Source: Phycisphaerales bacterium
GTDB lineage: Bacteria > Planctomycetota > Phycisphaerae > Phycisphaerales > UBA1924
Assembly (NCBI GenBank): GCA_947459215.1
Contig: CANHCQ010000003.1
Location: 1-64,000, forward strand
Length of the DNA: 64,000 bases
Direction: 5' to 3'
The stretch's first letter is position 1. Each line of letters starts with the position of its first letter. The notes under the pieces were generated by a model. It did not search any database. It was not told the origin of the DNA and worked only from the letters and a program-made list of their open reading frames with translations. Below are positions 1-64,000 of this stretch, piece after piece. The position numbers and the translations under genes were made by a program.

Positions 1-1023
1 CGCCGCCACCGTGTGAGCCGGGAACCGCTCGCACCAATCGGTAGCCGCCGACGCCCGGAGATTCTGCACGAGCCTCGGCCACGCCGTGAGCCCAGCGTTT
101 TCGACGTACCGCGTGAGCGATGTACGGATATTGGTGCGGGGGTCCGCCAACCTCGGGACGATCAGCGTTGCCCCGTCGGGTGCGGCATCGAACAGCCGCC
201 GGAGGATCGCGTACAACGCCGGGTCGATCGGAACGGATCGCACCGCGTGTGCCTCGCCGTGCCCCTCGGTCTTTGGCGATCGAACCGTCAGCCTTCGCGC
301 ATCCCAATCAACATCGCGCCAGTGAAGGCCCGCAGGCTCGGAGGGGCACCGCAGGCCCGCGTAGCGTGCGAGAGCGACGATCGCCCGCCACTCATCATCG
401 GGACACTGTGCGAGAACCTTCTCCGTCACCTCACGCGAGACGTAGAACGCCCGCCGGGGATTGGCCTGTGAGCCCGCCTTCAACTCGGCGAACGCATTGG
501 CCCCCACCAGCCCCCAACGCACCGCACGTTTGAACATGGCCCGAGCGACGAATACCCGCTTGGCCTGTGTCGCGGGGGAGAGTTTCGCCTCGGTGAGAGC
601 CTTCCGCCACAGTTCGGCGTCTCCGGCCTTGATCGACGCCAGCGCCCGATCCTTGCCGAAATGATCCCGCAGGCTCCCGAACGTCTGTTCATACGCCGCC
701 AGCGTCGCGGGCTTGACGATCGCCGCCGCCTTGTAGCGGTCGATCAACTGCCCCACCGTCGCCCGCGTCTCCGAACGTGCCACCACGAGCCCCACCCGTG
801 CGAGCCGATCGTGGATCGTGTCGGGGAGAGCCGCGATCCGCTTCGCCGTGTCGGGTGAGACAGAATGCGCCCAGTTGGCCGCGATCAACTCATCCACGAG
901 CGACGCGAACCCGCGAGCCTGAGCGATGCCGCAGACTCCGAGCCGCACCGTGCGCCGCTTGCCGTCGGCCCCCACAAACTGAATCCGCTTGCGTCCGCCC
1001 GCATCGCTAATCACGCTTGCCAT
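1..1023 (-). CDS. Tyrosine recombinase (integrase), C-terminus cut by window edge
   Basis: The first 341 codons are visible and the frame stays open to base 1. Residues 1-70 are an N-terminal region with a basic beta-like start (DAGGRKRIQFVGADGKRR). Residues 85-180 form a SAM-like core-binding domain. The catalytic domain follows, with the first catalytic arginine in RYAGLRCPSEPAGLHW, the lysine in SPKTEGH and the box II stretch LVQNLRASAATDW, where the usual histidine is glutamine, as in many planctomycete integrases. The nucleophilic tyrosine lies outside the window. ATG at 1021-1023 overlaps the end of the HTH gene by 17 nt, so the two are probably co-expressed. It should catalyse insertion and excision at the tRNA site marked at 6585-6609. 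Confidence 0.93.
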   Translation of the reverse strand, partial: MASVISDAGGRKRIQFVGADGKRRTVRLGVCGIAQARGFASLVDELIAANWAHSVSPDTAKRIAALPDTIHDRLARVGLVVARSETRATVGQLIDRYKAAAIVKPATLAAYEQTFGSLRDHFGKDRALASIKAGDAELWRKALTEAKLSPATQAKRVFVARAMFKRAVRWGLVGANAFAELKAGSQANPRRAFYVSREVTEKVLAQCPDDEWRAIVALARYAGLRCPSEPAGLHWRDVDWDARRLTVRSPKTEGHGEAHAVRSVPIDPALYAILRRLFDAAPDGATLIVPRLADPRTNIRTSLTRYVENAGLTAWPRLVQNLRASAATDWCERFPAHTVAA

Positions 1024-1219
1024 GCCGCCCCCCCTTCTTTTCCTTCAACTCCAGCCCAAGGAACGCCGCCAACCGATCGACGTTGCCCGTTCGCATTTCC
1101 GTTGTACCCGCCATGAATCGCACGAGAACGGAACGCGCCACGCCCGCCCCGTCGGCCACTTCGCTGGGCAGCATCCCGGACGCCTTCACCGCCTGCCGGA
1201 GTTGATCGGATAGTTTCAC
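1007..1219 (-). CDS. Small XRE-type helix-turn-helix regulator
   Basis: The protein is about 70 residues. It has a helix-turn-helix core: LSDQLRQAVKASG, then MLPSEVADGAGVARSVLVRF as the two recognition helices. The size and layout fit a Cro/CI-like repressor, here probably controlling the downstream integrase, whose start it overlaps by 17 nt. An ATG at 1244-1246 is in frame, but it lies inside a good sigma-70 promoter (TTGCAC, 17 bp, TACAAT), so GTG at 1217-1219 is chosen; that codon falls at the expected transcription start. Specific target sites are not identifiable. Confidence 0.8.
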   Translation of the reverse strand: MKLSDQLRQAVKASGMLPSEVADGAGVARSVLVRFMAGTTEMRTGNVDRLAAFLGLELKEKKGGRHGKRD

Positions 1220-1225
1220 GCCACG

Positions 1226-1254
1226 ATTGTACCAGACCGGGTGCATATGTGCAA
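1226..1254 (-). promoter_or_regulatory. Sigma-70 type promoter for the regulator-integrase pair
   Basis: On the minus strand, TTGCAC (1254-1249) is followed by a 17-bp spacer and TACAAT (1231-1226). The expected start point coincides with the GTG codon at 1219, so the transcript would be leaderless or nearly so. Confidence 0.6.
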
Positions 1255-1270
1255 CTGCTTTTCTTGGGAT

Positions 1271-1816
1271 TCATCCGGCCCCCTTTCCACCGGCCCGGAG
1301 CCCCTCCAGTTTCCGCCGGAGCCCTAGCACCGCATCCATGCCCGCCAGGATCGCCACGCCCTCGGCTACGAACCCCTGTAGCCGATTCATGCTGCCGCAC
1401 GCCGCACCGATCAGCCGTTCCCCTTCCGTCTCGGCCTTGGCCTCGGTGTATTCCTTCGCCCGCACCGCACCAGCCGCCGCCGTCTGTGCGGCTTGATGCT
1501 CGCGGGAGTGTGCGGCCATGCCCTTGACGAACGCCACGCTTAGCGGGTCGTCGCCGTCGGGTCCGTGTTCCATCATGTAATCCACGCCCGCCCGAAACTT
1601 CGCGTGTACGTCGGCCCTCGCCGCCGCTACTGCCGCCTCGGCATCGGTGTACTGCCGGGAGAGCCCTTGGGCATCGCGAGCGACGCCGCCGAGTTCCGCC
1701 ACCACCACGCCCGCCGCCTCGCGGAGCCGCCGGGAATGCTCCCGCAGGTCCGTAGACGCCTCGGCGATCGCCGCTTCCAATGCCGCTATCTCGATTTCCT
1801 GTTCGTTCGTTGCCAT
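1271..1816 (-). CDS. Alanine-rich coiled-coil protein of unknown function
   Basis: The 181-residue protein is not recognised. It is dominated by long alanine/glutamate helices (IEIAALEAAIAEASTDLREH near the start, then REAAGVVVAELGGVARDAQG) that would form coiled coils, with no signal peptide or membrane segment. ATG at 1814-1816 is chosen because codons further upstream run into the preceding gene and a repeat. It sits between the replication protein and the promoter of the regulator. A role as an accessory or scaffold-like protein of the element is only a guess. Confidence 0.6.
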   Translation of the reverse strand: MATNEQEIEIAALEAAIAEASTDLREHSRRLREAAGVVVAELGGVARDAQGLSRQYTDAEAAVAAARADVHAKFRAGVDYMMEHGPDGDDPLSVAFVKGMAAHSREHQAAQTAAAGAVRAKEYTEAKAETEGERLIGAACGSMNRLQGFVAEGVAILAGMDAVLGLRRKLEGLRAGGKGAG

Positions 1817-1842
1817 GTGTGCGCTTCCTTGCGTTGGGGTTT

Positions 1843-3510
1843 TCACCAGTTGGGGACGCCTTCGGGGATTCGATTCACTTCCGCCCCTAGACATTGGTTT
1901 GCCGGAATCGAATCGAGAGCCCGGTATCGGTGGGCGTCGTTACGGTTGCCAGTGCCGGATCGGGTCCACCGCCCATCGGTCGCCCCTCGATTGAGAACGC
2001 CCCGCAGCGTGCGGATGCCCGGCCTCTCCGCACCACCCGGCCACTGTTCGTGTATTTCTTCCACCGTCGCGCCTTCGCCCGAATCGGTGAGGATGCCCGC
2101 CACAACCTCGGCAGCGTCCCGCGCCCGAGCCTCGCGGCGATCGCCGATGATCGCGTAGCCGTCGGCCCCGAGTTCGATCACCTGTTCCGCTGGCGTTGAT
2201 TCATACCGCCCATAGGCCCGCAATACCCGCCTGCGGTCGTTGGCGTCGTCGGGAGCATCCCGCCGCATTTCGAGAATGACATCCACGAAACCCGGCAGCG
2301 CGCCCGAGCCTCGCGTCGCCGTGCCCTGTGAGCCGTCGCCCTTCTTCGGGTGGCACACGAGCAGTACCGCCGCCCCGGCGTTGGTCAGGTCGCGGAGGGG
2401 AGCCAGCGCCGCGAGCGACTCTCCGGCGTCGTTCTCATCCACCACCGGCCACAGGCTCGGCAGCGTGTCGAATACCACGAGCCCGATACCACGATCCTCG
2501 ATCACCTGCCGCGTCTGGTCGATCATGTGGAGCCACTCCGCCGCGTTGGGCTTGGCGAACGTCGGACGCCGTGCGAACAGGATCGACTCGCCCGGTAGTG
2601 CCAGGTCGTCCCGGCGTTGGGACCAAATGCCCTCGGGCTCCTCGGAGTAGATCAGCGTCGGCGCGGTCGTCGGCTTGTTCACCAGCCCGCCGCCCCTATA
2701 GGCATCGCGGAGCATGTAGCTCAATAGCGTCGTTTTCCCGGCCTTCCACAACGATGTGAACAGCGTCACCGCTCCCCGAGCGACGTAGCCCGGCCACACC
2801 CAATCGGGCTCCGTCGCCGGAGCCAAGTCGGCGAGAGGGACGATCGAGATAAGGGAATTGGATTCCGGCAACCCTTTCCTAGAGGGTTGCCCGGAATCGA
2901 ATCGAATTCCGTCGGGTTTGGGAACCACGCAAGGCGCTTCCCCGGCCTCGGCGAGAACGTCGTCACGGTTGCCGCCGTTGATGATCCACGCCCGCAGGTC
3001 TTTCACCCCCGCCGGTGGGTGGATGATCCGCACCGATGCACATACCCGCGCCAGCCGATCGGCGAGCCCCTCGGCCCCGATCGTGCCGGGTCCGGGCTTG
3101 CCGTCTTTCTGGTCATTCTCGGCAACAAAGAGAACGTGCCGCCCTTTGAGCAGTGCCTCCAGCGCGTCACCGCCGCCGGTGGCACTAGGACGCCCCACAA
3201 CGCAAAGGCCCGCCCCGTAGCCCGCCGCCATGTCGCTCTGGCCCTCCACCACCACCACGGGATCGGAGGCGCTGGAGCCCGCGTAGGACGGGAAGGGAGC
3301 CGCGTACGTCAATCCGCGATGCCCGCCCGCTACAAAGCCCTTGCCGCCGTTGGCGAACCGTCGGGACCAGCCCACTACCTCGCCGTCGGCGCTGCGCTCG
3401 GGAATCCTCCAGCCGTCGCCGTCGGGTACAGCCCCGATCGCCTGCCATGCCGCGAGCGTCACGCCCGCCGGGAGTGTCGGCGTCGATTCGATTGGGTCAC
3501 GATCCGCCAT
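1843..3510 (-). CDS. TOPRIM plus RepA/RadA-like AAA ATPase (replicative primase-helicase type)
   Basis: The 555-residue protein has two visible modules. Residues 10-190 contain a TOPRIM-like region: VVVVEGQSDMAAGYGAG gives the conserved glutamate, and FVAENDQKDGKPG the acidic pair. Residues 225-450 are a RecA-fold ATPase with Walker A WKAGKTTLLSYML, Walker B GIGLVVFDTLPSLWP and a sensor-like LLVCHPKKGDGS. The C-terminus (460-540) looks like a winged helix. This architecture is typical of phage, plasmid and satellite replication proteins. Two copies of a palindromic repeat lie inside the frame, one in the TOPRIM-ATPase linker and one at the extreme C-terminus. ATG at 3508-3510 overlaps the upstream small gene by 14 nt. 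Confidence 0.85.
   Translation of the reverse strand: MADRDPIESTPTLPAGVTLAAWQAIGAVPDGDGWRIPERSADGEVVGWSRRFANGGKGFVAGGHRGLTYAAPFPSYAGSSASDPVVVVEGQSDMAAGYGAGLCVVGRPSATGGGDALEALLKGRHVLFVAENDQKDGKPGPGTIGAEGLADRLARVCASVRIIHPPAGVKDLRAWIINGGNRDDVLAEAGEAPCVVPKPDGIRFDSGQPSRKGLPESNSLISIVPLADLAPATEPDWVWPGYVARGAVTLFTSLWKAGKTTLLSYMLRDAYRGGGLVNKPTTAPTLIYSEEPEGIWSQRRDDLALPGESILFARRPTFAKPNAAEWLHMIDQTRQVIEDRGIGLVVFDTLPSLWPVVDENDAGESLAALAPLRDLTNAGAAVLLVCHPKKGDGSQGTATRGSGALPGFVDVILEMRRDAPDDANDRRRVLRAYGRYESTPAEQVIELGADGYAIIGDRREARARDAAEVVAGILTDSGEGATVEEIHEQWPGGAERPGIRTLRGVLNRGATDGRWTRSGTGNRNDAHRYRALDSIPANQCLGAEVNRIPEGVPNW
1867..1914. repeat. Palindromic repeat, copy B, in the 3' end of the replication gene
   Basis: Arms GATTCGATTC (1867-1876) and GAATCGAATC (1905-1914) are perfect inverted repeats. 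The right half shares GGTTTGCCGGAATCGAATCGA-like sequence and a central CCTAGA with copy A at 2861-2905. The copy encodes the C-terminal tail of the replication protein. Confidence 0.7.
2861..2898. repeat. Palindromic repeat, copy A, in the linker of the replication gene
   Basis: A 15-16 bp inverted repeat (2861-2875 with 2883-2898, one unpaired base) flanks the loop TTCCTAG. It is read in frame and encodes part of the linker between TOPRIM and ATPase modules. It resembles copy B at 1867-1914. Confidence 0.75.
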
Positions 3511-3739
3511 GCTTCACCCCCTTGCCGGTGAGCCCGGAGAACGCGAGCAGAATCTCCATCCGCACGATGCGCCGCCGCAAGGCTTCCACCTCGCCGCGTG
3601 TGGCGGGCTCGGCCAGGTCCGCGAGAATCCGCGCCCGATCCGCCTCGGAGAGCATCGCCCATCCGAGTGTGGTTGTGGGGTCGAAAGACTGAGCCGACGC
3701 TCGGCCCGTTCGCTGGGATTGGTTGCTGTTCTGGATCAT
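3497..3739 (-). CDS. Small hypothetical protein of the element
   Basis: The 80-residue protein is unrecognised. Its C-terminal half is a predicted amphipathic helix (TRGEVEALRRRIVRMEILLAF). Its stop overlaps the start of the replication gene by 14 nt, which suggests translational coupling. ATG at 3737-3739 is preceded by a GGAG about 12 nt upstream; a longer frame reaching 3796 is possible but would run into the AlpA-like gene. It could be a replication accessory factor, judged only by position. Confidence 0.6.
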   Translation of the reverse strand: MIQNSNQSQRTGRASAQSFDPTTTLGWAMLSEADRARILADLAEPATRGEVEALRRRIVRMEILLAFSGLTGKGVKHGGS

Positions 3740-3749
3740 GCTGAAACTT

Positions 3750-4004
3750 CTACTCCGGGAGAGCGTCCGAGCCGCCCGCCACAAGGCGAGCGACAAACGC
3801 TTCCAGTTCGTTGACAGGAAAGAGGCGACGCCCGCCGAGCCGGACGCCCTTCAACTGGCCGGATTCGACCAGCCGTTGCACCGTGCGCGCGGAGACGCTG
3901 AGCATCGCCGCCGCATCGTCCAAGTTGACTAACAGGCGCGGCAGTCCGGCACGAGCTGGCGCACGCCAGCCCGGCACGATGCCCTCGCCGGGGAGTTGGT
4001 TCAC
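3750..4004 (-). CDS. AlpA/excisionase-like helix-turn-helix protein
   Basis: The 84-residue protein has a MerR-type winged helix (helix_turn_helix_17 style): LVNLDDAAAMLSVSARTVQRLVESGQLKGVRLGGRRLFPVNELEAFV. The pattern 'column A sets up HTH, then GGRRLF and an ELEAF helix' is that of excisionases and AlpA activators. In satellites and genomic islands such proteins promote excision with the integrase or activate its transcription. It overlaps the neighbouring MerR-like gene by 4 nt (ATGA). Confidence 0.82.
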   Translation of the reverse strand: MNQLPGEGIVPGWRAPARAGLPRLLVNLDDAAAMLSVSARTVQRLVESGQLKGVRLGGRRLFPVNELEAFVARLVAGGSDALPE

Positions 4005-4216
4005 AGGCCCCGCGTCTCCCGGATGCGGCGCACTTCACCGGCGATGCGATCGAACGCCGCAGCGTCGAAGATTCGCACGTTCGTTGCCGATGCGATCGGG
4101 CGGATACCTCGGCTACGGATAACGTGCCGCACCGCATCCACCGTCGTTCCGAGTTTCTTGGCGATCCGCCCAACGGTCCAAAGCGATACCGCACCCTCTG
4201 TTCGTGGTGTTTCCAT
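4001..4216 (-). CDS. Second MerR-like DNA-binding protein
   Basis: The 71-residue protein has a MerR-type fold: LWTVGRIAKKLGTTVDAVRHVIRSRGIRP is the helix-turn-helix, and IFDAAAFDRIAGEVRRI the following helix. AAGGGA lies about 5 nt before the ATG at 4214-4216. It is the first gene of the leftward replication operon and its stop overlaps the next gene by 4 nt. It begins just downstream of a terminator at 4264-4300, so a promoter is expected in 4217-4263. It may bind the repeat array at 4335-4690, but this is only inference from proximity. Confidence 0.8.
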   Translation of the reverse strand: METPRTEGAVSLWTVGRIAKKLGTTVDAVRHVIRSRGIRPIASATNVRIFDAAAFDRIAGEVRRIRETRGL

Positions 4217-4263
4217 TCGTTCCCTTGTGAAGTCGCACCGCTACTCGGTGCCGGTGTTTCTGG

Positions 4264-4300
4264 CGAAAAAAGAGAGGGGCGGAGAACCCGCCCACTCTCT
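4264..4300 (-). terminator. Strong intrinsic terminator, leftward
   Basis: Arms AGAGAGGGGCGG (4271-4282) and CCGCCCACTCTCT (4288-4300) pair with one bulged base around a five-base loop, and on the minus strand the hairpin is followed by six T. It would end transcripts coming through the hairpin array before the MerR-like gene. Confidence 0.85.
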
Positions 4301-4334
4301 CAGCATGATCCGATCGTGTTCCCGCAACTACCCA

Positions 4335-4690
4335 GCGTGTGCCAGAATCCGGCACGCGCCTCTATAGACAGGTGATACTGCGCACGGTCGTTGCGCATCT
4401 GTCTGGCCTTCTATAGATACTCGCCATTGTCCCTGTTTACGGGACAGCGCCTTGTGCGCCGGTCGTCGGGATGCCCACCCGTAGCACCCTCTACATCTAG
4501 GTCATACTGGGCGTGTTTATGGCCCACGCTGATTCCGCTTGCCCATCTGCATTCCCTCTACAGACAGGTCATAGTGTCCCTGTTTGCCGGACACCGCGAG
4601 CCTTCGCACCTCTATGGCCCTCCATAGATACCCGCTTCGTCCCAAAATCTGGGACACCATACTCTTGCGTTGCGCACGTGCGCACCACTC
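4335..4690. repeat. Array of conserved boxes each followed by a covarying hairpin
   Basis: Five units start at 4360, 4409, 4489, 4556 and 4620. Each begins with a box close to CTCTATAGACAGGTCATACT, and 18-19 nt after the box start comes a 19-nt hairpin: 4379-4397, 4428-4446, 4508-4526, 4575-4593 and 4638-4656. Stem sequences differ (GCGC/GCGC, GTCCC/GGGAC, GGGC/GCCC, GTCC/GGAC, GTCCC/GGGAC) but pairing is kept. A related 9-bp hairpin precedes the first box (4335-4359), and a perfect 14-bp palindrome TGCGCACGTGCGCA follows at 4671-4684. Candidate roles are replication-origin iterons or a structured RNA ending at the terminator at 4264-4300. It does not have the regular spacers of a CRISPR. Confidence 0.85.
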
Positions 4691-5003
4691 GCCAAAGAAA
4701 ATACAATCTTCCAGATTTCCACGCTCGATCCCCACCGCCCGCACCCGCTCCCGTCCAGCCCGCAGCACCCGCCGCCAATCGTTCGATCCGTCGCGTTTCG
4801 GAGCCTGCCACCAAAGCCGCTACGATCGCTCTAGCCGCGTCGGTTTCGGGATGGACCCACGAGTCATCCCGCTACCCGAGAACGCAATACGGCCAATCCA
4901 ATGCCGTCGGCGGGATCGGGTTTCAGAACACTTTGAGTTGTTGCGGGTCGGGGGCGGTTTCGCGGCCTGCCGGAAACGGGAGCCACAAAACACCCATCCC
5001 CCC
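4691..5003. other. Gene-free stretch between array and HTH gene
   Basis: No convincing coding frame is seen on either strand. Short frames here lack a ribosome binding site and run through the repeat array. The stretch may belong to the 3' untranslated region of the leftward gene at 5004-5390 or to a separate RNA. Confidence 0.5.
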
Positions 5004-5390
5004 CTACACAATACTCCCTTTTGTACGTCGTGGTCGTACAGATTTGGGCTTCATCGGTTCGCTTTCGTCGGCCCAGCTTGCATCTTCATTGTTTGTAAAC
5101 AAATCGCCGTATTGATCCGCCAGCGTTGGAATCCACGCCGCGAAACCTTGGCCGAGTTCCCTGAACCGTCTTTCGGCATCCGCGAGCGTTGTGTGGGGAA
5201 TCCCGTACCGCTCGGCGCATTTCCGTTGCGATCGTTGGTAGAGGAAACGCTCAATCAACGCGCCCGCGAGTTCGGGCTTTCCGCTGGCGACGATGAACGC
5301 CGCGAGCGCGATACCCCTAGGCCCGATTCCCAACGTCGCGGGATCGCGTCGCCATGTCTCCACCGGCGAATCATGCTTCTTTGTCGCCAT
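5004..5390 (-). CDS. HTH-like protein of unknown function
   Basis: The 128-residue protein starts at ATG 5388-5390 (MATKKHDSPVETW). The middle part, ALIERFLYQRSQRKCAERYG followed by IPHTTLADAERRFRELGQ, reads like a sigma region 4 or resolvase-type helix-turn-helix, so DNA binding is likely. The C-terminus is basic (PKSVRPRRTKG). Nothing identifies the target. It is the first gene upstream of the hairpin array and is separated from the next upstream gene by a terminator. It could be an element-encoded regulator or a small terminase-like protein. Confidence 0.65.
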   Translation of the reverse strand: MATKKHDSPVETWRRDPATLGIGPRGIALAAFIVASGKPELAGALIERFLYQRSQRKCAERYGIPHTTLADAERRFRELGQGFAAWIPTLADQYGDLFTNNEDASWADESEPMKPKSVRPRRTKGSIV

Positions 5391-5437
5391 GCCGCAGGAT
5401 ACCCGCCTGAATCGCGGGGAGCCCGCGTAACAAAGAA

Positions 5438-5472
5438 AAGCCCCTCGAATCCCGTAGGACGCGAGAGGCTTT
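5438..5472 (-). terminator. Intrinsic terminator downstream of the membrane protein gene
   Basis: AAAGCCCCTCG (5438-5448) pairs with CGAGAGGCTTT (5462-5472) with one mismatch; read leftward the hairpin ends in CTTTTCTTT. Confidence 0.7.
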
Positions 5473-5499
5473 GGGGTGGGGGCAAACGTGAGAGTCAGT

Positions 5500-5922
5500 C
5501 TAGGACACCCGCACCAGCACGCGACACACCACCTCCACACACTCGGCGAGAACGAACGTCAACCACCCCGCGAGCGACATCGCCAGGCTAACCGCGACCG
5601 ACATTGTTTGCGCTTGCATTCGCCCGATGTTGTGGACCGATCGGCCTAAGTCCGTCTCGGTAGTGGTGCCCATTTGCAATGACAGCGTGAGCGACAACAC
5701 CCCGAGAATCACCAGCACCGCGCCGGTTAGCCGCAGCGCCACGAGGGATTTCGCCGGACCCGCACGCGATGGCGCAGACTCCGCTACCGGCGTCGCGTTG
5801 CCGATCAGGAATAGGTCATCCATCGCCACCCGCTGAGCATCGGCAGCGTCCGCCGCTTCCACCCGTACCACCGACTCAGAGCCGTCGCCCTTGGCGATCC
5901 GGCGAACGTCAAACTTTGGCAT
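5500..5922 (-). CDS. Two-helix membrane protein of the element
   Basis: The 140-residue protein has a soluble N-terminal half (MPKFDVRRIAKGDGSESVVR, beta-rich, possibly a small regulatory domain) and two hydrophobic segments, about residues 62-84 (LRLTGAVLVILGVLSLTLSL) and 106-130 (MSVAVSLAMSLAGWLTFVLA). No family is recognised. It is transcribed leftward and followed by the terminator at 5438-5472. A superinfection-type or holin-like role cannot be told from sequence. Confidence 0.65.
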   Translation of the reverse strand: MPKFDVRRIAKGDGSESVVRVEAADAADAQRVAMDDLFLIGNATPVAESAPSRAGPAKSLVALRLTGAVLVILGVLSLTLSLQMGTTTETDLGRSVHNIGRMQAQTMSVAVSLAMSLAGWLTFVLAECVEVVCRVLVRVS

Positions 5923-5993
5923 GGTTGCCCCCTTCTACGTTGGTCTGTTCGATCATGTCTGAATCCCCTTGTGTTCGCAGTGTACCGACGCGA

Positions 5994-6338
5994 TCAGCCC
6001 GCGTCGTCAAACTGGAGTTTGATGTGCATTGGTCCCGCGTCGCTAGGCTCGACATCCAACGCCTGTACCGGCCTGCCGAGCGTGCGGTCTAGTACCTCTT
6101 TGATCGCTGGCAGGTCGCCGCCCTTGGCGAGTTCGAGCAACTTCGCCCACACCTGCCGCAGTTCGCTGATGTCAGTCTCGGCGAGCAGTTCCCGGCGAAG
6201 TTCCGCCGTCCGCTTGCCCTTTGGCCTGCCGGGTCCGCCCGGATGCCCGTCGATGAATCGGCCCGTCTCCGGGTCCCTACCGCTGTCAGGAACGATCGCA
6301 CCGGCGACGCCGTTATTCCGTTTCTCTGTTGGTTGCAT
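5994..6338 (-). CDS. DUF5681-like protein
   Basis: The 114-residue protein carries the motif DPETGRFIDGHPGGPGRPKG (about residues 21-40), the signature seen in DUF5681 proteins of phages and mobile elements. It is followed by a helical region (ELRQVWAKLLELAKGGDLPA). Such proteins often stand beside terminase genes and may bind DNA, though no biochemical role is established. No terminase is visible here. ATG at 6336-6338 lies at the start of the leftward gene train. Confidence 0.75.
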   Translation of the reverse strand: MQPTEKRNNGVAGAIVPDSGRDPETGRFIDGHPGGPGRPKGKRTAELRRELLAETDISELRQVWAKLLELAKGGDLPAIKEVLDRTLGRPVQALDVEPSDAGPMHIKLQFDDAG

Positions 6339-6414
6339 TGTGTGTTTCCTGATTGATTCGCCCGGCGTGTGGGAATCCGTCCGCGTCCGCCGGGTGGGGC
6401 GCGGTCGGGTCGGT

Positions 6415-6585
6415 CTACTTGGTTGCTCTGGTCGCTCCCCGGTGGATCGCCTCGGCCACTTGCCGGAGGAAGGCCCGTAGCTGGGGGTCGTCGATCAACG
6501 TCTCGGCGTCGGTTTTGGGGTTTGGTGCGCCGGAAAATGCGCCGCCGTCGGATGAATCGTGCGTTTCCTGCTTAGGTTCCGGGGG
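6415..6585 (-). pseudogene. Short reading frame truncated at the attachment site
   Basis: A minus-strand frame ending at 6415-6417 reads, among others, DAETLIDDPQLRAFLRQVAE and ends HRGATRATK. The helical segment looks like real coding sequence, yet no ATG or GTG start lies inside the element; the frame runs open through the tRNA-derived end at 6585-6609. In the excised circle this end would join the unseen left end, which could supply a start. A TTG inside the frame would give only 27 residues. Confidence 0.45.
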
Positions 6586-6609
6586 GGGGTTCGAATCCCT
6601 CCTCGCCCA
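6585..6609 (+). other. Attachment-site copy: tRNA T-arm and acceptor 3' strand
   Basis: GGGGG (6585-6589), loop TTCGAAT (6590-6596) and CCCTC (6597-6601) form a tRNA T-arm. CTCGCCC (6602-6608) and A (6609) form the acceptor 3' strand. No matching 5' half (GGGCGAG) precedes it, so this is the direct-repeat copy at the distal end of the element, not a whole tRNA gene. Confidence 0.8.
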
Positions 6610-6616
6610 CTTGACG

Positions 6617-6646
6617 ATCCCGCGGGAAGCCGCGGGATTTGTCTTT
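6617..6646 (+). terminator. Native terminator of the target tRNA, displaced by integration
   Basis: A perfect 9-bp stem ATCCCGCGG/CCGCGGGAT (6617-6625 with 6630-6638, loop GAAG) is followed by TTGTCTTTT. It stands 8 bp after the tRNA 3' fragment. Confidence 0.8.
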
Positions 6647-7017
6647 TCCGGGATCTGTCTTTTCGAGGTCTGTGTGTGCGCGGCACAGCTCCAAGGCCGC
6701 CGCGCCGTTTGACTCGGCGGGCTTCGTGGCTAGTGTTCGCCGCTTGATGCTCACTTCCGCCAAATCCACCAAAGCGAAAGCCAAAGGCGCCCTCGGCGTC
6801 CGGGCTGTCGTGGTGGTCTTGGTTGGTGCGAGCGTGTAACCGCCGCAACTGAACCGAAGAACTCCCTGCAACCCCCGGACGTGTGCCGGGGGTTGTTCGT
6901 TTTGCACCGCACCGTTCCACAAGCGTTCCCAGACCCCATGCCCTACCCGCTCTCGCCATCCCACCCCGCCGCCGGACCTGCGTTCTCCGGATGCTGTCGA
7001 CTCTCACGGAGCATCGC
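6647..7017. other. Gene-free stretch right of the element
   Basis: No gene with a credible start is seen. Apparent minus-strand frames that read GFEPP or GIRTP are translations of the tRNA fragment. A second terminator lies at 6869-6902. Confidence 0.55.
6869..6902 (+). terminator. Intrinsic terminator
   Basis: CAACCCCCGG (6869-6878) pairs perfectly with CCGGGGGTTG (6886-6895), followed by TTCGTTTT. Confidence 0.75.
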
Positions 7018-7884
7018 ATGACCACCGCGCTCGAAACGTCCGCTGCATCCTGCCTCGAAGCCGCGCCAGCAAACACTCCTCGGCCGGAATTCTCCGGCCC
7101 CAGCCTCGTCCGTGACGGCGAGATCCTCGCCCGCGGCGTGCCCATCGGCGACCTGATCGGCTCGCTCAGCTTCGTCGACATGCTCTTCTTCCAGCTGCAG
7201 TCGCGCCGCCCCACCGCCCTCGAACGCCGCATGATGGACGCCTACCTCGTCTCCCTCTGCGAGCACGGCGTCACCTCGCCCTCCACCCACGGCCCGCGCG
7301 TCACCGCCAGCGTGCGGGCACCCTTCGCCGCCACCGCCATCAGTTTCATCGCCACCGCGATGGGCCCCTACCACTTCGGCGCTCTGCCCCTGGCGATGCA
7401 GGAACTCCTCGAACTCGACGCCAGCGGCGAATCGGTGCAGGCCTTCCTCGATCGGCGGGCCGCGGAAGGCCAACGCATCTGGGGCTACGGCCACCGCTTC
7501 CACAAGAGCACCGGCGAGCCGGAGCCCAATCGCAGCCTGCAGGAAGACGCTGACCCGCGGGTGCGTTTCCTCATCCGCCTCGCCGACGAGATCGGCTGGC
7601 CGGGTCGCCACACCGCCCGCGTCCGCGAGATCGGCCGCCTGCTCCACAGCCGCAAGCGCATCCCCATCAACATCGACGGCCTCGCCGCCGGCCTCCTGCT
7701 CGACATGGGCTTCACGCCCGACTCGGCCCTGCTTTTCGTGATGATCGGCCGCCTGCCCAACATCGCGCGGCTGCACGTCGAGGAACAAGACGAGAACGCC
7801 AACCGCTTCACCGCTCTTGCCACTCGCGAGGACCCGGGCTTCGACCGCACGGTCGACCGCGATCTGCCGGAGGCCCGCCCGTGA
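7018..7884 (+). CDS. Citrate synthase/citryl-CoA lyase family protein
   Basis: The 288-residue protein matches the short citrate synthase-fold family annotated as citryl-CoA lyase. The three catalytic positions are visible: histidine 119 in GPYHFGA, histidine 159 in GYGHRFHK and aspartate 220 in IPINIDG. The family either condenses an acyl-CoA with an oxoacid or cleaves citryl-CoA. It opens a five-gene operon with aconitase and isocitrate-dehydrogenase homologues, so the synthetic direction giving a (homo- or alkyl-)citrate is attractive, but the substrate is unknown. ATG at 7018 fits the family start; an upstream in-frame ATG would add a non-conserved arginine/proline-rich leader. GTG of the next gene overlaps its stop. 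Confidence 0.82.
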   Translation: MTTALETSAASCLEAAPANTPRPEFSGPSLVRDGEILARGVPIGDLIGSLSFVDMLFFQLQSRRPTALERRMMDAYLVSLCEHGVTSPSTHGPRVTASVRAPFAATAISFIATAMGPYHFGALPLAMQELLELDASGESVQAFLDRRAAEGQRIWGYGHRFHKSTGEPEPNRSLQEDADPRVRFLIRLADEIGWPGRHTARVREIGRLLHSRKRIPINIDGLAAGLLLDMGFTPDSALLFVMIGRLPNIARLHVEEQDENANRFTALATREDPGFDRTVDRDLPEARP

Positions 7885-8558
7885 CCACCACGATGAGCAC
7901 CCCGACGAGCACCACAATGAACACCACCACGCACACGACCATTGCCGTCTCGCACGAAACTGCGCAGTCGCCAGAGGCCGACACCTCCTTCGTCGCCCGA
8001 ATCTTCCCCGCTCTGCTCCACATCGAAAGCCCGCCGCTCCGCAGCCGCGTCGCCGCGTGCTGGATAGACGCCATGGCCACCGGCAACGGCGGCCTCGGCT
8101 GGACCGAGGACCAACTGCGCCGCCTGCCCTTCACCCTCAAGGCCGGCGAGAACGGCATGCTCTTCGTCGAGCATCTCAACAGCTGCGCCGAGCAGTGCCG
8201 CGCCATCGCCGGCGTGCTCTCCGCAACGTTCGGCACTCGCGTGCCGATCAACCTTGACGTCCTCATCGCCGGCGCACTGCTCGCTGATATCGGCAAGCTC
8301 TTCGAGCTGCAGGTCAACGAACGCGGCACCCCGTCGCAGTCCGCCGGCGGCCGACTCGTGCGTCACCCGTTCTCCGGCGTTGCCATCGCCGCACGCCACG
8401 GCATCCCCGACGAGGTCCTGCACATCATCGCGGCCCACAGCTTTGAGGGAGACAAGATCGAGCGCTCGATCGAGTGCATCATCTTCCACCACGCCGACTT
8501 CGTGGACTTTGACATCGCGGGCTTCTTGGGCCGCCGCGCGACGGAGCGCCGCTCATGA
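7881..8558 (+). CDS. HD-domain protein with an altered metal motif
   Basis: The 225-residue protein has an HD/PDEase-like helical domain: a histidine in FVEHLNSC, GALLADIGK where most members have HD, then HPFSGVAIAARHG and AAHSFEGDK. The first HD histidine is therefore replaced by alanine (AD), so metal-dependent phosphohydrolase activity is doubtful. The first 30 residues are threonine/serine-rich and poorly constrained; GTG at 7881 overlaps the stop of the previous gene (GTGA), but an internal ATG is possible. HD proteins recur beside citryl-CoA-lyase-type genes, role unknown. Confidence 0.75.
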   Translation: MTTTMSTPTSTTMNTTTHTTIAVSHETAQSPEADTSFVARIFPALLHIESPPLRSRVAACWIDAMATGNGGLGWTEDQLRRLPFTLKAGENGMLFVEHLNSCAEQCRAIAGVLSATFGTRVPINLDVLIAGALLADIGKLFELQVNERGTPSQSAGGRLVRHPFSGVAIAARHGIPDEVLHIIAAHSFEGDKIERSIECIIFHHADFVDFDIAGFLGRRATERRS

Positions 8559-10597
8559 ACGGACGCACCGCCATCGAGAAGCTCGCCGCACGCCACGCCA
8601 TCGGCTGGACCGCGGACCAGCCGCCACGTGCGGGCGATTTCGTCACGCTCCGCCCCAAGCACGTGATGACCCACGACAACACCAGCGCGGTGATCCCGAA
8701 GTTTCGCTCCATCGCCGGCGCCGACGCGTCCGTGCTCGATCCGACGCAGCCCGTCTTCGCGATCGACCACGACATCCAGAACCACAGCCCCGAGAACCTC
8801 GGCAAGTACGCCAAGATCCGCGCCTTCGCCGAGCGCCAAGGCATCCGCTTCTTCCCCCCCGGCCGCGGCATCGCCCATCAGGTGATGATCGAAGAAGGCT
8901 TCGTCACGCCCGGCTCGCTCGTCGTCGGCTCCGACTCCCACTCCAACATGTACGGCGGAGTCGCCGCCCTGGGCACGCCCGTCGTCCGCACCGACGCCGC
9001 CGCCCTCTGGGCCACCGGCACCTCGTGGTGGACCATCCCGCCGCAGGTCCGCGTCACGCTGCGCGGCTCGCTCCGCCCCGGCGTGACCGGGAAGGACGTG
9101 ATCCTCACGCTCTGTTCTCACTTCAGCAATGCCGAAGTGCTCAACACCGCCGTCGAGTTCGCGGGCGACGGCGTCGCCAGCCTGACCATCGACGATCGCC
9201 TCACCATCGCCAACATGACCACCGAATGGGGCGCTCTGGTCGGCTTCTTCCCGTTCGACGCATCGCTGCGGCAATGGCTCGAAGCCCGCGCCGATCTGTT
9301 CGTGCACCGGGCCGCATCCGCGTTCACACGAGCCGACGTCGCCCGCTGGTGGACCGAACGTCACGAACTCGAAACCGATCCCAGCGCCACGTTCGTCCGC
9401 GAGATCGAACTCGATCTCGACACGGTTTCTCCGCACGTCTGCGGCCCCAACAGCATCACCCACGGCGTGCCCGCCTCCGAGCTCGCCCGCCAAGCGATCC
9501 GCATCGACAAGGCCTATCTGATGAGCTGCGTCAACGGCCGCCTGCCCGATCTTGAGGCGGCAGCAGCCGTCTTCGCCGGCGGACGCCGCGTCGCGCCGCA
9601 TGTGAAGTTCTATCTCGCCGCCGCGTCGAGCGATGTGCAGCGTGCGGCTGAGCAGAACGGCACGTGGCAACGGCTCATCGACGCCGGCGCGATCGTCCTG
9701 CCTTCCGGCTGCGGCGCGTGCATCGGCCTCGGCGCCGGAACGCTCGAAGCCGGCGAGGTTGGCATCAGCGCCACCAACCGCAACTTCGAAGGCCGCATGG
9801 GCTCGACCGACGCCGCGTGCTACCTCGCGAGCCCCCGCATCGTCGCAGAGTCCGCCGTCCGCGGCTTCATCGCGTCCAGCAGCGACGACGCGATCGCGGT
9901 GCGTGCAACGTGTACCGAACGACGCACGACGGCCGCAACACCCACTCCGCAGCAGATCATCGATGGCTTCCCGCGCCAGATCGCCGGCCGTTCCCTCGTA
10001 CTGGCTGCCGACGATCTCAACACCGACGGCATCTACGGCAAGGACGTCACCTACCGCGACGATCTCTCCATCGAGCAGCAGGCCGAACACGCGATGCGGA
10101 ACTACGACCCGTCCTTCCGCTCGCTGGTACGAAGCGGCGATGTGCTCGTCGCCGGCCGCAACTTCGGCTGCGGCTCCAGCCGCGAGCAGGCCGCGACCGC
10201 TCTCCTCGGCTGCGGCATCCGCTTCATCGTCGCCGCCAGCGTCAGCCAGACCTACCAACGCAACGCCTTCAACAATGGCCTGGTCGTGATCGAATGCCCG
10301 CTCCTCGTCGACACGCTCCGAGCCCCGCTTCGTGACTCATCCGCACGCACAGCGATCGGCCCGTCGCTCCGGATCGACTTTGTGACGTCCACCATCCAGC
10401 TCGCCGACCGCGCCTTCACATTCGCACCGTTGAACGAGACCGCACAGCGTCTCATCGTCGCGGGCGGGCTGGAGAGTCTCACCCGTTCGATGCTCGCAGA
10501 ACGAGCACAGTCCAACGGCTCCGTTCGCCCCTCACTCGAAGCTCAAGTCGCGTCGCGCAGCGATGCTCGCCCTCTCGCAGAAGGAGTCTCCGCTTGA
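8555..10597 (+). CDS. Aconitase-superfamily hydro-lyase, LeuC-LeuD type fused (homoaconitase-like)
   Basis: The 680-residue protein fuses large and small subunits. Fe-S ligands are cysteine 325 (LMSCVNGR) and cysteines 386 and 389 (SGCGACIG). Other marks are AIDHDIQNHSPENLGKYAK near residue 70 and the swivel-domain motif GRNFGCGSSREQA with SQTYQRNAFNNG. Size and motifs resemble fungal homoaconitase Lys4 and aconitase X/isopropylmalate isomerase rather than the 900-residue AcnA. It would isomerise a citrate-type tricarboxylate via its cis-aconitate form. It overlaps both neighbours by 4 nt. Confidence 0.88.
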   Translation: MNGRTAIEKLAARHAIGWTADQPPRAGDFVTLRPKHVMTHDNTSAVIPKFRSIAGADASVLDPTQPVFAIDHDIQNHSPENLGKYAKIRAFAERQGIRFFPPGRGIAHQVMIEEGFVTPGSLVVGSDSHSNMYGGVAALGTPVVRTDAAALWATGTSWWTIPPQVRVTLRGSLRPGVTGKDVILTLCSHFSNAEVLNTAVEFAGDGVASLTIDDRLTIANMTTEWGALVGFFPFDASLRQWLEARADLFVHRAASAFTRADVARWWTERHELETDPSATFVREIELDLDTVSPHVCGPNSITHGVPASELARQAIRIDKAYLMSCVNGRLPDLEAAAAVFAGGRRVAPHVKFYLAAASSDVQRAAEQNGTWQRLIDAGAIVLPSGCGACIGLGAGTLEAGEVGISATNRNFEGRMGSTDAACYLASPRIVAESAVRGFIASSSDDAIAVRATCTERRTTAATPTPQQIIDGFPRQIAGRSLVLAADDLNTDGIYGKDVTYRDDLSIEQQAEHAMRNYDPSFRSLVRSGDVLVAGRNFGCGSSREQAATALLGCGIRFIVAASVSQTYQRNAFNNGLVVIECPLLVDTLRAPLRDSSARTAIGPSLRIDFVTSTIQLADRAFTFAPLNETAQRLIVAGGLESLTRSMLAERAQSNGSVRPSLEAQVASRSDARPLAEGVSA

Positions 10598-11748
10598 CCA
10601 CTCGTCGCATCGCTCTGCTCCCCGGCGACGGCATCGGCACCGAAGTCATCTCCGCCGCCGTCCGCGTGCTCGACGCCGCGGGCTTCGAGGCCGAATACCT
10701 CCGCGGCGACGTCGGCTGGCATTACTGGTGCACAGAAGGAGACGCCCTGCCCGCCCGCTCCGTCGAACTGCTCCGCCGCTGCGACGCGGCTCTCTTCGGC
10801 GCCATCACCAGCAAGCCCGGCGATGAAGCGGCGGCGGAACTCGCCCCCGCCCTGCGAACCCGCGGCCTCAAGTACTCCAGCCCGATCGTGCGGCTGCGCC
10901 AGCTCTTTGACCTCCACACCGCCCTCCGCCCCTGCCGCGCCTACCTCGGAAACCCGCGGAACATCCGCGATGACATCGACATCGTCGTCTTCCGCGAGAA
11001 CACCGAAGGCCTCTACGGCGGGATCGAGTGGCACCCCCTGCCGAACTCCGTCGCCCTCGCCATGGCTGACGAGATCCACGGCCATCCAACCAAGATGCGC
11101 CGCTGGTTCGAAGCCGAGCTCGAAAACGTCGCGCTCTCCACCCGCTTCGTCAGCCGAGCCGGCTGCGAACGCATCGTGCGCGCCGCGTTCCAGTACGCCG
11201 TCAACAACGACCGCCGCCGCGTCACGCTGCTCGAAAAGCCCAACGTCCTCCGCGAGACCGGCGGCCTCTTCACCCGCGTTTTCCGCCAGATCGCGGCCGA
11301 GTTCCCCACGATCGAGTCGCGCGAGGCCAACATCGACTCCGCATGCATGCAAATGGTCACGGACCCGGGCCGCTTCGATGTCGTCGTCGCCGAGAACATG
11401 TTCGGCGACATCGTCAGCGATCTCGCCGCCGGACTCGTCGGAGGCCTGGGCTTCGCCCCCTCGGCGAACATCGGCGATCGCTTCGCCGTCTTTGAGCCCA
11501 CGCACGGCTCGGCCCCCGACATCGCCGGCCGCGGCATCGCCAACCCAATCGCCGCAGTGCTGGCCGCCCGCATGATGCTCGAGTGGCTCGGCGAACACGA
11601 GATCGCAGCCCGCGTGGAGTCGGCCGTCGCATCGCTCATCGCCGGCGGTCTGATCAACACGCCCGATGTCGCGGGGCCCGATGCCACCGGCACGACCGAA
11701 AGCATCACGCGCCAGCTGATCGATCGGCTCGCGCACCAACCGGCCTAA
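10594..11748 (+). CDS. Isocitrate/isopropylmalate dehydrogenase family enzyme
   Basis: The 384-residue protein is a complete beta-decarboxylating dehydrogenase: ALLPGDGIGTEVI at the N-terminus, ENTEGLYGGIEW for substrate binding, MVTDPGRFDVVVAENMFGDI with the metal-binding aspartates, and AVFEPTHGSAPDIAGRG for NAD(P). The start is TTG at 10594, overlapping the previous stop (TTGA). It would oxidise and decarboxylate the isocitrate-like product of the preceding aconitase homologue to a 2-oxoacid. Whether the substrate is isocitrate, homoisocitrate, a 3-alkylmalate or tartrate-like cannot be read from the sequence. Confidence 0.88.
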   Translation: MTTRRIALLPGDGIGTEVISAAVRVLDAAGFEAEYLRGDVGWHYWCTEGDALPARSVELLRRCDAALFGAITSKPGDEAAAELAPALRTRGLKYSSPIVRLRQLFDLHTALRPCRAYLGNPRNIRDDIDIVVFRENTEGLYGGIEWHPLPNSVALAMADEIHGHPTKMRRWFEAELENVALSTRFVSRAGCERIVRAAFQYAVNNDRRRVTLLEKPNVLRETGGLFTRVFRQIAAEFPTIESREANIDSACMQMVTDPGRFDVVVAENMFGDIVSDLAAGLVGGLGFAPSANIGDRFAVFEPTHGSAPDIAGRGIANPIAAVLAARMMLEWLGEHEIAARVESAVASLIAGGLINTPDVAGPDATGTTESITRQLIDRLAHQPA

Positions 11749-11830
11749 CCGCGTTCTCACACCCGCAACTCTCAGGCTCGACCGTTCGCACCGCCCCTTC
11801 GCCAGTCGCACCGTTTGCTTCGAGACAACC

Positions 11831-13273
11831 ATGGCCAGTTACCGCACCAACAACTTCATTTCCGTCGACCTCGCCCGCTGGGCCGCATCGCTGCGGTTCG
11901 AGGATCTCAGCCCCGCGGCCGTCGAAGCCGCCAAGCGCTTCTGGCTCGACTCGCTCGCCTGCGCCGTCGGCGGCTCACGCACCGAAGACGCCCACATTCT
12001 GCTCGAGCATCACCGGGAGATGTCGCCATCGGGCGACGGCCCCTGCTCGGTCTTCCTGAGCGACTGGCGGACCAACCCCGTCGACGCCGCATTCCTCAAC
12101 AGCCACATGGTCCGCGCCATGGACTACAACGACATCTACTGGAAGGCCGATCCCTGCCATCCCTCCGACCTCATCTGCGGCCCGCTCGCCCTGTGTGAAC
12201 TGCACGATCGTTCCGGGCGCGATCTCATCCTCGCCACCGCGATCGTCTACGAGCTGCAGTGCCGCTTCGCCGAGATCGGCCGCCCCGGCATTCGCGAGTA
12301 CGGCTGGCACCACGCCACGCTCTCGGGCTTCGCCGCCGGTCTCGCGGCGGGCCGCGTGCTGGGCCTCACGCCCGAGCAGCTCGTGAACGCGATCGGCATC
12401 TGCGCCTCCCGCACCGGTACGCTCGGCGCCGTCACCGCCGGCAACCTCACGATGATGAAGAACACCGTCGATCCCTGGGCCGCCCGCATGGGAGTCGAAT
12501 CCGCCCTGCTCGCCGCCCGCGGCTACACCGGCCCGGCCCACATCATCGACGGCAAGGAAGGACTCTTCCACGTCTTCGGCCACGCCGTCGCGCGCGGCTC
12601 GCAGTGTTCATTCGACGCCGACGGCCTCACCCGTGACTTGCCCAGCCGTGCGGCGGATGCCTGGGGCATCGAGCGCTGCTCGATGAAGTCGTTCCCGGTC
12701 GAGGCACTCATGCACTCGCCGCTGTCGGCGATTCGGCAGATCCGGGCCGCGCGAGACTTCGCCGCGAGCGACATCCGCGAGATCCGCGTCGAGGTCATCG
12801 CGCGTGCCGCCGACATCCTCGGCGACCCTGCCAAGTACCGCCCCACCACCCGCGAGACGGCCGATCACTCGCTGCCCTATTCCATCGCCGCCCTGCTCGC
12901 CGACGGCGTGCTCGGTCCGGCCCAGTTCGACGAGCAGCGCGTCCGCGACCCTCGTCTCGTACCGCTCATGGACAGCGTGAAGGTCGTCGCGAACGAAGCC
13001 TTCGAGGCCCGATTCCCCGCCTCTCAGCCCAGCCGCGTCAGCATCACGCTCCGCGACGGTTCGCAGCACGAAGCCGAAGTGGATTACCCCAAGGGCGACC
13101 CACGCAACCCGCTCACGTGGGACGAGATCGACACCAAGTTCCGCTCGCTCGCCCCCGGCGTGATCGACGACGACACCGTCGATCGCGTGCGCGACCGGGT
13201 GCGGCGTCTTGATGCAATCTCGACGCGACAGCTCTGCGAGGCACTGACCTCGCACGCGGTGACGGCTCACTGA
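11831..13273 (+). CDS. MmgE/PrpD family protein (2-methylcitrate dehydratase-like)
   Basis: The 480-residue protein has the MmgE/PrpD architecture: helical domain with FWLDSLACAVGGSRTEDA, then HMVRAMDYNDIYW, GWHHATLSGFAAGLAAGRV and KNTVDPWAARMGVESALLA, and a C-terminal lid domain ending near GDPRNPLTWDEI. Family members dehydrate 2-methylcitrate or epimerise iminodisuccinate and related acids. In this operon dehydration of an alkyl-citrate to an aconitate fits, with the aconitase homologue doing rehydration, as in the methylcitrate cycle. It follows its upstream neighbour by 82 bp. Confidence 0.88.
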   Translation: MASYRTNNFISVDLARWAASLRFEDLSPAAVEAAKRFWLDSLACAVGGSRTEDAHILLEHHREMSPSGDGPCSVFLSDWRTNPVDAAFLNSHMVRAMDYNDIYWKADPCHPSDLICGPLALCELHDRSGRDLILATAIVYELQCRFAEIGRPGIREYGWHHATLSGFAAGLAAGRVLGLTPEQLVNAIGICASRTGTLGAVTAGNLTMMKNTVDPWAARMGVESALLAARGYTGPAHIIDGKEGLFHVFGHAVARGSQCSFDADGLTRDLPSRAADAWGIERCSMKSFPVEALMHSPLSAIRQIRAARDFAASDIREIRVEVIARAADILGDPAKYRPTTRETADHSLPYSIAALLADGVLGPAQFDEQRVRDPRLVPLMDSVKVVANEAFEARFPASQPSRVSITLRDGSQHEAEVDYPKGDPRNPLTWDEIDTKFRSLAPGVIDDDTVDRVRDRVRRLDAISTRQLCEALTSHAVTAH

Positions 13274-13292
13274 ATGCTTCGACAGGCCGGAA

Positions 13293-13931
13293 TCACTTCC
13301 CGCCGGTCTGGGCGTACAGCTCCGCGACCTTGCCCCAGTTCACCACATTCCACCACGCCGCCATGTAATCCGGACGACGGTTCTGGTACTTGAGGTAATA
13401 CGCGTGCTCCCACACGTCGAGCCCCAGGATCGGCGTGCCCTCGCAGCCGGCGATGGCCTTGCCCATCAGCGGATTGTCCTGATTCGCGGTGCTCGCGATC
13501 TCGAGCTTGCCGGCGTTGACAATCAGCCACGCCCAGCCGCTGCCGAAGCGACCGGCACCCGCGGCCTGGAACTTCTCCTTGAAGGGAGCAAAGCCGCCGA
13601 AGGCCGCGTTGATCGCCGCGCCGAGCGCCCCGCCCGGCTCGCCGCCGCCACCCTTGCCCGCGGGGGCCATGAGCTGCCAGAACATCGAGTGATTGACGTG
13701 CCCACCGACGTTGTTGCGAGCCGGACCCCGCTTGTCGTCGGGGAGTTCGGCGAGCGCCTTGATGATCGCGACCGGGTCGGCGTCGGCCCACTTGGTGCCC
13801 GCGAGCGCGTTGTTGGCGTTGGTCACGTAGGCGTTGTGATGCTTGCCGTGGTGGATTTCCATAGTGGCGGCATCGATGTGCGGCTCAAGCGCGGCCTTGT
13901 CGTACGGGAGCGCGGGAAGGGTCAGAGGCAT
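13293..13931 (-). CDS. sodA: Superoxide dismutase, Fe/Mn family
   Basis: The 212-residue enzyme disproportionates superoxide. Metal ligands are visible: histidine in [11 protein letters not shown], histidine in [11 protein letters not shown], and aspartate and histidine in [27 protein letters not shown] in the C-terminal domain supplies the glutamine typical of manganese or cambialistic enzymes, so manganese is favoured. ATG at 13929-13931 is preceded by AAGGAG. It is convergent with the tricarboxylate operon and its stop lies 17 bp beyond that operon's last stop. Confidence 0.95.
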
Positions 13932-14603
13932 CGAAGGACTCCTTGCGAAAGTGCTGGACCATCGGACGAGTGGAGTATCAGGCGGCGAAGCCGCCGCAGC
14001 TCGCATTCTTGCCGGGAATCGGACCGAAAGCCGCGGATACCGAGCGGATACTAAACTCCACTTTCATGTACCGAATATAATACAAACAAAGAAAGATGTG
14101 GATAACGTGGTGGGTACATTGGCGGGCTCAGTGTTTTCCGGTAGAATCAGAGTCCGTGCCGTGTCCGGGGTGCTGGAGGATCCAGCGTTGCGAGCAATCG
14201 CGAGGCGGTGCGGGTATCAACGGCGTGCCTTGGACGGCGGCGTGTCCGTATATCTTGTGGCCCGGCGTGTTGATCTGTTCGTCAGGAAGTGCGGCTCGCG
14301 GTGTTCCGGTTTCGGAACCCGCGGGGGGTTGACGGCGTATACCGAGCGATGCGATTTGCCGCGAAGTAGACGCCCCTCCCCAAAGTCGGTGCGACGGCTG
14401 ACGCGAGCGAGCGACGGTCACGAGAGGCCCGGAAGACCAACTGCCGCAACCGGTGGCGCTGGTCGAGCATCGGAAGATCACGTGGGATCTTCCGAAGAAC
14501 CGTGTCTGGATTTTTGGCGGGTCTCCATGAGGGAGAAGCTGCGAACGGACGGTGTTGGAAGACTCGTATAGATCGGTGTGTTTGCGGGTGAGGGAGACTT
14601 CGA
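13932..14603. other. 672-bp intergenic region between sod and sigma factor genes
   Basis: The genes diverge from this region, so it should carry both promoters. A TATAAT lies at 14076-14081 without a clear -35 partner. TGTGGATAA (14097-14105) matches the complement of the DnaA box consensus, but a single box means little. Around 14040-14110 the DNA is AT-rich compared with its surroundings. No gene is recognised. Confidence 0.5.
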
Positions 14604-15926
14604 ATGTTCGACACTGAAAATCGCCTCCACGAAGGCGAGGCGCTCGAAAGCGTTGGGAGCGACGGCACACGGACGGCCCCTGTTGGATGGGTCAGGAAGG
14701 TCACGATGAAGCAGGCAGGAAACAAGCGAGCGATCGGCCCCCTGGAGCAGATGCGCCGGCGCAACCGCGCCGCGGTGTCGGTGGCCGCGCCGGCAGATCC
14801 TCCGGCCGCGAAGCGCAAACGCGCCGCCAAGGCCACGATCGACGACGTCGTTCCCGCCGTCGTCAGCAAGACCGTCGTCCGCAAACGCCTCAGCGGCGAG
14901 GACGAGCGGCTGCTCGCGACCATCCTCTCCGCGGAGCAGGACTTCATCGACAGCCCCGCGTTCTATGAAGAGAACGCCACCGGCAAGATCTACGACGAGG
15001 CTCCGGACATCCAGAAGCCGGACACGACGTGGTACCACCCCGTGATGGACGATCTGTCCAGCACGTCGCGCACCCGCACCGTGAAGAGCACCCAGCAGGT
15101 GATCCTCACCGGCGCCGAAGAGCGCGTGCTATTCCATCAGTTCAACTACGCCCGCTATCGGGTGTGGAAGCTGCAGCAGGAAGTCTGGGCCCGCCCCAGC
15201 CGCCTGCCCACGCCCGAACAGGCCGACGACATCCTCCGTTGGCACCGCAAGGCCGAGCGCATCCGCGAACAGATCGCGGAGACCAACCTCGCCCTGGTGC
15301 TCGCGATGGCCAAGCGCACCCGCATGAGCGAGGTCGACTTTGCCGATCTCGTGAGCGAGGGCAACATGGCGCTGCTCCGCGCCGTCGACAAGTTCGACGC
15401 CGGTCGTGGCTACAAGTTCAGCACCTACGCCTGCCGAGCCATCCTCAAGGCCTTCAGCCGCCAGGGCATGAAGCTCAGCAAGTACCGCCAGCGCTTCCCA
15501 ACCGACTTTGACCCCAAGCTCGAGAAGTCCAACTTCCTCGAGACCAAGCGGTCGACGTTCGAGAAGGACGCGGCGGAGGAAGTCCGTCGCATCGTTCAGG
15601 AGAACCGCGCCGAGCTCACCGACGTCGAGCGCACCGTGATCGAGCATCGCTTCGGCCTCGAGCAAAAGAGCGAGGAAGAGAAGCCGATGACCCTCGAGCA
15701 GGTCGGCCAGATCATCGGCGTCACCAAGGAGCGCGTCCGCCAGATCCAGAACAAGGCGATGGAGAAGATCAAGCGTCAGCTCGAGATCAACTTCCTGGGC
15801 ATGAAGCCCACCGAACTCCCGCCGCTCGACGGCGAAGGCAACCCCAGCGAGGGTGTCGTGCTTCCGCCGCTCTCTCTCGCCGAGGCGGAGCTCAAGTACA
15901 CGATCGCCCAAGTCGCCCAGAACTGA
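14604..15926 (+). CDS. RNA polymerase sigma factor, sigma-70 family (RpoD/RpoS/RpoH-like)
   Basis: The 440-residue protein has a lysine/arginine-rich N-terminal part (about 1-85). Region 2 is at about 225-290, with FADLVSEGNMALLRAVDKFD followed by YKFSTYACRAILKAFSRQG. Region 4 is at about 340-400, with TLEQVGQIIGVTKERVRQIQ. Region 1.1 is not evident and the region 3 part is short. It is larger than an ECF factor and closer to group 2/3 sigma factors. An internal ATG at 14706 could be the start. A strong terminator follows at 16003. Confidence 0.88.
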   Translation: MFDTENRLHEGEALESVGSDGTRTAPVGWVRKVTMKQAGNKRAIGPLEQMRRRNRAAVSVAAPADPPAAKRKRAAKATIDDVVPAVVSKTVVRKRLSGEDERLLATILSAEQDFIDSPAFYEENATGKIYDEAPDIQKPDTTWYHPVMDDLSSTSRTRTVKSTQQVILTGAEERVLFHQFNYARYRVWKLQQEVWARPSRLPTPEQADDILRWHRKAERIREQIAETNLALVLAMAKRTRMSEVDFADLVSEGNMALLRAVDKFDAGRGYKFSTYACRAILKAFSRQGMKLSKYRQRFPTDFDPKLEKSNFLETKRSTFEKDAAEEVRRIVQENRAELTDVERTVIEHRFGLEQKSEEEKPMTLEQVGQIIGVTKERVRQIQNKAMEKIKRQLEINFLGMKPTELPPLDGEGNPSEGVVLPPLSLAEAELKYTIAQVAQN

Positions 15927-15955
15927 TCCGCCGCGGGAGCGAGCCCCGTTTCGCC

Positions 15956-15988
15956 CCCACGCTGCCCCCACGCTGCCCCCACGTTGCC
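15956..15988. repeat. Three tandem 11-bp repeats
   Basis: CCCCACGCTGC is repeated three times with one change in the last copy, just after the sigma factor stop codon. Confidence 0.7.
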
Positions 15989-16002
15989 CTCAGATACCCC
16001 GA

Positions 16003-16030
16003 AGCCCCCGCGTCACGCGGGGGCTTTTTC
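16003..16030 (+). terminator. Intrinsic terminator of the sigma factor gene
   Basis: AGCCCCCGCG (16003-16012) pairs perfectly with CGCGGGGGCT (16016-16025) around TCA and is followed by five T. Confidence 0.9.
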
Positions 16031-16363
16031 TCGTCCGCGCCCGACCCCGGAGAACGAACTGATCGGGGCCAAATCGCGGCCCTGCCCGGGGATTCTCGAA
16101 ACTGCGCCAACGCTCCCCGCGTATCGCCCGCACGCGGTGCGGTTCCGTGGGGCGGAGGACAGCGCGCTGGCTCGCGCTCTGTTCGGGGAGGAACGTTCGA
16201 CCGTTTTTGTGAATGTTCGGTCTCGCCTCTTTTCTCTGGGGGCGTGACGGAGGTACGCTTGAATACTCCAGTTGATGCGTCGGCTCGCGAGGTTCCTGGC
16301 CGTTCCGAAACCGCAAGGGCTCGCTCCGACGTTCCACCCGTCTCGAAAGGGAGCCCGACGCCG

Positions 16364-17521
16364 ATGTCTCTGACCTCTGACACTCAAACCGATGCCGCCC
16401 CAACCGGGCACATCGCCTCGATGCCCGATCAGAAGCACGATCCGCACGCGACGCGCTTCGGCAAGTTTCTCCAAGCCGCCATCAAGCTCGAGGCCTCGGA
16501 CCTCATCATGAAGTCCGACCAGGTGCCCAAGCTCCGCATCCGCGGCGGCCTGAAGGGCCTGGACTGCGAGCCCTGCAGCCGCGAGGAATTCTGGGAGATC
16601 GCCAAGCACATTCTCGACGAAGAGCAGATGGCGGATCTGCACAAGTTCGGCTCCGTCGACTTCGCGTACGACTACGACGCCAAGAACCGCTTCCGCATCA
16701 ATCTCTTCATGGCCCGCGGCAAACTGTCCGTCGCCGCCCGACTCATCACCAGCAAGATCCGCAGGTTCGAGGACCTCTACCTCCCGCCCATCATGGCCGA
16801 AGTCGCCATGCAGCCCCAGGGCATCGTGCTGCTCTGCGGCGTCACCGGCTCGGGCAAGTCGACCACGATCGCCTCAATGCTCGACTATGTGAACGAGCGC
16901 AAGAGCGTGCACATCGTCACCATCGAGGACCCGATCGAGTACATCTTCGAGGACAAGAAGGCGACCATCAACCAGCGCGAGATCGGGCTGGACTGCCTGG
17001 ACTTCAAGATCGCCCTGCGCGCGCTGGTTCGCGAGAACCCCGACATCGTGCTGGTCGGCGAGATGCGCGACCAGGAGACCTTCGAGGCCGCCCTGCACGC
17101 CGCCGAGACCGGACACCTGGTCTTCGGAACCATTCACGCCTCAAGCACGACCCAGGCGTTCAGCCGCATCTACGGTCTGTTCGAGCAGGAGGAAGTCCCC
17201 GCGGTCCGCAAGATTCTGGCGTACCAGATGCGCTCCTTTGTGTATCAGAAGCTCCTCCCGACGCTTCACCCCGACATCCCTCGCATCCCCGCGCTCGAGA
17301 TCCTCGTGAACAACGGCGTTGTTCGCAAGTTCGTGCTTGAGGGCCGCGAAGGCGAGCTCCGCGAGTACCTCAAGAGCGTTGAGGCCGAGCAGACCGGCAT
17401 GGTGGACTTCAACCGTTCGCTGGTCCGCCTCGTCGAACAGGAGTACATCCACCTCCGCGTCGCGCAGGAGAACAGCCCCAACGTCGACGAGCTGAACATG
17501 ATGCTCAAGAAGCTCAAGTAA
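16364..17521 (+). CDS. Type IV pilus retraction-type ATPase (PilT/PilU family)
   Basis: The 385-residue hexameric ATPase should power pilus retraction or a related pseudopilus motion at the inner membrane. The N-terminal PAS-like domain includes LEASDLIMKSDQVPKLRIRG. The core has Walker A GVTGSGKST, the acidic box HIVTIEDPIEYIFED, Walker B PDIVLVGEMRDQETFEAAL and the His box TGHLVFGTIHASS. ATG at 16364 is chosen because AAAGGGAG lies about 10 nt upstream; in-frame codons from 16244 add a non-conserved leader. It is distinct from the second PilT at 57695-58750. Confidence 0.9.
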   Translation: MSLTSDTQTDAAPTGHIASMPDQKHDPHATRFGKFLQAAIKLEASDLIMKSDQVPKLRIRGGLKGLDCEPCSREEFWEIAKHILDEEQMADLHKFGSVDFAYDYDAKNRFRINLFMARGKLSVAARLITSKIRRFEDLYLPPIMAEVAMQPQGIVLLCGVTGSGKSTTIASMLDYVNERKSVHIVTIEDPIEYIFEDKKATINQREIGLDCLDFKIALRALVRENPDIVLVGEMRDQETFEAALHAAETGHLVFGTIHASSTTQAFSRIYGLFEQEEVPAVRKILAYQMRSFVYQKLLPTLHPDIPRIPALEILVNNGVVRKFVLEGREGELREYLKSVEAEQTGMVDFNRSLVRLVEQEYIHLRVAQENSPNVDELNMMLKKLK

Positions 17522-17556
17522 ACGCCCGGCATCCGACCGGCACGCCTTGCGTACAG

Positions 17557-17588
17557 AACCGGCCGCCCACGCGGCCGGTTTTCTTTTC
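17557..17588 (+). terminator. Intrinsic terminator of the PilT-like gene
   Basis: AACCGGCCGC (17557-17566) pairs perfectly with GCGGCCGGTT (17571-17580), followed by TTCTTTTC. Confidence 0.85.
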
Positions 17589-17707
17589 TGGCATGCCGCG
17601 CCGGCGACCACCTCGTTTTCCCGGTTTTCCACGGGTGTTCGTCTCCGTGCCGGGCCGCGAGGTGTTATCCTTCCCTTCTCGGATTCAGCCCCCAAACGGA
17701 GACCCGC

Positions 17708-19459
17708 ATGGGCCTTGATTTGATCGCTTCGCAGTCCGTGCCGACGCTCGTCCTGGGCGAGGCGCTCACGCTGGTGAGCTGGTGGAAACCGCTGCTCTTC
17801 GTCCCACCTTTTGTCGCCTGGGCATGGATTGTCTCATCCGTGCTCGACAAGCACGCAGCAAAATACTATCTCGAACGCGAGCGCTGGAACTTCATCCACT
17901 CCGGCGCGGCGATCGTCGCGCTCGCCGCCGCGATCTTCATGCCGCCTGTCGGTCAGAACGGCTCGCTCACATGGATCATCAGTCTTGTCGTCTTCAGCCT
18001 CGCGCTCCTCGCGAGCGTCGGGGCGTACATCGCCTCGGCCAATAAAGACGAACGCGTTCCCGCGAACGGCCGCGTCACGTTGGACTTCATCAAGTCGGCG
18101 ATCGGCTCCACCGACAAGCCCGGCAAGAAGAAGGCCGGCAAGGCGAAGGCCGGCACACCGTCGCTCGTGCTGCGGCGCCCGGACAAGAGTGCCGTCGAGA
18201 TCCCCGAGCCCGACGCGCCGGAATACGAGCTGCGACTCGCCGCCGAAGCGATGGCGATCAAGGCCTTTGACAACCGCTCCACCCGCGTCGAGCTGCTGCA
18301 GAACACCAAAGAAACCTTCCAGACCCTCTTCCACATCGACGGCATGAAAGTCCCGGGCGAGACGATGCCCGCCGCCACCGGCGTCAAGATCATCGATTTC
18401 TGGAAAGCCGCGGCCAAGCTTGATGTCAACGACCGCCGCAAGAAACAGGCTGGCGACGTCACGATCGAACGCGGCACCGTCAAGAACAAGTTCCACCTTG
18501 AAACCGTCGGCGGGCAGGCCGGCCAGCGCCTCACGATCATCATCGACCCTGAGCAGCAGGTGCGAAAGACCGCCGAGCAGATCGGCTGGACGCCCGAGCA
18601 GACCGACCTCATTAAGTCGTGGACCAACCAGCGCGGCGGAGCAATCCTGCTCGCCGGCATGCCCGAGGGCGGCCGCACCACCACGCTCTACACCGTGCTA
18701 AAAATCCACGACGCGTACACCAACAACGTCCAGACCGTCGAGACCGAGATCGAGGACGGCGTCGAAGGCGTACGACAGAACCGCTGGGACGCTCAAGCCG
18801 AGGGCCCGGACTTCCCCACACTCGTGCGTTCGATCCTTCGTCGCGATCCCGACGTAGTCGCGCTCTCCGATGTGCCCGATGCCCAAACCGCCAAGGAAGT
18901 GCTGAAAGCCGATCAGGACAAGTGCCGCGTCTGGTGCTCGATCCAGGCCGACGGCGCGGTCGGCGCCATCCAGCAGTGGATGAAGCTCGTCGGCGATGCC
19001 GAGGCGACTGCCAACTCGGTTCGCGGCGTGGTCGCCGAGAAACTCATTCGCAAGCTTTGCATCAATTGCAAGCAGGCATATCAGCCCGCTCCCGACGTCC
19101 TGAAGAAGCTCGGCCTGCCCGCAGACAAGGTGAAGCAGCTCTTCAAGAAGGGCGGCGAGGTCCTTGTCAAGAACAAGCCCGAGACCTGCCCGGTCTGCCA
19201 GGGGACGGGCTATCTCCAGCGCGACGGAGCGTTCGAGGTCTTTGAAATCACCGACGGCGCCCGCGAGATGATCAAGGCCCAGAACTGGGCCGGCGTCAAG
19301 GCAGAGCTGCGCAAGAGCGGGCTCCCCAGCATCCAGCAGGCGGCACTTCGCAAGGCCGTCGACGGCATCACGAGCGTCGAGGAAGTGCTCCGCATTACCG
19401 CGGAGGCAGCACCCGCCAAGCCCGCTGCTCCAAAGCCCGCCGCCAAACCGACCGCGTGA
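17708..19459 (+). CDS. Membrane-anchored PilB/GspE-like protein with degenerate ATPase motifs
   Basis: The 583-residue protein has three hydrophobic N-terminal segments (about residues 24-45, 64-80 and 87-108), unusual for this cytoplasmic family. A GspE-like domain follows. The Walker A site reads GMPEGGRTTTLY, with arginine replacing the catalytic lysine. The Walker B area reads PDVVALSDVPDAQTA where GspE/PilB have VGEIRD-ETA. The zinc tetracysteine motif is kept: CINC and, about 45 residues later, CPVC. ATP hydrolysis is therefore doubtful and the protein may be a structural or regulatory paralogue of PilB. The C-terminal tail is alanine/proline/lysine-rich. Confidence 0.82.
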   Translation: MGLDLIASQSVPTLVLGEALTLVSWWKPLLFVPPFVAWAWIVSSVLDKHAAKYYLERERWNFIHSGAAIVALAAAIFMPPVGQNGSLTWIISLVVFSLALLASVGAYIASANKDERVPANGRVTLDFIKSAIGSTDKPGKKKAGKAKAGTPSLVLRRPDKSAVEIPEPDAPEYELRLAAEAMAIKAFDNRSTRVELLQNTKETFQTLFHIDGMKVPGETMPAATGVKIIDFWKAAAKLDVNDRRKKQAGDVTIERGTVKNKFHLETVGGQAGQRLTIIIDPEQQVRKTAEQIGWTPEQTDLIKSWTNQRGGAILLAGMPEGGRTTTLYTVLKIHDAYTNNVQTVETEIEDGVEGVRQNRWDAQAEGPDFPTLVRSILRRDPDVVALSDVPDAQTAKEVLKADQDKCRVWCSIQADGAVGAIQQWMKLVGDAEATANSVRGVVAEKLIRKLCINCKQAYQPAPDVLKKLGLPADKVKQLFKKGGEVLVKNKPETCPVCQGTGYLQRDGAFEVFEITDGAREMIKAQNWAGVKAELRKSGLPSIQQAALRKAVDGITSVEEVLRITAEAAPAKPAAPKPAAKPTA

Positions 19460-19539
19460 TCAAGGCAGAGCTTTCCGCCCGCGTCCAACGTCTCAACGAC
19501 CGCACCAATCAGCACACCGCAGCGGGATCGCACCGCTGA

Positions 19540-21405
19540 ATGTCCGAGAGGGTTTTCAACATGATCATGAGCATTCTGGCGATCGGCATCATGGCTGGTA
19601 TCGCCTACTCCTGGGGCTCGCGCGGCGGGTTCTCCTCGATGCTGAACTGCTTCTGCGTTCTCCTCGCCGGCGCCATCGGCTACGGCCTCTGGGAGCACGT
19701 GGCGACATGGTTGATCGGCGCCGCCGGCCCCCGCGGCATGAGCGCCTTTCTCGCCGACGTCGCCTGGGGTGCTGGCCTCGCGATCCCGTTCGGTCTCTCG
19801 CTCGCCATCCTCCGCGGCATCGTCGATGGGCTCATCCGAAAGAACCTGAAGTTCAGCCCCGCCGGCGATTGGATCGTCGGCTGCGGATTCGGCGCGGTCT
19901 CCGGCCTCGTCATTTCCGGCGTCAGCGTCCAGACCCTCAGCGGCATGCGCCTCGGGACCGAGGCGCTGGGATACGCCGCCATCACCAGCGACAACAGCGG
20001 CAACATCCAGCGTGGCTCTGGCCTCATCCTGCCCACCGACCGCATCACCGCCTGGATCTACTCCGGTCTCAGCCGCGGCACCTTCGCCAGCCCGACGCCG
20101 ATGGCCCAGTGGAACCCGGATCCCACAGTGCTCGCCGCCAGCACCCGCGCGTCCTTCAGCGATGGCAAGGGCCGTAACTCGATCAAGACCTCCGACTTTG
20201 AGGTCGTCGGTCGCTACCTGCTCGACCCAGCCAAGATGACCGCCGTGCCCCCGCCGCCCAGGCCGGCGAATCTCCCCCAGGGCGCACCCGCCCCGGCCCC
20301 CGTTGACTTCAGCGATCTGCGTGCAGATCTCTTCGACCCGGGCCCACAGACCGCGAAGATGTACGACGGCGCCCCGGTCGACAAGACCGCCAAGCTCCAC
20401 GGCATCATCCTGAAGTTCCGCGCCGGTGCCAAGGAACGCGCCAGTGGCCAGTTCATCATCAGCAACGGCCAGCTCTACCTCATCGCTGAGGACGATTCCG
20501 GCCGAACCGAGGTCTTCTTCCCCTCGGCCGCGATCTGCAAGGCCGAGGCCGGCAAGGTCGGCATCGCCCGATTCCGCTACGACTCCAAGGACACGCACCT
20601 CGCGTCGCTGGGCGGCGACTCCGAGTCGAATTGGGCCTTCGAGTTCTTCCTACCCCCGGAGTTCGAGCCCAAGGCCGTTGTTGTCAAGGGCACACGGGTG
20701 CGCCTCGATGACGACGACAAGTTCAAGCCGGTGGAGTTCGAGAACCGTCAGAAGCGTGACGCACTCATCGCAGCCGGACAGTTGACCGTCGGCAACGCCG
20801 GCGGGAAGATCGATGAGAGCCGTGCGATGCGCATCACCGCCGACGGCAATGCCCCACCGGCCGGTGTGAACGTCAACAACCAGATCGGCGTCACGCTCCA
20901 GGACGGCACACTGGGCTCGGGCATGACGGTCACGAACAACCGCATCGCGGCTGGTGAATTGACGATCGATCCCAAGGACACGCAGGGCCGAGGCCTCGAC
21001 CAGTCCCTCCGCGTCGACAAGTTCGCACACCCCGAGCAGGTCGGCCTGATGCGAATCGACGTCGGTTCCAGCCAGGGCGAGAACAGCCTGCTCGGTGCCG
21101 CCGTCCGCGAGGCCGAGGCCGACGCGTCCACACCCGCAACCCCGTTTGTGGTGGATTCCAACGGCGTCAAGTACGACGCCGTCGGTTACATCTATCAGGA
21201 CTCCACGAAGTTCAATATCAAGTACGCGATCGGCGAGCCGATCCGTTCGACCAACGACATCCCGCGTCTGTCACGCAGCAAGCCCGACCAACGCATGCAG
21301 CTCGTCTTCGCGCCGACCGTCGGCGTTGAGATCGTCGGCTGGGGCGTCGGCAACAAGCTCGTCGCCAAGTACATCCCGGGCGTCGTGGTCAACGCCCAGC
21401 GCTGA
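19540..21405 (+). CDS. CvpA-like multi-pass membrane protein with large C-terminal domain
   Basis: The 621-residue protein begins with three or four membrane segments (residues 8-125, including SILAIGIMAGIAYSWGSRGG and FCVLLAGAIGYGLWEHVATW), in the manner of CvpA/colicin V production proteins. A long soluble domain of about 480 residues follows that is not recognised; it looks beta-rich and probably faces the periplasm. It is 80 bp downstream of the PilB-like gene and ends before a strong bidirectional terminator. A role at the envelope with the neighbouring PilB-like protein is inference from position. Confidence 0.7.
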   Translation: MSERVFNMIMSILAIGIMAGIAYSWGSRGGFSSMLNCFCVLLAGAIGYGLWEHVATWLIGAAGPRGMSAFLADVAWGAGLAIPFGLSLAILRGIVDGLIRKNLKFSPAGDWIVGCGFGAVSGLVISGVSVQTLSGMRLGTEALGYAAITSDNSGNIQRGSGLILPTDRITAWIYSGLSRGTFASPTPMAQWNPDPTVLAASTRASFSDGKGRNSIKTSDFEVVGRYLLDPAKMTAVPPPPRPANLPQGAPAPAPVDFSDLRADLFDPGPQTAKMYDGAPVDKTAKLHGIILKFRAGAKERASGQFIISNGQLYLIAEDDSGRTEVFFPSAAICKAEAGKVGIARFRYDSKDTHLASLGGDSESNWAFEFFLPPEFEPKAVVVKGTRVRLDDDDKFKPVEFENRQKRDALIAAGQLTVGNAGGKIDESRAMRITADGNAPPAGVNVNNQIGVTLQDGTLGSGMTVTNNRIAAGELTIDPKDTQGRGLDQSLRVDKFAHPEQVGLMRIDVGSSQGENSLLGAAVREAEADASTPATPFVVDSNGVKYDAVGYIYQDSTKFNIKYAIGEPIRSTNDIPRLSRSKPDQRMQLVFAPTVGVEIVGWGVGNKLVAKYIPGVVVNAQR

Positions 21406-21475
21406 GGAAGGCCTCTCGCTGACATCGCGAGCCGCTCAAGACCCGCACCGTCCAGACCAGCACTGTCACAAATGA

Positions 21476-21507
21476 AAAGGGCCCGGCGAGCAATCGCCGG
21501 GCCCTTT
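21476..21507. terminator. Bidirectional terminator between convergent genes
   Basis: A perfect 14-bp stem, AAAGGGCCCGGCGA (21476-21489) with TCGCCGGGCCCTTT (21494-21507), separates the CvpA-like gene from rplI. Confidence 0.92.
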
Positions 21508-21530
21508 GGTTTGGTCTTTACGACAATCGA

Positions 21531-22313
21531 TCACTTCGACTTGGCGGCCTTCTTCTCGGCCTTCTTGTCGGCCTTGGCCTCGGGCTTGTCTTCGGCGGGC
21601 TTGGCGTCGGACTTCTCCGCGCCCTTCTCGCCGCCCTTATCGCCACGCTCGCCACGCTCGCCACGCTCGCCACGCTCACCACGCTCACCACGCTCGCCGC
21701 GTTCCTTCTTCGGCTTGGGCTCGGGGCGCTTGATCACGCCGAACGTGCCCTTGCCTTCGGACTCGGTTGCGATCGGCGAGAGGCTCGAGTTCGACGAGGA
21801 CGATGCGGCGACCGCACCCTCCTCGCTGGTGTCGCCGGCCTTCTTGATGTCCAGCGGACGGTCGGCATCGACGTGGAGCTTGATCGTCGCATCCAGATCG
21901 TTGTCGAGCCTGATGTGCACGTCGTAGTGATCGACCCGCTTGATCGCCTGGTTGATCCGCACATCACGCGGCTTGACGCCGTGGCCCATCTTGTTCAGTT
22001 CCGACGCGATCTCCTGCTGCGTGATCGCTCCGTACAGGATGCCCTGGTCGTTGCAAGGCTTCACGAGCTTGACCTCGACGCCCTGCAGCTTGCCCGTCAG
22101 TTCCTCGCGAGCCTTGCGCTGCGCCGCGACAAGCTTCTCGGCCTCGACGCGCTTGGCGGCGAGGGCCTTGATCTTCTCCTCGCTGGGCTGGGTGGCCAGG
22201 TTGCGGGGGAGCAGATAGTTGCGGGCGTACCCAATACGCACGTTCACCACGTCGCCCACGATTCCGAGGGCTTCCACGTTGTCGGTCAGAAGCAGCTTCA
22301 CGTTGGTCGGCAT
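21531..22313 (-). CDS. rplI: 50S ribosomal protein L9 with long charged tail
   Basis: Residues 1-150 are a normal L9: the rRNA-binding N-domain (DNVEALGIVGDVVNVRIGYA, RNYLLPRNLA), the connecting helix and the C-domain. About 110 further residues follow. They include an arginine-glycine-glutamate repeat coded by 9-bp tandem repeats (21650-21710) and a lysine/alanine/glutamate-rich end. Typical L9 is about 150 residues, so this tail is unusual. It is last in the rpsF-ssb-rplI train; no rpsR lies between ssb and rplI. Confidence 0.95.
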   Translation of the reverse strand: MPTNVKLLLTDNVEALGIVGDVVNVRIGYARNYLLPRNLATQPSEEKIKALAAKRVEAEKLVAAQRKAREELTGKLQGVEVKLVKPCNDQGILYGAITQQEIASELNKMGHGVKPRDVRINQAIKRVDHYDVHIRLDNDLDATIKLHVDADRPLDIKKAGDTSEEGAVAASSSSNSSLSPIATESEGKGTFGVIKRPEPKPKKERGERGERGERGERGERGERGDKGGEKGAEKSDAKPAEDKPEAKADKKAEKKAAKSK

Positions 22314-22633
22314 GCCGCTGTCCTTTCTCCCGGCGCCAGCCGGGGGTCAGTTAGGAGCCGCAGGGCACAAGCCCGAAGCGACCCCAACATTCGAGCGTCG
22401 CCACAGGGCGCCGCTCTTGCGAGTTGTTCCCCGGGCGAAGTCGCCACAGGGTCAGGATTCTAGGCCAAAGCCCCCTCGAAAGCACCCGACCAAGGTCACG
22501 CTCCGGCCGCCTCAAGACAATCGTTCTTCCTCGCGGCAACGAAACGCCAACGAAGCCCCAATGAAAAGGACCGGCCGGAGGCCGGTCCCACTGGTCTTCG
22601 AGCGATAGGGCCTCGGCCCCGAAGCGACACACC
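22314..22633. other. Intergenic region between ssb and rplI, no rpsR
   Basis: In most bacteria rpsR stands here. No S18-like frame is seen on either strand. The region holds one copy of the GACCGGCC hairpin repeat (22568-22595), which may also terminate ssb transcripts because TTTT follows it on the minus strand. Confidence 0.6.
22568..22595. repeat. GACCGGCC hairpin repeat, copy 1
   Basis: GGACCGGCC (22568-22576) pairs perfectly with GGCCGGTCC (22580-22588) and is followed by CACTGGT. The same hairpin and flank recur three times at 39455-39597. Confidence 0.85.
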
Positions 22634-23107
22634 TCAGAACGGGATGTCATCCTCGGCGATCGGCGCCGCCGACGTGCTGGCCGGACGAGCGTTGCCGCGG
22701 GTCTGAACCGCGGGGCGATCCTCGTAGTCGCCGCCGGATTCGCCGCCGCCTCCCCCACCGCCGCCACCCTTGCTGTCCACGAAGTGGAAGCTGTCCACGA
22801 CAACCTTCAGCTTCGACTGCTTCTTGCCGGTGTCCTTGTCGTCCCACTGATCAAGCTTCAGGCGTCCCTCGATCAGCACCGGACGACCCTTAGTCAGATA
22901 CTTGGCCATGATCTCCGCGGTCTTGCCCCACGCCTCGCAATCGACGAACGTGACTTCCTCACGCTTCTCGCCGCTCTGCGTGGTGTAGTTGCGGTTGAGC
23001 GCCAGCCCGATGCGGGCGACCTGCTGACCACCACCACCCACCGCCCGCAGCTCGATGTCGCGGGTGAGGTTGCCCATCAAGATCACTTTGTTCAGAGAGC
23101 TGGCCAT
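22634..23107 (-). CDS. ssb: Single-stranded DNA-binding protein
   Basis: The 157-residue protein has an OB fold (LNKVILMGNLTRDIELRAV, GEKREEVTFVDCEAWGKTAE, KGRPVLIEGRLKLDQW), a glycine-rich linker and the acidic C-terminal tip EDDIPF that recruits replication and repair partners. It binds ssDNA as a tetramer. It lies between rpsF and rplI, the usual context of chromosomal ssb. Confidence 0.97.
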   Translation of the reverse strand: MASSLNKVILMGNLTRDIELRAVGGGGQQVARIGLALNRNYTTQSGEKREEVTFVDCEAWGKTAEIMAKYLTKGRPVLIEGRLKLDQWDDKDTGKKQSKLKVVVDSFHFVDSKGGGGGGGGGESGGDYEDRPAVQTRGNARPASTSAAPIAEDDIPF

Positions 23108-23176
23108 GCGTATCTCCTTCTCAGATCACACCTTCAACGATCACATCGCGATCGCGTTCTTTCCGTCTAACAAAGC

Positions 23177-23202
23177 GCGGCCCGGGCGTGTGCCCGGGCC
23201 GC
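23177..23202 (-). terminator. GC-rich hairpin between rpsF and ssb
   Basis: GCGGCCCGGGC (23177-23187) pairs perfectly with GCCCGGGCCGC (23192-23202). Read leftward only GCGCTTTGTT follows, so it is at best a partial terminator or an mRNA-stabilising stem. Confidence 0.5.
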
Positions 23203-23318
23203 ACGGCGTTCGGAGTGTATTAGGAAACCAACTCGGCTGCAAGCCTGTGGCGTCACAACCCGGAAAAACCGGGCCAAGACGCCTCCAGCACCAACACGCC
23301 AACCACCAACAAGCCAAT

Positions 23319-23750
23319 TCAGGCGTTGTCGGCGGCGGCGACCGGCTCGGCCGCGGCGGGAGCCGAGCCCTCGGCGGGCTTCTCAGCCCGGAGCTTGGCC
23401 TCGATCTCGAGCTCGCGGCGGCCGTCGGCGGCCTGCATCTGCTCCAGGGTCATGTGGTCGGCACGGATGATCATGTGCCGCAGGACCTTCTCGGAGAGGT
23501 TCAGGTCGCGCTCGAAGCCCTGCATCGACTCGTTGGGAGCCTTGATGTAGGTCAGGATGTACGTGCCGCGCTTGTTGCCCTTGACCTCGTAGGCCAAGCG
23601 ACGATCGTCCCACTTGCGCATGCCGATCACCTCGGCCTGGGCACGGGCGAAGATCTCGTTGAGGTGGGCCACGCACCCGCCGAGGTCGGCGGCGGCGGAC
23701 TGACCGAACAGGAACATCACTTCGTAGTTGTAAAAACGCTTACCGGGCAT
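23319..23750 (-). CDS. rpsF: 30S ribosomal protein S6
   Basis: The 143-residue protein has the S6 ferredoxin-like fold: YNYEVMFLFGQS, MRKWDDRRLAYEVKGNKRGT and LRHMIIRADHMTLEQMQ. A 40-residue alanine/glutamate-rich tail extends beyond the usual end. It starts only 3 bp after the pth stop codon and heads the rpsF-ssb-rplI group. Confidence 0.95.
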   Translation of the reverse strand: MPGKRFYNYEVMFLFGQSAAADLGGCVAHLNEIFARAQAEVIGMRKWDDRRLAYEVKGNKRGTYILTYIKAPNESMQGFERDLNLSEKVLRHMIIRADHMTLEQMQAADGRRELEIEAKLRAEKPAEGSAPAAAEPVAAADNA

Positions 23751-23753
23751 GTG

Positions 23754-24476
23754 TCACTCCACTTTCTGATTGGCTTGCGAGACCGAGGTCTCTGGTTTGG
23801 TTTCGGACTTGGTTTCTTGCTTGATCTCTGGTCTAGCTTCTGGCTTGGGTCTCGACGCCTGTCGCGCCTGATGCGCGGCGGCGCCGCCGTTGAACTGATT
23901 CATGGCCTTGGTGAGGCCGGAGGTCGCGAACACCTCCACCGCCTTGGCCGCCGTCTCGAGCGCGGGCTGCAGATCGGTCCACTCGTCCTCGCGGAACGCC
24001 GAGAGGACGTAGTCGGCCTGATCCCAGTTGGCGGGTTTGCCGCCGCTGGGTTTCTCGCCGACACCGATGCGCACCCGCGGATACACGCCGCTGCCCAGAT
24101 TCGAATCGATGCTGGACAGCCCGTTGTGCCCGCCGCTGCCCCCGGCGTCGCGGATGCGCACCGCGCCGACGGGGAGATAGAAGTCGTCCACGAGAACCAG
24201 GAGGTCGGTCGAAGGCTGGAGCTTGAAGAAGCGGATCGCTTCTCCAACCGCCTGCCCTGACAGATTCATGTACGTGGTCGGCTTCATGAGCACGCAGCGC
24301 TCGGTGCCCTGTGGTCCCTTGAGCTCCGCATCGATCGTCACCGCCTTGAACCGCGCCTTGGGGATCGCGCCCTTGGCGTGCGTCTCGGCAAGCCGGTCGA
24401 TCACCATGAACCCGGCGTTGTGCCGAGTCCTGGTGTATTCCGAGCCGGGGTTGCCGAGACCGACGATGAGTTTCAT
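23754..24476 (-). CDS. pth: Peptidyl-tRNA hydrolase
   Basis: The 240-residue enzyme frees tRNA from prematurely released peptidyl-tRNA. It has KLIVGLGNPGSEYTRTRHNAGF with the catalytic histidine, KPTTYMNLSGQAV, the catalytic aspartate in VLVDDFYLPVGAVRIR, and GGSGGHNGLSSI. ATG at 24474-24476 starts exactly at the family N-terminus; the in-frame codons upstream are a palindromic repeat. The last 45 residues are a low-complexity tail (PKPEARPEIKQETKSETKPE) not found in typical Pth. Confidence 0.95.
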   Translation of the reverse strand: MKLIVGLGNPGSEYTRTRHNAGFMVIDRLAETHAKGAIPKARFKAVTIDAELKGPQGTERCVLMKPTTYMNLSGQAVGEAIRFFKLQPSTDLLVLVDDFYLPVGAVRIRDAGGSGGHNGLSSIDSNLGSGVYPRVRIGVGEKPSGGKPANWDQADYVLSAFREDEWTDLQPALETAAKAVEVFATSGLTKAMNQFNGGAAAHQARQASRPKPEARPEIKQETKSETKPETSVSQANQKVE

Positions 24477-24489
24477 GGGAGGAACCGGA

Positions 24490-24580
24490 GGCATCAGGGA
24501 CCGGGCATCGGGCATCAGGAAGACATCTGGCACGCGGGTTTCCCCGATGGCCCGACGCCTGATGCCCAATGCCCTCGTCA
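24490..24580. repeat. Inverted pair of heptamer-type short repeats
   Basis: Left arm 24490-24520 carries CGGGCAT twice and CATCAGG; right arm 24553-24580 carries the complement CCTGATGCCCAATGCCC. It fills the gap between rplY and pth. Confidence 0.7.
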
Positions 24581-25345
24581 TCACTTCTTCGCCGCACCTC
24601 CCGCGGGCTTGGCGGCGGCGGCCCCGGCAGCGGGCTTCGCGCCAGCAGCAGGCTTCGCGCCGGCGGCGGGCTTGGCACCAGCGGCGGCTTCCTCGCCCTC
24701 GCCCTTCTTGGCGGTGAGCACTTCGGGCTCGGCCGGGCCACCCGCGGCTGCGGTGGCTTCACCAACAACGATCTCGGCCTGAATCACGATCTGGGCCAGG
24801 ATCGAGTGCGGGTCGGTGACCATCTTCATGTTCGCCGACGGGAGCTTCAGCTGGGCCGCCGTGATCTGCTGATCGACGTCGAGGTCGGCGATGTTCAGCT
24901 CGATGAACTCGGGCAGCTCGGTCACCACGCACTCGATGACCACTTCGTTGGTCGGGTGCATGAGAATCGCGCCGGCGGTCTTCAGACCCTTCGCCTCGCC
25001 GATGAGGTGTATCGAAACGCGGGTGCGGATGCGCTCGTTGAGATCAACGCGGGCAAAGTCGGCGTGGACGATGTTCGTGCCGAGGTAGTCAAACTGCAGA
25101 TCCTTGAGCAGCACCACCTGGCCCTCGTCCTTGTTCTTCGCGCCCGGGAAGTCGAGGCGGAAGATCTTCTCGCCCTTGTTGATGTGGCTGATGGCTTCCT
25201 TCATGTCGAGCGTGATCGACACGGGGTCCTGCTTGTGGCCGTACACGACGGCGGGCAGCATGCCCTGCGAGCGGGCGCGGTTGCAGAAGCGCGAGCCGGT
25301 GTGCTCGCGGGTCTTGGCCTGGAGGAGCGGAGTCTTCTGAAGCAT
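24581..25345 (-). CDS. rplY: 50S ribosomal protein L25, Ctc (long) type
   Basis: The 254-residue protein has the 5S rRNA-binding L25 domain (GSRFCNRARSQGMLPAVVYG) and the TL5/Ctc C-terminal domain (about 95-190), then a tail with three AAGAKP repeats. Family length without tail is about 200. It lies between prs and pth, the gcaD-prs-ctc-pth order known from Firmicutes. Tails rich in alanine, lysine and proline recur on several ribosomal proteins in this operon. Confidence 0.95.
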   Translation of the reverse strand: MLQKTPLLQAKTREHTGSRFCNRARSQGMLPAVVYGHKQDPVSITLDMKEAISHINKGEKIFRLDFPGAKNKDEGQVVLLKDLQFDYLGTNIVHADFARVDLNERIRTRVSIHLIGEAKGLKTAGAILMHPTNEVVIECVVTELPEFIELNIADLDVDQQITAAQLKLPSANMKMVTDPHSILAQIVIQAEIVVGEATAAAGGPAEPEVLTAKKGEGEEAAAGAKPAAGAKPAAGAKPAAGAAAAKPAGGAAKK

Positions 25346-25407
25346 GAGTCAGTTCCTTTCTATCTGGTCAATGAAACGCTTTGGTTGCTGTGGAAGTGGG
25401 CCGTTCG

Positions 25408-26502
25408 CTAACGCTTGGTTCCGGCGCCCTTGTTGAACAACGCCGAGACCGACTGGTTGTTGTGAATGCGGCCGATCGCCTCACCCAGGAGCTTGCCCAC
25501 GCAGAGCTCCACCAGCTTGTGCTTGATCGGGGCGACACGATCGCCCAGAGGGATGGTGTTGGTCACGACCACCTTGGTGATCGAGTCTTTCGCGAGGCGT
25601 TCGAGCGCCGGGCCGACGAGCACGCCGTGGGTAGCCGCGGCGATGACCTGCTTGGCCCCGCGCTCCATCACCAGCTTCGCCGCCTCGACGACGGTGCCCG
25701 CGGTCGAGATCATGTCGTCGAACATGAGCACCGTCTTGCCCTCGACGTTGCCGATGAGGTTGCCGGTCGTCACCGTCGAGCCGCTGAGGCGACGCTTGTT
25801 GATGATCGCCAGCTCGCCACCCAGCATGTTGGCCATGCCCTCGGCGACCTTCACGTTGCCGACGTCGGGGCTCACGAGGCACAGGTCCGACAGTTCCTTG
25901 CGGATGCTCTGGAAGTACTCGACAAACACCGGCGTCGCCGAGAGGTGGTCCACCGGCAGGTCGAAGAAGCCCTGGATCTGAGCGGCGTGCAGATCGATCG
26001 CCAGCACGCGGTCCGCGCCCGCCGCGGTGATGATGTTCGCCACCAGCTTCGCCGTGATCGGCACACGCCCCTCGTCCTTGCGGTCCTGACGGGCGTACCC
26101 AAAGTACGGCATCACCACCGTCACACGGTGCGCACTCGCCCGCTTCAGGCAGTCGATGAACGTCAACAACTCCATGATGTTGTCGTTCACGGGCTGACAG
26201 GTGGAGAGAATGACAAAGACGTCGCGGCCGCGAACGTCCTCCTCGACCTTGACGATGATCTCGCCGTCGGGGAACTCGATCGTGCTTGAGTGGCCCAGAC
26301 CAATCTTGAGGTGCGAGCAGACCCGCTCCGCGAGGTGCCGCGCGCTCCGCCCGGCGAAGATCCGCAGGTCACCGTTCAGTGTGAGCTTCGTGCCCGGCTG
26401 CAGCGCGGACTGGCCGCTGGGCAGATTGCCCGTCGTCCCCGCGTTCGCAGCAGCGGCACCAGAAGTTGAACCCGAACTGGAACCCGAGATCGTCGCGGTC
26501 AT
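25408..26502 (-). CDS. prs: Ribose-phosphate pyrophosphokinase
   Basis: The 364-residue enzyme makes PRPP from ribose 5-phosphate and ATP. It has KIGLGHSSTIEFPDGEI, the ATP loop YFGYARQDRKDEG, AIDLHAAQIQGFFD and the PRPP loop VLMFDDMISTAGTVVEA. A serine/glycine/alanine-rich extension of about 38 residues precedes the family start. ATG overlaps the glmU stop by 4 nt. Confidence 0.96.
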   Translation of the reverse strand: MTATISGSSSGSTSGAAAANAGTTGNLPSGQSALQPGTKLTLNGDLRIFAGRSARHLAERVCSHLKIGLGHSSTIEFPDGEIIVKVEEDVRGRDVFVILSTCQPVNDNIMELLTFIDCLKRASAHRVTVVMPYFGYARQDRKDEGRVPITAKLVANIITAAGADRVLAIDLHAAQIQGFFDLPVDHLSATPVFVEYFQSIRKELSDLCLVSPDVGNVKVAEGMANMLGGELAIINKRRLSGSTVTTGNLIGNVEGKTVLMFDDMISTAGTVVEAAKLVMERGAKQVIAAATHGVLVGPALERLAKDSITKVVVTNTIPLGDRVAPIKHKLVELCVGKLLGEAIGRIHNNQSVSALFNKGAGTKR

Positions 26503-27299
26503 CGGTGAACTCCTGCCGGGACCTGCACCGCCGGGCGCGACCGATAGATCGCGTCCACCTTGGCAAGGTCTTCGAGGGTGTTGATCGACAGCACATCCTC
26601 CGGCGGCACCGCCTCGATCACCTCGACGGTCTTCTTTTCGTCGAGGAGGAGGCTCAGCGTGTCCGTCAGGTAGTACTCGCCGCTGACCGGGTTCTTCGTG
26701 ACCTTCTTGAGCGACGCGAAAAGGTCGCGCGTGTTGAAGCAGTAATAGGAAGGATTCACTTCCTTGATCGCGAGCTGCTCGGGCGTGCAGTTCTTCTGCT
26801 CGACGATCGCCTTGAACTTCCCGTCGGCACCGCGGTAGATGCGGCCGTAGCCCGACGCGTCATCCAGCACCGCCGTCGCGAGCGTGGCGCTCGCCTTGTG
26901 ATCGCGGTGACGCTTCAGAACCTTCTCGAGCGTCACCGGACGGATGAGCGGCCCGTCGCCACAGAGCACGAGCGTGTCACCCGCGAAGTTGGTCTTCTCG
27001 AACGCCGGCGCACAGCACTGCACCGCATGTCCGGTGCCCAGCTGCTGATCCTGCACCGCGTACTCAATGTTGTACTTGCCGTCGTAGCCCTTGAGCGCCG
27101 AACGAACGTCTTCCTGCTTGTAGCCGACGATCACGACGATCCGCGAACATCCAACCGCCAGGCACGCATCCACCACCGCGCACACCATCGGACGCCCGCC
27201 GATCGGGTGCACCACCTTCGGCAGGTCGCTCTTCATGCGCGTGCCCTTACCGGCGGCGAGGATGATGGCGGACGGAGCGTTGGAAGCGTTGTTCGTCAT
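26499..27299 (-). CDS. UDP-GlcNAc pyrophosphorylase-type nucleotidyltransferase (GlmU N-domain only)
   Basis: The 266-residue protein matches the uridylyltransferase half of GlmU: AIILAAGKGTRMKSDLPKVV, QLGTGHAVQCC, LCGDGPLIRP, SGYGRIYRG and KEVNPSYYCF. It should make UDP-GlcNAc from GlcNAc-1-phosphate and UTP. The left-handed beta-helix acetyltransferase half is absent, so another protein must acetylate glucosamine-1-phosphate. It is the first gene of the operon and stands about 40 bp downstream of tRNA-Gln on the same strand. Confidence 0.9.
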   Translation of the reverse strand: MTNNASNAPSAIILAAGKGTRMKSDLPKVVHPIGGRPMVCAVVDACLAVGCSRIVVIVGYKQEDVRSALKGYDGKYNIEYAVQDQQLGTGHAVQCCAPAFEKTNFAGDTLVLCGDGPLIRPVTLEKVLKRHRDHKASATLATAVLDDASGYGRIYRGADGKFKAIVEQKNCTPEQLAIKEVNPSYYCFNTRDLFASLKKVTKNPVSGEYYLTDTLSLLLDEKKTVEVIEAVPPEDVLSINTLEDLAKVDAIYRSRPAVQVPAGVHR

Positions 27300-27340
27300 G
27301 GCGAGTCGGGCGTATCAGCGCCGGGTCGGCGCAAAGAAAA

Positions 27341-27411
27341 CTGGGCGACCAGGATTCGAACCTGGACAAACAGAACCAAAATCTGCTGTGCTACCGTTAC
27401 ACCATCGCCCA
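27341..27411 (-). tRNA. tRNA-Gln (TTG anticodon)
   Basis: Acceptor strands TGGGCGA and TCGCCCA with discriminator G, D-loop TGTAACGGTAGCA, anticodon loop TTTTGGT within CAGATTTTGGTTCTG, and T-arm CCAGGTTCGAATCCTGG form a complete cloverleaf of 71 nt. CCA is not encoded. Confidence 0.95.
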
Positions 27412-27837
27412 GTGAAAATCAGAACGGAAGAAGACGCCCGCGGGCGTTGATCCGCTAGATGGTGCGTGTCGGGAAGAACTCCCGTCGGCGGTCTGCCAAG
27501 ACCAGCGTACCGAGTTGGCTACAAAGACTCCTTGCGTTCCCCGAGTCGCTTTAGATGCACGCGACGCGGTGGGTTCACCAACGGACAGACCATTCGCGGT
27601 CTCGTCCCTGGCGACACACTCGCAAGGTCAGAAGGCCGCGGCACAGGTGCTCGCCGCTCGACCCGCCGGAAACCCGGTCAGACCAAGCACTTCGAGCTGG
27701 AGCCGGACGATCCATCAGCCGCGATGGGAACGCCCGAGCCACGCCTCAGCCTTGGCAAAGCCCCGAAAGGCCCCGCTGGCGTCCGTCGTGGACGGCTCCG
27801 AAGGGCGGAAGTATAGGAAAGCACCCCCAACCGGTTC
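27412..27837. other. Intergenic region upstream of tRNA-Gln
   Basis: No protein gene has a ribosome binding site or recognisable domain on either strand, and no familiar RNA (RNase P, SRP, tmRNA) is recognised. It must hold the promoter for tRNA-Gln and the operon. Some frames look weakly coding, so a decayed gene is possible. Confidence 0.4.
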
Positions 27838-27890
27838 CAGTCGCCACCTCGATGCCTCACCCCTCACCCCTCACCCCTCACCCCCCCACC
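27838..27890. repeat. Octamer tandem repeat (CTCACCCC)
   Basis: Four imperfect copies of CTCACCCC lie just beyond the stop of the DUF3303 gene. Confidence 0.6.
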
Positions 27891-28156
27891 CCTTCCTTCT
27901 TCCACTTCCAGTACTCCGCCGATTCCAGCACTTCCTCCACCTCAAAGTCCACCAAATCGCTCCACGCAGCCACCCACTGATCCAACAGCGCCCGCGTCGG
28001 CGACTCCATGATCTGAAAACACCGCGACCCATCCAGCGGCAACCAACTCCCGTGATACGCCACACCCTCGGGCATCAGCCGCCCCTTGGTGCGGAACCGC
28101 TCCGCCATCGCGTCCTGCCGGCCGGGTTTGAAACGTTCGATCACCATGAAGAGCAT
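27878..28156 (-). CDS. DUF3303-like small protein
   Basis: The 92-residue protein reads MLFMVIERFKPGRQDAMAER, then GVAYHGSWLPLDGSRCFQIM and LLDQWVAAWSDLVDFEVEEV. This is the DUF3303 dimeric alpha-beta barrel type, whose function is unknown. ATG at 28154-28156 is chosen; the longer frame upstream translates an octamer repeat. It follows the B12-binding gene after a terminator. Confidence 0.82.
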   Translation of the reverse strand: MLFMVIERFKPGRQDAMAERFRTKGRLMPEGVAYHGSWLPLDGSRCFQIMESPTRALLDQWVAAWSDLVDFEVEEVLESAEYWKWKKEGVGG

Positions 28157-28185
28157 CGGCGGTCTACGAAACTTGATCGTGCCCG

Positions 28186-28229
28186 GTTCACCCTGCCCCA
28201 CTCCCCCACTCCCCCACTCCCCCACTCCA
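28186..28229. repeat. Octamer tandem repeat (CACTCCCC)
   Basis: At least four near-perfect copies of CACTCCCC lie directly upstream of the DUF3303 start. Confidence 0.75.
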
Positions 28230-28231
28230 AA

Positions 28232-28264
28232 AAACACCACCGCCCCACGTTCTCTGTGGGGCGG
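28232..28264 (-). terminator. Intrinsic terminator of the B12-binding-fold gene
   Basis: CCGCCCCAC (28240-28248) pairs with GTGGGGCGG (28256-28264); read leftward the stem is followed by TGGTGTTTTTT. Confidence 0.85.
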
Positions 28265-28304
28265 CGGGAGAGAGTTTCAGTTTTCCAGCGTTTCTGATCC
28301 CGAC

Positions 28305-29048
28305 TTACGCCGCACGACGCTTCTTCATCGCCGCACGAGCCTCGGCGCGGGCCTGGATGGCACGCGCCTGTTCCTGCTGCTCGCGCTCGTGACGCAGAGA
28401 GAGGAACTGCTCGGGATTGATCAGCAGCGAGACCAGCTCCAGCGGCGAGCCGGCATGCATGCGAGCGCCGATCTCGTCGGCCAGCCCCTCGGCACGGTTG
28501 AAGACGCCGCCGCCGACCGCGATCTGGGTCTTCTGACAAGCGTTGATTTCCTTGAGCTGATCGACCAGCGAGCGCACGCCCGGCAGGTCGCTCGCGGCGG
28601 AGCAGAACATGACCAGATAGCTCGGCTGGTTCTCCTGCACGTGGGCGAGCACTTCGTCGGCCGGGATGCCGCCGCCGCCGAAGGTCACCTGGAAGCCCGC
28701 GGCCTCCAGCATGTCCACCGCGATCTGGGCGCCGAGCTCTTCACCTTCCGCGTTCCCGCAGCATGCAAAGACGGTCTTGCCGTTGAACGCCTGCCGGGGC
28801 AGACGTGCGGCGGTCTGATCGACAAGCACGCGGAGCAAGCGGGTCGAGAAGTGATAGCCGATGCGGGTGAGCTGATCGGCGCGGTGCATGCGATCGATGA
28901 GCTCGTGCGTGGGCCAGAACAGGTTGGTGAGCACGCGGGCCGGGCCGGCGCCGCCGTCGACCGACTCCTCGACGATGCGGCGGGCCGCGGGGCGGTCGCC
29001 GTTCACGAGCGCTTCGAAGAGACGTTCGACAAGAATTTCCTGAGCCAT
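28305..29048 (-). CDS. Cobalamin-binding-fold protein lacking the axial histidine motif
   Basis: The 247-residue protein has the B12-binding two-domain layout without an N-terminal MerR HTH. A helical cap covers about residues 10-95, with FWPTHELIDRMHRADQLTRI. A Rossmann domain covers about 100-220, with VFACCGNAEGEELGAQIAVD, AAGFQVTFGGGGIPADEVLA and YLVMFCSAASDLPGVRSLVD. The E/D-x-H-x-x-G ligand motif reads EGEELG, so histidine is replaced by glutamate and base-off cobalamin binding is unlikely. The C-terminus is an arginine/glutamate/alanine helix. Related proteins act as light, redox or developmental regulators. Confidence 0.8.
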   Translation of the reverse strand: MAQEILVERLFEALVNGDRPAARRIVEESVDGGAGPARVLTNLFWPTHELIDRMHRADQLTRIGYHFSTRLLRVLVDQTAARLPRQAFNGKTVFACCGNAEGEELGAQIAVDMLEAAGFQVTFGGGGIPADEVLAHVQENQPSYLVMFCSAASDLPGVRSLVDQLKEINACQKTQIAVGGGVFNRAEGLADEIGARMHAGSPLELVSLLINPEQFLSLRHEREQQEQARAIQARAEARAAMKKRRAA

Positions 29049-29432
29049 TTCGGTTGATCTCCGCCAGTGAAGGATGCGGGGAGGGGGGAAGGTCCGCATC
29101 TCTCAAGCCCGCCGCGGTCGGTCCCGACCAGCCGGCAGTTGTTTTCGAAGACCCGCTGATCCTCGGCGGGCGGACAAGGCTCCTCGTCCGGTGTTTGGTG
29201 ATCGGGAGCCTCCGCCGCCAAGCGTGAAGTTTGCAGTCCTCGGCAGGAAACGGGCGCAGAAGGCGCTATGTCCGATAATAACTTCCACATGTGTCACAGA
29301 ATCCACATAATCGGATTCTGAAAGGTACGTCCTATAATAACGGACACCGCGCTCCGACACCCCCACCCCCTCAAATCGCGCCGGACAATCCGCCCATTTG
29401 ACCCAGATTCACAGCCCTTGGCGCAACAAAAG
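29049..29432. promoter_or_regulatory. Upstream region of the B12-fold gene with repeated motifs
   Basis: Direct repeats GTCCGATAATAAC (29270-29282) and GTCCTATAATAAC (29329-29341) flank a perfect dyad CAGAATCC/GGATTCTG (29297-29304 with 29313-29320). The area is AT-rich relative to its neighbours. No gene is seen. The repeats are candidate operators for the gene at 28305-29048. Confidence 0.5.
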
Positions 29433-29490
29433 ACCCGTCGCGGCGGCGTTCACCCCTTGGGAAAAGGGCTCTTCGCCACCGCGACGGGGT
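29433..29490 (-). terminator. Long hairpin terminator of the rhodanese gene
   Basis: ACCCGTCGCGG (29433-29443) pairs with CCGCGACGGGGT (29479-29490), with inner pairing GGCG/CGCC, and read leftward it runs into TCTTTTGTTG. Confidence 0.7.
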
Positions 29491-29520
29491 AACGGAGTTC
29501 GAATCAGCAGCCAAGCCGGC

Positions 29521-30456
29521 TCAGCGCTCGATCGGCACGCCAATCACGCTGCCGTACTCAGTCCACGAGCCGTCGTAATTCCGCACGTGCGGCAGGCCCA
29601 ACAGGTACTTGAGCACAAACCACGTGTGGCTGCTCCGCTCGCCGATGCGGCAGTACGCGATCGTCGGCTTCTCCGGGTTCACCTTCGCTTCCTCTAAATA
29701 GAGACGCTTCAACTCGATGGCCGACTTGAACGTGCCGTCGGCGTTCACCGCCTTGGCCCAGGGCACGCTCGCCGCCCCCGGCACGTGCCCGGCTCGCTGC
29801 GCCGTCTCGGTCATGCCCGGCGGAGCGATCACCTTACCGGTGAACTCATCCGTACTGCGAACATCGACGAGGTTGGCCTTGCGATACCCCGGCTCGCCGC
29901 GGGCGACCTCGATCACATCAACCAGGCGAGCACGCAGACTCTCGTTTACGCCGACCACGCGGTAACGAGTCGGCGAAACGTTCGGGCGCTCGGGCGTCAG
30001 CGGCAGGCTCTCCCCCGCGAGCCACTTGACGCGCCCGCCGTTGAGCAGTCGCACGTCCTCGTGCCCGTAGTGCTTGAAGAGCCAGAACGCGTACGCCGCG
30101 AACCAGTTGTTGTTGTCGCCGTAGAGCACCACCGTGTCGTGGTTGGCGATGCCCTTGCGGCTCAAGAGCTCCTCGAACTGATCACGCCCGATGATGTCGC
30201 GGCGGACCTGATCCTGCAACTCGGTCTGCCAATTGAGCGCGACCGCTCGCGGGATGTGGCCGACGTCGTACGCCTTCGTATCAACATCAACCTCGACGAA
30301 CTTCACGCTCGGGTTGGTGAGATTGGCCTTGGCCCAGGCGACATCGACGAGAACCTCGGGGTGGGCATAGGTACCGACGGAAACGCTTCCGACGGGCTGT
30401 GCGGCCGCCGAGCCGTGGATCTTGCTGCCGGCGGGCGCGGATGAAATCGTGGACAT
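29521..30456 (-). CDS. Thiosulfate/3-mercaptopyruvate sulfurtransferase (tandem rhodanese)
   Basis: The 311-residue protein has two rhodanese domains. The inactive N-domain includes VEVDVDTKAYDVGHIPRAVA. The active C-domain has VDVRSTDEFTGKV and the catalytic cysteine loop CRIGERSSH, which is the CysA type. It transfers sulfane sulfur to thiophilic acceptors. ATG at 30454-30456 starts MSTISSAPAG after a GAAGGAG-like site. It lies downstream of cysteine synthase and a 34-aa peptide gene but behind a terminator, so it may have its own promoter. Confidence 0.92.
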   Translation of the reverse strand: MSTISSAPAGSKIHGSAAAQPVGSVSVGTYAHPEVLVDVAWAKANLTNPSVKFVEVDVDTKAYDVGHIPRAVALNWQTELQDQVRRDIIGRDQFEELLSRKGIANHDTVVLYGDNNNWFAAYAFWLFKHYGHEDVRLLNGGRVKWLAGESLPLTPERPNVSPTRYRVVGVNESLRARLVDVIEVARGEPGYRKANLVDVRSTDEFTGKVIAPPGMTETAQRAGHVPGAASVPWAKAVNADGTFKSAIELKRLYLEEAKVNPEKPTIAYCRIGERSSHTWFVLKYLLGLPHVRNYDGSWTEYGSVIGVPIER

Positions 30457-30552
30457 GCGATGCTCCTTCGTGAATGAATCGTGATCTCGGAACGCGCCGG
30501 CGATCGCAAGCGATCGCACGACGCGGTTTGGGACTAGGACACAGAAAAACTC

Positions 30553-30591
30553 GGCGGGACGCCGGGGAACGGAAAACCGGCGCCCCGCCGG
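30553..30591 (-). terminator. Intrinsic terminator after the cysteine synthase-peptide pair
   Basis: CGGCGGG-CGCCGG (30553-30566) pairs with CCGGCG-CCCGCCG (30578-30591) with one A/C mismatch; read leftward GAGTTTTTCTG follows. Confidence 0.85.
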
Positions 30592-30638
30592 TCACGGGAT
30601 GAGGCCCTGACCCGAATCAGGAACCTCGAGGAGCCAGC

Positions 30639-30743
30639 TCAACATTTCTCGCCGTCGGCGCGGAAGCGCCAACATTTCAGCGGCCCGCGGCGTTCGTGGT
30701 AGTAGCGGACAGAGGGCCGACGCGCGGCTCGATTCTCCGACAT
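30639..30743 (-). CDS. 34-residue basic peptide with perfect ribosome binding site
   Basis: The frame encodes MSENRAARRPSVRYYHERRG followed by a short end with two cysteines (LKCW, and a C-terminal GEKC). AGGAGG lies 5 nt before the ATG (30749-30754), the strongest ribosome binding site in the area. It sits between cysteine synthase and a terminator, so it is the last gene of that transcript. No family is recognised. It could be a cysteine-responsive or zinc-binding small protein; both ideas rest only on the cysteines and the neighbours. Confidence 0.6.
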   Translation of the reverse strand: MSENRAARRPSVRYYHERRGPLKCWRFRADGEKC

Positions 30744-30860
30744 GCGAACCTCCTGAAAACTTTCTTCAACCTCCGACATTCCCCACTCCTCTCTCCCCCC
30801 AGACCCTCTCTCCGACCTCTCTCCCCTCTCTCCACTCCCCCCACTGCCTCTCTCCTTCTG
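30744..30860. repeat. Pyrimidine-rich octamer-like repeats upstream of the peptide
   Basis: Degenerate units such as CCTCTCTC and CACTCCCC fill the stretch between cysteine synthase and the 34-aa peptide gene. Confidence 0.5.
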
Positions 30861-30910
30861 GTGTCTGGCGATCGCCAGGTTCAATGCAGTTGTGATTCGG
30901 AACGTCCTTG

Positions 30911-30936
30911 ACCCACTCGCTCACGCTCGGGGCTCG
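30911..30936. repeat. CTCACGCTCGGGGCTCG repeat, copy 1
   Basis: The sequence CGCTCACGCTCGGGGCTCG with an ACCC leader recurs at 45038-45063, and is a motif widespread in planctomycete genomes. Confidence 0.65.
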
Positions 30937-30948
30937 TTTCGATTCGGA

Positions 30949-31941
30949 TCACTCGGCAAGCTCCGGGACGTGCTTCGCAAAGCTCGACACGTACTTGAAC
31001 GCGTTGTCGCAGAAGATCATGACGCCGACACCCTTCTGATTCGTGTCGCGCTCGAGGAAGCGTCGGGCACCCTCGTAGATCAAGCCGCTGCTGGGGCCGG
31101 CGAGCAGCCCCTCGGCGCGCGCGAGCTCCACCGAACGCGTGTACGCGAGCTCGAACGGGATCTCGATGATCTCATCGATCAGCGACTCATCGAAAAGCTT
31201 GGTGACGTGCAGCTCGCTCTTGTTCCGCAGGCCCGGCACATCGTGCCCTTCGCTCGGCTGCACGGCGATGATCTTGATCGCGGCGTTCTTGGCCTTCAGG
31301 AACTTCGAAAGCCCCTTCGCCGTGCCGCTGGTGCCCAGCGAGACGAACACGTGCGTCACCTTTCCATCCGTCTGACGCCAGATCTCCGGCCCGGTGGTGC
31401 GGATGTGGGCCTGGACGTTGAGGTCGTTCTCGTACTGGTTCGGCATCACATACCGCTCGCCCTGCGCCTTCGCGTATGAGCGGGCGATACCGATCGAGCC
31501 CTCGCCCATGCCGGGGCTCGGGCACATCTGGTCGTTGATGACATCCACGTCAGCCCCGAGCAAGCGGAGCAGCACACGCTTCTCCACTGGCACCTTCTGA
31601 GGCACCACCGCCCGCATCGAGTAGCCGCGCACGCCGGCGAGCGCGGCGAGGCTCAGCCCGGTGTTGCCGCTGGTCGGCTCGACGATGCCGCGGCCCGAGG
31701 TGGCACGCTTCTCGTGCGACTCGGGGTGCTCGAGCTGGCCGCGGGCCTCAAGGTCCTGGATCATCTGCCACGCGGCACGGTCCTTCACCGATCCAAACGG
31801 GTTCTGCCACTCCAGCTTCGCGTACAGCGTGAACGTCTCCCGCGCCGGGTTCAGCCGATTCACACGCACCAACGGCGAGGGGTTCTCCTCGCTGGGCAGC
31901 ATCTCGATGATCGAGTCGTAGACGCGGGCGTTATAATTCAT
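30949..31941 (-). CDS. Cysteine synthase family PLP enzyme
   Basis: The 330-residue protein is a type II PLP enzyme: NPFGSVKDRAAW holds the PLP lysine, EPTSGNTGLSLAALAG the phosphate-side loop, and SLGTSGTAKGLSKFL and SSGLIYEGA complete the site. It should make cysteine from an acetylated or phosphorylated serine and sulfide; CysM-type or cystathionine synthase-type specificity cannot be excluded. ATG at 31939-31941 begins MNYNARVYDS; upstream codons are not conserved in kind. Confidence 0.9.
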   Translation of the reverse strand: MNYNARVYDSIIEMLPSEENPSPLVRVNRLNPARETFTLYAKLEWQNPFGSVKDRAAWQMIQDLEARGQLEHPESHEKRATSGRGIVEPTSGNTGLSLAALAGVRGYSMRAVVPQKVPVEKRVLLRLLGADVDVINDQMCPSPGMGEGSIGIARSYAKAQGERYVMPNQYENDLNVQAHIRTTGPEIWRQTDGKVTHVFVSLGTSGTAKGLSKFLKAKNAAIKIIAVQPSEGHDVPGLRNKSELHVTKLFDESLIDEIIEIPFELAYTRSVELARAEGLLAGPSSGLIYEGARRFLERDTNQKGVGVMIFCDNAFKYVSSFAKHVPELAE

Positions 31942-32351
31942 GGCGAGACCCCCGACACGAGCGCGTGACAGCGCCGCGTGCGTTGGACGTGGACAAACAC
32001 TCAGAAGCGGTTCGAGCGACGGTTCGAAGGATTCGAACAACGCTCAAGCGTCGGGACGCTTCAATCACATCGCGCGGTCACACACGCGTGGGTTGAGTCG
32101 TTTTCTTCTATTGGCCGGGGACGCGGCAGGTTCGCGAGCACGGGCGATTGGCCCTGTTTTCTCGCTGTTTTCAGCAGCCGCGACGGCCGCACGTACACAG
32201 CGCATCGGCCGCTCCTGCGACCGGACGCGTCATGAGATTGATGCAACCGTGCGGCATGAAGAAGACTCTTGGCGCGTTCTTACGCAAAGTCTAGATGCGA
32301 ACCGCGAAAATTCGTTTCACCCCTCGCAGAACCATTCTGGGACCGGGGGAA
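31942..32351. other. 410-bp intergenic region upstream of cysteine synthase
   Basis: No gene, repeat or recognised RNA is seen. It should contain the cysteine synthase promoter. Confidence 0.5.
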
Positions 32352-33143
32352 TCACCGTTTGCGGGAAAAGTGCTTGTTCACATCCGCCATCATCTGCAGC
32401 GTGCGCTGCTGCTGAATGGGGTTGCTGTGCTTGGCGACGTTGCTGTTCAGGAACGACATGATGCCGGAGGCCATGCGTGCGGAACGCTCCGGACCCATGC
32501 GCTCCCGCATCTTTTCCCGCTGCTCCGTCTCTTTCTTGACGTCGGCGAGGATCTCCTCGTCCGTGCGATCGCCGCGACCACCCACCTGATCCGCGATCCG
32601 CGTCCACTCGATCACGGACTTCTCCAGAAACTTCTCTCTGTCAGAGCCAGTGAGGTTCGCGTACTCGAGCGCGCTCCGGTCAACCATGTCGAGCATCAGG
32701 CGGCTGGCGTTGGCGGCGATCTGCTCGCGAGCCTTGCCGCTGATCCCCGCCGCGAACGACGCGAGCATCGCCGAGTCGCTGCTAGTCGCGCTGCGAATAC
32801 GGTCGGCGAACTCGCGGATCAGCTTCAGCCGCTCGTCGATCGAGAGGTTGTTGAAGTCGTCACGCAGGAACGTGAACTCCGCCACATCGTCGATCGGATC
32901 AAGCGCGTAATTGGGCTTGTGGTGGCGTTCCCAGTAGAGGTAGCCGCTGACGCAAAGTGCGAGCATCGTCAGAGCGACCACCCCGGCCCCGAGCCGCTGC
33001 ATGAACTTCGGCGAACTCGTATACGGCGTAATCGCCGCTTGCAATCGCTGCGACACCGTCGGGCCCGCCGGCGCCGCTGCCGCCGCCCCGGCACGCTCCT
33101 GATCCGAGAGCAGCGGCTCGAATTGTCCCGGTCGGTTCGTCAT
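32352..33143 (-). CDS. Single-pass membrane protein of unknown function
   Basis: The 263-residue protein has a cytoplasmic N-terminus of about 50 residues and one membrane helix (RLGAGVVALTMLALCVSGYLY, about 50-70). A helical periplasmic domain follows with many charged residues (SIDERLKLIREFADRIRSAT). No family is recognised. It sits 55 bp downstream of a prepilin-like gene in the same direction, so an envelope role is possible. Confidence 0.7.
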   Translation of the reverse strand: MTNRPGQFEPLLSDQERAGAAAAAPAGPTVSQRLQAAITPYTSSPKFMQRLGAGVVALTMLALCVSGYLYWERHHKPNYALDPIDDVAEFTFLRDDFNNLSIDERLKLIREFADRIRSATSSDSAMLASFAAGISGKAREQIAANASRLMLDMVDRSALEYANLTGSDREKFLEKSVIEWTRIADQVGGRGDRTDEEILADVKKETEQREKMRERMGPERSARMASGIMSFLNSNVAKHSNPIQQQRTLQMMADVNKHFSRKR

Positions 33144-33198
33144 GCGTGTGTCCCCAAGTGCGGCCGCCAGCAGTGATTATTCGCCGCCTCCGGCATCT

Positions 33199-33873
33199 CT
33201 ACTTCTTCGGGTTCCGTGGCTCGCGGAACAGCTCAATGAAGAGGCTGTCGATCTCATTCTTCTCCGGCTGGTTGATCGACCAGTCGACCCGCATCCCGCC
33301 GTCAAGGTACAGCGCGTTGCGACGATCCTGACCCGGTGCACGCCCGGTGTGCCACTGATCCGCATCAGCGACGATCGGCCACTTCCGGGTCTGATACACC
33401 TTCGTCAGACTGAACTCCGGACGGAGCAGATCGAGCGCGATGAAGTCCGTCACCAGCATGATCGTCCCAGGCCAATACTCATAGCTGGCACCCGAGATCT
33501 TGTGCGTCGGTGCATAGTTGCTGGCGGCGTCGGCGCTCTTCACGTCCGACGGGCACCTCCACGGATCGGGCACCACATACAGCCCGTCGTTGCCCCGGCT
33601 CGGCACGCCCGTATCCAGGAACTCCGACACCACATCGGGCAGCGTCTTGCGATCGGGCGTCGCCAGCAGACCCGCGGCGATCGGCAGCACGCCTTTGCTG
33701 CGGCTGTCCATGTACTGCTGCACCGCCTTGCCGATGCTCGACAGGTTCACCATGCACTTCACGCGCCGCGCGTTCTCGCGCGCCCCGCCGAGCGCGGGGA
33801 TGATGATGCCGATCAACATCGCGATGATCGCGATGACGACGAGCAGTTCGATGAGTGTGAAGGCGCGTCGCAT
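33199..33873 (-). CDS. Type II secretion/type IV pilin-like protein
   Basis: The 224-residue protein begins with a class III signal, [20 protein letters not shown], giving a membrane helix after the +5 glutamate. The C-domain is the H-X9-DG-like planctomycete pseudopilin type ([24 protein letters not shown]). The residue before the cleavage site is alanine instead of glycine. ATG at 33871-33873 is set by this motif; upstream in-frame codons are noise. It stands alone between ubiE and a membrane protein gene. Confidence 0.88.
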
Positions 33874-33956
33874 GGGGTGTTCTGCACGATAGCGTTCGAC
33901 GCCGGGACGAGTTCGGATGATTGTTGGGGGAAGCCCGATCGTGGTATCGCCGCGGC

Positions 33957-34748
33957 CTATCCCACCACACCCCGGTAACACACACAAATTCCCATCGTCA
34001 AGGCCTTGGCCGAGACGTCGCGGAATCCCGCGGCCGTCATCGCGTCCTGCATCTGTCGACGGGTCATGAACGTTCCGACGCTCTTGGGCAGGTACTTGTA
34101 CGCGCCGGACCGGTCCCCGGCGATCAGCGTCGCCGTCCGCGGCATGATCCAGCCGCAGTAGAAGTCGTTGAACTGCTTCATCGGGAACCACTGCGGCTGG
34201 TCGAACTCAAGCACGATCAGCCGCCCGCCCGGGCGCAGCACGCGACGGAACTCCGCCAGCGCCGAAGCGGGCTGCGAGACGTTGCGGATCCCGAAAGCGA
34301 TGGAGACTACGTCAAACGAAGCGTCCGCAAAGGGCAGCGCCATCGCGTCGCCTTCGATGTAGGTCACCTTCGCGCTCTGTCCCGCGTCCAGATTCCGCGG
34401 CTGCTTCTGCCTCGCAACATCGAGCATCGCGGCGGTAAAGTCCAGACCCGTCACCTTGGCCGCGTCGGTGCGGGCGAAGGCCTCGGTCAGGTCGCCAGTC
34501 CCGCAAGCACAGTCGAGGACGTGCTCACCCGGCTTCACACCCGCAACGCGCACCGCGTAACGCCGCCACGCCTGGTCACGCCACAGCGAATGCACCCGGT
34601 TGTTGAGGTCGTAACTGCCCGCGATCGCCGAGAACATCCCCCGGACCTTCGCGGCCTTCTGCTCGTGTTGGTGAGGGTTGCGAGCGAGGTCGGCGTCGCT
34701 CCAACTGGTCGTCGGCACGGCGGGCGAGGATGGATGCGAGGCAGTCAT
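33957..34748 (-). CDS. menG: Demethylmenaquinone methyltransferase (UbiE/MenG)
   Basis: The 263-residue SAM enzyme methylates demethylmenaquinone in respiratory quinone synthesis. It shows [20 protein letters not shown], motif [32 protein letters not shown], the UbiE mark [20 protein letters not shown], and [15 protein letters not shown]. Menaquinone is the usual planctomycete quinone, so menG is preferred to ubiE. About 35 extra residues precede the family start. Confidence 0.94.
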
Positions 34749-34956
34749 GTTCGTTCTGTGAGCCGTTTGAAAAATTGGGGCCCCCGATCATTTCGACACC
34801 CACGATCGTAGGGATTCGGGGCTGGATGCCGATGCTAGACTGCGGCCGCGGGCCGTCCCGATCGCCACGCCGGTACGACGCGGCGACGACCGGGAAAGCA
34901 CCCCGGCAAGCGGCATCGAGGGATCAACTGGATCGCCTTTGCGGTTGGAGGAACTG

Positions 34957-35919
34957 ATGAAACTCGGAATCGGTCGGCTTTCGTGTGTGGTTCTGGCGTT
35001 CGCTTCGATGGGCCTGGGCGCGTGCAGCACGAACCCGACCACCGGTCGTTCCCAGTTGAATCTGCTCTCCCGCGAGGACGAGGTGCGGCTCGGAACCGAC
35101 GCGCGGCCCCAGATGCTCAATGAGTACGGCGGTGAGGTCAAAAGCGAAGAGCTTCGCAACTACGTCATCGAGATCGGCCGCAAACTCGCGGCCCAGACCG
35201 AGGGCGACAACCCGACGCTGCCCTGGGAGTTTGCACTCCTCGACAGCGACGTGATCAACGCCTTCGCCATCCCGGGCGGGAAGGTCTTCGTCAGCCGCGG
35301 CCTCGCCGCCAGGATGACCAACGAGGCCCAGATGGCGGGCGTGCTCGGGCACGAGATCGGGCACGTCACCGCTCGGCACATCAACGAAAAGATGACCCGC
35401 TCGACGCTCGCCAACGCCGGGCTCGGAATCATCGGAGTGGCCATCGGCGCCGGCGGCGACGCGATCGCAGGCCTCGCGGATCAGGCCGTTCAACTCACGC
35501 TCCTCAGCTACGACCGCGGACAGGAGAGCGAGGCCGACGAATTGGGCATGCGGTACATGACCAAGGTCGGCTACAACCCCATCGGCCAGCTCCAGCTCAT
35601 GCAGATCCTCAAGGCCGCGGCCGGCGAAGGCAAGCAGCCCGAGTTCATGTCGACGCACCCGCTGCCCGACACCCGCATCAAGCGGATCGAAGAGCTGCTC
35701 GCAACCCGCTACAAGGACACACAGAACAACCCCGCGTTCAAGATCGGCGAGTCCGAGTTCAAGTCACGGTTCCTCAGCAAGCTCGCCGCAGTCCAGCAGC
35801 AGGAACGCCTCGCCGACGCCGGCATCGGCCGCGTCGTGCCGATGGAGTTCAATCCCTTCCCGTACATGCCGGACCTGCGGATGGCTGCCGTCGTGTGCGT
35901 GCCCGCTTGCCAGCACTGA
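34957..35919 (+). CDS. M48-family metalloprotease lipoprotein
   Basis: The 320-residue protein begins with a lipoprotein signal ending in LGACS. It carries the zinc motif HEIGH (GVLGHEIGHVTARHINEK) with the third ligand in ESEADELGMRYM. It resembles LoiP/BepA-type periplasmic proteases in outer-membrane quality control. ATG at 34957 follows GGAGG by 5 nt; an in-frame ATG at 34939 overlaps that site. It is convergent with the kinase gene, which ends 12 bp away. Confidence 0.92.
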   Translation: MKLGIGRLSCVVLAFASMGLGACSTNPTTGRSQLNLLSREDEVRLGTDARPQMLNEYGGEVKSEELRNYVIEIGRKLAAQTEGDNPTLPWEFALLDSDVINAFAIPGGKVFVSRGLAARMTNEAQMAGVLGHEIGHVTARHINEKMTRSTLANAGLGIIGVAIGAGGDAIAGLADQAVQLTLLSYDRGQESEADELGMRYMTKVGYNPIGQLQLMQILKAAAGEGKQPEFMSTHPLPDTRIKRIEELLATRYKDTQNNPAFKIGESEFKSRFLSKLAAVQQQERLADAGIGRVVPMEFNPFPYMPDLRMAAVVCVPACQH

Positions 35920-35930
35920 ACGCAAGCCAA

Positions 35931-38546
35931 TCACTTCGCCGCCGCGTTCTTGAACGCCACCGCGATCGCGTCGCGCGCGATGTCGCGCGTTTCTTCTGCG
36001 AGCTCGGCCTTCGAAACGACATGCGTCACCGGGGGCTTGGTCAGATCGGCCTTGCCCTCGCGATCAGTCTGCGGTCGGAGCCAGACAACAAGGTCGATGC
36101 CCTTCTCCGAAGCCCACGACGAAAGCCCGTCGCGGAAACGCGGTGAGCCCACCTCGGTTCCCGACACAGCGACGCGAGCGGCGGCGAGACGCTCGATCGT
36201 CTCGCGGTCCTCGATCTTTGCGTCGGAAGTGTCGCCCGTGAGCGTGAACCCCGCGGTGCGAAGCGAGTCGGTCATCGCCGCGACGATCTTCTTGCCCTCG
36301 TCGCTGAGCGGCGTTGGCAGATCGCTCAGCAGCAGCATGGTCGCAGTCGTTCCCTGCGGCAGCGACTTCGGCGCCACGGAAGCGGCTGCTTCGGCTGGCT
36401 GAGACCGCGACTTCTTGCTGGTCTTGGCCGGAGTCGACTTCTCCGTGAACGTGATGGTCTCGATGTTGCCCTCGCGCACCGCCTCGGTGGTCGCACTCGT
36501 GCGCCCGCCACTGGCTGGGCCCGGTTCGACCGTCGTCTCGGACTGATTCCCACCAACCGACTCGGTCACGATCAAGCCGGCAAAGCCGACGCACGCCGCG
36601 AGGAAGATGAACAGGCCGACGAATGCCCCCGCGTTGGGCTTGTTGCTGTAGGTCTGTCCGCTCGAGAACGACGCGCGGCGGCCCTGAATGCGCTGCCGCC
36701 TTGCTTCGACGCGGGCACGCGCATTCTCGATCTGCTCCCGCGCGGTGCGACGCACCCCGTCGCCACGCACCCGCGGCTCGCGGGCCTTGCCACCAAGACC
36801 GAACTCGGCATCGAACACGAACCCCTTGTTCCGAGCCGCGGCCACAGCGTCCTGAGCCATCGCGCTCGACTTGCGGGCAATGTCGTGCGCCGCGGCACGG
36901 ATGCCTGAGGCGTCAAACCCAAACGGCCCATCGCCCTGGTTCGGGATCGCCGACGGACCTTCCGGGATCTCCACATGCTCGCCGGTCCACCAGTTCACGA
37001 CGCGGATGTCGGGCCGACTCTTCGGCGCGGCGGCCGCTTCCTGACGCGGCAGCGGCGGCGGCACCGCGGCGAAATTGCCCCCGCCCAGACTGCCCCCCAC
37101 TCCCGCCACTCCCCCCACTCCCCCCACTCCCGCCGCGGCAGCGCCAACAGCGCCAGCTGCACCCACCGCTCCACCGAACGCCTGAGCCATCGGATCAGCC
37201 TGCGGCGCCGGCTCGACAATCCCACCACGCATGCTGGGCAGATCGATCGGACGCACCGCGAAAGGATCCGATGCGGAGCGCACCAACTCAAGGTCCGCAA
37301 GCATCTGGGCCGCCGAGGTGTACCGCTTGTCGTAGTCCGCCATCGCACGGCGGATGATCCACTTCGCCGCCTCGGGGCAGCGACGCGTCACCTGCGACAG
37401 CACACCGTGCGCCGGGAACGAGTTCTCGATCACCGCGTACAGCACCGCGCCCGCGGCGTACACATCGAACTTCGCGCCATCGACCTCGTGCACCTTCACG
37501 CCGCGGAGAGCGAGGCGAACGAGCTCAGGGTCGCGGAAGTACTCCGTGCCGTGGGTCGTAAGCGTCATCGCGCTGCGCAGCGGCGTCACGAGACCGAAGT
37601 CCACCAGATGCGCCCGCGGCTCGCCCGCAAGGGTCTCGACGATGATGTTCTCCGGCTTCACGTCCTTGTGCCACAGCCCGCCGGCGTGATACTCCTCGAG
37701 CGAGCGAGCGAGGTCGGCGACGTACCCGAGCGCGAGCCGCAGATGGCGGTCGTCCAGGCCCGGCGGCTTCATCGTCGGGTCGCTCTCGCCGTGCAGCTGC
37801 TGCACGACGACGTTGAGCGTCTGCCCCGGCACGTAGCGCATCACGTAGTAGAACTTCGCCGGGCTCAGCTCGTGATCGAGCACAAGGCCCAGCTTCTTGG
37901 CAGCCTCGAGCGCCCGCGACTCACGCACGATGTTCGGCAGGTTCGAACCATCCGCGACGGAGAACGACTTGATGACGACCTGGCCAACATCACGGAAGCC
38001 CGAGCGCTCCAGCGCCGCACGCTTGATCGGATCCGGCTCGGCGATGTAGAGCTTCGAGCCCGAGCCGCCGGTGGGCAGCGAGCCGACGATCTTGTATCCC
38101 TCAAACTGCCCCGCGCGCTTCCCGTGCGGCTCGGAGGTCGGAGCCTGGGCCATGGCCTCGGGCAGCCGCTGCTCGAGACCCTCGACCAAGCCGTCCATCG
38201 CGAACAGCCGCGCCGGGTGAGCGAGCAACACGCGGAAGAGGCATGCACCCGCAATCGAAAGCTCGTTCTTGATCGCCCGCCCGAAATGGGACGAAGCCGA
38301 CCAGCGCCCGATGATGATGTTCAGCACCACCAGCGGCGAGAACACGATAATCGCGAGCAAGGCCCCAATAAAGCGCACCGAGTCCTTCAGCATGCCCACG
38401 ATAAAGTGGAACAGCCGGGCGATCAGCCAGGCCAGGCCCTTGAAGATCGGGACGATCAGATAACTGATGAGCAGCACGGCGATCGCCACGGCGAGGATCA
38501 CGCCGACGATGCTCAGGATGCCGATGCCGACCGTGCTGGGATTCAT
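35931..38546 (-). CDS. Transmembrane serine/threonine protein kinase
   Basis: The 871-residue protein has hydrophobic N-terminal segments (about 5-35 and 55-80). A kinase domain covers about 150-430, with lysine in VGQVVIKSFS, catalytic loop GLWHKDVKPENII (HKD for HRD), DFGLVTPL and YAAGAVLYAVIENSFPAHG. A low-complexity proline/glycine/alanine linker follows (470-510), then a basic helix, a second membrane segment (about 647-668) and a 200-residue C-terminal domain of unknown type. The glycine-rich loop reads LPTGGSGSKLY. It starts 98 bp after the sigma factor gene on the same strand. Confidence 0.9.
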   Translation of the reverse strand: MNPSTVGIGILSIVGVILAVAIAVLLISYLIVPIFKGLAWLIARLFHFIVGMLKDSVRFIGALLAIIVFSPLVVLNIIIGRWSASSHFGRAIKNELSIAGACLFRVLLAHPARLFAMDGLVEGLEQRLPEAMAQAPTSEPHGKRAGQFEGYKIVGSLPTGGSGSKLYIAEPDPIKRAALERSGFRDVGQVVIKSFSVADGSNLPNIVRESRALEAAKKLGLVLDHELSPAKFYYVMRYVPGQTLNVVVQQLHGESDPTMKPPGLDDRHLRLALGYVADLARSLEEYHAGGLWHKDVKPENIIVETLAGEPRAHLVDFGLVTPLRSAMTLTTHGTEYFRDPELVRLALRGVKVHEVDGAKFDVYAAGAVLYAVIENSFPAHGVLSQVTRRCPEAAKWIIRRAMADYDKRYTSAAQMLADLELVRSASDPFAVRPIDLPSMRGGIVEPAPQADPMAQAFGGAVGAAGAVGAAAAGVGGVGGVAGVGGSLGGGNFAAVPPPLPRQEAAAAPKSRPDIRVVNWWTGEHVEIPEGPSAIPNQGDGPFGFDASGIRAAAHDIARKSSAMAQDAVAAARNKGFVFDAEFGLGGKAREPRVRGDGVRRTAREQIENARARVEARRQRIQGRRASFSSGQTYSNKPNAGAFVGLFIFLAACVGFAGLIVTESVGGNQSETTVEPGPASGGRTSATTEAVREGNIETITFTEKSTPAKTSKKSRSQPAEAAASVAPKSLPQGTTATMLLLSDLPTPLSDEGKKIVAAMTDSLRTAGFTLTGDTSDAKIEDRETIERLAAARVAVSGTEVGSPRFRDGLSSWASEKGIDLVVWLRPQTDREGKADLTKPPVTHVVSKAELAEETRDIARDAIAVAFKNAAAK

Positions 38547-38559
38547 CGTGTACCTCGAG

Positions 38560-38640
38560 GAGCGGGAAGGGGTGAGCTGCGAGGGGTGAGTCTGAGGTCT
38601 TGGGGGTCTTCACTCACCCCTCAGACCTCACACCTTCCAA
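38560..38640. repeat. Inverted pair of GGGGTGAG-type repeats between sigma and kinase genes
   Basis: GGGGTGAG units at 38570-38610 face CTCACCCCTCAGACCTCACA at 38614-38634. Confidence 0.55.
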
Positions 38641-38644
38641 CTTC

Positions 38645-39406
38645 CTACAAGCCCCTTGCCTCCGCCCGCCGAAGCTCCATCTGCCGGTGGTAAATCTCGG
38701 CAATGGCCTCGTCGAAGGAGGCGTCGTCTTCCGGTCCGGAAGCCTCTTTCGGATTCACGGCCAGCCCGTTTCGCTCCGCCTCGCCCAGTTCTTCGGACGT
38801 GAAGGAGTAGGTCATGATGACCTCCCCCAGCCGCCGCCGCAGGGCCTCTCGGACCTTCGCCAGCCGGCGGCTCACCGTCGGCTCGCTGATCCCCAGCGCC
38901 TCGGCCACCTCTTTGCCCGGCTTGCTCTCCAGGACCCGCATGGAGTAGATCGAGAAGTCGGTGAAGTCGCTCTCCTTCTGGACCATCCGGATGGCGGCCT
39001 CGACCTTGGCCCGGAAGACGGCGGCCTCGTAGACCTCGTCGGCGCCGAGCTGATTGCGGGCCGCGGCCATCCACGACTCGTCGAACTCGCCGGTCTTCTT
39101 GTCCCCGCCGCGCTTGAGCGCCCCGCGCCGGTCCATCTCGTCGCCCAGGACGTGCTTGGCGATCGCGAGGAGCCACGTCGAGAAACGGGCGCCCTTCTTG
39201 GGGTCGTAGCGCTCGATCGAGTCCGAGAGCGCGGCGAGCGTCTCCTGCGACAGGTCCTTCACCGTCTCGGCCCCGATGCGGCCCTTGCCCCACTTGGTGA
39301 GCTGGGCGCGGATAACCGGGCCGAAGGTCTCCCATAACTCGTACCACGCCGCCTGATCATTGGCCCGTAGGCGATTGACGAACCCGGTTGTCAGCGAGTT
39401 GAGCAT
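38645..39406 (-). CDS. ECF-like RNA polymerase sigma factor paired with a kinase
   Basis: The 253-residue protein has sigma region 2 (VKDLSQETLAALSDSIERYD, GARFSTWLLAIAKHVLGDEM) and region 4 (KPGKEVAEALGISEPTVSRRLAKVREALRR), without regions 1 and 3. A C-terminal extension of about 45 acidic residues goes beyond normal ECF length. No anti-sigma gene is adjacent. Instead a transmembrane Ser/Thr kinase follows directly, as in planctomycete ECF groups thought to be regulated by phosphorylation. Confidence 0.9.
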   Translation of the reverse strand: MLNSLTTGFVNRLRANDQAAWYELWETFGPVIRAQLTKWGKGRIGAETVKDLSQETLAALSDSIERYDPKKGARFSTWLLAIAKHVLGDEMDRRGALKRGGDKKTGEFDESWMAAARNQLGADEVYEAAVFRAKVEAAIRMVQKESDFTDFSIYSMRVLESKPGKEVAEALGISEPTVSRRLAKVREALRRRLGEVIMTYSFTSEELGEAERNGLAVNPKEASGPEDDASFDEAIAEIYHRQMELRRAEARGL

Positions 39407-39454
39407 GCGGCAGGGTGTCCCCGAACGTTGGTGCGGAGAAGTTTAGGGAGTGCC

Positions 39455-39597
39455 CAGTAGGACCGGCTTCCAGCCGGTCTTCCGTGCTTCAGTGGGACCG
39501 GCCTCCGGCCGGTCGTCGTTCTGCTCTTTCGTTGCGCCGTTGCATTCGTTGCAGGCGAAAGCATGGTCGACCGGCCGGAGGCCGGTCCCACTGGTGC
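39455..39597. repeat. Cluster of three GACCGGCC hairpin repeats (BIME-like)
   Basis: Hairpins at 39461-39479, 39495-39514 and 39569-39587 share GACCGGC(C/T)-loop-(G/A)GCCGGTC and the flank CCCACTGG. The first two point one way and the third the other. They fill the gap between the sigma factor gene and the SMR gene; copy 1 is at 22568. Confidence 0.88.
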
Positions 39598-39599
39598 TT

Positions 39600-39938
39600 C
39601 TAGCTCGCGCTGAACTTGAGGCCCACTACTCCAATCAACACCAGCGCGAGTGACGCGATACGGAGCCACGAGGCGGACTCGCCGAGAAAGAGGATGCCGC
39701 AGATGGCGATGATGGCCATGCCGCAGCCGGCCCAGATGGCGTAGGCGAGGCCGACGTCGAGCTTCTTCGTCGCCAGCGCCAGGAACGCGGCGGAGAGCAG
39801 GTATGTCACGACGAACACCGCGACCCACGCCGGCTTTGTCAGGCCTTCGGACTTCTTCATCGCCAAGGCCCAGCCGGCTTCGAAGACGATGGCGAGTATG
39901 AGGTGGAACCAGTGCATGTAGATGAGGGTACGAGCCAT
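39600..39938 (-). CDS. SMR-family small membrane transporter
   Basis: The 112-residue protein has four membrane helices in the EmrE/SugE pattern: HLILAIVFEAGWALAMKKSE with the membrane glutamate, PAWVAVFVVTYLLSAAFLAL, VGLAYAIWAGCGMAIIAICG and ASLALVLIGVVGLKF. Four-helix dimers of this family export guanidinium or quaternary cations using protons. The sequence GLAYAIWAG favours a guanidinium exporter or EmrE-like member without deciding between them. Confidence 0.92.
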   Translation of the reverse strand: MARTLIYMHWFHLILAIVFEAGWALAMKKSEGLTKPAWVAVFVVTYLLSAAFLALATKKLDVGLAYAIWAGCGMAIIAICGILFLGESASWLRIASLALVLIGVVGLKFSAS

Positions 39939-40156
39939 GGGTCTGGTGGAGTGTCCTGCATCGTCGTTTCAGCACGCGCCGTGCGGGCGACTCGAAACCT
40001 ACGAGCAAAGTGCAAACGCAACGCGTGAGCGACGAATATGACGAACAACGCATGCGGAACTTCCTGCGTTGTTGAACTTCGTGAGCGATTCCCGCATCAC
40101 GCACCCGTAGCATGATGCGGCGCACGATTGCGAACGTCGCCTCAGGAGTACACACC

Positions 40157-40357
40157 ATGGCGGATCGCACCACGTCCAAAGGCCAACGCGGGAACACCGG
40201 GAGCGCCAGCGGCCAGAAGCAGCGTTCGCCCACCAGCACGCCGCACACCGGCAGCCGGGGGGACCCCTCGCACAGCGTGCAGCAGAAGCGTCTGGATCGC
40301 TCGAAGCAGTCGGGCGCGCTCAGCAAGTCGAGCGGCGTCAAGCGCGGCCGTCGCTGA
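40157..40357 (+). CDS. Small basic disordered protein
   Basis: The 66-residue protein is rich in serine, glycine, lysine and arginine (MADRTTSKGQRGNTGSASGQ, ending SGVKRGRR). AGGAG lies 9 nt before the ATG at 40157. It resembles small stress or nucleoid-type basic proteins, but no family is assigned. It is the first of a rightward group of small stress-type genes. Confidence 0.65.
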   Translation: MADRTTSKGQRGNTGSASGQKQRSPTSTPHTGSRGDPSHSVQQKRLDRSKQSGALSKSSGVKRGRR

Positions 40358-40603
40358 GCCCGCGGCGTAGGACCATCTCTCCTCTGTTCTGACCGGCGCG
40401 GTCGCAAAACGCCGCACAGTGGCTGGCTGCGCTGGCGGACCATGGCGCCATGGGCACGCGTCGATGGCGTGGCTCCGCGATGGGAACCTTCCCCCATCGA
40501 CACGTGACTTGTGATTGGTGATGGCAACTTCCGATCGATCGTGCATGATGTCGTCGGGCGTGTGCAACGCACGCTCGAACTCGACGATCGAAAGGAAGGC
40601 ATC

Positions 40604-41068
40604 ATGATGAACCCCAACGCCAGTTCCTCCGGCAGCCAGACCGGCAAGGCTTCCACCCACACCACCGACAGCGACAAGGTCCAGAGCCGGACCATCAAGG
40701 TGGACGGCATGACAGGCGACACCTGCGTACAGAAGGTCTCCGGCGCGCTCAAGAGCGTCGAAGGCGTGACGACCAAGTCGGTGACGGTCGGCTCGGTCAC
40801 GATCGAGGCCGATCGCGACGGCTACGCCGCCGCGTGCTCGTCGATCAAGGCCGCGGGCTTCAAGGTCCAGGACTCGGCCCTCGATCAGACCGGCCACGAC
40901 AAGTCGAGCCAGGGTCAGCAGGACAAGGCCAAGCACGGTCAGCCGTCGCATTCGGCTCCGTCGCGACCGGGCTCCGAGCAGGGCAAGCACGGCGACAACC
41001 GAGGCGGATCGACGCCGCCGCCGATTCCGCAGCGTGCTCCGGCGCAGCCCACCAAGGCCGTGCGATAG
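40604..41068 (+). CDS. HMA-like protein with one metal cysteine missing
   Basis: The 154-residue protein has a ferredoxin-like heavy-metal-associated fold at about 28-95: TIKVDGMTGDTCVQKVSGAL, GVTTKSVTVGSVTIEADRDG and CSSIKAAGFKVQ. The metal loop reads GMTGDTCV where the family has GMTCxxCV, so the first cysteine is glycine. The rest is a disordered glutamine/serine/proline-rich tail. AAAGGAAGG precedes the tandem ATG codons at 40604. Metal binding is doubtful with a single cysteine unless it dimerises. Confidence 0.72.
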   Translation: MMNPNASSSGSQTGKASTHTTDSDKVQSRTIKVDGMTGDTCVQKVSGALKSVEGVTTKSVTVGSVTIEADRDGYAAACSSIKAAGFKVQDSALDQTGHDKSSQGQQDKAKHGQPSHSAPSRPGSEQGKHGDNRGGSTPPPIPQRAPAQPTKAVR

Positions 41069-41138
41069 CACACGCGGGGGTGCACCACCACGACGAACAA
41101 CGAGCACTCGGCAAGCCCACCACAGAAAGCGCACTCTC

Positions 41139-41630
41139 ATGAAGCTCTCGACTCTTGCGGACGTGTATCTCGACCAGATTCAGGACATGCACAGTTGCGA
41201 GCGCCAGCTCATCCGGGCCATACCCAAGATGATGAAGGCGGCGAGCAACCCGGATCTCAAGAGCGCGTTCGCCGAACACCTGGAGGTCACCCGCGAGCAT
41301 CTCGCTCGGCTCGATCGCATCCTCGAGGATCTCGGCAAGCCGGCCGGCCGCAAGGTCTGCAAGGCGACCGTCGGGCTCGTTGAGGAGGGAGGCGAGATGA
41401 TCGACGCGGACGGGGAGGACCAGGCTCGTGACGTCGGATTGATCTGTGCCGCGCAGAAGATCGAGCACTATGAGATCGCGTCCTACGGGTGTCTCCAGGC
41501 GTTCGCGCTGCAGCTTGGGCGCAACGCCGACGCCAAGTTGCTGGAGAAGACGCTGAACGACGAGAAGAAGGCGAACGACGCGCTGAGTGAGCTCGCGACC
41601 GCGAGCGTCAACGAAGGCGCGATGGCCTGA
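41139..41630 (+). CDS. DUF892 ferritin-like protein (YciE/YciF family)
   Basis: The 163-residue protein has the four-helix DUF892 pattern: LADVYLDQIQDMHSCERQLI, LKSAFAEHLEVTREHLARLD, AAQKIEHYEIASYGCLQAFA and LLEKTLNDEKKANDALSELA. Carboxylate and histidine residues typical of a di-iron centre are present (ExxH-like EHLEVTREH and KIEHYE). Homologues are induced by osmotic or general stress. ATG at 41139 matches the family start. Confidence 0.9.
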   Translation: MKLSTLADVYLDQIQDMHSCERQLIRAIPKMMKAASNPDLKSAFAEHLEVTREHLARLDRILEDLGKPAGRKVCKATVGLVEEGGEMIDADGEDQARDVGLICAAQKIEHYEIASYGCLQAFALQLGRNADAKLLEKTLNDEKKANDALSELATASVNEGAMA

Positions 41631-41801
41631 ACGGAACAAACCGCGGGGTCTGGCTTCGGCCGCCCGCTATGTCGAACGCTCGGTTCGTCGCGGCGACACC
41701 CATCTCGCCGCGTCGCGCCGGGACGTGATTCAACTCCGGCCGAGGCCGGAATCACTCCGCCGCTCTGACTGCAAGAGCGGCACAACAAAGGAATCGAGTC
41801 C

Positions 41802-42089
41802 ATGGCAATCTCCACTGCAAACGACACGACCGGATACAACAAAGACATCCACGGGTACGGCGCCGACAGCCACACCGGATCCAGCATGAGCGAGCTTGGC
41901 GATTCGGCCAGGCACACGGTCGCAAAGGCGAAGGACGCCGTCAAGGACCAGTACGAGGGCATCCGCGATTCGGCCCAGTATGCGGCGGCGTCGCTGAAGG
42001 ACGTGATCGTGCACAACCCGATGGCCAGCCTGGGCATCGCGGCGGCGGCGGGTCTGTTGGTCGGACTGGTGTTCACTCGCAGGAGCTGA
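41802..42089 (+). CDS. ElaB/YqjD/DUF883-like membrane-anchored protein
   Basis: The 95-residue protein has an amphipathic N-terminal helix (ARHTVAKAKDAVKDQYEGIR) and a single C-terminal helix ending MASLGIAAAAGLLVGLVFTRRS, the standard DUF883 end. In Escherichia coli such proteins bind stationary-phase ribosomes at the membrane. It is followed at 3 bp by a YqjE-like gene, as in the yqjDEK operon. Confidence 0.88.
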   Translation: MAISTANDTTGYNKDIHGYGADSHTGSSMSELGDSARHTVAKAKDAVKDQYEGIRDSAQYAAASLKDVIVHNPMASLGIAAAAGLLVGLVFTRRS

Positions 42090-42091
42090 GC

Positions 42092-42436
42092 GTGAAGGCG
42101 ATCTCGACGTTCATCGTGCGTGTCTGTGATCTGCTCGAAGCGGAGGGGCGCTCGCTGCGCTCCGCCGTGCGCGAGGAGGCCCGAGACGCGCGTGAGCACG
42201 GGAAGCGGCTTGCCCTGGGGCTGGGAGCCGGGTTGGCCACGAGGCTGGCGATTCTGCTGATCGGGGTGCCGCTGGTTGTCGGCGGCACCGCGTTGATGGC
42301 CGCCGGCTTGCTCTCGTGGCTCGAGACCCAGATGACCCGTTCGCTCGCGCTTGGGACGACGGGACTGGCGGTGCTTGTGCTCGGCGGGCTGTGCCTGGGT
42401 TTGCTGAGTCTTGCATTTGGGAGACGCGCGCCATGA
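42092..42436 (+). CDS. YqjE/holin-X-like membrane protein
   Basis: The 114-residue protein starts with GTG. An amphipathic arginine-rich N-terminal helix (DLLEAEGRSLRSAVREEARD) is followed by two membrane segments (LATRLAILLIGVPLVVGGTA, LGTTGLAVLVLGGLCLGLLS), the DUF1469/holin-X type. It lies between DUF883- and YqjK-like genes and overlaps the latter by 4 nt. Confidence 0.82.
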   Translation: MKAISTFIVRVCDLLEAEGRSLRSAVREEARDAREHGKRLALGLGAGLATRLAILLIGVPLVVGGTALMAAGLLSWLETQMTRSLALGTTGLAVLVLGGLCLGLLSLAFGRRAP

Positions 42437-42897
42437 CCGATCACAACGCTGAATCGGAAGATGGCTCGGATCATCGGGGCGGCGATCAACGCACGGTCGC
42501 TCAGGTGAAGGCCGGATTGCTGGAATGGTCGCGCACGCGCGACATCCGGACGAACAAGGCATGGGCCCAAGCGGGCTGGTACGCGGCGGGCGGCGTCGGG
42601 GTGGTCGCGCTGGTGTGGGTCGCGAGCCGCTTCGTGCGTGGGTCGGCCGTGCCGGTTCGACCGGTGGCGGGAACGACGGTGCGGCCATCGCTGCTTCAGA
42701 ATGCGGCGCGACAGGCGGGACGAATGTCGTTGCTCTGGCGATTGGGCGGCTGGGTGTTCTCGCGACATCAGGAGCAAAAGGGCGCCGTGCGGTCCGCTGG
42801 ACCGGGTGCCGCACCGGTTCCCAAGACGCCACGGGTCTTGCCATCACCGGCGCTTCGGTCAGGGAATCTTCCCTCGGCACAAGGACGCATCTCATGA
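42433..42897 (+). CDS. YqjK-position membrane protein, unrecognised
   Basis: The 154-residue protein starts at ATG 42433, overlapping the previous stop (ATGA), and ends overlapping the next start. One hydrophobic segment is seen at about 48-66 (AGWYAAGGVGVVALVWVASRF). The rest is basic and proline-rich. The place matches YqjK in yqjDEK operons; sequence alone does not prove homology. Confidence 0.68.
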   Translation: MTDHNAESEDGSDHRGGDQRTVAQVKAGLLEWSRTRDIRTNKAWAQAGWYAAGGVGVVALVWVASRFVRGSAVPVRPVAGTTVRPSLLQNAARQAGRMSLLWRLGGWVFSRHQEQKGAVRSAGPGAAPVPKTPRVLPSPALRSGNLPSAQGRIS

Positions 42898-43010
42898 ACA
42901 GACTCGTTCGGACTGGCATCGCGGGTTTCGCGGCGTGGAAATGGGGCGGCGGGATCTTCGGCGCCATCGTGATCTTCGTGATCATCTTCTATCTCCTTGG
43001 CATGTTCTGA
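42894..43010 (+). CDS. 38-residue membrane peptide
   Basis: The peptide MNRLVRTGIAGFAAWKWGGG ends in a strongly hydrophobic helix, IFGAIVIFVIIFYLLGMF. ATG overlaps the previous stop by 4 nt, so it is translationally coupled to the YqjDE-like operon. It is too short for a family assignment. Confidence 0.65.
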   Translation: MNRLVRTGIAGFAAWKWGGGIFGAIVIFVIIFYLLGMF

Positions 43011-43121
43011 GCACACGGGCTCAGAACGTGCCAGCGCGACGAACGTGGCGGGTGGATTTCGCTCCTTTTTGCACGCGGCGTGGGGTTCATGGTCTTACCA
43101 TCTCCCTTGCAAACCAGCACC

Positions 43122-44108
43122 ATGCGACCTGACGTCCTTGCCGCGGATCCCGCGGCGGAGGCTTCCACCACGCGCGTCGAGGCCGAGGGGCTGGAAGGGC
43201 GGGAGCTGTCTCCGGCGGACAAGAAGGCGCGGCTGGTGAACCTGATCGCGGTGGTGACGCCGTTCGCGGGGTTGGTGCTGGCGATCTACTTCTCCTGGGG
43301 CTTTGCGTTCGATTGGACGCAGGCAGGCATTTTGTTCTTCATGTTCATGGCGAGCTCGCTGGGCATCACGGTGGGCTATCACCGGCTGTTCACGCACAAG
43401 TCGTTCGAGGTGGTGGCGCCGGTGCGGTGGCTGCTGGCGGTGCTGGGGTCGATGTCGGTGCAGGGGCCGGTGATCGAGTGGGTGGGCGTGCATCGGCGGC
43501 ACCATCAGCATTCGGATCGCGAGAACGATCCGCACTCGCCGCACGTGCATGGGGATGACGAAGAGCACGGCGTGCTGACGATGCTGCGGGGGTTCTACCA
43601 CGCGCACATGGGTTGGCTGTTCATGGGTCACTCCAAGGGTTTGGGGCGGTACATCAAGGATCTGCGGCAGGACGAGATGCTGTGCCGCGTGAATCGGCAG
43701 TTCTTGTTCTGGGTTGTGGTTGGACTGGTGATCCCGACGGTGCTGGGCGGCGTGCTGACGCTGACGTGGAAGGGTGCGCTGTTGGGGTTCCTGTGGGGCG
43801 GTTTGACGCGGATCCTGCTGGGACATCACATCGCGTGGAGCGTGAACTCGGTGTGTCACTTGTGGGGCGCGAGCCCGTTCCGCACGGGCGATCAGAGCCG
43901 CAACAACGCGATCGTGGGTGTGCTGGCGCTGGGCGAGGGCTGGCACAACAACCATCACGCGTTCCCGACTTCGGCGCGGCACGGGCTGTGGTGGTGGCAG
44001 TTTGATCCGAGCTACATCACGATCAAGGCGCTGGAACTGGTGGGATTGGCGAGCGAGGTGACGGTGCCGTCGGCAGAGCGGATCGAGGGGAAGCGGAAGA
44101 AGGGTTGA
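43122..44108 (+). CDS. Acyl-CoA/acyl-lipid delta-9-type desaturase
   Basis: The 328-residue integral membrane di-iron enzyme introduces a double bond into fatty acyl chains. All three histidine boxes are present: HRLFTH, HRRHHQHSD and HNNHHAFP. Four membrane segments surround them. The sequence GDQSRNNAIVGVLALGEGWH before box three is typical of the DesC/acyl-CoA desaturase group. ATG at 43122 is preferred over 43080. Confidence 0.94.
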   Translation: MRPDVLAADPAAEASTTRVEAEGLEGRELSPADKKARLVNLIAVVTPFAGLVLAIYFSWGFAFDWTQAGILFFMFMASSLGITVGYHRLFTHKSFEVVAPVRWLLAVLGSMSVQGPVIEWVGVHRRHHQHSDRENDPHSPHVHGDDEEHGVLTMLRGFYHAHMGWLFMGHSKGLGRYIKDLRQDEMLCRVNRQFLFWVVVGLVIPTVLGGVLTLTWKGALLGFLWGGLTRILLGHHIAWSVNSVCHLWGASPFRTGDQSRNNAIVGVLALGEGWHNNHHAFPTSARHGLWWWQFDPSYITIKALELVGLASEVTVPSAERIEGKRKKG

Positions 44109-44194
44109 CGCACGGGCGCGTCGCATAAGGACTCGCGGGTGAGCGGCGTTGGATCCGAATCCATCCGCCGCGCTATGCTGCCGCAGGTGGTTCT

Positions 44195-44737
44195 ATGAAC
44201 GCACGCGACGTTTCGGCACTGGATCGTCGGATCACGATGTGGTTGGCGCGGTACGGCCCGCCGCTGCTGCGTATCTCGCTGGGGATCGTCTTCCTGTGGT
44301 TCGGAGCCCTGAAGTTCGTCCCGGGGCTCAGCCCGGCGGATGAGCTGGCGACCGCCACGATCAGCAAACTCACGTTCGGCTTCGTCGGCCCGGGTTTCTC
44401 CCGCCCCATGCTGGCGCTGTGGGAGTCGCTGATCGGGCTCGGGCTGTTGACGAACATGTACCTCCGCGCGACGCTCCTGCTGCTCGCGCTGCAGATGCTC
44501 GGCACGGTGACGCCGCTGATTCTGTTCCCGGCCGAAACGTGGAAGCTGTTCCCGATCGCGCTCACGCTCGAAGGGCAGTACATCGTCAAGAACATCGTGC
44601 TGGTGACGGCGGCGTTTGTGGTCGGGGCGACCGTCCGCGGCGGCGCGATGATCGCCAGCGGCCCGATCGCGGCACGAGCGCGACGGGACGAGCTGGCGGA
44701 TGCGTCGGAGCACGCGGCGACGCACGCCAGCGAGTAG
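44195..44737 (+). CDS. DoxX-like membrane protein
   Basis: The 180-residue protein has four membrane helices in the DoxX pattern: LLRISLGIVFLWFGALKFVP, SRPMLALWESLIGLGLLTNM, ALQMLGTVTPLILFPAETW and KNIVLVTAAFVVGATVRGGA. The family is linked to thiosulfate:quinone oxidoreductase or membrane redox stress, but function here is open. The C-terminus is a charged cytoplasmic tail. Confidence 0.82.
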   Translation: MNARDVSALDRRITMWLARYGPPLLRISLGIVFLWFGALKFVPGLSPADELATATISKLTFGFVGPGFSRPMLALWESLIGLGLLTNMYLRATLLLLALQMLGTVTPLILFPAETWKLFPIALTLEGQYIVKNIVLVTAAFVVGATVRGGAMIASGPIAARARRDELADASEHAATHASE

Positions 44738-44875
44738 GCCAAGGCGCGACGATGACGACGCGTGAGCGGTCTGACGATTCGCTTCGGTCGGAAGATGCAA
44801 AGGCACTGATCTCGCCAATCCGAGGCAAGTGGCATGGGTTCCATGACTTTCTCCGCTTCGTGCGATTCGTTGCGT

Positions 44876-46060
44876 TCACGCCGGAGTCATCGGCGGAGCA
44901 CGCGAAGGTGCGGTGGCGGATTCGCAGGGGCGATGTGATCGACGATGGTCGAACGGTGGAGATGCGAAATACGTTGCATCGGTTGCGGCGTGTGCTGCAG
45001 AGATTTGGGCGAGGGCGGGTGATTCGGCGCGGGGGAGACCCGCTCGCTCACGCTCGGGGCTCGTCAAGGCGGGGATGTCGGATGGTGAAGCGGGAAGCGA
45101 GGCGGCGGTGACATCACGCTGGCGCGTGGGGGTCGTTGTCGGTGCGGCGGCTTCGTATGGGACCGCCTGGGCGCTTAGGTGAGCGTCGGTCCCCTCACCT
45201 GCTTGGCCTGCGGCCAAGCGGTCCTCTCCCCGCCTTGCGGGGAGAGGAGGCGCGGGGCGGTGCTGTTGATCTTCGGGTGTTTGCAGCGCGATGTGAGCGG
45301 CGGTGACCCCACGCTGGCGCGTGGGGTTCCTACTGGGGGGCGGCGCGTGTGGTGCGGGGTTCGCGCTTGGGATGTAGCGTGCGATGCGGAGGAGGAGGTT
45401 CGCCGTCTTGCGGGCGCTTTCGCGGCTTTGCATCCGGGCGGCGAAGGCGTGGTTTGTTGGTGCGGGGACGCGGTGGATGGATTCGTGGTCGAGCTTGGAT
45501 TCGGTGAGGAGGTGGAGGAGCTTGTTGGCGATGGCGGCGAGGTTGTTGGCGACGACGAGGCGGGCGCGGGCGGCGCAGGCGGATTCGAGGGCGAAGATCC
45601 GCTCCTTGATGTCGGGGCGGGCGAGCCAGAGGGTGAGGGACTCGAGGGTGGTGTCGTACTTGATGGCGATGCCGCGGAGGGTTTCGTCCTGGGCGGCGAA
45701 GTCGTTGATGATGGCGGCGGCGGTTGGGTCGTTGGGGCAGAAGAGGGGAGCAGGGGAGGAGGGGAGCAGCGGAGTAGGGGAATCGAGACAAGCCCTTCCC
45801 CCTGCCCCTTCCATCTGGGAAGGGGGGAGCGCGTCGGGTTCATCGGGAGATGAGGCCGCGGTCGTGACGCTTAGAACCCTTCCCCCTGCCCCTTCCCTCC
45901 GGGAAGGGGAGAGTGCGTCGGGTTGATTGGATGCCGCGGCGGTGTTCGTGACGCTTGGAACCCACCCCCCGGCCCCCTCCCTCTGGGAGGGGGAGTTTGA
46001 GCGCAGTGATTCCGTGGGGCGCGGGGTGATGGTGAGCGGAGTGATTGGGAAGGCCGACAT
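44876..46060 (-). CDS. HTH-type core protein with termini built from translated repeats
   Basis: The core (about residues 105-245) looks like real protein: AAIINDFAAQDETLRGIAIK, YDTTLESLTLWLARPDIKER and ESARKTANLLLRIARYIPSA suggest a helix-turn-helix, terminase-small-subunit-like. The N-terminal 100 residues include three copies of a 28-residue unit ending in REGAGG or MEGAGG, coded by an 84-bp palindromic DNA repeat. The C-terminal 130 residues include two PTRQR(G/D)VTAA segments coded by another repeat. No in-frame ATG lies between the repeats and the core, so translation should pass through them unless a rarer start is used. Confidence 0.62.
   Translation of the reverse strand: MSAFPITPLTITPRPTESLRSNSPSQREGAGGWVPSVTNTAAASNQPDALSPSRREGAGGRVLSVTTAASSPDEPDALPPSQMEGAGGRACLDSPTPLLPSSPAPLFCPNDPTAAAIINDFAAQDETLRGIAIKYDTTLESLTLWLARPDIKERIFALESACAARARLVVANNLAAIANKLLHLLTESKLDHESIHRVPAPTNHAFAARMQSRESARKTANLLLRIARYIPSANPAPHAPPPSRNPTRQRGVTAAHIALQTPEDQQHRPAPPLPARRGEDRLAAGQAGEGTDAHLSAQAVPYEAAAPTTTPTRQRDVTAASLPASPSDIPALTSPERERAGLPRAESPALAQISAAHAATDATYFASPPFDHRRSHRPCESATAPSRAPPMTPA
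45038..45063. repeat. CTCACGCTCGGGGCTCG repeat, copy 2
   Basis: ACCCGCTCGCTCACGCTCGG and the following GGCTCG match the copy at 30911-30936. Confidence 0.65.
45111..45340. repeat. Two CACGCTGGCGCGTGGG hairpin repeats around a two-hairpin element
   Basis: CACGCTGGCGCGTGGG occurs at 45115-45130 and CCCACGCTGGCGCGTGGG at 45308-45325. Between them, 45187-45255 is copy 1 of an element repeated at 51961-52027. Confidence 0.75.
45187..45255. repeat. Two-hairpin repeat element, copy 1
   Basis: Hairpin GCTTGGCC/GGCCAAGC is followed by CTCTCCCCGC/GCGGGGAGAG, with leader CCCCTCACCT and trailer AGGCGCGG. Copy 2 at 51961-52027 keeps both stems though the first one differs in sequence. Confidence 0.85.
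45790..46000. repeat. Three palindromic units with 84-bp period inside a reading frame
   Basis: Palindromes of the CCCTTCC-GGAAGGG or CCCTCCC-GGGAGGG type occur three times with flanks GTGACGCTT and GCGTCGGGTT. The 84-bp period is a multiple of three, so the frame of the gene at 44876-46060 stays open. Confidence 0.85.
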
Positions 46061-46384
46061 GGTGGGGAGTTTCCCACGAGTCGGGAGGATGATTCAAGAG
46101 GGGAATAGACGCAGAGACGGAGAGACGAAGAGACGGAGTGGAAGGGGTTGTGCGGCCTGGGGTTGGGGAGAGGGGAATTCTGGCGGGGCGTTTGCGCAAC
46201 GACGGCGTTGTGCGCACGGGGATGGAGTTGCACCATGATCACGATCTGTTCGGAGGTCGTGATCGTGCTTGCGGGTGGGAGCGGAACTTGCGTGAGACGG
46301 GAGCGAAGACATGCCCAAGCACGACCACTCGCTCCGAGCAGCGAGTGATCGTGGCACGGCGCGGCGTGTTCGGGCCACCTGCCA
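46061..46384. other. Gene-free stretch with octamer-like repeats
   Basis: Four purine-rich octamer-like units (AGACGCAG, AGACGGAG, AGACGAAG, AGACGGAG) lie at 46104-46138. No gene is convincing. Confidence 0.5.
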
Positions 46385-46861
46385 TCAAGTGACGTCGGGC
46401 GATGTGACCCGTTTTCCATTGAAACTGTGCACGAGCAACCCGATCAACAAAGCAGCAAGAAACAAGCCGGTGTTTCGCCAGGCAAGAGGCGACCAATTCT
46501 CAATGAGTACGCCGGAGGAATTGCAGCCGCAGGGCGCCGGGTGTTTGGGGGGATACGCGACAAGAGCCCAACAGTAACACGCGAGCAATGCAAACACAAA
46601 AGCCGTAAGCGCCGCTGATGATCGCATGTACGACGCCGAAAGGCCAGACCAAAGACACGACGTACCAACAAGCAATTCAATCGCAATAACTGCCATGGCG
46701 CCTGCCTGGACAAACTTCTCCGGAACCAATCCGTGAAGGCGAATCGCGTCGGAGAACATCGAGCCGCCCATCACTTTCTCTGCTGCGGCCAAGATCAACG
46801 CCCATCCAGCGCACAGGAGAAGCACCCGAACCACAATAACAATTAATCGATGGCTACGCAC
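46385..46861 (-). CDS. MauE/DoxX-like membrane protein
   Basis: The roughly 158-residue protein has four membrane segments (IVIVVRVLLLCAGWALILAA, VQAGAMAVIAIELLVGTSCL, ALTAFVFALLACYCWALVAY, TGLFLAALLIGLLVHSF) and the loop CGCNSSG before the last one, as in MauE/DoxX proteins. MauE is needed to mature the cysteine-rich methylamine dehydrogenase small subunit. GTG at 46859-46861, after GGAAG, gives an 8-nt overlap with the upstream gene; another GTG at 46894 is possible. Confidence 0.75.
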   Translation of the reverse strand: MRSHRLIVIVVRVLLLCAGWALILAAAEKVMGGSMFSDAIRLHGLVPEKFVQAGAMAVIAIELLVGTSCLWSGLSASYMRSSAALTAFVFALLACYCWALVAYPPKHPAPCGCNSSGVLIENWSPLAWRNTGLFLAALLIGLLVHSFNGKRVTSPDVT

Positions 46862-47870
46862 GTTTCTTCCATATCGCGAATAGCCCGAGTGCACAGGTCA
46901 GCACTCCAGCGATGATCAGCGCCCGATGAAATGGAATGACATCACGCGAGGCCGGTGAAATAGACGGCTGATACGAGATAATCTTTCCATCTTTGTCCAC
47001 ACCTTTCGCCAACACATCCAACGGCATTGAGGTGACCATTGATTCTCGTTCAGGAATAACATCCTTGACTCTATTTAATACTGCGTCGACTTGAAAATCT
47101 TGTAGCCGTCCCTCAGGAATGAACTCTATCGATCGCAGGCGAAATCCACTTGCCCCTCCGATCGTCGCTCGAACAGACAAGTCGGACCGAGCATCGTTGT
47201 CAAGCTCTTGAAATGGGCTATCGCCGATTGCCTCACCAGTTACTCTCAAATCCGACGCCCTCACGCGAAGACGGGACACCTCGGGGAGCAAGACCCCATT
47301 CTCGTCAAATCGCCAACCGGGTCGGCGAGGCCCCTTAGATATCGCTTCCAAAACGTCTGGTGAATCTTCGAATGCGAACCACGCCCCGCCCGGAACAGAA
47401 AACTCAATTTCCCACTCGTTGCTCGCATTCAGAACGACGGACTTCATGGCTTGCGGGAATCGCTTTGCTTGCAAGACGCGGACGAACAACAATTCATTGA
47501 CGACCTTCGGCTCCATGAGGCCAACACGATCAGGTCCGACAATTGGCGCCCGGCTATCTTCATCACTCGGCGTCCGAAAATGGTACAAAGACCCTTTCGA
47601 GTCTTTGACCATGATCATTCGTTGTTTACCACTAAGTGCAAGATAATTTGCACCCGTAGCGATGTCGTATCCAACCATGCGAATTCCGAAGCCAGCGGTT
47701 GCACTGTAGACAGCGTGTACAGTTCCCTTTGACGGCAAACGCCCGCCAACCTCTTTCAAAAACGCATCGACACTTGATTCGGGCGCAGCCTGAGCACACA
47801 TCGCTGCATATGCAATGGAAACGACAACTACACTGAGCTTCGCAAACAACAAGTCAGTTCTCCCATTCAC
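46854..47870 (-). CDS. Exported protein with C-terminal membrane helix, unrecognised
   Basis: The roughly 338-residue protein has a signal peptide (LFAKLSVVVVSIAYAAMCAQ, cleavage near AQA/APE) and a C-terminal helix (ALIIAGVLTCALGLFAIWKK) followed by lysine and arginine. Between them is a soluble domain with VHAVYSATAGFGIRMVGYDI and NEWEIEFSVPGGAWFAFEDS. Start choice among GTG 47870 and TTG 47852 is uncertain; both overlap or abut the upstream gene. It is coupled to the MauE-like gene. Confidence 0.65.
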   Translation of the reverse strand: MNGRTDLLFAKLSVVVVSIAYAAMCAQAAPESSVDAFLKEVGGRLPSKGTVHAVYSATAGFGIRMVGYDIATGANYLALSGKQRMIMVKDSKGSLYHFRTPSDEDSRAPIVGPDRVGLMEPKVVNELLFVRVLQAKRFPQAMKSVVLNASNEWEIEFSVPGGAWFAFEDSPDVLEAISKGPRRPGWRFDENGVLLPEVSRLRVRASDLRVTGEAIGDSPFQELDNDARSDLSVRATIGGASGFRLRSIEFIPEGRLQDFQVDAVLNRVKDVIPERESMVTSMPLDVLAKGVDKDGKIISYQPSISPASRDVIPFHRALIIAGVLTCALGLFAIWKKRA

Positions 47871-48339
47871 ACGGAGGCGGAGTAGGCGCGGCACCGATGC
47901 ACGGCTCACCTGCCAAAGCGCTCACGGTGTAGAGATGCTGTGGGATCCGCGTTACAACTGTAGGGTCATACGCGCAGCAAAGCTGTGGATTACCGGGACC
48001 GGGACACTTTCCATCCACCCAGGTCCATCCTGTAGGCAGTGCGTTGCAAGCAAACGCACCCTGAGTAGTAGGTCCACCGCCCGTGTAGGTGATTTGGTTG
48101 AACGCCGTTGTACCACCAAGGGAAGTCATCCCGGACTGGCCAACGGGAGCCTGTCGATAGAGTGGGCCCGTCGTCGTGACACTCGTGCATGTTCCGCCTG
48201 GATTCGAACAGTTGTAGTACTCCTGCCAGCACGGCGGCGGCGGACACGGCGGAGGAATCGATTCATCGCCTGCAATCATGATCACGCTCGCGATTGCCAG
48301 CGAACTGAATGCGATTCTCTGCACACATGACGTTTTCAT
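47854..48339 (-). CDS. Secreted cysteine-rich protein
   Basis: The 161-residue protein has a signal peptide (MKTSCVQRIAFSSLAIASVI) and a mature part with ten cysteines, an even number that suggests five disulfides (PPPCPPPPCWQEYYNC, GGTC, AFAC, DGKC, LCC, GEPC, PPPC). It is glycine, proline and threonine-rich and matches no family I know. A MauE-like disulfide-maturation candidate is encoded two genes downstream, which makes a substrate-helper pair plausible. Confidence 0.65.
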   Translation of the reverse strand: MKTSCVQRIAFSSLAIASVIMIAGDESIPPPCPPPPCWQEYYNCSNPGGTCTSVTTTGPLYRQAPVGQSGMTSLGGTTAFNQITYTGGGPTTQGAFACNALPTGWTWVDGKCPGPGNPQLCCAYDPTVVTRIPQHLYTVSALAGEPCIGAAPTPPPCEWEN

Positions 48340-48384
48340 ACTGCGACTCTTTTCAGGTGCCCCACAGAGAGAAACCACTTTGAA

Positions 48385-49101
48385 CTAGTTGCGGTCCCGC
48401 CCGCGAAGGCCGTACCACGTCGATACGACCGGATAGCCAATCGAATTTTCAACTGTTGTCGGCACACCGTTGACCAATAGCTCACCCCAACGATAAACGC
48501 CAGCACTTCCATCGCCGAACGCGATCTCCCCCGGAAGGGCGTTGTCTCCGGGTGCGCAACACCAGAAGTCCGACGTCCCGTCCGACTTTGCAACCCAGAA
48601 ACGGAAGATAATCGCCTTCGCCGATGGCGCGAACATCGAATCCCACCGCTGAGGACTTGCCTTCGCGCTGGAGTACTCGATGGTCTTCCCTGGCGTCATC
48701 AGTTCTGGCGAGTAGACGTCGGCGATCGACAATGCGTAGCCAACGTTTCCGTATGCGCGATTTCCTTCGGGGTCGACGGCCGCCGACGATCCGGTCACAT
48801 GGCCTGAACGCGCCATGATCCGCCACCAAGCCTGCGACGACGTTACGGGATGGCCCGGCGTGAAGGGGAACACGCCACGAAAATCGTTGGCGTATGCCTG
48901 TAGCGCCTTAGCGTGATCTGCAATCGTTACCGTGCTCAAGGTCGCTCGTGCGGATTTCCTTGCCTGTCGCAACGACGGCAGCAGAAGTCCCATCAAAATC
49001 ATCACGATTCCGATGCTGACGGCGAGCTCCAAAATCGTGAATGCAGATCGTACCGGCTGATTCCGTTGGGTCGCCGATGGATTGCAGAGTTCCCGCCCCA
49101 T
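48385..49101 (-). CDS. Prepilin-like (type II secretion) protein
   Basis: The 238-residue protein carries a class III signal, RSAFTILELAVSIGIVMILM, with alanine before the cleavage point and the +5 glutamate. The C-domain includes GNVGYALSIADVYSPELMTP and ends in an acidic, glycine-rich part. It leads the lower-GC group that includes the cysteine-rich protein 45 bp downstream. ATG at 49099-49101 has GGAG upstream; 49128 is an alternative. Confidence 0.8.
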   Translation of the reverse strand: MGRELCNPSATQRNQPVRSAFTILELAVSIGIVMILMGLLLPSLRQARKSARATLSTVTIADHAKALQAYANDFRGVFPFTPGHPVTSSQAWWRIMARSGHVTGSSAAVDPEGNRAYGNVGYALSIADVYSPELMTPGKTIEYSSAKASPQRWDSMFAPSAKAIIFRFWVAKSDGTSDFWCCAPGDNALPGEIAFGDGSAGVYRWGELLVNGVPTTVENSIGYPVVSTWYGLRGRDRN

Positions 49102-49226
49102 TGCGTAGCACTCCATTCGCACGAGCAAACTAACAAATCAGACTCTACCTGTCAAATTCACCCCAACAGATTCTTTGAAACGGACGCAAGATCCTGTTTT
49201 CAGGTGACTTGCAATTTGGTTGCCCT

Positions 49227-49239
49227 CCCCCCCCCCCCC
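49227..49239. repeat. Run of 13 cytosines
   Basis: A homopolymer in the intergenic space before fahA; length may be unstable or misread. Confidence 0.7.
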
Positions 49240-49298
49240 ATCCGCCCTAGACACAGAACGTTTGATGCCACTCTCTGCGGCAAAAGAGACAGTTCGAA

Positions 49299-50675
49299 TC
49301 ACATCGTCACTCTGCCCCTGCACTCCCCAAACCCGATCTTCCTCCACCCCTCGCGTTCGCAAACGCCCTTGAAGATTACCGTGTCGCCATCGGCGAGGAA
49401 CGTGCGTGTCTCGCCCGTCGGCAACTGGATTGGCTTGCGGGGCTTGGGTTTGCCGTCGGGGTTGGTGCCGTCCCAGGTCAACTCGAGGAGGCAGCCGCGG
49501 CTGTCTGGGGTGGGGCCGCTGACGGTGCCGCTGGCGATGAGGTCGCCGGGTTGGAGGTTGCAGCCGTTGCTGGCGTGGTGGGTCAGCATCTGGGCGAAGG
49601 TCCAGTACATGTCTTTGAAGCTGCCCTTGCTGAGGCGGTGTGGGGGGAGGCCTTTGGCTTCCATCTGCTCGGTGAGGAGGAAGGCTTCGAGGGTGATGTC
49701 GAATCCGCCGTGGGATTGGTCGTCGGGGTCGGAGAGGTAGGGCAGGGGCTTGGGGTCGCCGGCGGGGCGCTCCATCGCGCTGCGGCGGAAGGGGCGGAGT
49801 GCGTCCATGGTGACAATGAAGGGCGAGATGCTGGTGGCGAAGTTTTTGGCGAGGAAGGGGCCGAGGGGTTGGTATTCCCACTTCTGGATGTCGCGGGCCG
49901 ACCAGTCGTTGACGAGGCAGAGGCCGAGGAGGTGGTCGTGGGCGAGGGCGATGGGGACGGGGTCGCCGAGTTCGTTGCCGCGGGCGATGTAGGCGCCGAC
50001 TTCGAGTTCGTAGTCGAGGAGTTTGCAGGGGCCGAAGGTCGGGCCGGCGTTGGGATCGCTGTCGGGCGGGGACTGCTGGCCTTTGGGGCGGGTGATGGGT
50101 GTGCCGCTGATGACGATGGAGGAGGCGCGGCCGTGGTAGCCGATGGGGACGTGCTTGTAGTTGGGGAGCAGCGGGTTGTCGGGGCGGAACATGCTGCCGA
50201 CGGTGGTGGCGTGATGGACCGAGGCGTAGAAGTCGGTGTAGTTGAAGATGGGCAGCGGCGGGACGAGCTTGGTTTCGGCGAGCGGGCGCACGGCTTTGTC
50301 GCGGAGGCGGCGGATCTGTTGGCCACCACCGGTGCCGTCGGTGAGGAACTTCTGCAGGACGACGCGGAGGTCGTGCACCAAACGCGGCGAGTGGGCGATG
50401 CCGAACCAGTAGGGCTGCTGGAGGGCGTCAATGAGGTCTTCGGGGGCTTCGCGGTCCATCCAGCCGGATTCGACGAGCATGCCGACGTCGAGGATCTGGT
50501 CGCCGATGGCGACGCCGGGGTGGGCGTGGGAGTGGCGGTGCTCGCCCTCGCCGTGGGTGACCTCGAAGGCGCAGAGGGGGAGGTTCTGGATGGGGAAGTC
50601 GGAGGCGGGGTCGTTGGCGGATTCGACCCAGGATTGGAGATCGGGATTGTGGGTGTCGTCGGGTTTGAAGTACAT
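49299..50675 (-). CDS. fahA: Fumarylacetoacetase
   Basis: The 458-residue hydrolase cleaves fumarylacetoacetate to fumarate and acetoacetate in tyrosine/homogentisate catabolism. It shows FPIQNLPLCAFEV at the N-domain, then IFNYTDFYASVHHATTVGSM, PIGYHGRASSIVISG, KLLDYELEVGAYI (metal ligand glutamates), VNDWSARDIQKWEYQPLGPF and GDLIASGTVSGP. ATG at 50673-50675 (MYFKPDDTHN) is chosen. No other tyrosine-catabolism gene is in the window. Confidence 0.95.
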   Translation of the reverse strand: MYFKPDDTHNPDLQSWVESANDPASDFPIQNLPLCAFEVTHGEGEHRHSHAHPGVAIGDQILDVGMLVESGWMDREAPEDLIDALQQPYWFGIAHSPRLVHDLRVVLQKFLTDGTGGGQQIRRLRDKAVRPLAETKLVPPLPIFNYTDFYASVHHATTVGSMFRPDNPLLPNYKHVPIGYHGRASSIVISGTPITRPKGQQSPPDSDPNAGPTFGPCKLLDYELEVGAYIARGNELGDPVPIALAHDHLLGLCLVNDWSARDIQKWEYQPLGPFLAKNFATSISPFIVTMDALRPFRRSAMERPAGDPKPLPYLSDPDDQSHGGFDITLEAFLLTEQMEAKGLPPHRLSKGSFKDMYWTFAQMLTHHASNGCNLQPGDLIASGTVSGPTPDSRGCLLELTWDGTNPDGKPKPRKPIQLPTGETRTFLADGDTVIFKGVCEREGWRKIGFGECRGRVTM

Positions 50676-50704
50676 GGTTCCTCGCTGGTCGCAGTGTACA
50701 AGGC

Positions 50705-50810
50705 AATTCACCACAGAGACACAGAGGCACGGAGAGAGACATTTGGGTCAAGGCAGGAGAGTGCCTTGAGAAATGAATCCTCTCTGTGTCTCTGCGTCTC
50801 TGTGGTAATT
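50705..50810. repeat. Inverted-repeat element with CACAGAGA octamer arms
   Basis: Left arm 50705-50738 and right arm 50780-50810 are inverted copies built from CACAGAGA-like octamers. An inner stem CAAGGCA/TGCCTTG lies at 50749-50768. Confidence 0.85.
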
Positions 50811-50812
50811 CT

Positions 50813-51760
50813 TCACAGCAGGCCGAGGCGTTTGAGGTCTTCGATGGGTTCGTCGAAGGAGCAGCTGCCGAAGGTGAGGGCGAAGGCTTCGCGGGTGCGG
50901 GCGATTTCGGTGATGTCGAGGACGTGGTTGCGCCAGGTGAGGCCCTGATCGGTGCAGATGAATGACTTGGGGTCGGTTTCGGAGAGGACCTGGGCGGCGT
51001 CTTCGGCGCGGATGCCGTGGGTGAAGACGAAGCAGCCGGCGACGAAGACGTTGAGGAAGCCGTGCATGGTGCAGGAGGGGCTGTCCTTCTCGTAGGTCAG
51101 ACGGAAGTCGCCACGGACGGGGTGGTGCAGGCCGGCTGTGGCTTTGAAGGGGATTTCGCAGTTGCGGCAGGCGACCATGAACTCCCCCACTGCGAGCGGG
51201 GTGGGGAATGCGGTGGCGGCGATGCCGCCGGTGCGGATCTTGGCGCCGCAGGTGTTTCCGGCGAGTGCGGCGAGGAAGCCGCGGGGGTCGCCGCCGGGGA
51301 GTTGATCGGCGGGCGGGACTTCGAAGAAGGGGAAGATGTCTTCGGGGATCTGGTCGAGCATGGGGTCAACGTCGTCGGCTTTGGCGACTTTGACTTCGAC
51401 GACATCGACGATGGCCTGGCCGGCGTCTTCGCGGGCGTGGGCTTCGTTGAAGCGGTGGATGAGTTCGAGATCTTCGGGCTTCTCGACGAGGGCGGAGATG
51501 CGCCAGGGTTCGCCGATGGAGGCTTGTTCGCGGTAGCCGCTGGTGGCGTTGGTGCCGGGCATCATGCTGGCGGCGGCGGCGCCGAGTTCGGCGAGGCGTG
51601 CGGCGGGGCAGACGAGGCGGGAGAGGAGCCACTCGTGCTCGCCGCGGATGGCGCGGGCGTAGGCCTCGGCGGCGGGCGCCATGTCGAGCTTTGCGGGGGG
51701 AAAGAGACCGGCGTAGTCGATGAGGCCGCCGACGAGAGTCCGCAGGCTACGGGATTCCAT
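50813..51760 (-). CDS. Conserved protein linked to fahA, function unknown
   Basis: The 315-residue protein begins MESRSLRTLVGGLIDYAGLF. It is a soluble alpha/beta protein with KIRTGGIAATAFPTPLAVGE, FKATAGLHHPVRGDF and FLNVFVAGCFVF; the (K)A/TAGLHHP segment could be part of a TIM-barrel active site with a pair of histidines. I do not recognise a named family. It directly precedes fahA in the same orientation, so a role in aromatic catabolism is plausible but unproven. Upstream codons to 51943 are not credible. Confidence 0.72.
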   Translation of the reverse strand: MESRSLRTLVGGLIDYAGLFPPAKLDMAPAAEAYARAIRGEHEWLLSRLVCPAARLAELGAAAASMMPGTNATSGYREQASIGEPWRISALVEKPEDLELIHRFNEAHAREDAGQAIVDVVEVKVAKADDVDPMLDQIPEDIFPFFEVPPADQLPGGDPRGFLAALAGNTCGAKIRTGGIAATAFPTPLAVGEFMVACRNCEIPFKATAGLHHPVRGDFRLTYEKDSPSCTMHGFLNVFVAGCFVFTHGIRAEDAAQVLSETDPKSFICTDQGLTWRNHVLDITEIARTREAFALTFGSCSFDEPIEDLKRLGLL

Positions 51761-51960
51761 GGGGAGAGGATACCGCGCTGGTGAAGGGCGGGCGATGCGT
51801 GGGCACCGCAACTGCGAAACGGTTGCGATCGAGGTGGTTGCGGGATGGCGGGTCACGTCGACCGGGGGTCGCGGCTTGGTGCTGGGTCGTCGATCGCGGA
51901 ATCCGAATGAGCCGGGGTGGGACCTTTGGCGCACGGATGGCAAGGCTGTCAGGTAGCCGC

Positions 51961-52027
51961 AGTCCCCTCACCTGCTTCGCCGTTGGCGAAGCGGTCCTCT
52001 CCCCGCGTGCGGGGAGAGGAGGCGCGG
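51961..52027. repeat. Two-hairpin repeat element, copy 2
   Basis: Stems GCTTCGCC/GGCGAAGC and CTCTCCCCGC/GCGGGGAGAG with leader CCCCTCACCT match copy 1 at 45187-45255. It lies just beyond the GspJ-like gene. Confidence 0.85.
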
Positions 52028-52049
52028 AGGCGAGTGCAATGGCGGTCGC

Positions 52050-52676
52050 TTACTCCTCGACGATTTCGAGGCGGCGGGGGACGACGCTGGAGACCATGCG
52101 GATGGTCGGGGCGGAGAGTTCGGTCTGGAGGTCGGTGTTGGCGGTGCTGGCGGGCTCGACGGTGAAGTCGACGGTGGCGCGCTTGAGGCGGGGGCCGATG
52201 TCGTACTCGAGGACGAACTTGGCGTCCTTGACGCCCTGGAGGAGCGGGGTCTGCTGGGTATCGGTGAGCGTGCCGTTGACGAAGGTCTTGAGGACGTAGT
52301 AGAGGGTGTGCGGTCCCTGCTCGCTGGAGAGGGCGTCGCGCTTCTCGATGCGGGTGATCTTGCGGGTGGCGGTGACGTCGTCCACGAATGAGACGAACTC
52401 CACGTAGTCGCTGGTGACGGGATTCTGGGCGGAGTCGTAGACGTCGGCGGGATAGGGGCCGAACTCGTCGCCGGTGCGGACCATGGTGAGCACGCGGTGC
52501 ATGACGATGCGGGAGACGATGTGGTTGGAAGCTGAGTCGGTGGTGAACTTGTACGCCCGGAAGGAGGCGTGGAGGGCGCTGAGGGTGGCGGCGAGCAGCG
52601 TGCCGGTGATCGTGAGCGCGATGAGCATCTCGATGAGGCTGAAGCCACGGGTGCGACGAGAAGTGAGCGTGTTCAA
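52050..52676 (-). CDS. GspJ/PilW-like minor pseudopilin
   Basis: The 208-residue protein has a class III signal, RTRGFSLIEMLIALTITGTL, with the normal glycine at -1 and glutamate at +5. The C-domain is beta-rich, with YDSAQNPVTSDYVEFVSFVD and VKDAKFVLEYDIGPRLKRAT, as in GspJ/PilW. The TTG start at 52674-52676 overlaps the preceding stop (TTGA) and is preceded by GGGAGGGC. It is the last gene of the pilus operon. Confidence 0.82.
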   Translation of the reverse strand: MNTLTSRRTRGFSLIEMLIALTITGTLLAATLSALHASFRAYKFTTDSASNHIVSRIVMHRVLTMVRTGDEFGPYPADVYDSAQNPVTSDYVEFVSFVDDVTATRKITRIEKRDALSSEQGPHTLYYVLKTFVNGTLTDTQQTPLLQGVKDAKFVLEYDIGPRLKRATVDFTVEPASTANTDLQTELSAPTIRMVSSVVPRRLEIVEE

Positions 52677-55552
52677 GGCTTGCCCTCCCGGTAAGTGAGC
52701 GACTTGGGAGTGAACGAGAGCGGGAGCATGATGCCGTCGGGGAGCGTCATGGTGGGGTTGAGGCGGAGTTGGACGCGTCCGTAGCCATTGAAGGGGACGG
52801 AGACGGCGCCGGCGGCGAGCTGCGCGGCGGTCGGCGTGGCGGTTGGGCCGAGGTCGGCGAGGCCGTCGGCGTTGAGGTCCCAACCGACGCTGGGCTTTCC
52901 GTTGATGATGGGAAGGGTGGCGGGATCGAGACCTTCGATGTCGCCGTTGGCGGCGCCGAAGTAACCGATGGAGAGGTTGAAATCGGCGGGGTTTCCGACG
53001 GGGTTGCCGCCGGCGTCGACCATGGGTGCGGTGCCCGGTGTCGGGGAGAAGGTCATGATCAGGGCGCCGTCGACGGCGACGTTGCCGCGGATGTCCATGA
53101 GTCCGGCGATGATGGCGCCGTTGAGCTGGATGTTCTGATCCTCGGGGGCGTTGAAGGTACCGACGTCGACGGAGTAGCCCGGGAGCATCATGCTGCTCTT
53201 GTTGATCTCGGCCATGTCCTCGGCCGGCGGGTTGTAGTCGGGGTCGTCGGGGTAGGTTGGGTGTTTGTTGCTGAACTTGGTCTTGCCGGTGAACTGGATC
53301 TTGTTGCGAACGTTGGTGAAGACGAGGGGATTGTCGCTGACGACCGAACCGACGATGGTGCAGTCGTGGAAGCGGATGTTGTTGGACATGGGCTTGGTGT
53401 CGGTGATGCGGAGGCCGCCGACGACAAGGGGGTTGGGGAGAGCGCTGTAGCCGGTGGTGAGCGAGACCTGGTTGGCGGGGATGTCGGCCTTGTCCATCGG
53501 GGTGTTGGCCATCAGGATCATTCTGGCGGGCGGGATGGCGGTGTTGGGCAGCATCGTGGGGTAGCTGTTCTCGCCTGCGCCGTCGCCGTACACATAGCGA
53601 GGAGCGGCGAGCCCGGGGAAGCCGTCGGTCTGGATGGTCTGCTTGCCGTACTCGGACCAGAGGACGTGGGTGTTGTCGGTGGTGGTGCGGACGAAGGTGA
53701 CACCGATGAAGGTGCAGTTGAGGAAGAGGGCGTTGGTGCCGGCGGGGATCTGGACGTTCTTGAACGTCATGTTCTGATAGACGGGGCGGTAGTAGCAGTC
53801 GGTGTAGGAGGGCGAGTTGAAGGGCATCTTCTCCCAGTAGGCGGTGAGGTAGTTGTCGGGGCGGCCGTCGTTGTTGTTGTCGGGATCGACGCGCTCGAAG
53901 CGGGGCTGGGTGGATGTCTTCAGTTTGGTTTCAACGTAGGTTGAGAGTGCCGAGGTCGAAACGCCGAGCTGTGCGGCGACCTGGGCGTTGAAGGCGTTGC
54001 CGTCGGCGAGCGTCGCGAGGGTGGACTGCTGCCCGCTGAACATGTTGTTGTTCACGTCAGGGAGGACGAGGTCGTTGACGCCGAAGTTCTGGGCGGACTT
54101 GCCGGTGCCGGGCAGGACGCCGCCCTGGACGTCGTCGGAGATCGCGCCGAGGTTTGAAACCCAGTTGGACTGCGTGGCCTTGAAGAGCAGGCGGCCGGTC
54201 ACTTTGCCGTAGCGGTCCTTGCGGTCGATCCAGCCATCGCGCCAGCCGAGGGTGCGATCGTCCTCGTCGGCGATGGCTTCGCCGTCGTCCCAGCGGCCGT
54301 TGAGGTTCGCGTCGTTGTATCCGAAGGTGTTGTTCTTGTTGCGGTCAATATTGGCGCCATCGATGAGCAGGGCGAGGTTTTCGTCTCCGGTGAACTCGGC
54401 GGTGACGCCCTCGGCGGGGGTCCCTTCGCGGAGCGCGTTCGAGAGGGCGACCTTGCCGTCGCCGTTCTTGTCGTAGTGGCGGATGAAGATGGAGAAGTCC
54501 TCGATGTAGCCGTTGTCGTTGGGATCGGTGAAGGCGTTGTCGGCGGCGCCGCTGGCGTCGTAGTCGTTGGTGTTGGAGGGGATTCCGAGGGACTCGAGCG
54601 GGTGGTTCATGCGGAGGCGGTTGTCGCCGTCGGCGTCGTAGAGCTTGACGCCTGCGTAGAAGTCGGCGAGCTTGGCGTCGAGGACCGAGTCGATGCCGCG
54701 GAAGTCGCTGCGCATGACGAGGGGCTCGGCGTGGGGCTTGTCGAGCTGGTTGTAGCGCATGCCCATGTCGCCCTGGACGAGGACGTTCTTTCCGAGGAGA
54801 ACGCGGGAGGGGCTGACGATGGCCTGCTTGACCTTCTTGCCGAGTTCGAAGTCCTGCATGATGGTGCGGCTGACAGACTGACCGGCGCGGGTGTAACCGA
54901 AGTCAAAGCCGGTGACGATGGCGCGGATGGTCTTGCCGTCGGCGAGCGGGGCGTAGGTGACGCTGTAGCCGACGCTCGGGGTGCCGTTGGTGCCGGAGTC
55001 GATGCCGACGACGGGGGTGTAGAGCCAGCCGGACGCGGCGTACTGGGTGAGGTCGACCCCGCTGATGGCGTTGCCGATCGTCGGCTGCGAGACGCCCTTG
55101 CCGGTGATGACGTTCTGGTCGGCGGCGTGGCGGTTGGCGACAGCCTGAGCAAGACCGGAAGGCGTGGAAGATTCGGGGTAGGAACTGAGCGGGGTGCGGA
55201 CCTGCACGGTGCCGGCACCGGACATGTTGCCTTCCCACATCTGGGAGGCGAGCGTGCCGGTGATGTTGCTCTTGCTGATGATGAAGCGCTGGGCGGCTTC
55301 CTGGAGGCGAGCGCTGGCGATCTGCAGGCCGGTCTCGGCGGCGCCGAGGGCGCGGACGACGTGCACATGTGTGGAGGCGGTGCGGATGTTGCCGCGGCTG
55401 CTGATCGCCATGGCGGCAGCGAGGGAGCCGAAGATGATGAGGAACATCATGGCGAGAATCGACGCGACGCCGCGCTCGCGGGTGCTGGTCGTTCGGCCTG
55501 ACGCCTGACGCAGGCGGGCGGGACGCGTGAGGTTGTTGATCCGGAGCTTCAT
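52673..55552 (-). CDS. PilX-like pilus assembly protein with calcium-binding repeats
   Basis: The 959-residue protein has a basic N-terminus and one membrane helix (GVASILAMMFLIIFGSLAAA), as in PilX/GspK-type proteins that lack a G-F-T-L-I-E signal. The large exported part carries several Dx[DN]xDG-type calcium loops: DADGDNRL, DPNDNGYIED, DKNGDGKVAL, DANLNGRWDDGE, DPDNNNDGRPD and DLNADGLADL. These resemble dockerin or EF-hand loops and suggest calcium-dependent folding or pilus regulation, as known for PilY1 and GspK. Typical PilX is under 250 residues. The C-terminal half also looks beta-helical. Confidence 0.8.
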   Translation of the reverse strand: MKLRINNLTRPARLRQASGRTTSTRERGVASILAMMFLIIFGSLAAAMAISSRGNIRTASTHVHVVRALGAAETGLQIASARLQEAAQRFIISKSNITGTLASQMWEGNMSGAGTVQVRTPLSSYPESSTPSGLAQAVANRHAADQNVITGKGVSQPTIGNAISGVDLTQYAASGWLYTPVVGIDSGTNGTPSVGYSVTYAPLADGKTIRAIVTGFDFGYTRAGQSVSRTIMQDFELGKKVKQAIVSPSRVLLGKNVLVQGDMGMRYNQLDKPHAEPLVMRSDFRGIDSVLDAKLADFYAGVKLYDADGDNRLRMNHPLESLGIPSNTNDYDASGAADNAFTDPNDNGYIEDFSIFIRHYDKNGDGKVALSNALREGTPAEGVTAEFTGDENLALLIDGANIDRNKNNTFGYNDANLNGRWDDGEAIADEDDRTLGWRDGWIDRKDRYGKVTGRLLFKATQSNWVSNLGAISDDVQGGVLPGTGKSAQNFGVNDLVLPDVNNNMFSGQQSTLATLADGNAFNAQVAAQLGVSTSALSTYVETKLKTSTQPRFERVDPDNNNDGRPDNYLTAYWEKMPFNSPSYTDCYYRPVYQNMTFKNVQIPAGTNALFLNCTFIGVTFVRTTTDNTHVLWSEYGKQTIQTDGFPGLAAPRYVYGDGAGENSYPTMLPNTAIPPARMILMANTPMDKADIPANQVSLTTGYSALPNPLVVGGLRITDTKPMSNNIRFHDCTIVGSVVSDNPLVFTNVRNKIQFTGKTKFSNKHPTYPDDPDYNPPAEDMAEINKSSMMLPGYSVDVGTFNAPEDQNIQLNGAIIAGLMDIRGNVAVDGALIMTFSPTPGTAPMVDAGGNPVGNPADFNLSIGYFGAANGDIEGLDPATLPIINGKPSVGWDLNADGLADLGPTATPTAAQLAAGAVSVPFNGYGRVQLRLNPTMTLPDGIMLPLSFTPKSLTYREGKP

Positions 55553-55609
55553 GGTTCACTCGCTGCTTGCTTGGTTGTCACTCGAATCACGCCGCGCTTG
55601 GGGCTGACG

Positions 55610-56281
55610 TCAGGGCACGACCCAGACCAACCGCGTCACTTCCGCGGGCTGGGTGTCGTACGGCCCCTGGTACGTGACGACGACGGTGACACGAAGGGGG
55701 AACTGATCCACGGGGATGCCGGGGTCGCTGCCGGAGGGAGCAACGAAGTAGCCGTCGGCGCGGACGGTGGCGAGATTGAGCGGATCGACCTTTTCGACGG
55801 TGACGTTCTGCTGCCAACCTTCGAGCGACTTGGGCTCACCTTCGTCGTCGAGTTGCACGACGCCGTCGGCGTCGGTCATGGGGACGACGGTACCTGCGGC
55901 GGCGACGGGGCCGGGCATGTTGCCGTCGCGCCCGAAGATCTTGCCGTCGAAGTCGGTGAGGCAGTTGAAGTCGCGGACGACGACCTTCTCGGCGCCTGCG
56001 CCCCAGCCGACGACGGTCTGGCCGTTGACGGAGAGGCCGATCACGGGGTCGTACTTGGGGAGCCGTCGGGACAGCTCTCGGACTTCGTTGGCCAGGAGCG
56101 CGCCGGTGGCGGCACGGCTGGACCAGTTGTTCTGCTCGTTGAAGGCACGCTGCGCGTCGACAAACGCGAGCACGCCGACGCCGATGATGACCAGCGCGAG
56201 GCTGGTCTCCAGCAGGGTGAACCCGCGGCGACCGTGCGAGCGTCGGGCGGGACGGGAACGAACACAAGTTGCGAGGCGCAT
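55610..56281 (-). CDS. PilV/GspI-like minor pseudopilin
   Basis: The 223-residue protein starts with an arginine-rich leader and the class III signal GRRGFTLLETSLALVIIGVG, with glycine at -1 and glutamate at +5. LLETSLALVIIGVGVLAFVD matches the PilV/GspI consensus. The beta-rich C-domain ends VTRLVWVVP. It lies between pilC and the PilX-like gene, the normal place for minor pilins that prime fibre assembly. Confidence 0.85.
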   Translation of the reverse strand: MRLATCVRSRPARRSHGRRGFTLLETSLALVIIGVGVLAFVDAQRAFNEQNNWSSRAATGALLANEVRELSRRLPKYDPVIGLSVNGQTVVGWGAGAEKVVVRDFNCLTDFDGKIFGRDGNMPGPVAAAGTVVPMTDADGVVQLDDEGEPKSLEGWQQNVTVEKVDPLNLATVRADGYFVAPSGSDPGIPVDQFPLRVTVVVTYQGPYDTQPAEVTRLVWVVP

Positions 56282-56348
56282 AGCGGCGACTCCCCTCGCC
56301 GCCGCACGCGCGCCGTGCGTGCGGCATCCAGCACCAAGTATCGGATAT

Positions 56349-57572
56349 CTATTTGACGATCTGGCTCATCTTGAAGATTGGCAGGATGATCGCCATGGCG
56401 ATGAAGCCGACGATGACGCCCATGACGAGGATCATGATGGGTTCGATAAGGCTGGTGACGGCCTTGATGTGGTCCTTGAGCGCCTTCTGGTAGAAGACGC
56501 TGATCTCGTCGAGAACCTCGCCGAGCTTACCGGACTCTTCGCCCGCGGCGATCATCTGGCTGACGGCGCGGGGGAGGAGGGTTTCCTTGGTGAGCGTGCC
56601 GGTGATCTTCTTGCCCTGCTTGACGTTGCTGTAGACCTTCTTCCACATGGCGTGGTAGAGCTGGTTGCCGCTGATCTCGCCGGTGATGGCGAGGGTGTCG
56701 AGCATGGGGACGCCGGCGTTGATGAGCTGGCCCATGGTCTGGAGCGAGCGGCTGATGTATAGCGAGCGGAACATGGTTCGGACGATGGGAATGGTGAGTT
56801 TGAGCTTGTCGACCCAGAAGGCGCCGATCTCGGTCTTGGTGAACGCGAAGCCGCCGCCGCCGATGAGGGCGAGTCCGCCGAGGAGATAGGGCCAATTGGC
56901 GACGGTGAAGCGTGAGACGCTCATGAGGAAGGTCGTGGCCCAGGGGAGCACGTCTTCCTTGCCTTCGAACACCGAGTAGAACTTGGGAAGAACGAAGGTG
57001 AGCAGGAAGACCGTCACCGCGATCGCCAAGGTGCCGATGACGCCGGGGTAGATGGCGGCGCCGACGACCATCTTCTTGGTCTCGATCTGCTGGGCGATAT
57101 AGCCGGCGATACGGTCGAGCATCTTGGCGAAGGAGCCGGACATTTCCGAGGCCCGGGTCATGTTGACGTAGAGAGGGCCGAAGAGCTTGGGGTGCTTGGA
57201 GATCGCCTCGGAGAACTGCTTGCCGCTCTCGACGTCGTTCTTGAGCTGGACGATGATCTTCTTGAAACCGGCGTGCTCGGTCTGCTCGGCGATGCCGTCG
57301 AGCGCGGCGCGGAGGTTGATGCCGGCGCGGATCATGACGGCGAGCTGGGTCGTGAAGTCGAGGACGTGCTTCTGGGTGGGCTTGCCGGCGTTGAGTTCCT
57401 TGAACTTCGCCAGAAGTCCACCGCCCGACTCGCCTCCGAGTGCCAGCGAGATGCTGAGGACCTGGGAGCCCTGGTTGCGCAGGATGGTCGCAGCGCTGGT
57501 GGCGGAGTCGGCGGCGACGACACCGGTGGTGGTCTGGCCGGCGCTGGTACGAACTTGGTAGCGATAGTTGGG
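56349..57572 (-). CDS. pilC: Type IV pilus/type II secretion platform protein PilC/GspF
   Basis: The 407-residue inner-membrane protein has two GspF domains: RAGINLRAALDGIAEQTEHA with LFGPLYVNMTRASEMSGSFA, and NAGVPMLDTLAITGEISGNQ with PRAVSQMIAAGEESGKLGEV. Hydrophobic helices are VIGTLAIAVTVFLLTFVLPK and IMILVMGVIVGFIAMAIILP. It is the platform that the extension ATPase acts on. ATG at 57570-57572 (MPNYRYQVRT) fits; the codons upstream are repeat sequence. Confidence 0.94.
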   Translation of the reverse strand, partial: PNYRYQVRTSAGQTTTGVVAADSATSAATILRNQGSQVLSISLALGGESGGGLLAKFKELNAGKPTQKHVLDFTTQLAVMIRAGINLRAALDGIAEQTEHAGFKKIIVQLKNDVESGKQFSEAISKHPKLFGPLYVNMTRASEMSGSFAKMLDRIAGYIAQQIETKKMVVGAAIYPGVIGTLAIAVTVFLLTFVLPKFYSVFEGKEDVLPWATTFLMSVSRFTVANWPYLLGGLALIGGGGFAFTKTEIGAFWVDKLKLTIPIVRTMFRSLYISRSLQTMGQLINAGVPMLDTLAITGEISGNQLYHAMWKKVYSNVKQGKKITGTLTKETLLPRAVSQMIAAGEESGKLGEVLDEISVFYQKALKDHIKAVTSLIEPIMILVMGVIVGFIAMAIILPIFKMSQIVK

Positions 57573-57576
57573 CATG

Positions 57577-57694
57577 GTGAGTGCAGGCACTGGGCACTAG
57601 GGACTAGGCACTAGTGCATGGGTTTCGTACGAGTCTCCCAACAGCGGCTCCTGACTTTCCTAGTGCCAAGGGCCTGTTGCCAAGTGCCTACTCC
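57577..57694. repeat. Inverted pair of GGCACTA-type heptamer repeats
   Basis: Left arm 57577-57614 contains GGCACTG, GGCACTA, GGGACTA and GGCACTA; right arm 57660-57694 holds the reverse complements CTAGTGCC and AAGTGCC. It separates pilC and pilT. Confidence 0.78.
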
Positions 57695-58750
57695 TTATGC
57701 CGCCAGCTGGCGATCCAGCTTGTCGGGGTACGCGGCCTGGGCGATGGCGTCGTCGCGGCTGATCATGCCGTTGAAGTAGAGCGACGCGATGGCGGTGTCG
57801 AGGCTGCACATGCCGATGGCGCGGTTGGTCTCGATGACGTTGGGGATCTCGAAGCTGCGGGCCTCGCGGATGAGGTTGCGCACGGCGGGCGTGCAGAGGA
57901 GCACCTCGACGGCGGGCACCATGCCCGGGGCGTCGGTGCGGCTGAAGAGCGTCTGGCAGACGACGGCCTGCAGCGTGTTGGCGAGCATCGAGCGGATCTG
58001 GTTCTGCTGGCCGGCGGGGTACATATCGATGATGCGTTCCACGGTCTGGGACGCGTTCACGGTGTGCAGGGTGGAGAGGACCAAGTGGCCGGTCTCGGCG
58101 GCGGAGATGGCGAGCGAGGTGGTCTCGAGGTCGCGCATTTCGCCGACGAGGATGATGTCGGGGTCCTGACGCAGGGCGTGCTTGAGGCCGCTGGAGAAGC
58201 TGGGCATGTCCTGGCCGAGCTCGCGCTGTTCGAGGACGCACTGCTTGCTCTCGAACATGTATTCGACGGGGTCTTCGAGGGTGATGATGTGCTTCTTGTA
58301 GCGCTGGTTCATCGCCTCGATCATGGCGGCGAGTGTGGTGGACTTACCCGAACCGGTGTCGCCGGTGACGAGGACGAGGCCGCGGGGCAGGTAGGTGAGG
58401 CGGGCGATGACCTCGGGGAGATTGAGCTTGGCGAGCGGCGGAACCTTGGTCTTGATGCCGCGCATGGCGAGGCCGATCTGGCCGCGCTGGCAGTGGGCGT
58501 TGACGCGGTAGCGGCTGAGGCCTTCGACGAAGTAGGAGAAGTCGGCGTCCTTCTGACGCTCGTAGGTGGCCTGGGTCTCTTTGGAGGCCATCTGCTCGAA
58601 GAACTTCTTGGCGACTTCCGGGGTGATGACCGGGAAGTCCATGCGGGTCATGACCTGATGAATGCGGCACATCGGGGGCTGGCCGGCGATGAGGTGCACG
58701 TCGGAGGCGTCCGCCTCGAAGGCCGTCTTGAGAATCGTGTTCAGATCCAC
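57695..58750 (-). CDS. pilT: Type IV pilus retraction ATPase PilT
   Basis: The 351-residue protein has the PilT N-domain (FEADASDVHLIAGQPPMCRI), Walker A VTGDTGSGKSTTLAAMI, the acidic box HIITLEDPVEYMFES, Walker B PDIILVGEMRDLETTSLAIS and His box TGHLVLSTLHT, plus the AIRNLIRE-like end (AVRNLIREARSFEIPNVI). GTG at 58748-58750, with AGGAG 8 nt upstream, gives the exact family start; longer in-frame codons are unlikely. It is the first gene of the pilus operon. Confidence 0.94.
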   Translation of the reverse strand: MDLNTILKTAFEADASDVHLIAGQPPMCRIHQVMTRMDFPVITPEVAKKFFEQMASKETQATYERQKDADFSYFVEGLSRYRVNAHCQRGQIGLAMRGIKTKVPPLAKLNLPEVIARLTYLPRGLVLVTGDTGSGKSTTLAAMIEAMNQRYKKHIITLEDPVEYMFESKQCVLEQRELGQDMPSFSSGLKHALRQDPDIILVGEMRDLETTSLAISAAETGHLVLSTLHTVNASQTVERIIDMYPAGQQNQIRSMLANTLQAVVCQTLFSRTDAPGMVPAVEVLLCTPAVRNLIREARSFEIPNVIETNRAIGMCSLDTAIASLYFNGMISRDDAIAQAAYPDKLDRQLAA

Positions 58751-58966
58751 TTTGCCGCTCCTGGAGTGCCAGCGCGTCGGCGCGCCGAGTCTCTCTATGG
58801 ATCGGACGGCAGACGCGGTGGCTTCGCTGGCCCGCTCGATCCCCATCAACGTCGCGCCCACCTTAACTGGCCTAGGCGGACGAGACGGAATAAACGGACC
58901 GGGGAGGAGCTCGGGCTCGCGCGCGGGTGGTGGCTTCGGGGCGATGCCCTTGCTCGATGCGGTGGC

Positions 58967-59947
58967 TCAGGGCGACTTTGGATTCTGCGGTTCGAGCAGA
59001 GGTCGCACGGCCTGTTCGAGGCACTCGGCGAGCAGGTTCTGTCCGGAAGACGTCGGGTGGATGTCGTCCTGAAACACGGTGTCGCCCTTGGCGAGCGCGG
59101 GGGCGAAATGTGTTCGGGTGTAGGAGAGGGGAATGGCCGTGGTAGTGACCATGTCTTTCAGGAGGCGTCGGCCTCGGTCGAGGGAGTGATCGGTGTCCGA
59201 CTTACCCTCGATCTCGCCGCGGGTTTCGTGGAGGACGATGGCGATTGGGAGATTGCGAGAGCGAGCGAAGGCGATGAGGTCGATCGCGCTCTGCATCGCC
59301 TGGGTGAAGGCATTCTCAGAGGGAACGGGGGTCGCAGTTGGGGAGCGACGCAGCCGCGGGAGGGCGTAGCGAGTGATCAACTCCCCCACTGCCAGCAGCG
59401 GACGCTGCTCGGGTTGATCGTCGCGAAGACCATCAAAGCGGGGGACATCCGACGCGTCGTGGCTACTCCAGACGATGACGGCGGCATCGGCGTCGAAGGT
59501 GCCGAACTTCTCGAGGTACGCGAGCTCGTTCGCGGGGCCCCAGCTTCCGGCGCTGATGTTGAGCACGCGGACGGGTCGGTTGAGTTGCGTGGCGAGGGCA
59601 CGCTCGAGCAGCGTGGTGGCGATCTCGGTGTCGTCGAGCAGGGCTCCGCCGTTGACGACGCTGTCGCCGATCACGAGCACGCGGAACTCGTTGGGATCGG
59701 ATTTCTTGGCTTCAATCTCGGGGGAGCGCTGCGACCAGCGGTTGATGTGGATGGTGTGGCCGAAGCGGCGGTAGGTCCCGGGCTTGAGGACGTACTCGAT
59801 CGCGTCGTCTTTCTGGAACAGCGGCGGGTCGCCGAGGCCCAAGCCGAAGCGGGCCACAAGTTCGGCGGCAAGGAGCGTCGCCACGAGCCCGAGCGCTGCC
59901 GCTCGGAGCCAAGGTCGGCGTCGTCGGTTGCGTCGGTGTGGGATCAA
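58967..59947 (-). CDS. SGNH-hydrolase-like membrane-anchored protein
   Basis: The 326-residue protein has an N-terminal anchor (AAALGLVATLLAAELVARFG) and an SGNH/GDSL fold: block I VLVIGDSVVNGGALLDD with serine, WGPANELAYLEKF for the glycine/asparagine region, and C-terminal DDIHPTSSGQNLLAE with aspartate and histidine. Such proteins act as esterases or in exopolysaccharide acylation. TTG at 59945-59947 is chosen because upstream codons overlap rnhA; the true start is uncertain. Confidence 0.75.
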   Translation of the reverse strand: MIPHRRNRRRRPWLRAAALGLVATLLAAELVARFGLGLGDPPLFQKDDAIEYVLKPGTYRRFGHTIHINRWSQRSPEIEAKKSDPNEFRVLVIGDSVVNGGALLDDTEIATTLLERALATQLNRPVRVLNISAGSWGPANELAYLEKFGTFDADAAVIVWSSHDASDVPRFDGLRDDQPEQRPLLAVGELITRYALPRLRRSPTATPVPSENAFTQAMQSAIDLIAFARSRNLPIAIVLHETRGEIEGKSDTDHSLDRGRRLLKDMVTTTAIPLSYTRTHFAPALAKGDTVFQDDIHPTSSGQNLLAECLEQAVRPLLEPQNPKSP

Positions 59948-59970
59948 CGGGTGCCTCGCGTGATTGGACG

Positions 59971-60441
59971 TTACCCGCCGCGGACGATGGCTTCGCGGGC
60001 GGCGACGGCCAGTTGATCGCAGCGTTCGTTCTCGGGGTGCTCGTTGTGGCCGCGGACCCAGTGGAAGCGGAGGGTGTGCTTGGATTTGAGGGCGTCGAGT
60101 TCCTGCCAGAGGTCCTGGTTCTTCACGGGTTTCTTGTCGGCGGTGCGCCAGCCGCGTTTCTTCCAGGATTCCATCCATTCCTTCAGCCCGTTGAGCACGT
60201 ACTGGGAATCGCTGAAGATGTCGACTTCGGCGGATTCCTTCAGTGCTTCGAGGCCGCGGATGACGGCGATGAGTTCCATGCGGTTGTTGGTGGTTTCGAG
60301 TTCGCCGCCGGCTTGTTCGCGTTCCTTGCCGCTGACGGGATGGCGGAGGATGTAGGCCCAGCCACCGGGTCCGGGGTTGCCGGAACAGGCGCCGTCGGTG
60401 TAGAGCTCGACGTGGACTTTTTTCGTCTCGGCCGCGCTCAC
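59971..60441 (-). CDS. rnhA: Ribonuclease HI
   Basis: The 156-residue endonuclease cleaves RNA in RNA/DNA hybrids. Catalytic carboxylates are visible: aspartate in [20 protein letters not shown], glutamate in [19 protein letters not shown], aspartate in [14 protein letters not shown] and aspartate in [12 protein letters not shown], and the flap histidine in [14 protein letters not shown] overlaps the stop of the glycogen synthase gene by 4 nt. Confidence 0.97.
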
Positions 60442-62345
60442 GATGCGGCACCCAGAAGCCCGGAGAGGCCACCGCCGCCGCCGGCGAAGAAGCGTTCGAC
60501 CGCTTTGTCATGGGCCTCGTGATAGGCGGGGCCGAGGTGGGACCAATCGAAATCCCAGGAGCGGCGGTCCACGGCGTTGCGCAGTGCGATGCGTTCGCGG
60601 CGGTCCATGCGGCAGAAGTCGAGCAGGCGGGCGGTGAGGTCGGCCGCGGCGTCGTGCATGCTTCGGCCGCGTCGGCGCAGGACGGTGAGGCCCCACTCGT
60701 CGTGGCCGAGGTGGTGCTCGGCGACGTAGCGGCCGAAGCCCGCGAGATCGCTGGTGACGCTGGGCACGCCCATCGCGATGCACTCGAGCGGCGTATATCC
60801 CCAGGGTTCGTAGCTGCCGGGGAAAAGGCCCATGTGGCAGCCGCGGACGAACTGGTCGTATTCCATGCCCCAGAGCGGGTTGGCAGGGTTGATGAACTCG
60901 GGGTGATAGACGATCTTCACCGGGTCCTCGGGGCGGTTGATGAGGCCGAGCTGGCGGAGCTGGGCGAGCACGGGATCGTCGGCGTCGTTCTCGAGGATGT
61001 GCGTGACGACCATCGGCAGGCAGTGCTGCTTCATCGCCTGCTGCGTGCGGCGATATCGCAGCGTCCAGTATTCATCGAGCAGGTCGTCGAGTCGGAGCTT
61101 CTCGCCCGCGGCGGCCCGCTTGTAGAGTTTGCCGGAGACGCCCTCGGTGATGTTCTCGCAGACGCGGCGGAGCTCGTTCATCACGCCGCGTTTCTCGAGG
61201 GCGAGCGGGTTGAGGCTGCGGGTCGCTTTGGCGGTGACGATGAAGAAGACGACGGTCTTGTCGATGCGATTGGCCTTCATCTCGAGGTTGAGACGGGCCA
61301 TGGATTCGAGGCAGACGTCAAAGCCCTTGTTGCGGGGCTCGTAGCGGCCGGAGGTGAAGAAGTAGAGCGTCTTGTCGAGGTCGAAGGAGTAGCTGGGGAA
61401 GAAGTGGCCCATCACGAACTGATGGATGCGGTCTTTGTAGTCCGCGTGGGCCTGCTGCTGCTCGTGGGCGAGGTTGTAGTGGGCGACGTTGAGGCCGTTG
61501 GGGGTGACGACATCAACGGGACGGCCGAGGAGCGCGGCGCATTCTTCTGCGGTGACGGACGACACCGTCGTGAAGACGTGCGAGCCGTGGGCGCAGGCGC
61601 GTTCGATCTTGTGCTGGGTGTTGATGTTGAACTTCTTGGCCCATTCGGCGTCGTTCCAGTCGTAGAGGCGGTCGTAGAAGTTGTCGAGGGCCGAGGCCAT
61701 GTAGCGGCCGAGCAGCGTGGCGTGGGTCGTGAAGACCGTCGCGACGGGCAGGTTCTGGCGGCGGATCATGGGGATGGCGAGTCCGGCCATCCATTCGTGG
61801 AAGTGGGCGATGAGGACGCGGGGCGAGGTCTTGCCTGCGGCGCTCGAGGTGCCGCCGGAGGAGCTGCGCTGCTCGGAGAGAGCTTCGAGCAGGCGGCGGG
61901 TGGCGTCGGCGAAGGTGACGACGCCGTCGATGAGCCAGTCGCTGCCGGGGGTTTCGATCCCGTGGTGCTCCCAGAGGCCGTACTTGATCTCGCCGAGCTT
62001 GGCGGGCGGCACCCAGTGCTCGATGAGCAGCACTCGTGGGCGTCCGGGGACAAGCCAGCGGCCGTGGTGCACTTTGAGGCCCTGGGCGGCGAGCTGCTCG
62101 ATGGCGCGGCCGATCCAGCCGGCGGGGCGGGTTTCCTCGAACTCGACGCTGGCCTTGGCCTCGTTGTAGGGCCCGATGAGGGTGTAGCGATCGCCCCAGC
62201 GCTCCATCATGAGGGGGAGTTTGGAGCGGATGACCTGATAGATGCCGCCGAGCTGGTTGCAGACCTCCCAGGCGATCTCGAAGAGATGCGCCCCCTCGTT
62301 CCGCGAGGACTCGTCGAGCTCGATCTTGGGAGAAGCGTCGGCCAT
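60438..62345 (-). CDS. Eukaryote-type glycogen synthase (GT3 family)
   Basis: The 635-residue enzyme extends alpha-1,4-glucans from a UDP-sugar. It matches fungal/animal glycogen synthase (GT3) instead of bacterial GlgA (GT5): [94 protein letters not shown] and [20 protein letters not shown]. It forms a coupled pair with rnhA (ATGA overlap), which is probably only co-transcription. Confidence 0.92.
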
Positions 62346-62436
62346 GGCGCGAGTGTACAGGGGTTCGATGGTACGGGTCGGGGGCGTGCGAGTCGCGTCG
62401 GACGTCTTTCAACTCACCCGAAGGACTTGAAGAGGG

Positions 62437-62630
62437 GATGAACCACAAGAGGCACAGAGGCACAGAGAGGGGATCACTTTGGAAAGAGCTTGGGCGGCGG
62501 TCAAGCCGGCGCTGCTTGGCCTTGATCTGAAAGAATCTTGCTTTCCTCGAGCCCTTCGAGTGCTTACAGACCCGGGAGTTGAACCGTTAATTCATGCCTC
62601 TCGGTGCCTCTGTGCCTCTTGTGGTTCATC
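62437..62630. repeat. Inverted-repeat element with AGAGGCAC octamer arms (MITE-like)
   Basis: Arms 62437-62470 and 62597-62630 are 34-nt inverted copies with one mismatch, built from AGAGGCAC octamers and ending in GTGGTTCATC. The 126-bp interior shows no gene. It fills the divergent promoter region between glycogen synthase and purL. Confidence 0.9.
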
Positions 62631-62731
62631 CCTCTTCCTACACTGGGCCCGTGAGCACGACTCCCTCCGCCGCTGGGACCGCCCGCACGCCGATCGAGGT
62701 GCATCACGCGCAAAATCAACCGGATGGATCG

Positions 62732-64000
62732 ATGCGGGTGCATCGTGTCGAAGTCAGGCCGCGGACGGAGTCCTTGGATGCTCGCGGCCACAGCGTGGCG
62801 AAGAGCGCCAAGGGTCTGGGGCTTGGCGTCGGGGGCGTGCGTTCGGCCCGGGTGTATCTGATCGAGGCCATGCTGTCGGCACCGGAGCTTGAACGCGTCG
62901 CCGGCGCGCTGCTGGCGGATCCCGTCACCGAGATTGCGACAGTGGGATCGTCGGCGGTCGGGAGCGCGGCGGTGGTGGAAGTTCATCCGCTGCCGGGTGT
63001 GATGGATCCCGCGGCACAATCGGTGGAACTCGGGATCCGCGACCTCTTGGGCTGGCCCAAGGACCGCGCCCTCGCCGTGTCCACGGGCAGCCGCTACGAC
63101 CTCGCCGGGCTGGCCAAGGCCGATGCCGAGTTCCTGGCGCGGCGGCTGCTGTTCAATCCGGCGATCCAGGCTCTGCACTTTGGGCCGTTCCAGCCAACGA
63201 GCCTGCCCAAGGGTCACGCGTACTCGCCGAAGCTGCGGCACATCGCGATCCGCGATCTGAACGATGATCAGTTGATGAAGATGTCGCGCGAGGCGCACTT
63301 GTTCCTGAGCCTGGACGAGATGCGGGCGGTGCGGGACGAATACCGCACGCTGGGCCGCGACCCGACGGACATCGAGCTCGAGACCATCGCGCAGACGTGG
63401 TCGGAGCATTGTGTGCATAAGACGTTGAAGAGTCGGATTCGGTATCGAAGTGGCGCAGTGGCAGAGTGGCAGAGTGGCACAGGCGATCGCACGACTTCGC
63501 CTGGTCACACTTCGCCGCTTCGCCACTCTGCCACTCTGCCACTCTCCGCCGACCCCCTCTGCTTCCATTCCCGCCCCGGTCACACGATCCTGCCCGACGG
63601 CACGGTCGAGATTGACAACCTGCTGAAGTCCACCGTCGCGGCGGCGACGCATGAGTTGATCGCCGAAGGAATCGACTGGACGCTCTCGGTCTTCAAGGAC
63701 AACTCGGGCGTCATCGCGTTCGATGACCAGTTTGGCGTCTGCATCAAGGTGGAGACGCACAACCACCCGTCGGCGATCGAGCCGTACGGCGGGAGCGCCA
63801 CGGGCATCGGCGGCTGCATTCGCGATGTCATCGGAACGGGGCTGGGTGCGAAGCCGATCGCGAGCACGGATGTGTTTTGTGTGGCGACGCCGAGCGCTTG
63901 GGCGGAATCGACGACACGCGTGTTTGCCGATCCGATTGACGATCTCCGCCATTCGCGAGCCGCAAATGCCCTCACGGCGGCCATGATCCAAGGGGATCAG
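62732..64000 (+). CDS. purL: Phosphoribosylformylglycinamidine synthase, PurS-PurS-PurL fusion (C-terminus outside window)
   Basis: 423 codons are visible to the window edge. Residues 1-75 and 90-165 look like two tandem PurS domains (MRVHRVEVRPRTESLDARGH; VVEVHPLPGVMDPAAQSVEL). The PurL catalytic part follows, with IAQTWSEHCVHKTLKSRIRY at about 219, FGVCIKVETHNHPSAIEPYG and SATGIGGCIRDV. It makes FGAM from FGAR, ATP and glutamine-derived ammonia in purine synthesis. About 32 residues near 240-272 are a translated inverted repeat. GTG at 62651 would add 27 poorly conserved residues, so ATG at 62732 is preferred. Confidence 0.92.
   Translation, partial: MRVHRVEVRPRTESLDARGHSVAKSAKGLGLGVGGVRSARVYLIEAMLSAPELERVAGALLADPVTEIATVGSSAVGSAAVVEVHPLPGVMDPAAQSVELGIRDLLGWPKDRALAVSTGSRYDLAGLAKADAEFLARRLLFNPAIQALHFGPFQPTSLPKGHAYSPKLRHIAIRDLNDDQLMKMSREAHLFLSLDEMRAVRDEYRTLGRDPTDIELETIAQTWSEHCVHKTLKSRIRYRSGAVAEWQSGTGDRTTSPGHTSPLRHSATLPLSADPLCFHSRPGHTILPDGTVEIDNLLKSTVAAATHELIAEGIDWTLSVFKDNSGVIAFDDQFGVCIKVETHNHPSAIEPYGGSATGIGGCIRDVIGTGLGAKPIASTDVFCVATPSAWAESTTRVFADPIDDLRHSRAANALTAAMIQGDQ
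63450..63545. repeat. Inverted octamer repeat inserted in frame in purL
   Basis: GTGGCAGA octamers at 63450-63480 face GCCACTCT copies at 63521-63545, with an inner stem CAGGCGA/TCGCCTG. About 96 bp, a multiple of three, and the purL frame stays open. Confidence 0.88.

Follow-up and report, generated by a model that had tools for sequence, protein, structure and literature searches.

Among the described systems closest to the locus considered here is the PilB/GspE group of extension-type ATPases, which share their T2SSE core, zinc tetracysteine domain, fold and ancestry with the protein at the centre of this report. In the archaellum, FlaH is a non-hydrolysing protein of the RecA fold that stands beside a motor of the PilT family and keeps ATP binding; as for CvpA, its role is to our knowledge unclear. 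For type IVa pili, one report (PMC6821130) describes two PilT-family proteins that are needed together: PilU-driven retraction in V. cholerae requires PilT, and even a Walker A mutant PilT supports PilU. Our analysis concerns a window of 64,000 nucleotides (the whole stretch of DNA presented above) and, within it, a gene group for a PilT-like ATPase, a PilB/GspE relative with a degenerate ATP site and a CvpA-like protein, in that order.

The gene of the PilB/GspE relative lies at 17708..19459 (+; exact coordinates of a 583-aa open reading frame) and its product seems to be a membrane-anchored pseudo-ATPase. Pfam matches residues 181-562 to T2SSE (PF00437; 162.4 bits against a cut-off of 24.9), which together with Foldseek places the core, an N2-like plus a RecA-like domain, at 18248..19393 (+); no other Pfam family, N1-type domain included, matches at E<=0.001. 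The equivalog models gspE (169.2 bits), pilB (168.2) and tfpB (158.8) stay below their cut-offs of 630.25, 675.65 and 850 bits, respectively. Walker A (residues 317-326; 18656..18685, +) reads GMPEGGRTTT, with arginine (R323) replacing lysine, and Walker B (VVALSDVPD, residues 383-391; 18854..18880, +) has SD for GE, which puts D388 at the position of the catalytic Glu. In the HIS box (residues 404-416; 18917..18955, +) the eponymous His is Q413, and the arginine-finger positions are taken by H263 and I278. The ASP-box region (TVETEIED, residues 343-350; 18734..18757, +) holds E345, invariant in the family, whose second Glu is mostly gone. Roles of the HIS-box, ASP-box and arginine-finger residues follow PMC5424180, and residues were mapped to PilB by their distance, counted backwards, from the catalytic Glu of one canonical sequence. 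Intact, on the other hand, is the tetracysteine motif, predicted to bind zinc: its first CxxC pair (C451, C454; 19058..19069, +) is Cys in 121 and 119 of 123 family members and its second (C494, C497; 19187..19198, +) in 120 and 121. The earlier note on this DNA, made from its sequence, had already reported the Lys-to-Arg exchange, the persistence of the zinc cysteines and, in place of N1, three N-terminal membrane helices, all of which our data bear out.

These helices (about residues 28-53, 57-76 and 83-113; 17789..18046, +) emerge from hydropathy, loop charges and an AF2 model alike. Averaged over 63 aligned members from the organism's order, hydropathy shows three peaks ahead of residue 110, and AF2 gives these same three helices in a model of middling quality (mean pLDDT 67.1, pTM 0.47, 8 sequences, monomer), the core of which finds its best PDB matches in PilB structures (5tsh, E 1.2e-26, and also 5oiu; Foldseek). 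Lys and Arg residues number on average 3.2 in the loop between TM1 and TM2 and 3.7 in the stretch after TM3 across the order, versus 0.1 in the TM2-TM3 hairpin, and several homologues from families f48, f98 and f89 carry N-termini that, judged by eye, resemble signal peptides. Because loop charges and signal-peptide-like N-termini point to an N-out arrangement, the N-terminus would face the periplasm and the core would very probably sit in the cytoplasm, at the membrane; a topology with the ATPase fold outside the cytoplasm, which the earlier note had singled out as evidence against its view, is thus not what the charged inner loops and uncharged hairpin predict.

With the window protein as query, a clear orthologue (at least 237 bits) was found in at least 59 of the 61 genomes that cover the genus, family and order, its own included; the other matches in these genomes, among those listed, score at most 160 bits, and G012 and G060 have no orthologue among the matches listed. 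One orthologue (G034) is split across two contigs and another (G038) cut by a contig end. A profile built from 28 members matches at E<=1e-90 in 143 of 150 class genomes, with a single match in all but one; among the seven genomes below that cut-off, the degenerate PilB is present in G069 (L191) and, truncated, in G131 (L233). That we are dealing with an oddity of one genome is ruled out by this spread (59/61 near and 143/150 class genomes). A phylum search over 199 genomes returned, among the matches listed, hits that reach the membrane region outside the class in families f48 (9 genomes), f55 (3), f98 (1) and f89 (1), a minimum as weaker ones may exist; in f69 the match is partial and the membrane region was recognised on reading the locus. 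One orthologue, 47% identical to the window protein (L051, RHKP01000026.1), comes from a bin labelled Cyanobacteria, a label that may be wrong.

For the comparisons below, the order set (n=63) comprises the window, 58 near genomes and four records placed by similarity (L051-L054); it includes two partial proteins (L071, L074) and excludes L048-L050, which lie on the same contigs as G001, G003 and G013, and L084, an N-terminal piece of the G034 copy. The other class set (n=58) was drawn from 121 class genomes beyond the order that gave a cvpA match. Together with the f98 and f89 proteins this gave an alignment of 123 distinct degenerate members, compared with 23 active homologues, namely 13 membrane-anchored PilBs (f48, f55, f69) and 10 canonical PilB/GspE proteins.

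Walker A lysine is present in none of the 123 but in all 23 active homologues and, since the latter invariably keep it, chance is no explanation for its loss. A close homologue with intact GKT, named by the earlier note as a possible refutation, does not occur among these proteins (121 from the class, two from outside it), GK[ST] being seen outside the class only, and the pattern G....GK[ST] is likewise absent from the proteins of six further genomes beyond the 123. What replaces lysine varies: R (51), L (27), V (22), I (7) and G (5), but also T, Q, S, A and M. Arginine, whose conservation the earlier note had proposed to check, prevails in the order (43/63) and is rare in the remaining class members (8/58), 45 of which have V, L or I. 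With R in 51 of 123 members only, arginine as a conserved special residue is ruled out; the conserved feature is the absence of Lys. Similarly, the loss of the Walker B Glu, correctly noted for the window protein, does not hold as a family rule: E stands there in 40 of 123 members, and E or D in 76. The HIS-box His is retained in 8 and 2 members at two positions, Arg at the equivalents of PilB R271 and R286 in 42 and 24, and the aligned second ASP-box Glu, in a region with small indels, in 31. Set against this decay, the P-loop glycine (G322), E345, R448 and E559 are invariant in all 123, G553 is kept in 122, and 121 have T or S at residue 324.

Nucleotide substitutions tell a similar story, with dN 0.103 and dS 0.827 between the window gene and that of G001 and dN 0.046 and dS 0.866 between G006 and G007. 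As far as sequence comparison can tell, there is purifying selection on fold, zinc cysteines and reading frame, and the pattern is that of a conserved pseudo-enzyme rather than a decaying gene. Long open frames across the sampled families and the low dN/dS of the two pairs rule out a pseudogene or sequencing error. Some profile matches extend past a stop codon that most likely lies at the C-terminus, and the relative in G047 has an inner TGA. A pseudo-ATPase state of this class-wide PilB relative is therefore well supported and, to our minds, almost certain, and we infer that the protein would neither bind nor hydrolyse ATP. Since E345 and the P-loop glycine are invariant, residual binding of some ligand may be possible.

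Upstream, at 16364..17521 (+), lies a PilT-like ATPase with intact motifs (NCBIfam pilT_fam, 370.9 bits against a cut-off of 319.1; its longest open frame begins at a GTG, 16244). GK[ST], GE[ML]RD and the HIS box (plus ASP box) are intact in 51 of 51 aligned PilTs from order-level cassettes, and GK[ST] is present in all 39 adjacent PilTs of other class loci as well as in that of L226. A pilT gene directly precedes the degenerate pilB in 52 of 63 order and 40 of 58 other class loci (92/121), and cvpA directly follows it in every case (63/63 and 58/58; 121/121). These counts include neighbours missed by our script owing to overlapping frames (pilT of L082 and L173, cvpA of L077); by script only, the values are 62 cvpA and 51 pilT for the order and 58 and 39 for the other class loci. 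Among the loci that lack an adjacent pilT, a contig end is close in 6 of the 11 from the order and in 3 of the 18 from the other class set. Seen by family, cvpA adjoins in 25 of 25 sampled class families and pilT in 21, the exceptions being f3 (contig ends), f8, f11 and f21. Where adjacency is missing, a cassette PilT may still be encoded elsewhere, as in five order genomes that lack it despite sufficient room (644-653 bits), five genomes of f8 and six of f48 (431-653 bits over the three groups). Not so in f11, where 8 of 8 genomes tested keep the degenerate PilB and the best PilT (326-347 bits) is no better than ordinary PilTs; G060 presents the reverse case, a cassette-type PilT (531 bits) without degenerate PilB. 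Given f11 and G060, the two proteins are not strictly interdependent, and strict dependence on the cassette PilT is ruled out. G089 and G120 are ambiguous (best PilT 382 and 379 bits), and the best PilT of G012, which has no degenerate PilB, scores 395 bits. Downstream of the PilT gene in G060 (L239, G060:C162) we noticed a gene whose product, a protein of 580 aa, has a signal-like N-terminus and falls outside the three cassette families.

The third gene (19540..21405, +) encodes a CvpA-like protein with four N-terminal membrane helices (residues about 8-133; 19561..19938, +) followed by a long C-terminal domain that is probably periplasmic or exported, and its profile matches in at least 145 of 150 class genomes. 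With 10.3 bits it stays under the Colicin_V cut-off (PF02674, 29.3), which two of seven proteins scanned do pass, L218 (35.8) and L223 (45.8), found in the same place beside PilBs from outside the class. In G039 the C-terminal domain is separately encoded (L240:6099-6812) with an N-terminus that by eye is lipobox-like, and, in keeping with this, the CvpA-like protein of the same genome (L060) has just 413 aa; in G048 a second copy of the domain is encoded separately (L241:6216-6965), with a signal-like N-terminus, again by eye. A model of the CvpA-like protein (mean pLDDT 62.5) gave no fold-search match at E<=0.001. Flanking the three genes are, upstream (13293-15926), a sigma-70-type factor (Pfam) and a superoxide dismutase-like gene (by eye) and, downstream (21531-25345), a block resembling L9-ssb-S6-pth-L25 (by eye); both surroundings recur in many loci of the organism's own family.

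As to other pilus and secretion genes, the window holds three PF00437 genes, the degenerate pilB and two PilT-like ones. The earlier note was thus right in seeing no normal PilB in the window, though as a clue this fails: the 3.66 Mb genome (94% complete) has eight strong full-length PilB/GspE genes elsewhere, all eight with GPTGSGKTTTLY, among 15 T2SSE matches above cut-off, besides 12 T2SSF matches. These eight genes rule out PilB loss from the organism. The second PilT-like ATPase (57695-58861, -) belongs to another pilus-type locus of the window (55610-58861, -), together with PilC/GspF (56349-57590, -) and an N_methyl pseudopilin-like gene (55610-56281, -); that pilC, the nearest in this genome, is about 37 kb away from the degenerate pilB.

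How might a motor protein have come to lose its ATP site? Outside the class, membrane-anchored PilBs of f48, f55 and f69 keep Lys, catalytic Glu and His in 13 of 13 cases, with Walker A motifs that read GPTGAGKST, GPTGHGKTT or GPTGSGKTT, which argues that the degenerate form descends from an active membrane-anchored motor. Both neighbours, pilT and cvpA, accompany it in f55 (3/3) and f69, and the nine f48 loci have either cvpA (six) or pilT (three), none both, the six cvpA-type genomes encoding a cassette-like PilT elsewhere (431-458 bits). In an IQ-TREE analysis (C20), for which 55 of 146 rows were used and motif columns left out, the class forms a clade (99/100) and the membrane-anchored PilB family stands apart from canonical PilB (98/91). 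Most likely, judging from these sequences, an active membrane-anchored PilB beside pilT and cvpA came first and loss of the ATP site later; only CvpA-like proteins of the class were seen to carry the long C-terminal domain. Two proteins from outside the class (L221 and L222; families f98 and f89) also lack the Walker A lysine. FastTree (146 rows) joins them to the class at 0.98 and the reduced IQ-TREE data place them beside f48 (81/34), with an AU test p of 0.50 for one versus two lysine losses, so their loss is possibly independent of that in the class.

What, then, would the protein do? In the lineage of the class, the ATP site was lost with fold, zinc domain and membrane anchor kept, usually beside an intact motor of the pilus-retraction type, which suggests that a former motor is now a docking or control part. 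It would still assemble, fully or in part, into a PilB-type ring at the inner membrane, tied there by its own helices, and act as a non-hydrolysing dock or regulator that couples a hydrolysing PilT (normally the cassette PilT) to a pilus or pseudopilus platform, and the CvpA-like protein would link it to the envelope. Taken as a whole, this picture of a membrane-tethered, non-hydrolysing PilB-type platform that serves both a PilT motor and a CvpA-like envelope protein might equally turn out right or wrong. Similarly, we are evenly divided over PilT as the partner, a role that derives from gene order, from co-occurrence, from the case of PilT and PilU in V. cholerae and from GspF/PilC, present in 149 of the 150 class genomes, the exception (G163, 76% complete) lacking degenerate PilB as well. 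From the earlier proposal of a non-hydrolysing partner next to PilT and CvpA, then, the degenerate site and the gene order can be extended to the whole class, but the partnership itself stays with gene order and co-occurrence, and these have counter-examples.

One such counter-example, the eight f11 genomes that keep the degenerate PilB without a cassette PilT, is what might be expected if the protein served structurally, as stator or dock, in a canonical type IV pilus or type II secretion machine whose genes lie elsewhere, the degenerate ring holding PilC/GspF or a real PilB at the membrane and the pilT gene order being merely inherited. The means for this are at hand: besides its 12 T2SSF matches, the organism encodes eight PilB/GspE proteins with active motifs, and GspF/PilC occurs in all but one of the 150 class genomes. 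We nonetheless consider it rather unlikely, for a canonical pilB is found nearby in just one of 58 other class loci (L149) and none of the 63 in the order, and by family its neighbours are cvpA (25/25) and pilT (21/25). Faithful linkage to cvpA (121/121), with its long, probably exported domain, could also be taken to mean that the cassette serves envelope maintenance without any filament, the PilB fold being a mere assembly scaffold; a PilT-type motor next door in 92 of 121 class loci makes this very improbable, and the near-universal GspF/PilC, which means that the protein was encountered in pilus- or secretion-type settings alone, speaks against it too, albeit as a weak test with a single PilC-free genome.

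Two further alternatives concern the ATP site itself. Invariant E345 and G322 and the near-invariant T or S at residue 324 (121/123) would suit a nucleotide sensor that binds a ligand (ADP, a c-di-nucleotide or other) without hydrolysis and signals to CvpA or PilT, and non-hydrolysing RecA-fold partners such as FlaH do exist. A conserved pocket is, however, hard to argue for when the Lys position is so highly varied and arginine fingers and second ASP-box Glu are mostly lost, and we regard a sensor as improbable. Scarcely probable at all is a weak ATPase whose active site is unusual, with Arg in place of Lys and shifted acidic residues: while the catalytic Glu position is often acidic (76/123) and the order favours R at the Lys position (43/63), none of the Lys, His and Arg positions has one conserved substitute and, outside the order, Lys mostly gives way to V, L or I (45/58).

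Returning to the degenerate PilB as a non-hydrolysing platform for PilT, one may tentatively go further and envisage, as less probable than not, a third kind of motor of the type IV pilus family in planctomycetes, made of a membrane-anchored PilB, its own PilT and a CvpA-type envelope protein, in which the degenerate PilB ring of the class would have become purely mechanical and would serve the PilT ring as a stator, a clutch or an adaptor. If true, one hydrolysing motor would drive a machine that ancestrally had two. This bears on whether both motor rings of type IV machines must hydrolyse ATP or whether one can only couple, a question for which the evidence in PMC6821130 comes from engineered mutants. 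A whole bacterial class now seems to represent a natural version of that experiment, for which active membrane-anchored homologues in other families of the phylum provide the control. Our data also point to a membrane-anchored PilB family and a pilT-pilB-cvpA gene group, in which CvpA gains a candidate partner. In the open-access literature (most subscription papers being outside our search) we found no description of a degenerate or membrane-anchored PilB, a CvpA-PilB link or such a gene group. Pseudo-ATPases are already known as a kind, and it is for a membrane-anchored one of the PilB/GspE type, fixed in a class, that we found no earlier open-access description.

In comparison with canonical PilB/GspE enzymes, the protein lacks the Walker A lysine, has mostly lost HIS box and arginine fingers and shows no N1 match; it has three membrane helices instead, with pilT and cvpA as neighbours. 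Its active membrane-anchored counterparts (f48, f55, f69) resemble it in membrane helices, zinc domain and pilT upstream and/or cvpA downstream, and differ from it in their intact Lys, Glu and His (13/13) and in a short CvpA (208-244 aa in three scanned) without a long C-terminal domain. The window's CvpA-like protein has the four-helix N-terminal domain in common with the CvpA (Colicin_V) family, from which its long C-terminal domain and its sub-cut-off score set it apart. FlaH, by comparison, is a member of a different family and is not known to have membrane helices. And whereas the inactive partner in the PilT/PilU pair is a laboratory mutant of PilT, the one described here appears to be a natural pseudo-ATPase of the PilB type that carries membrane helices of its own.
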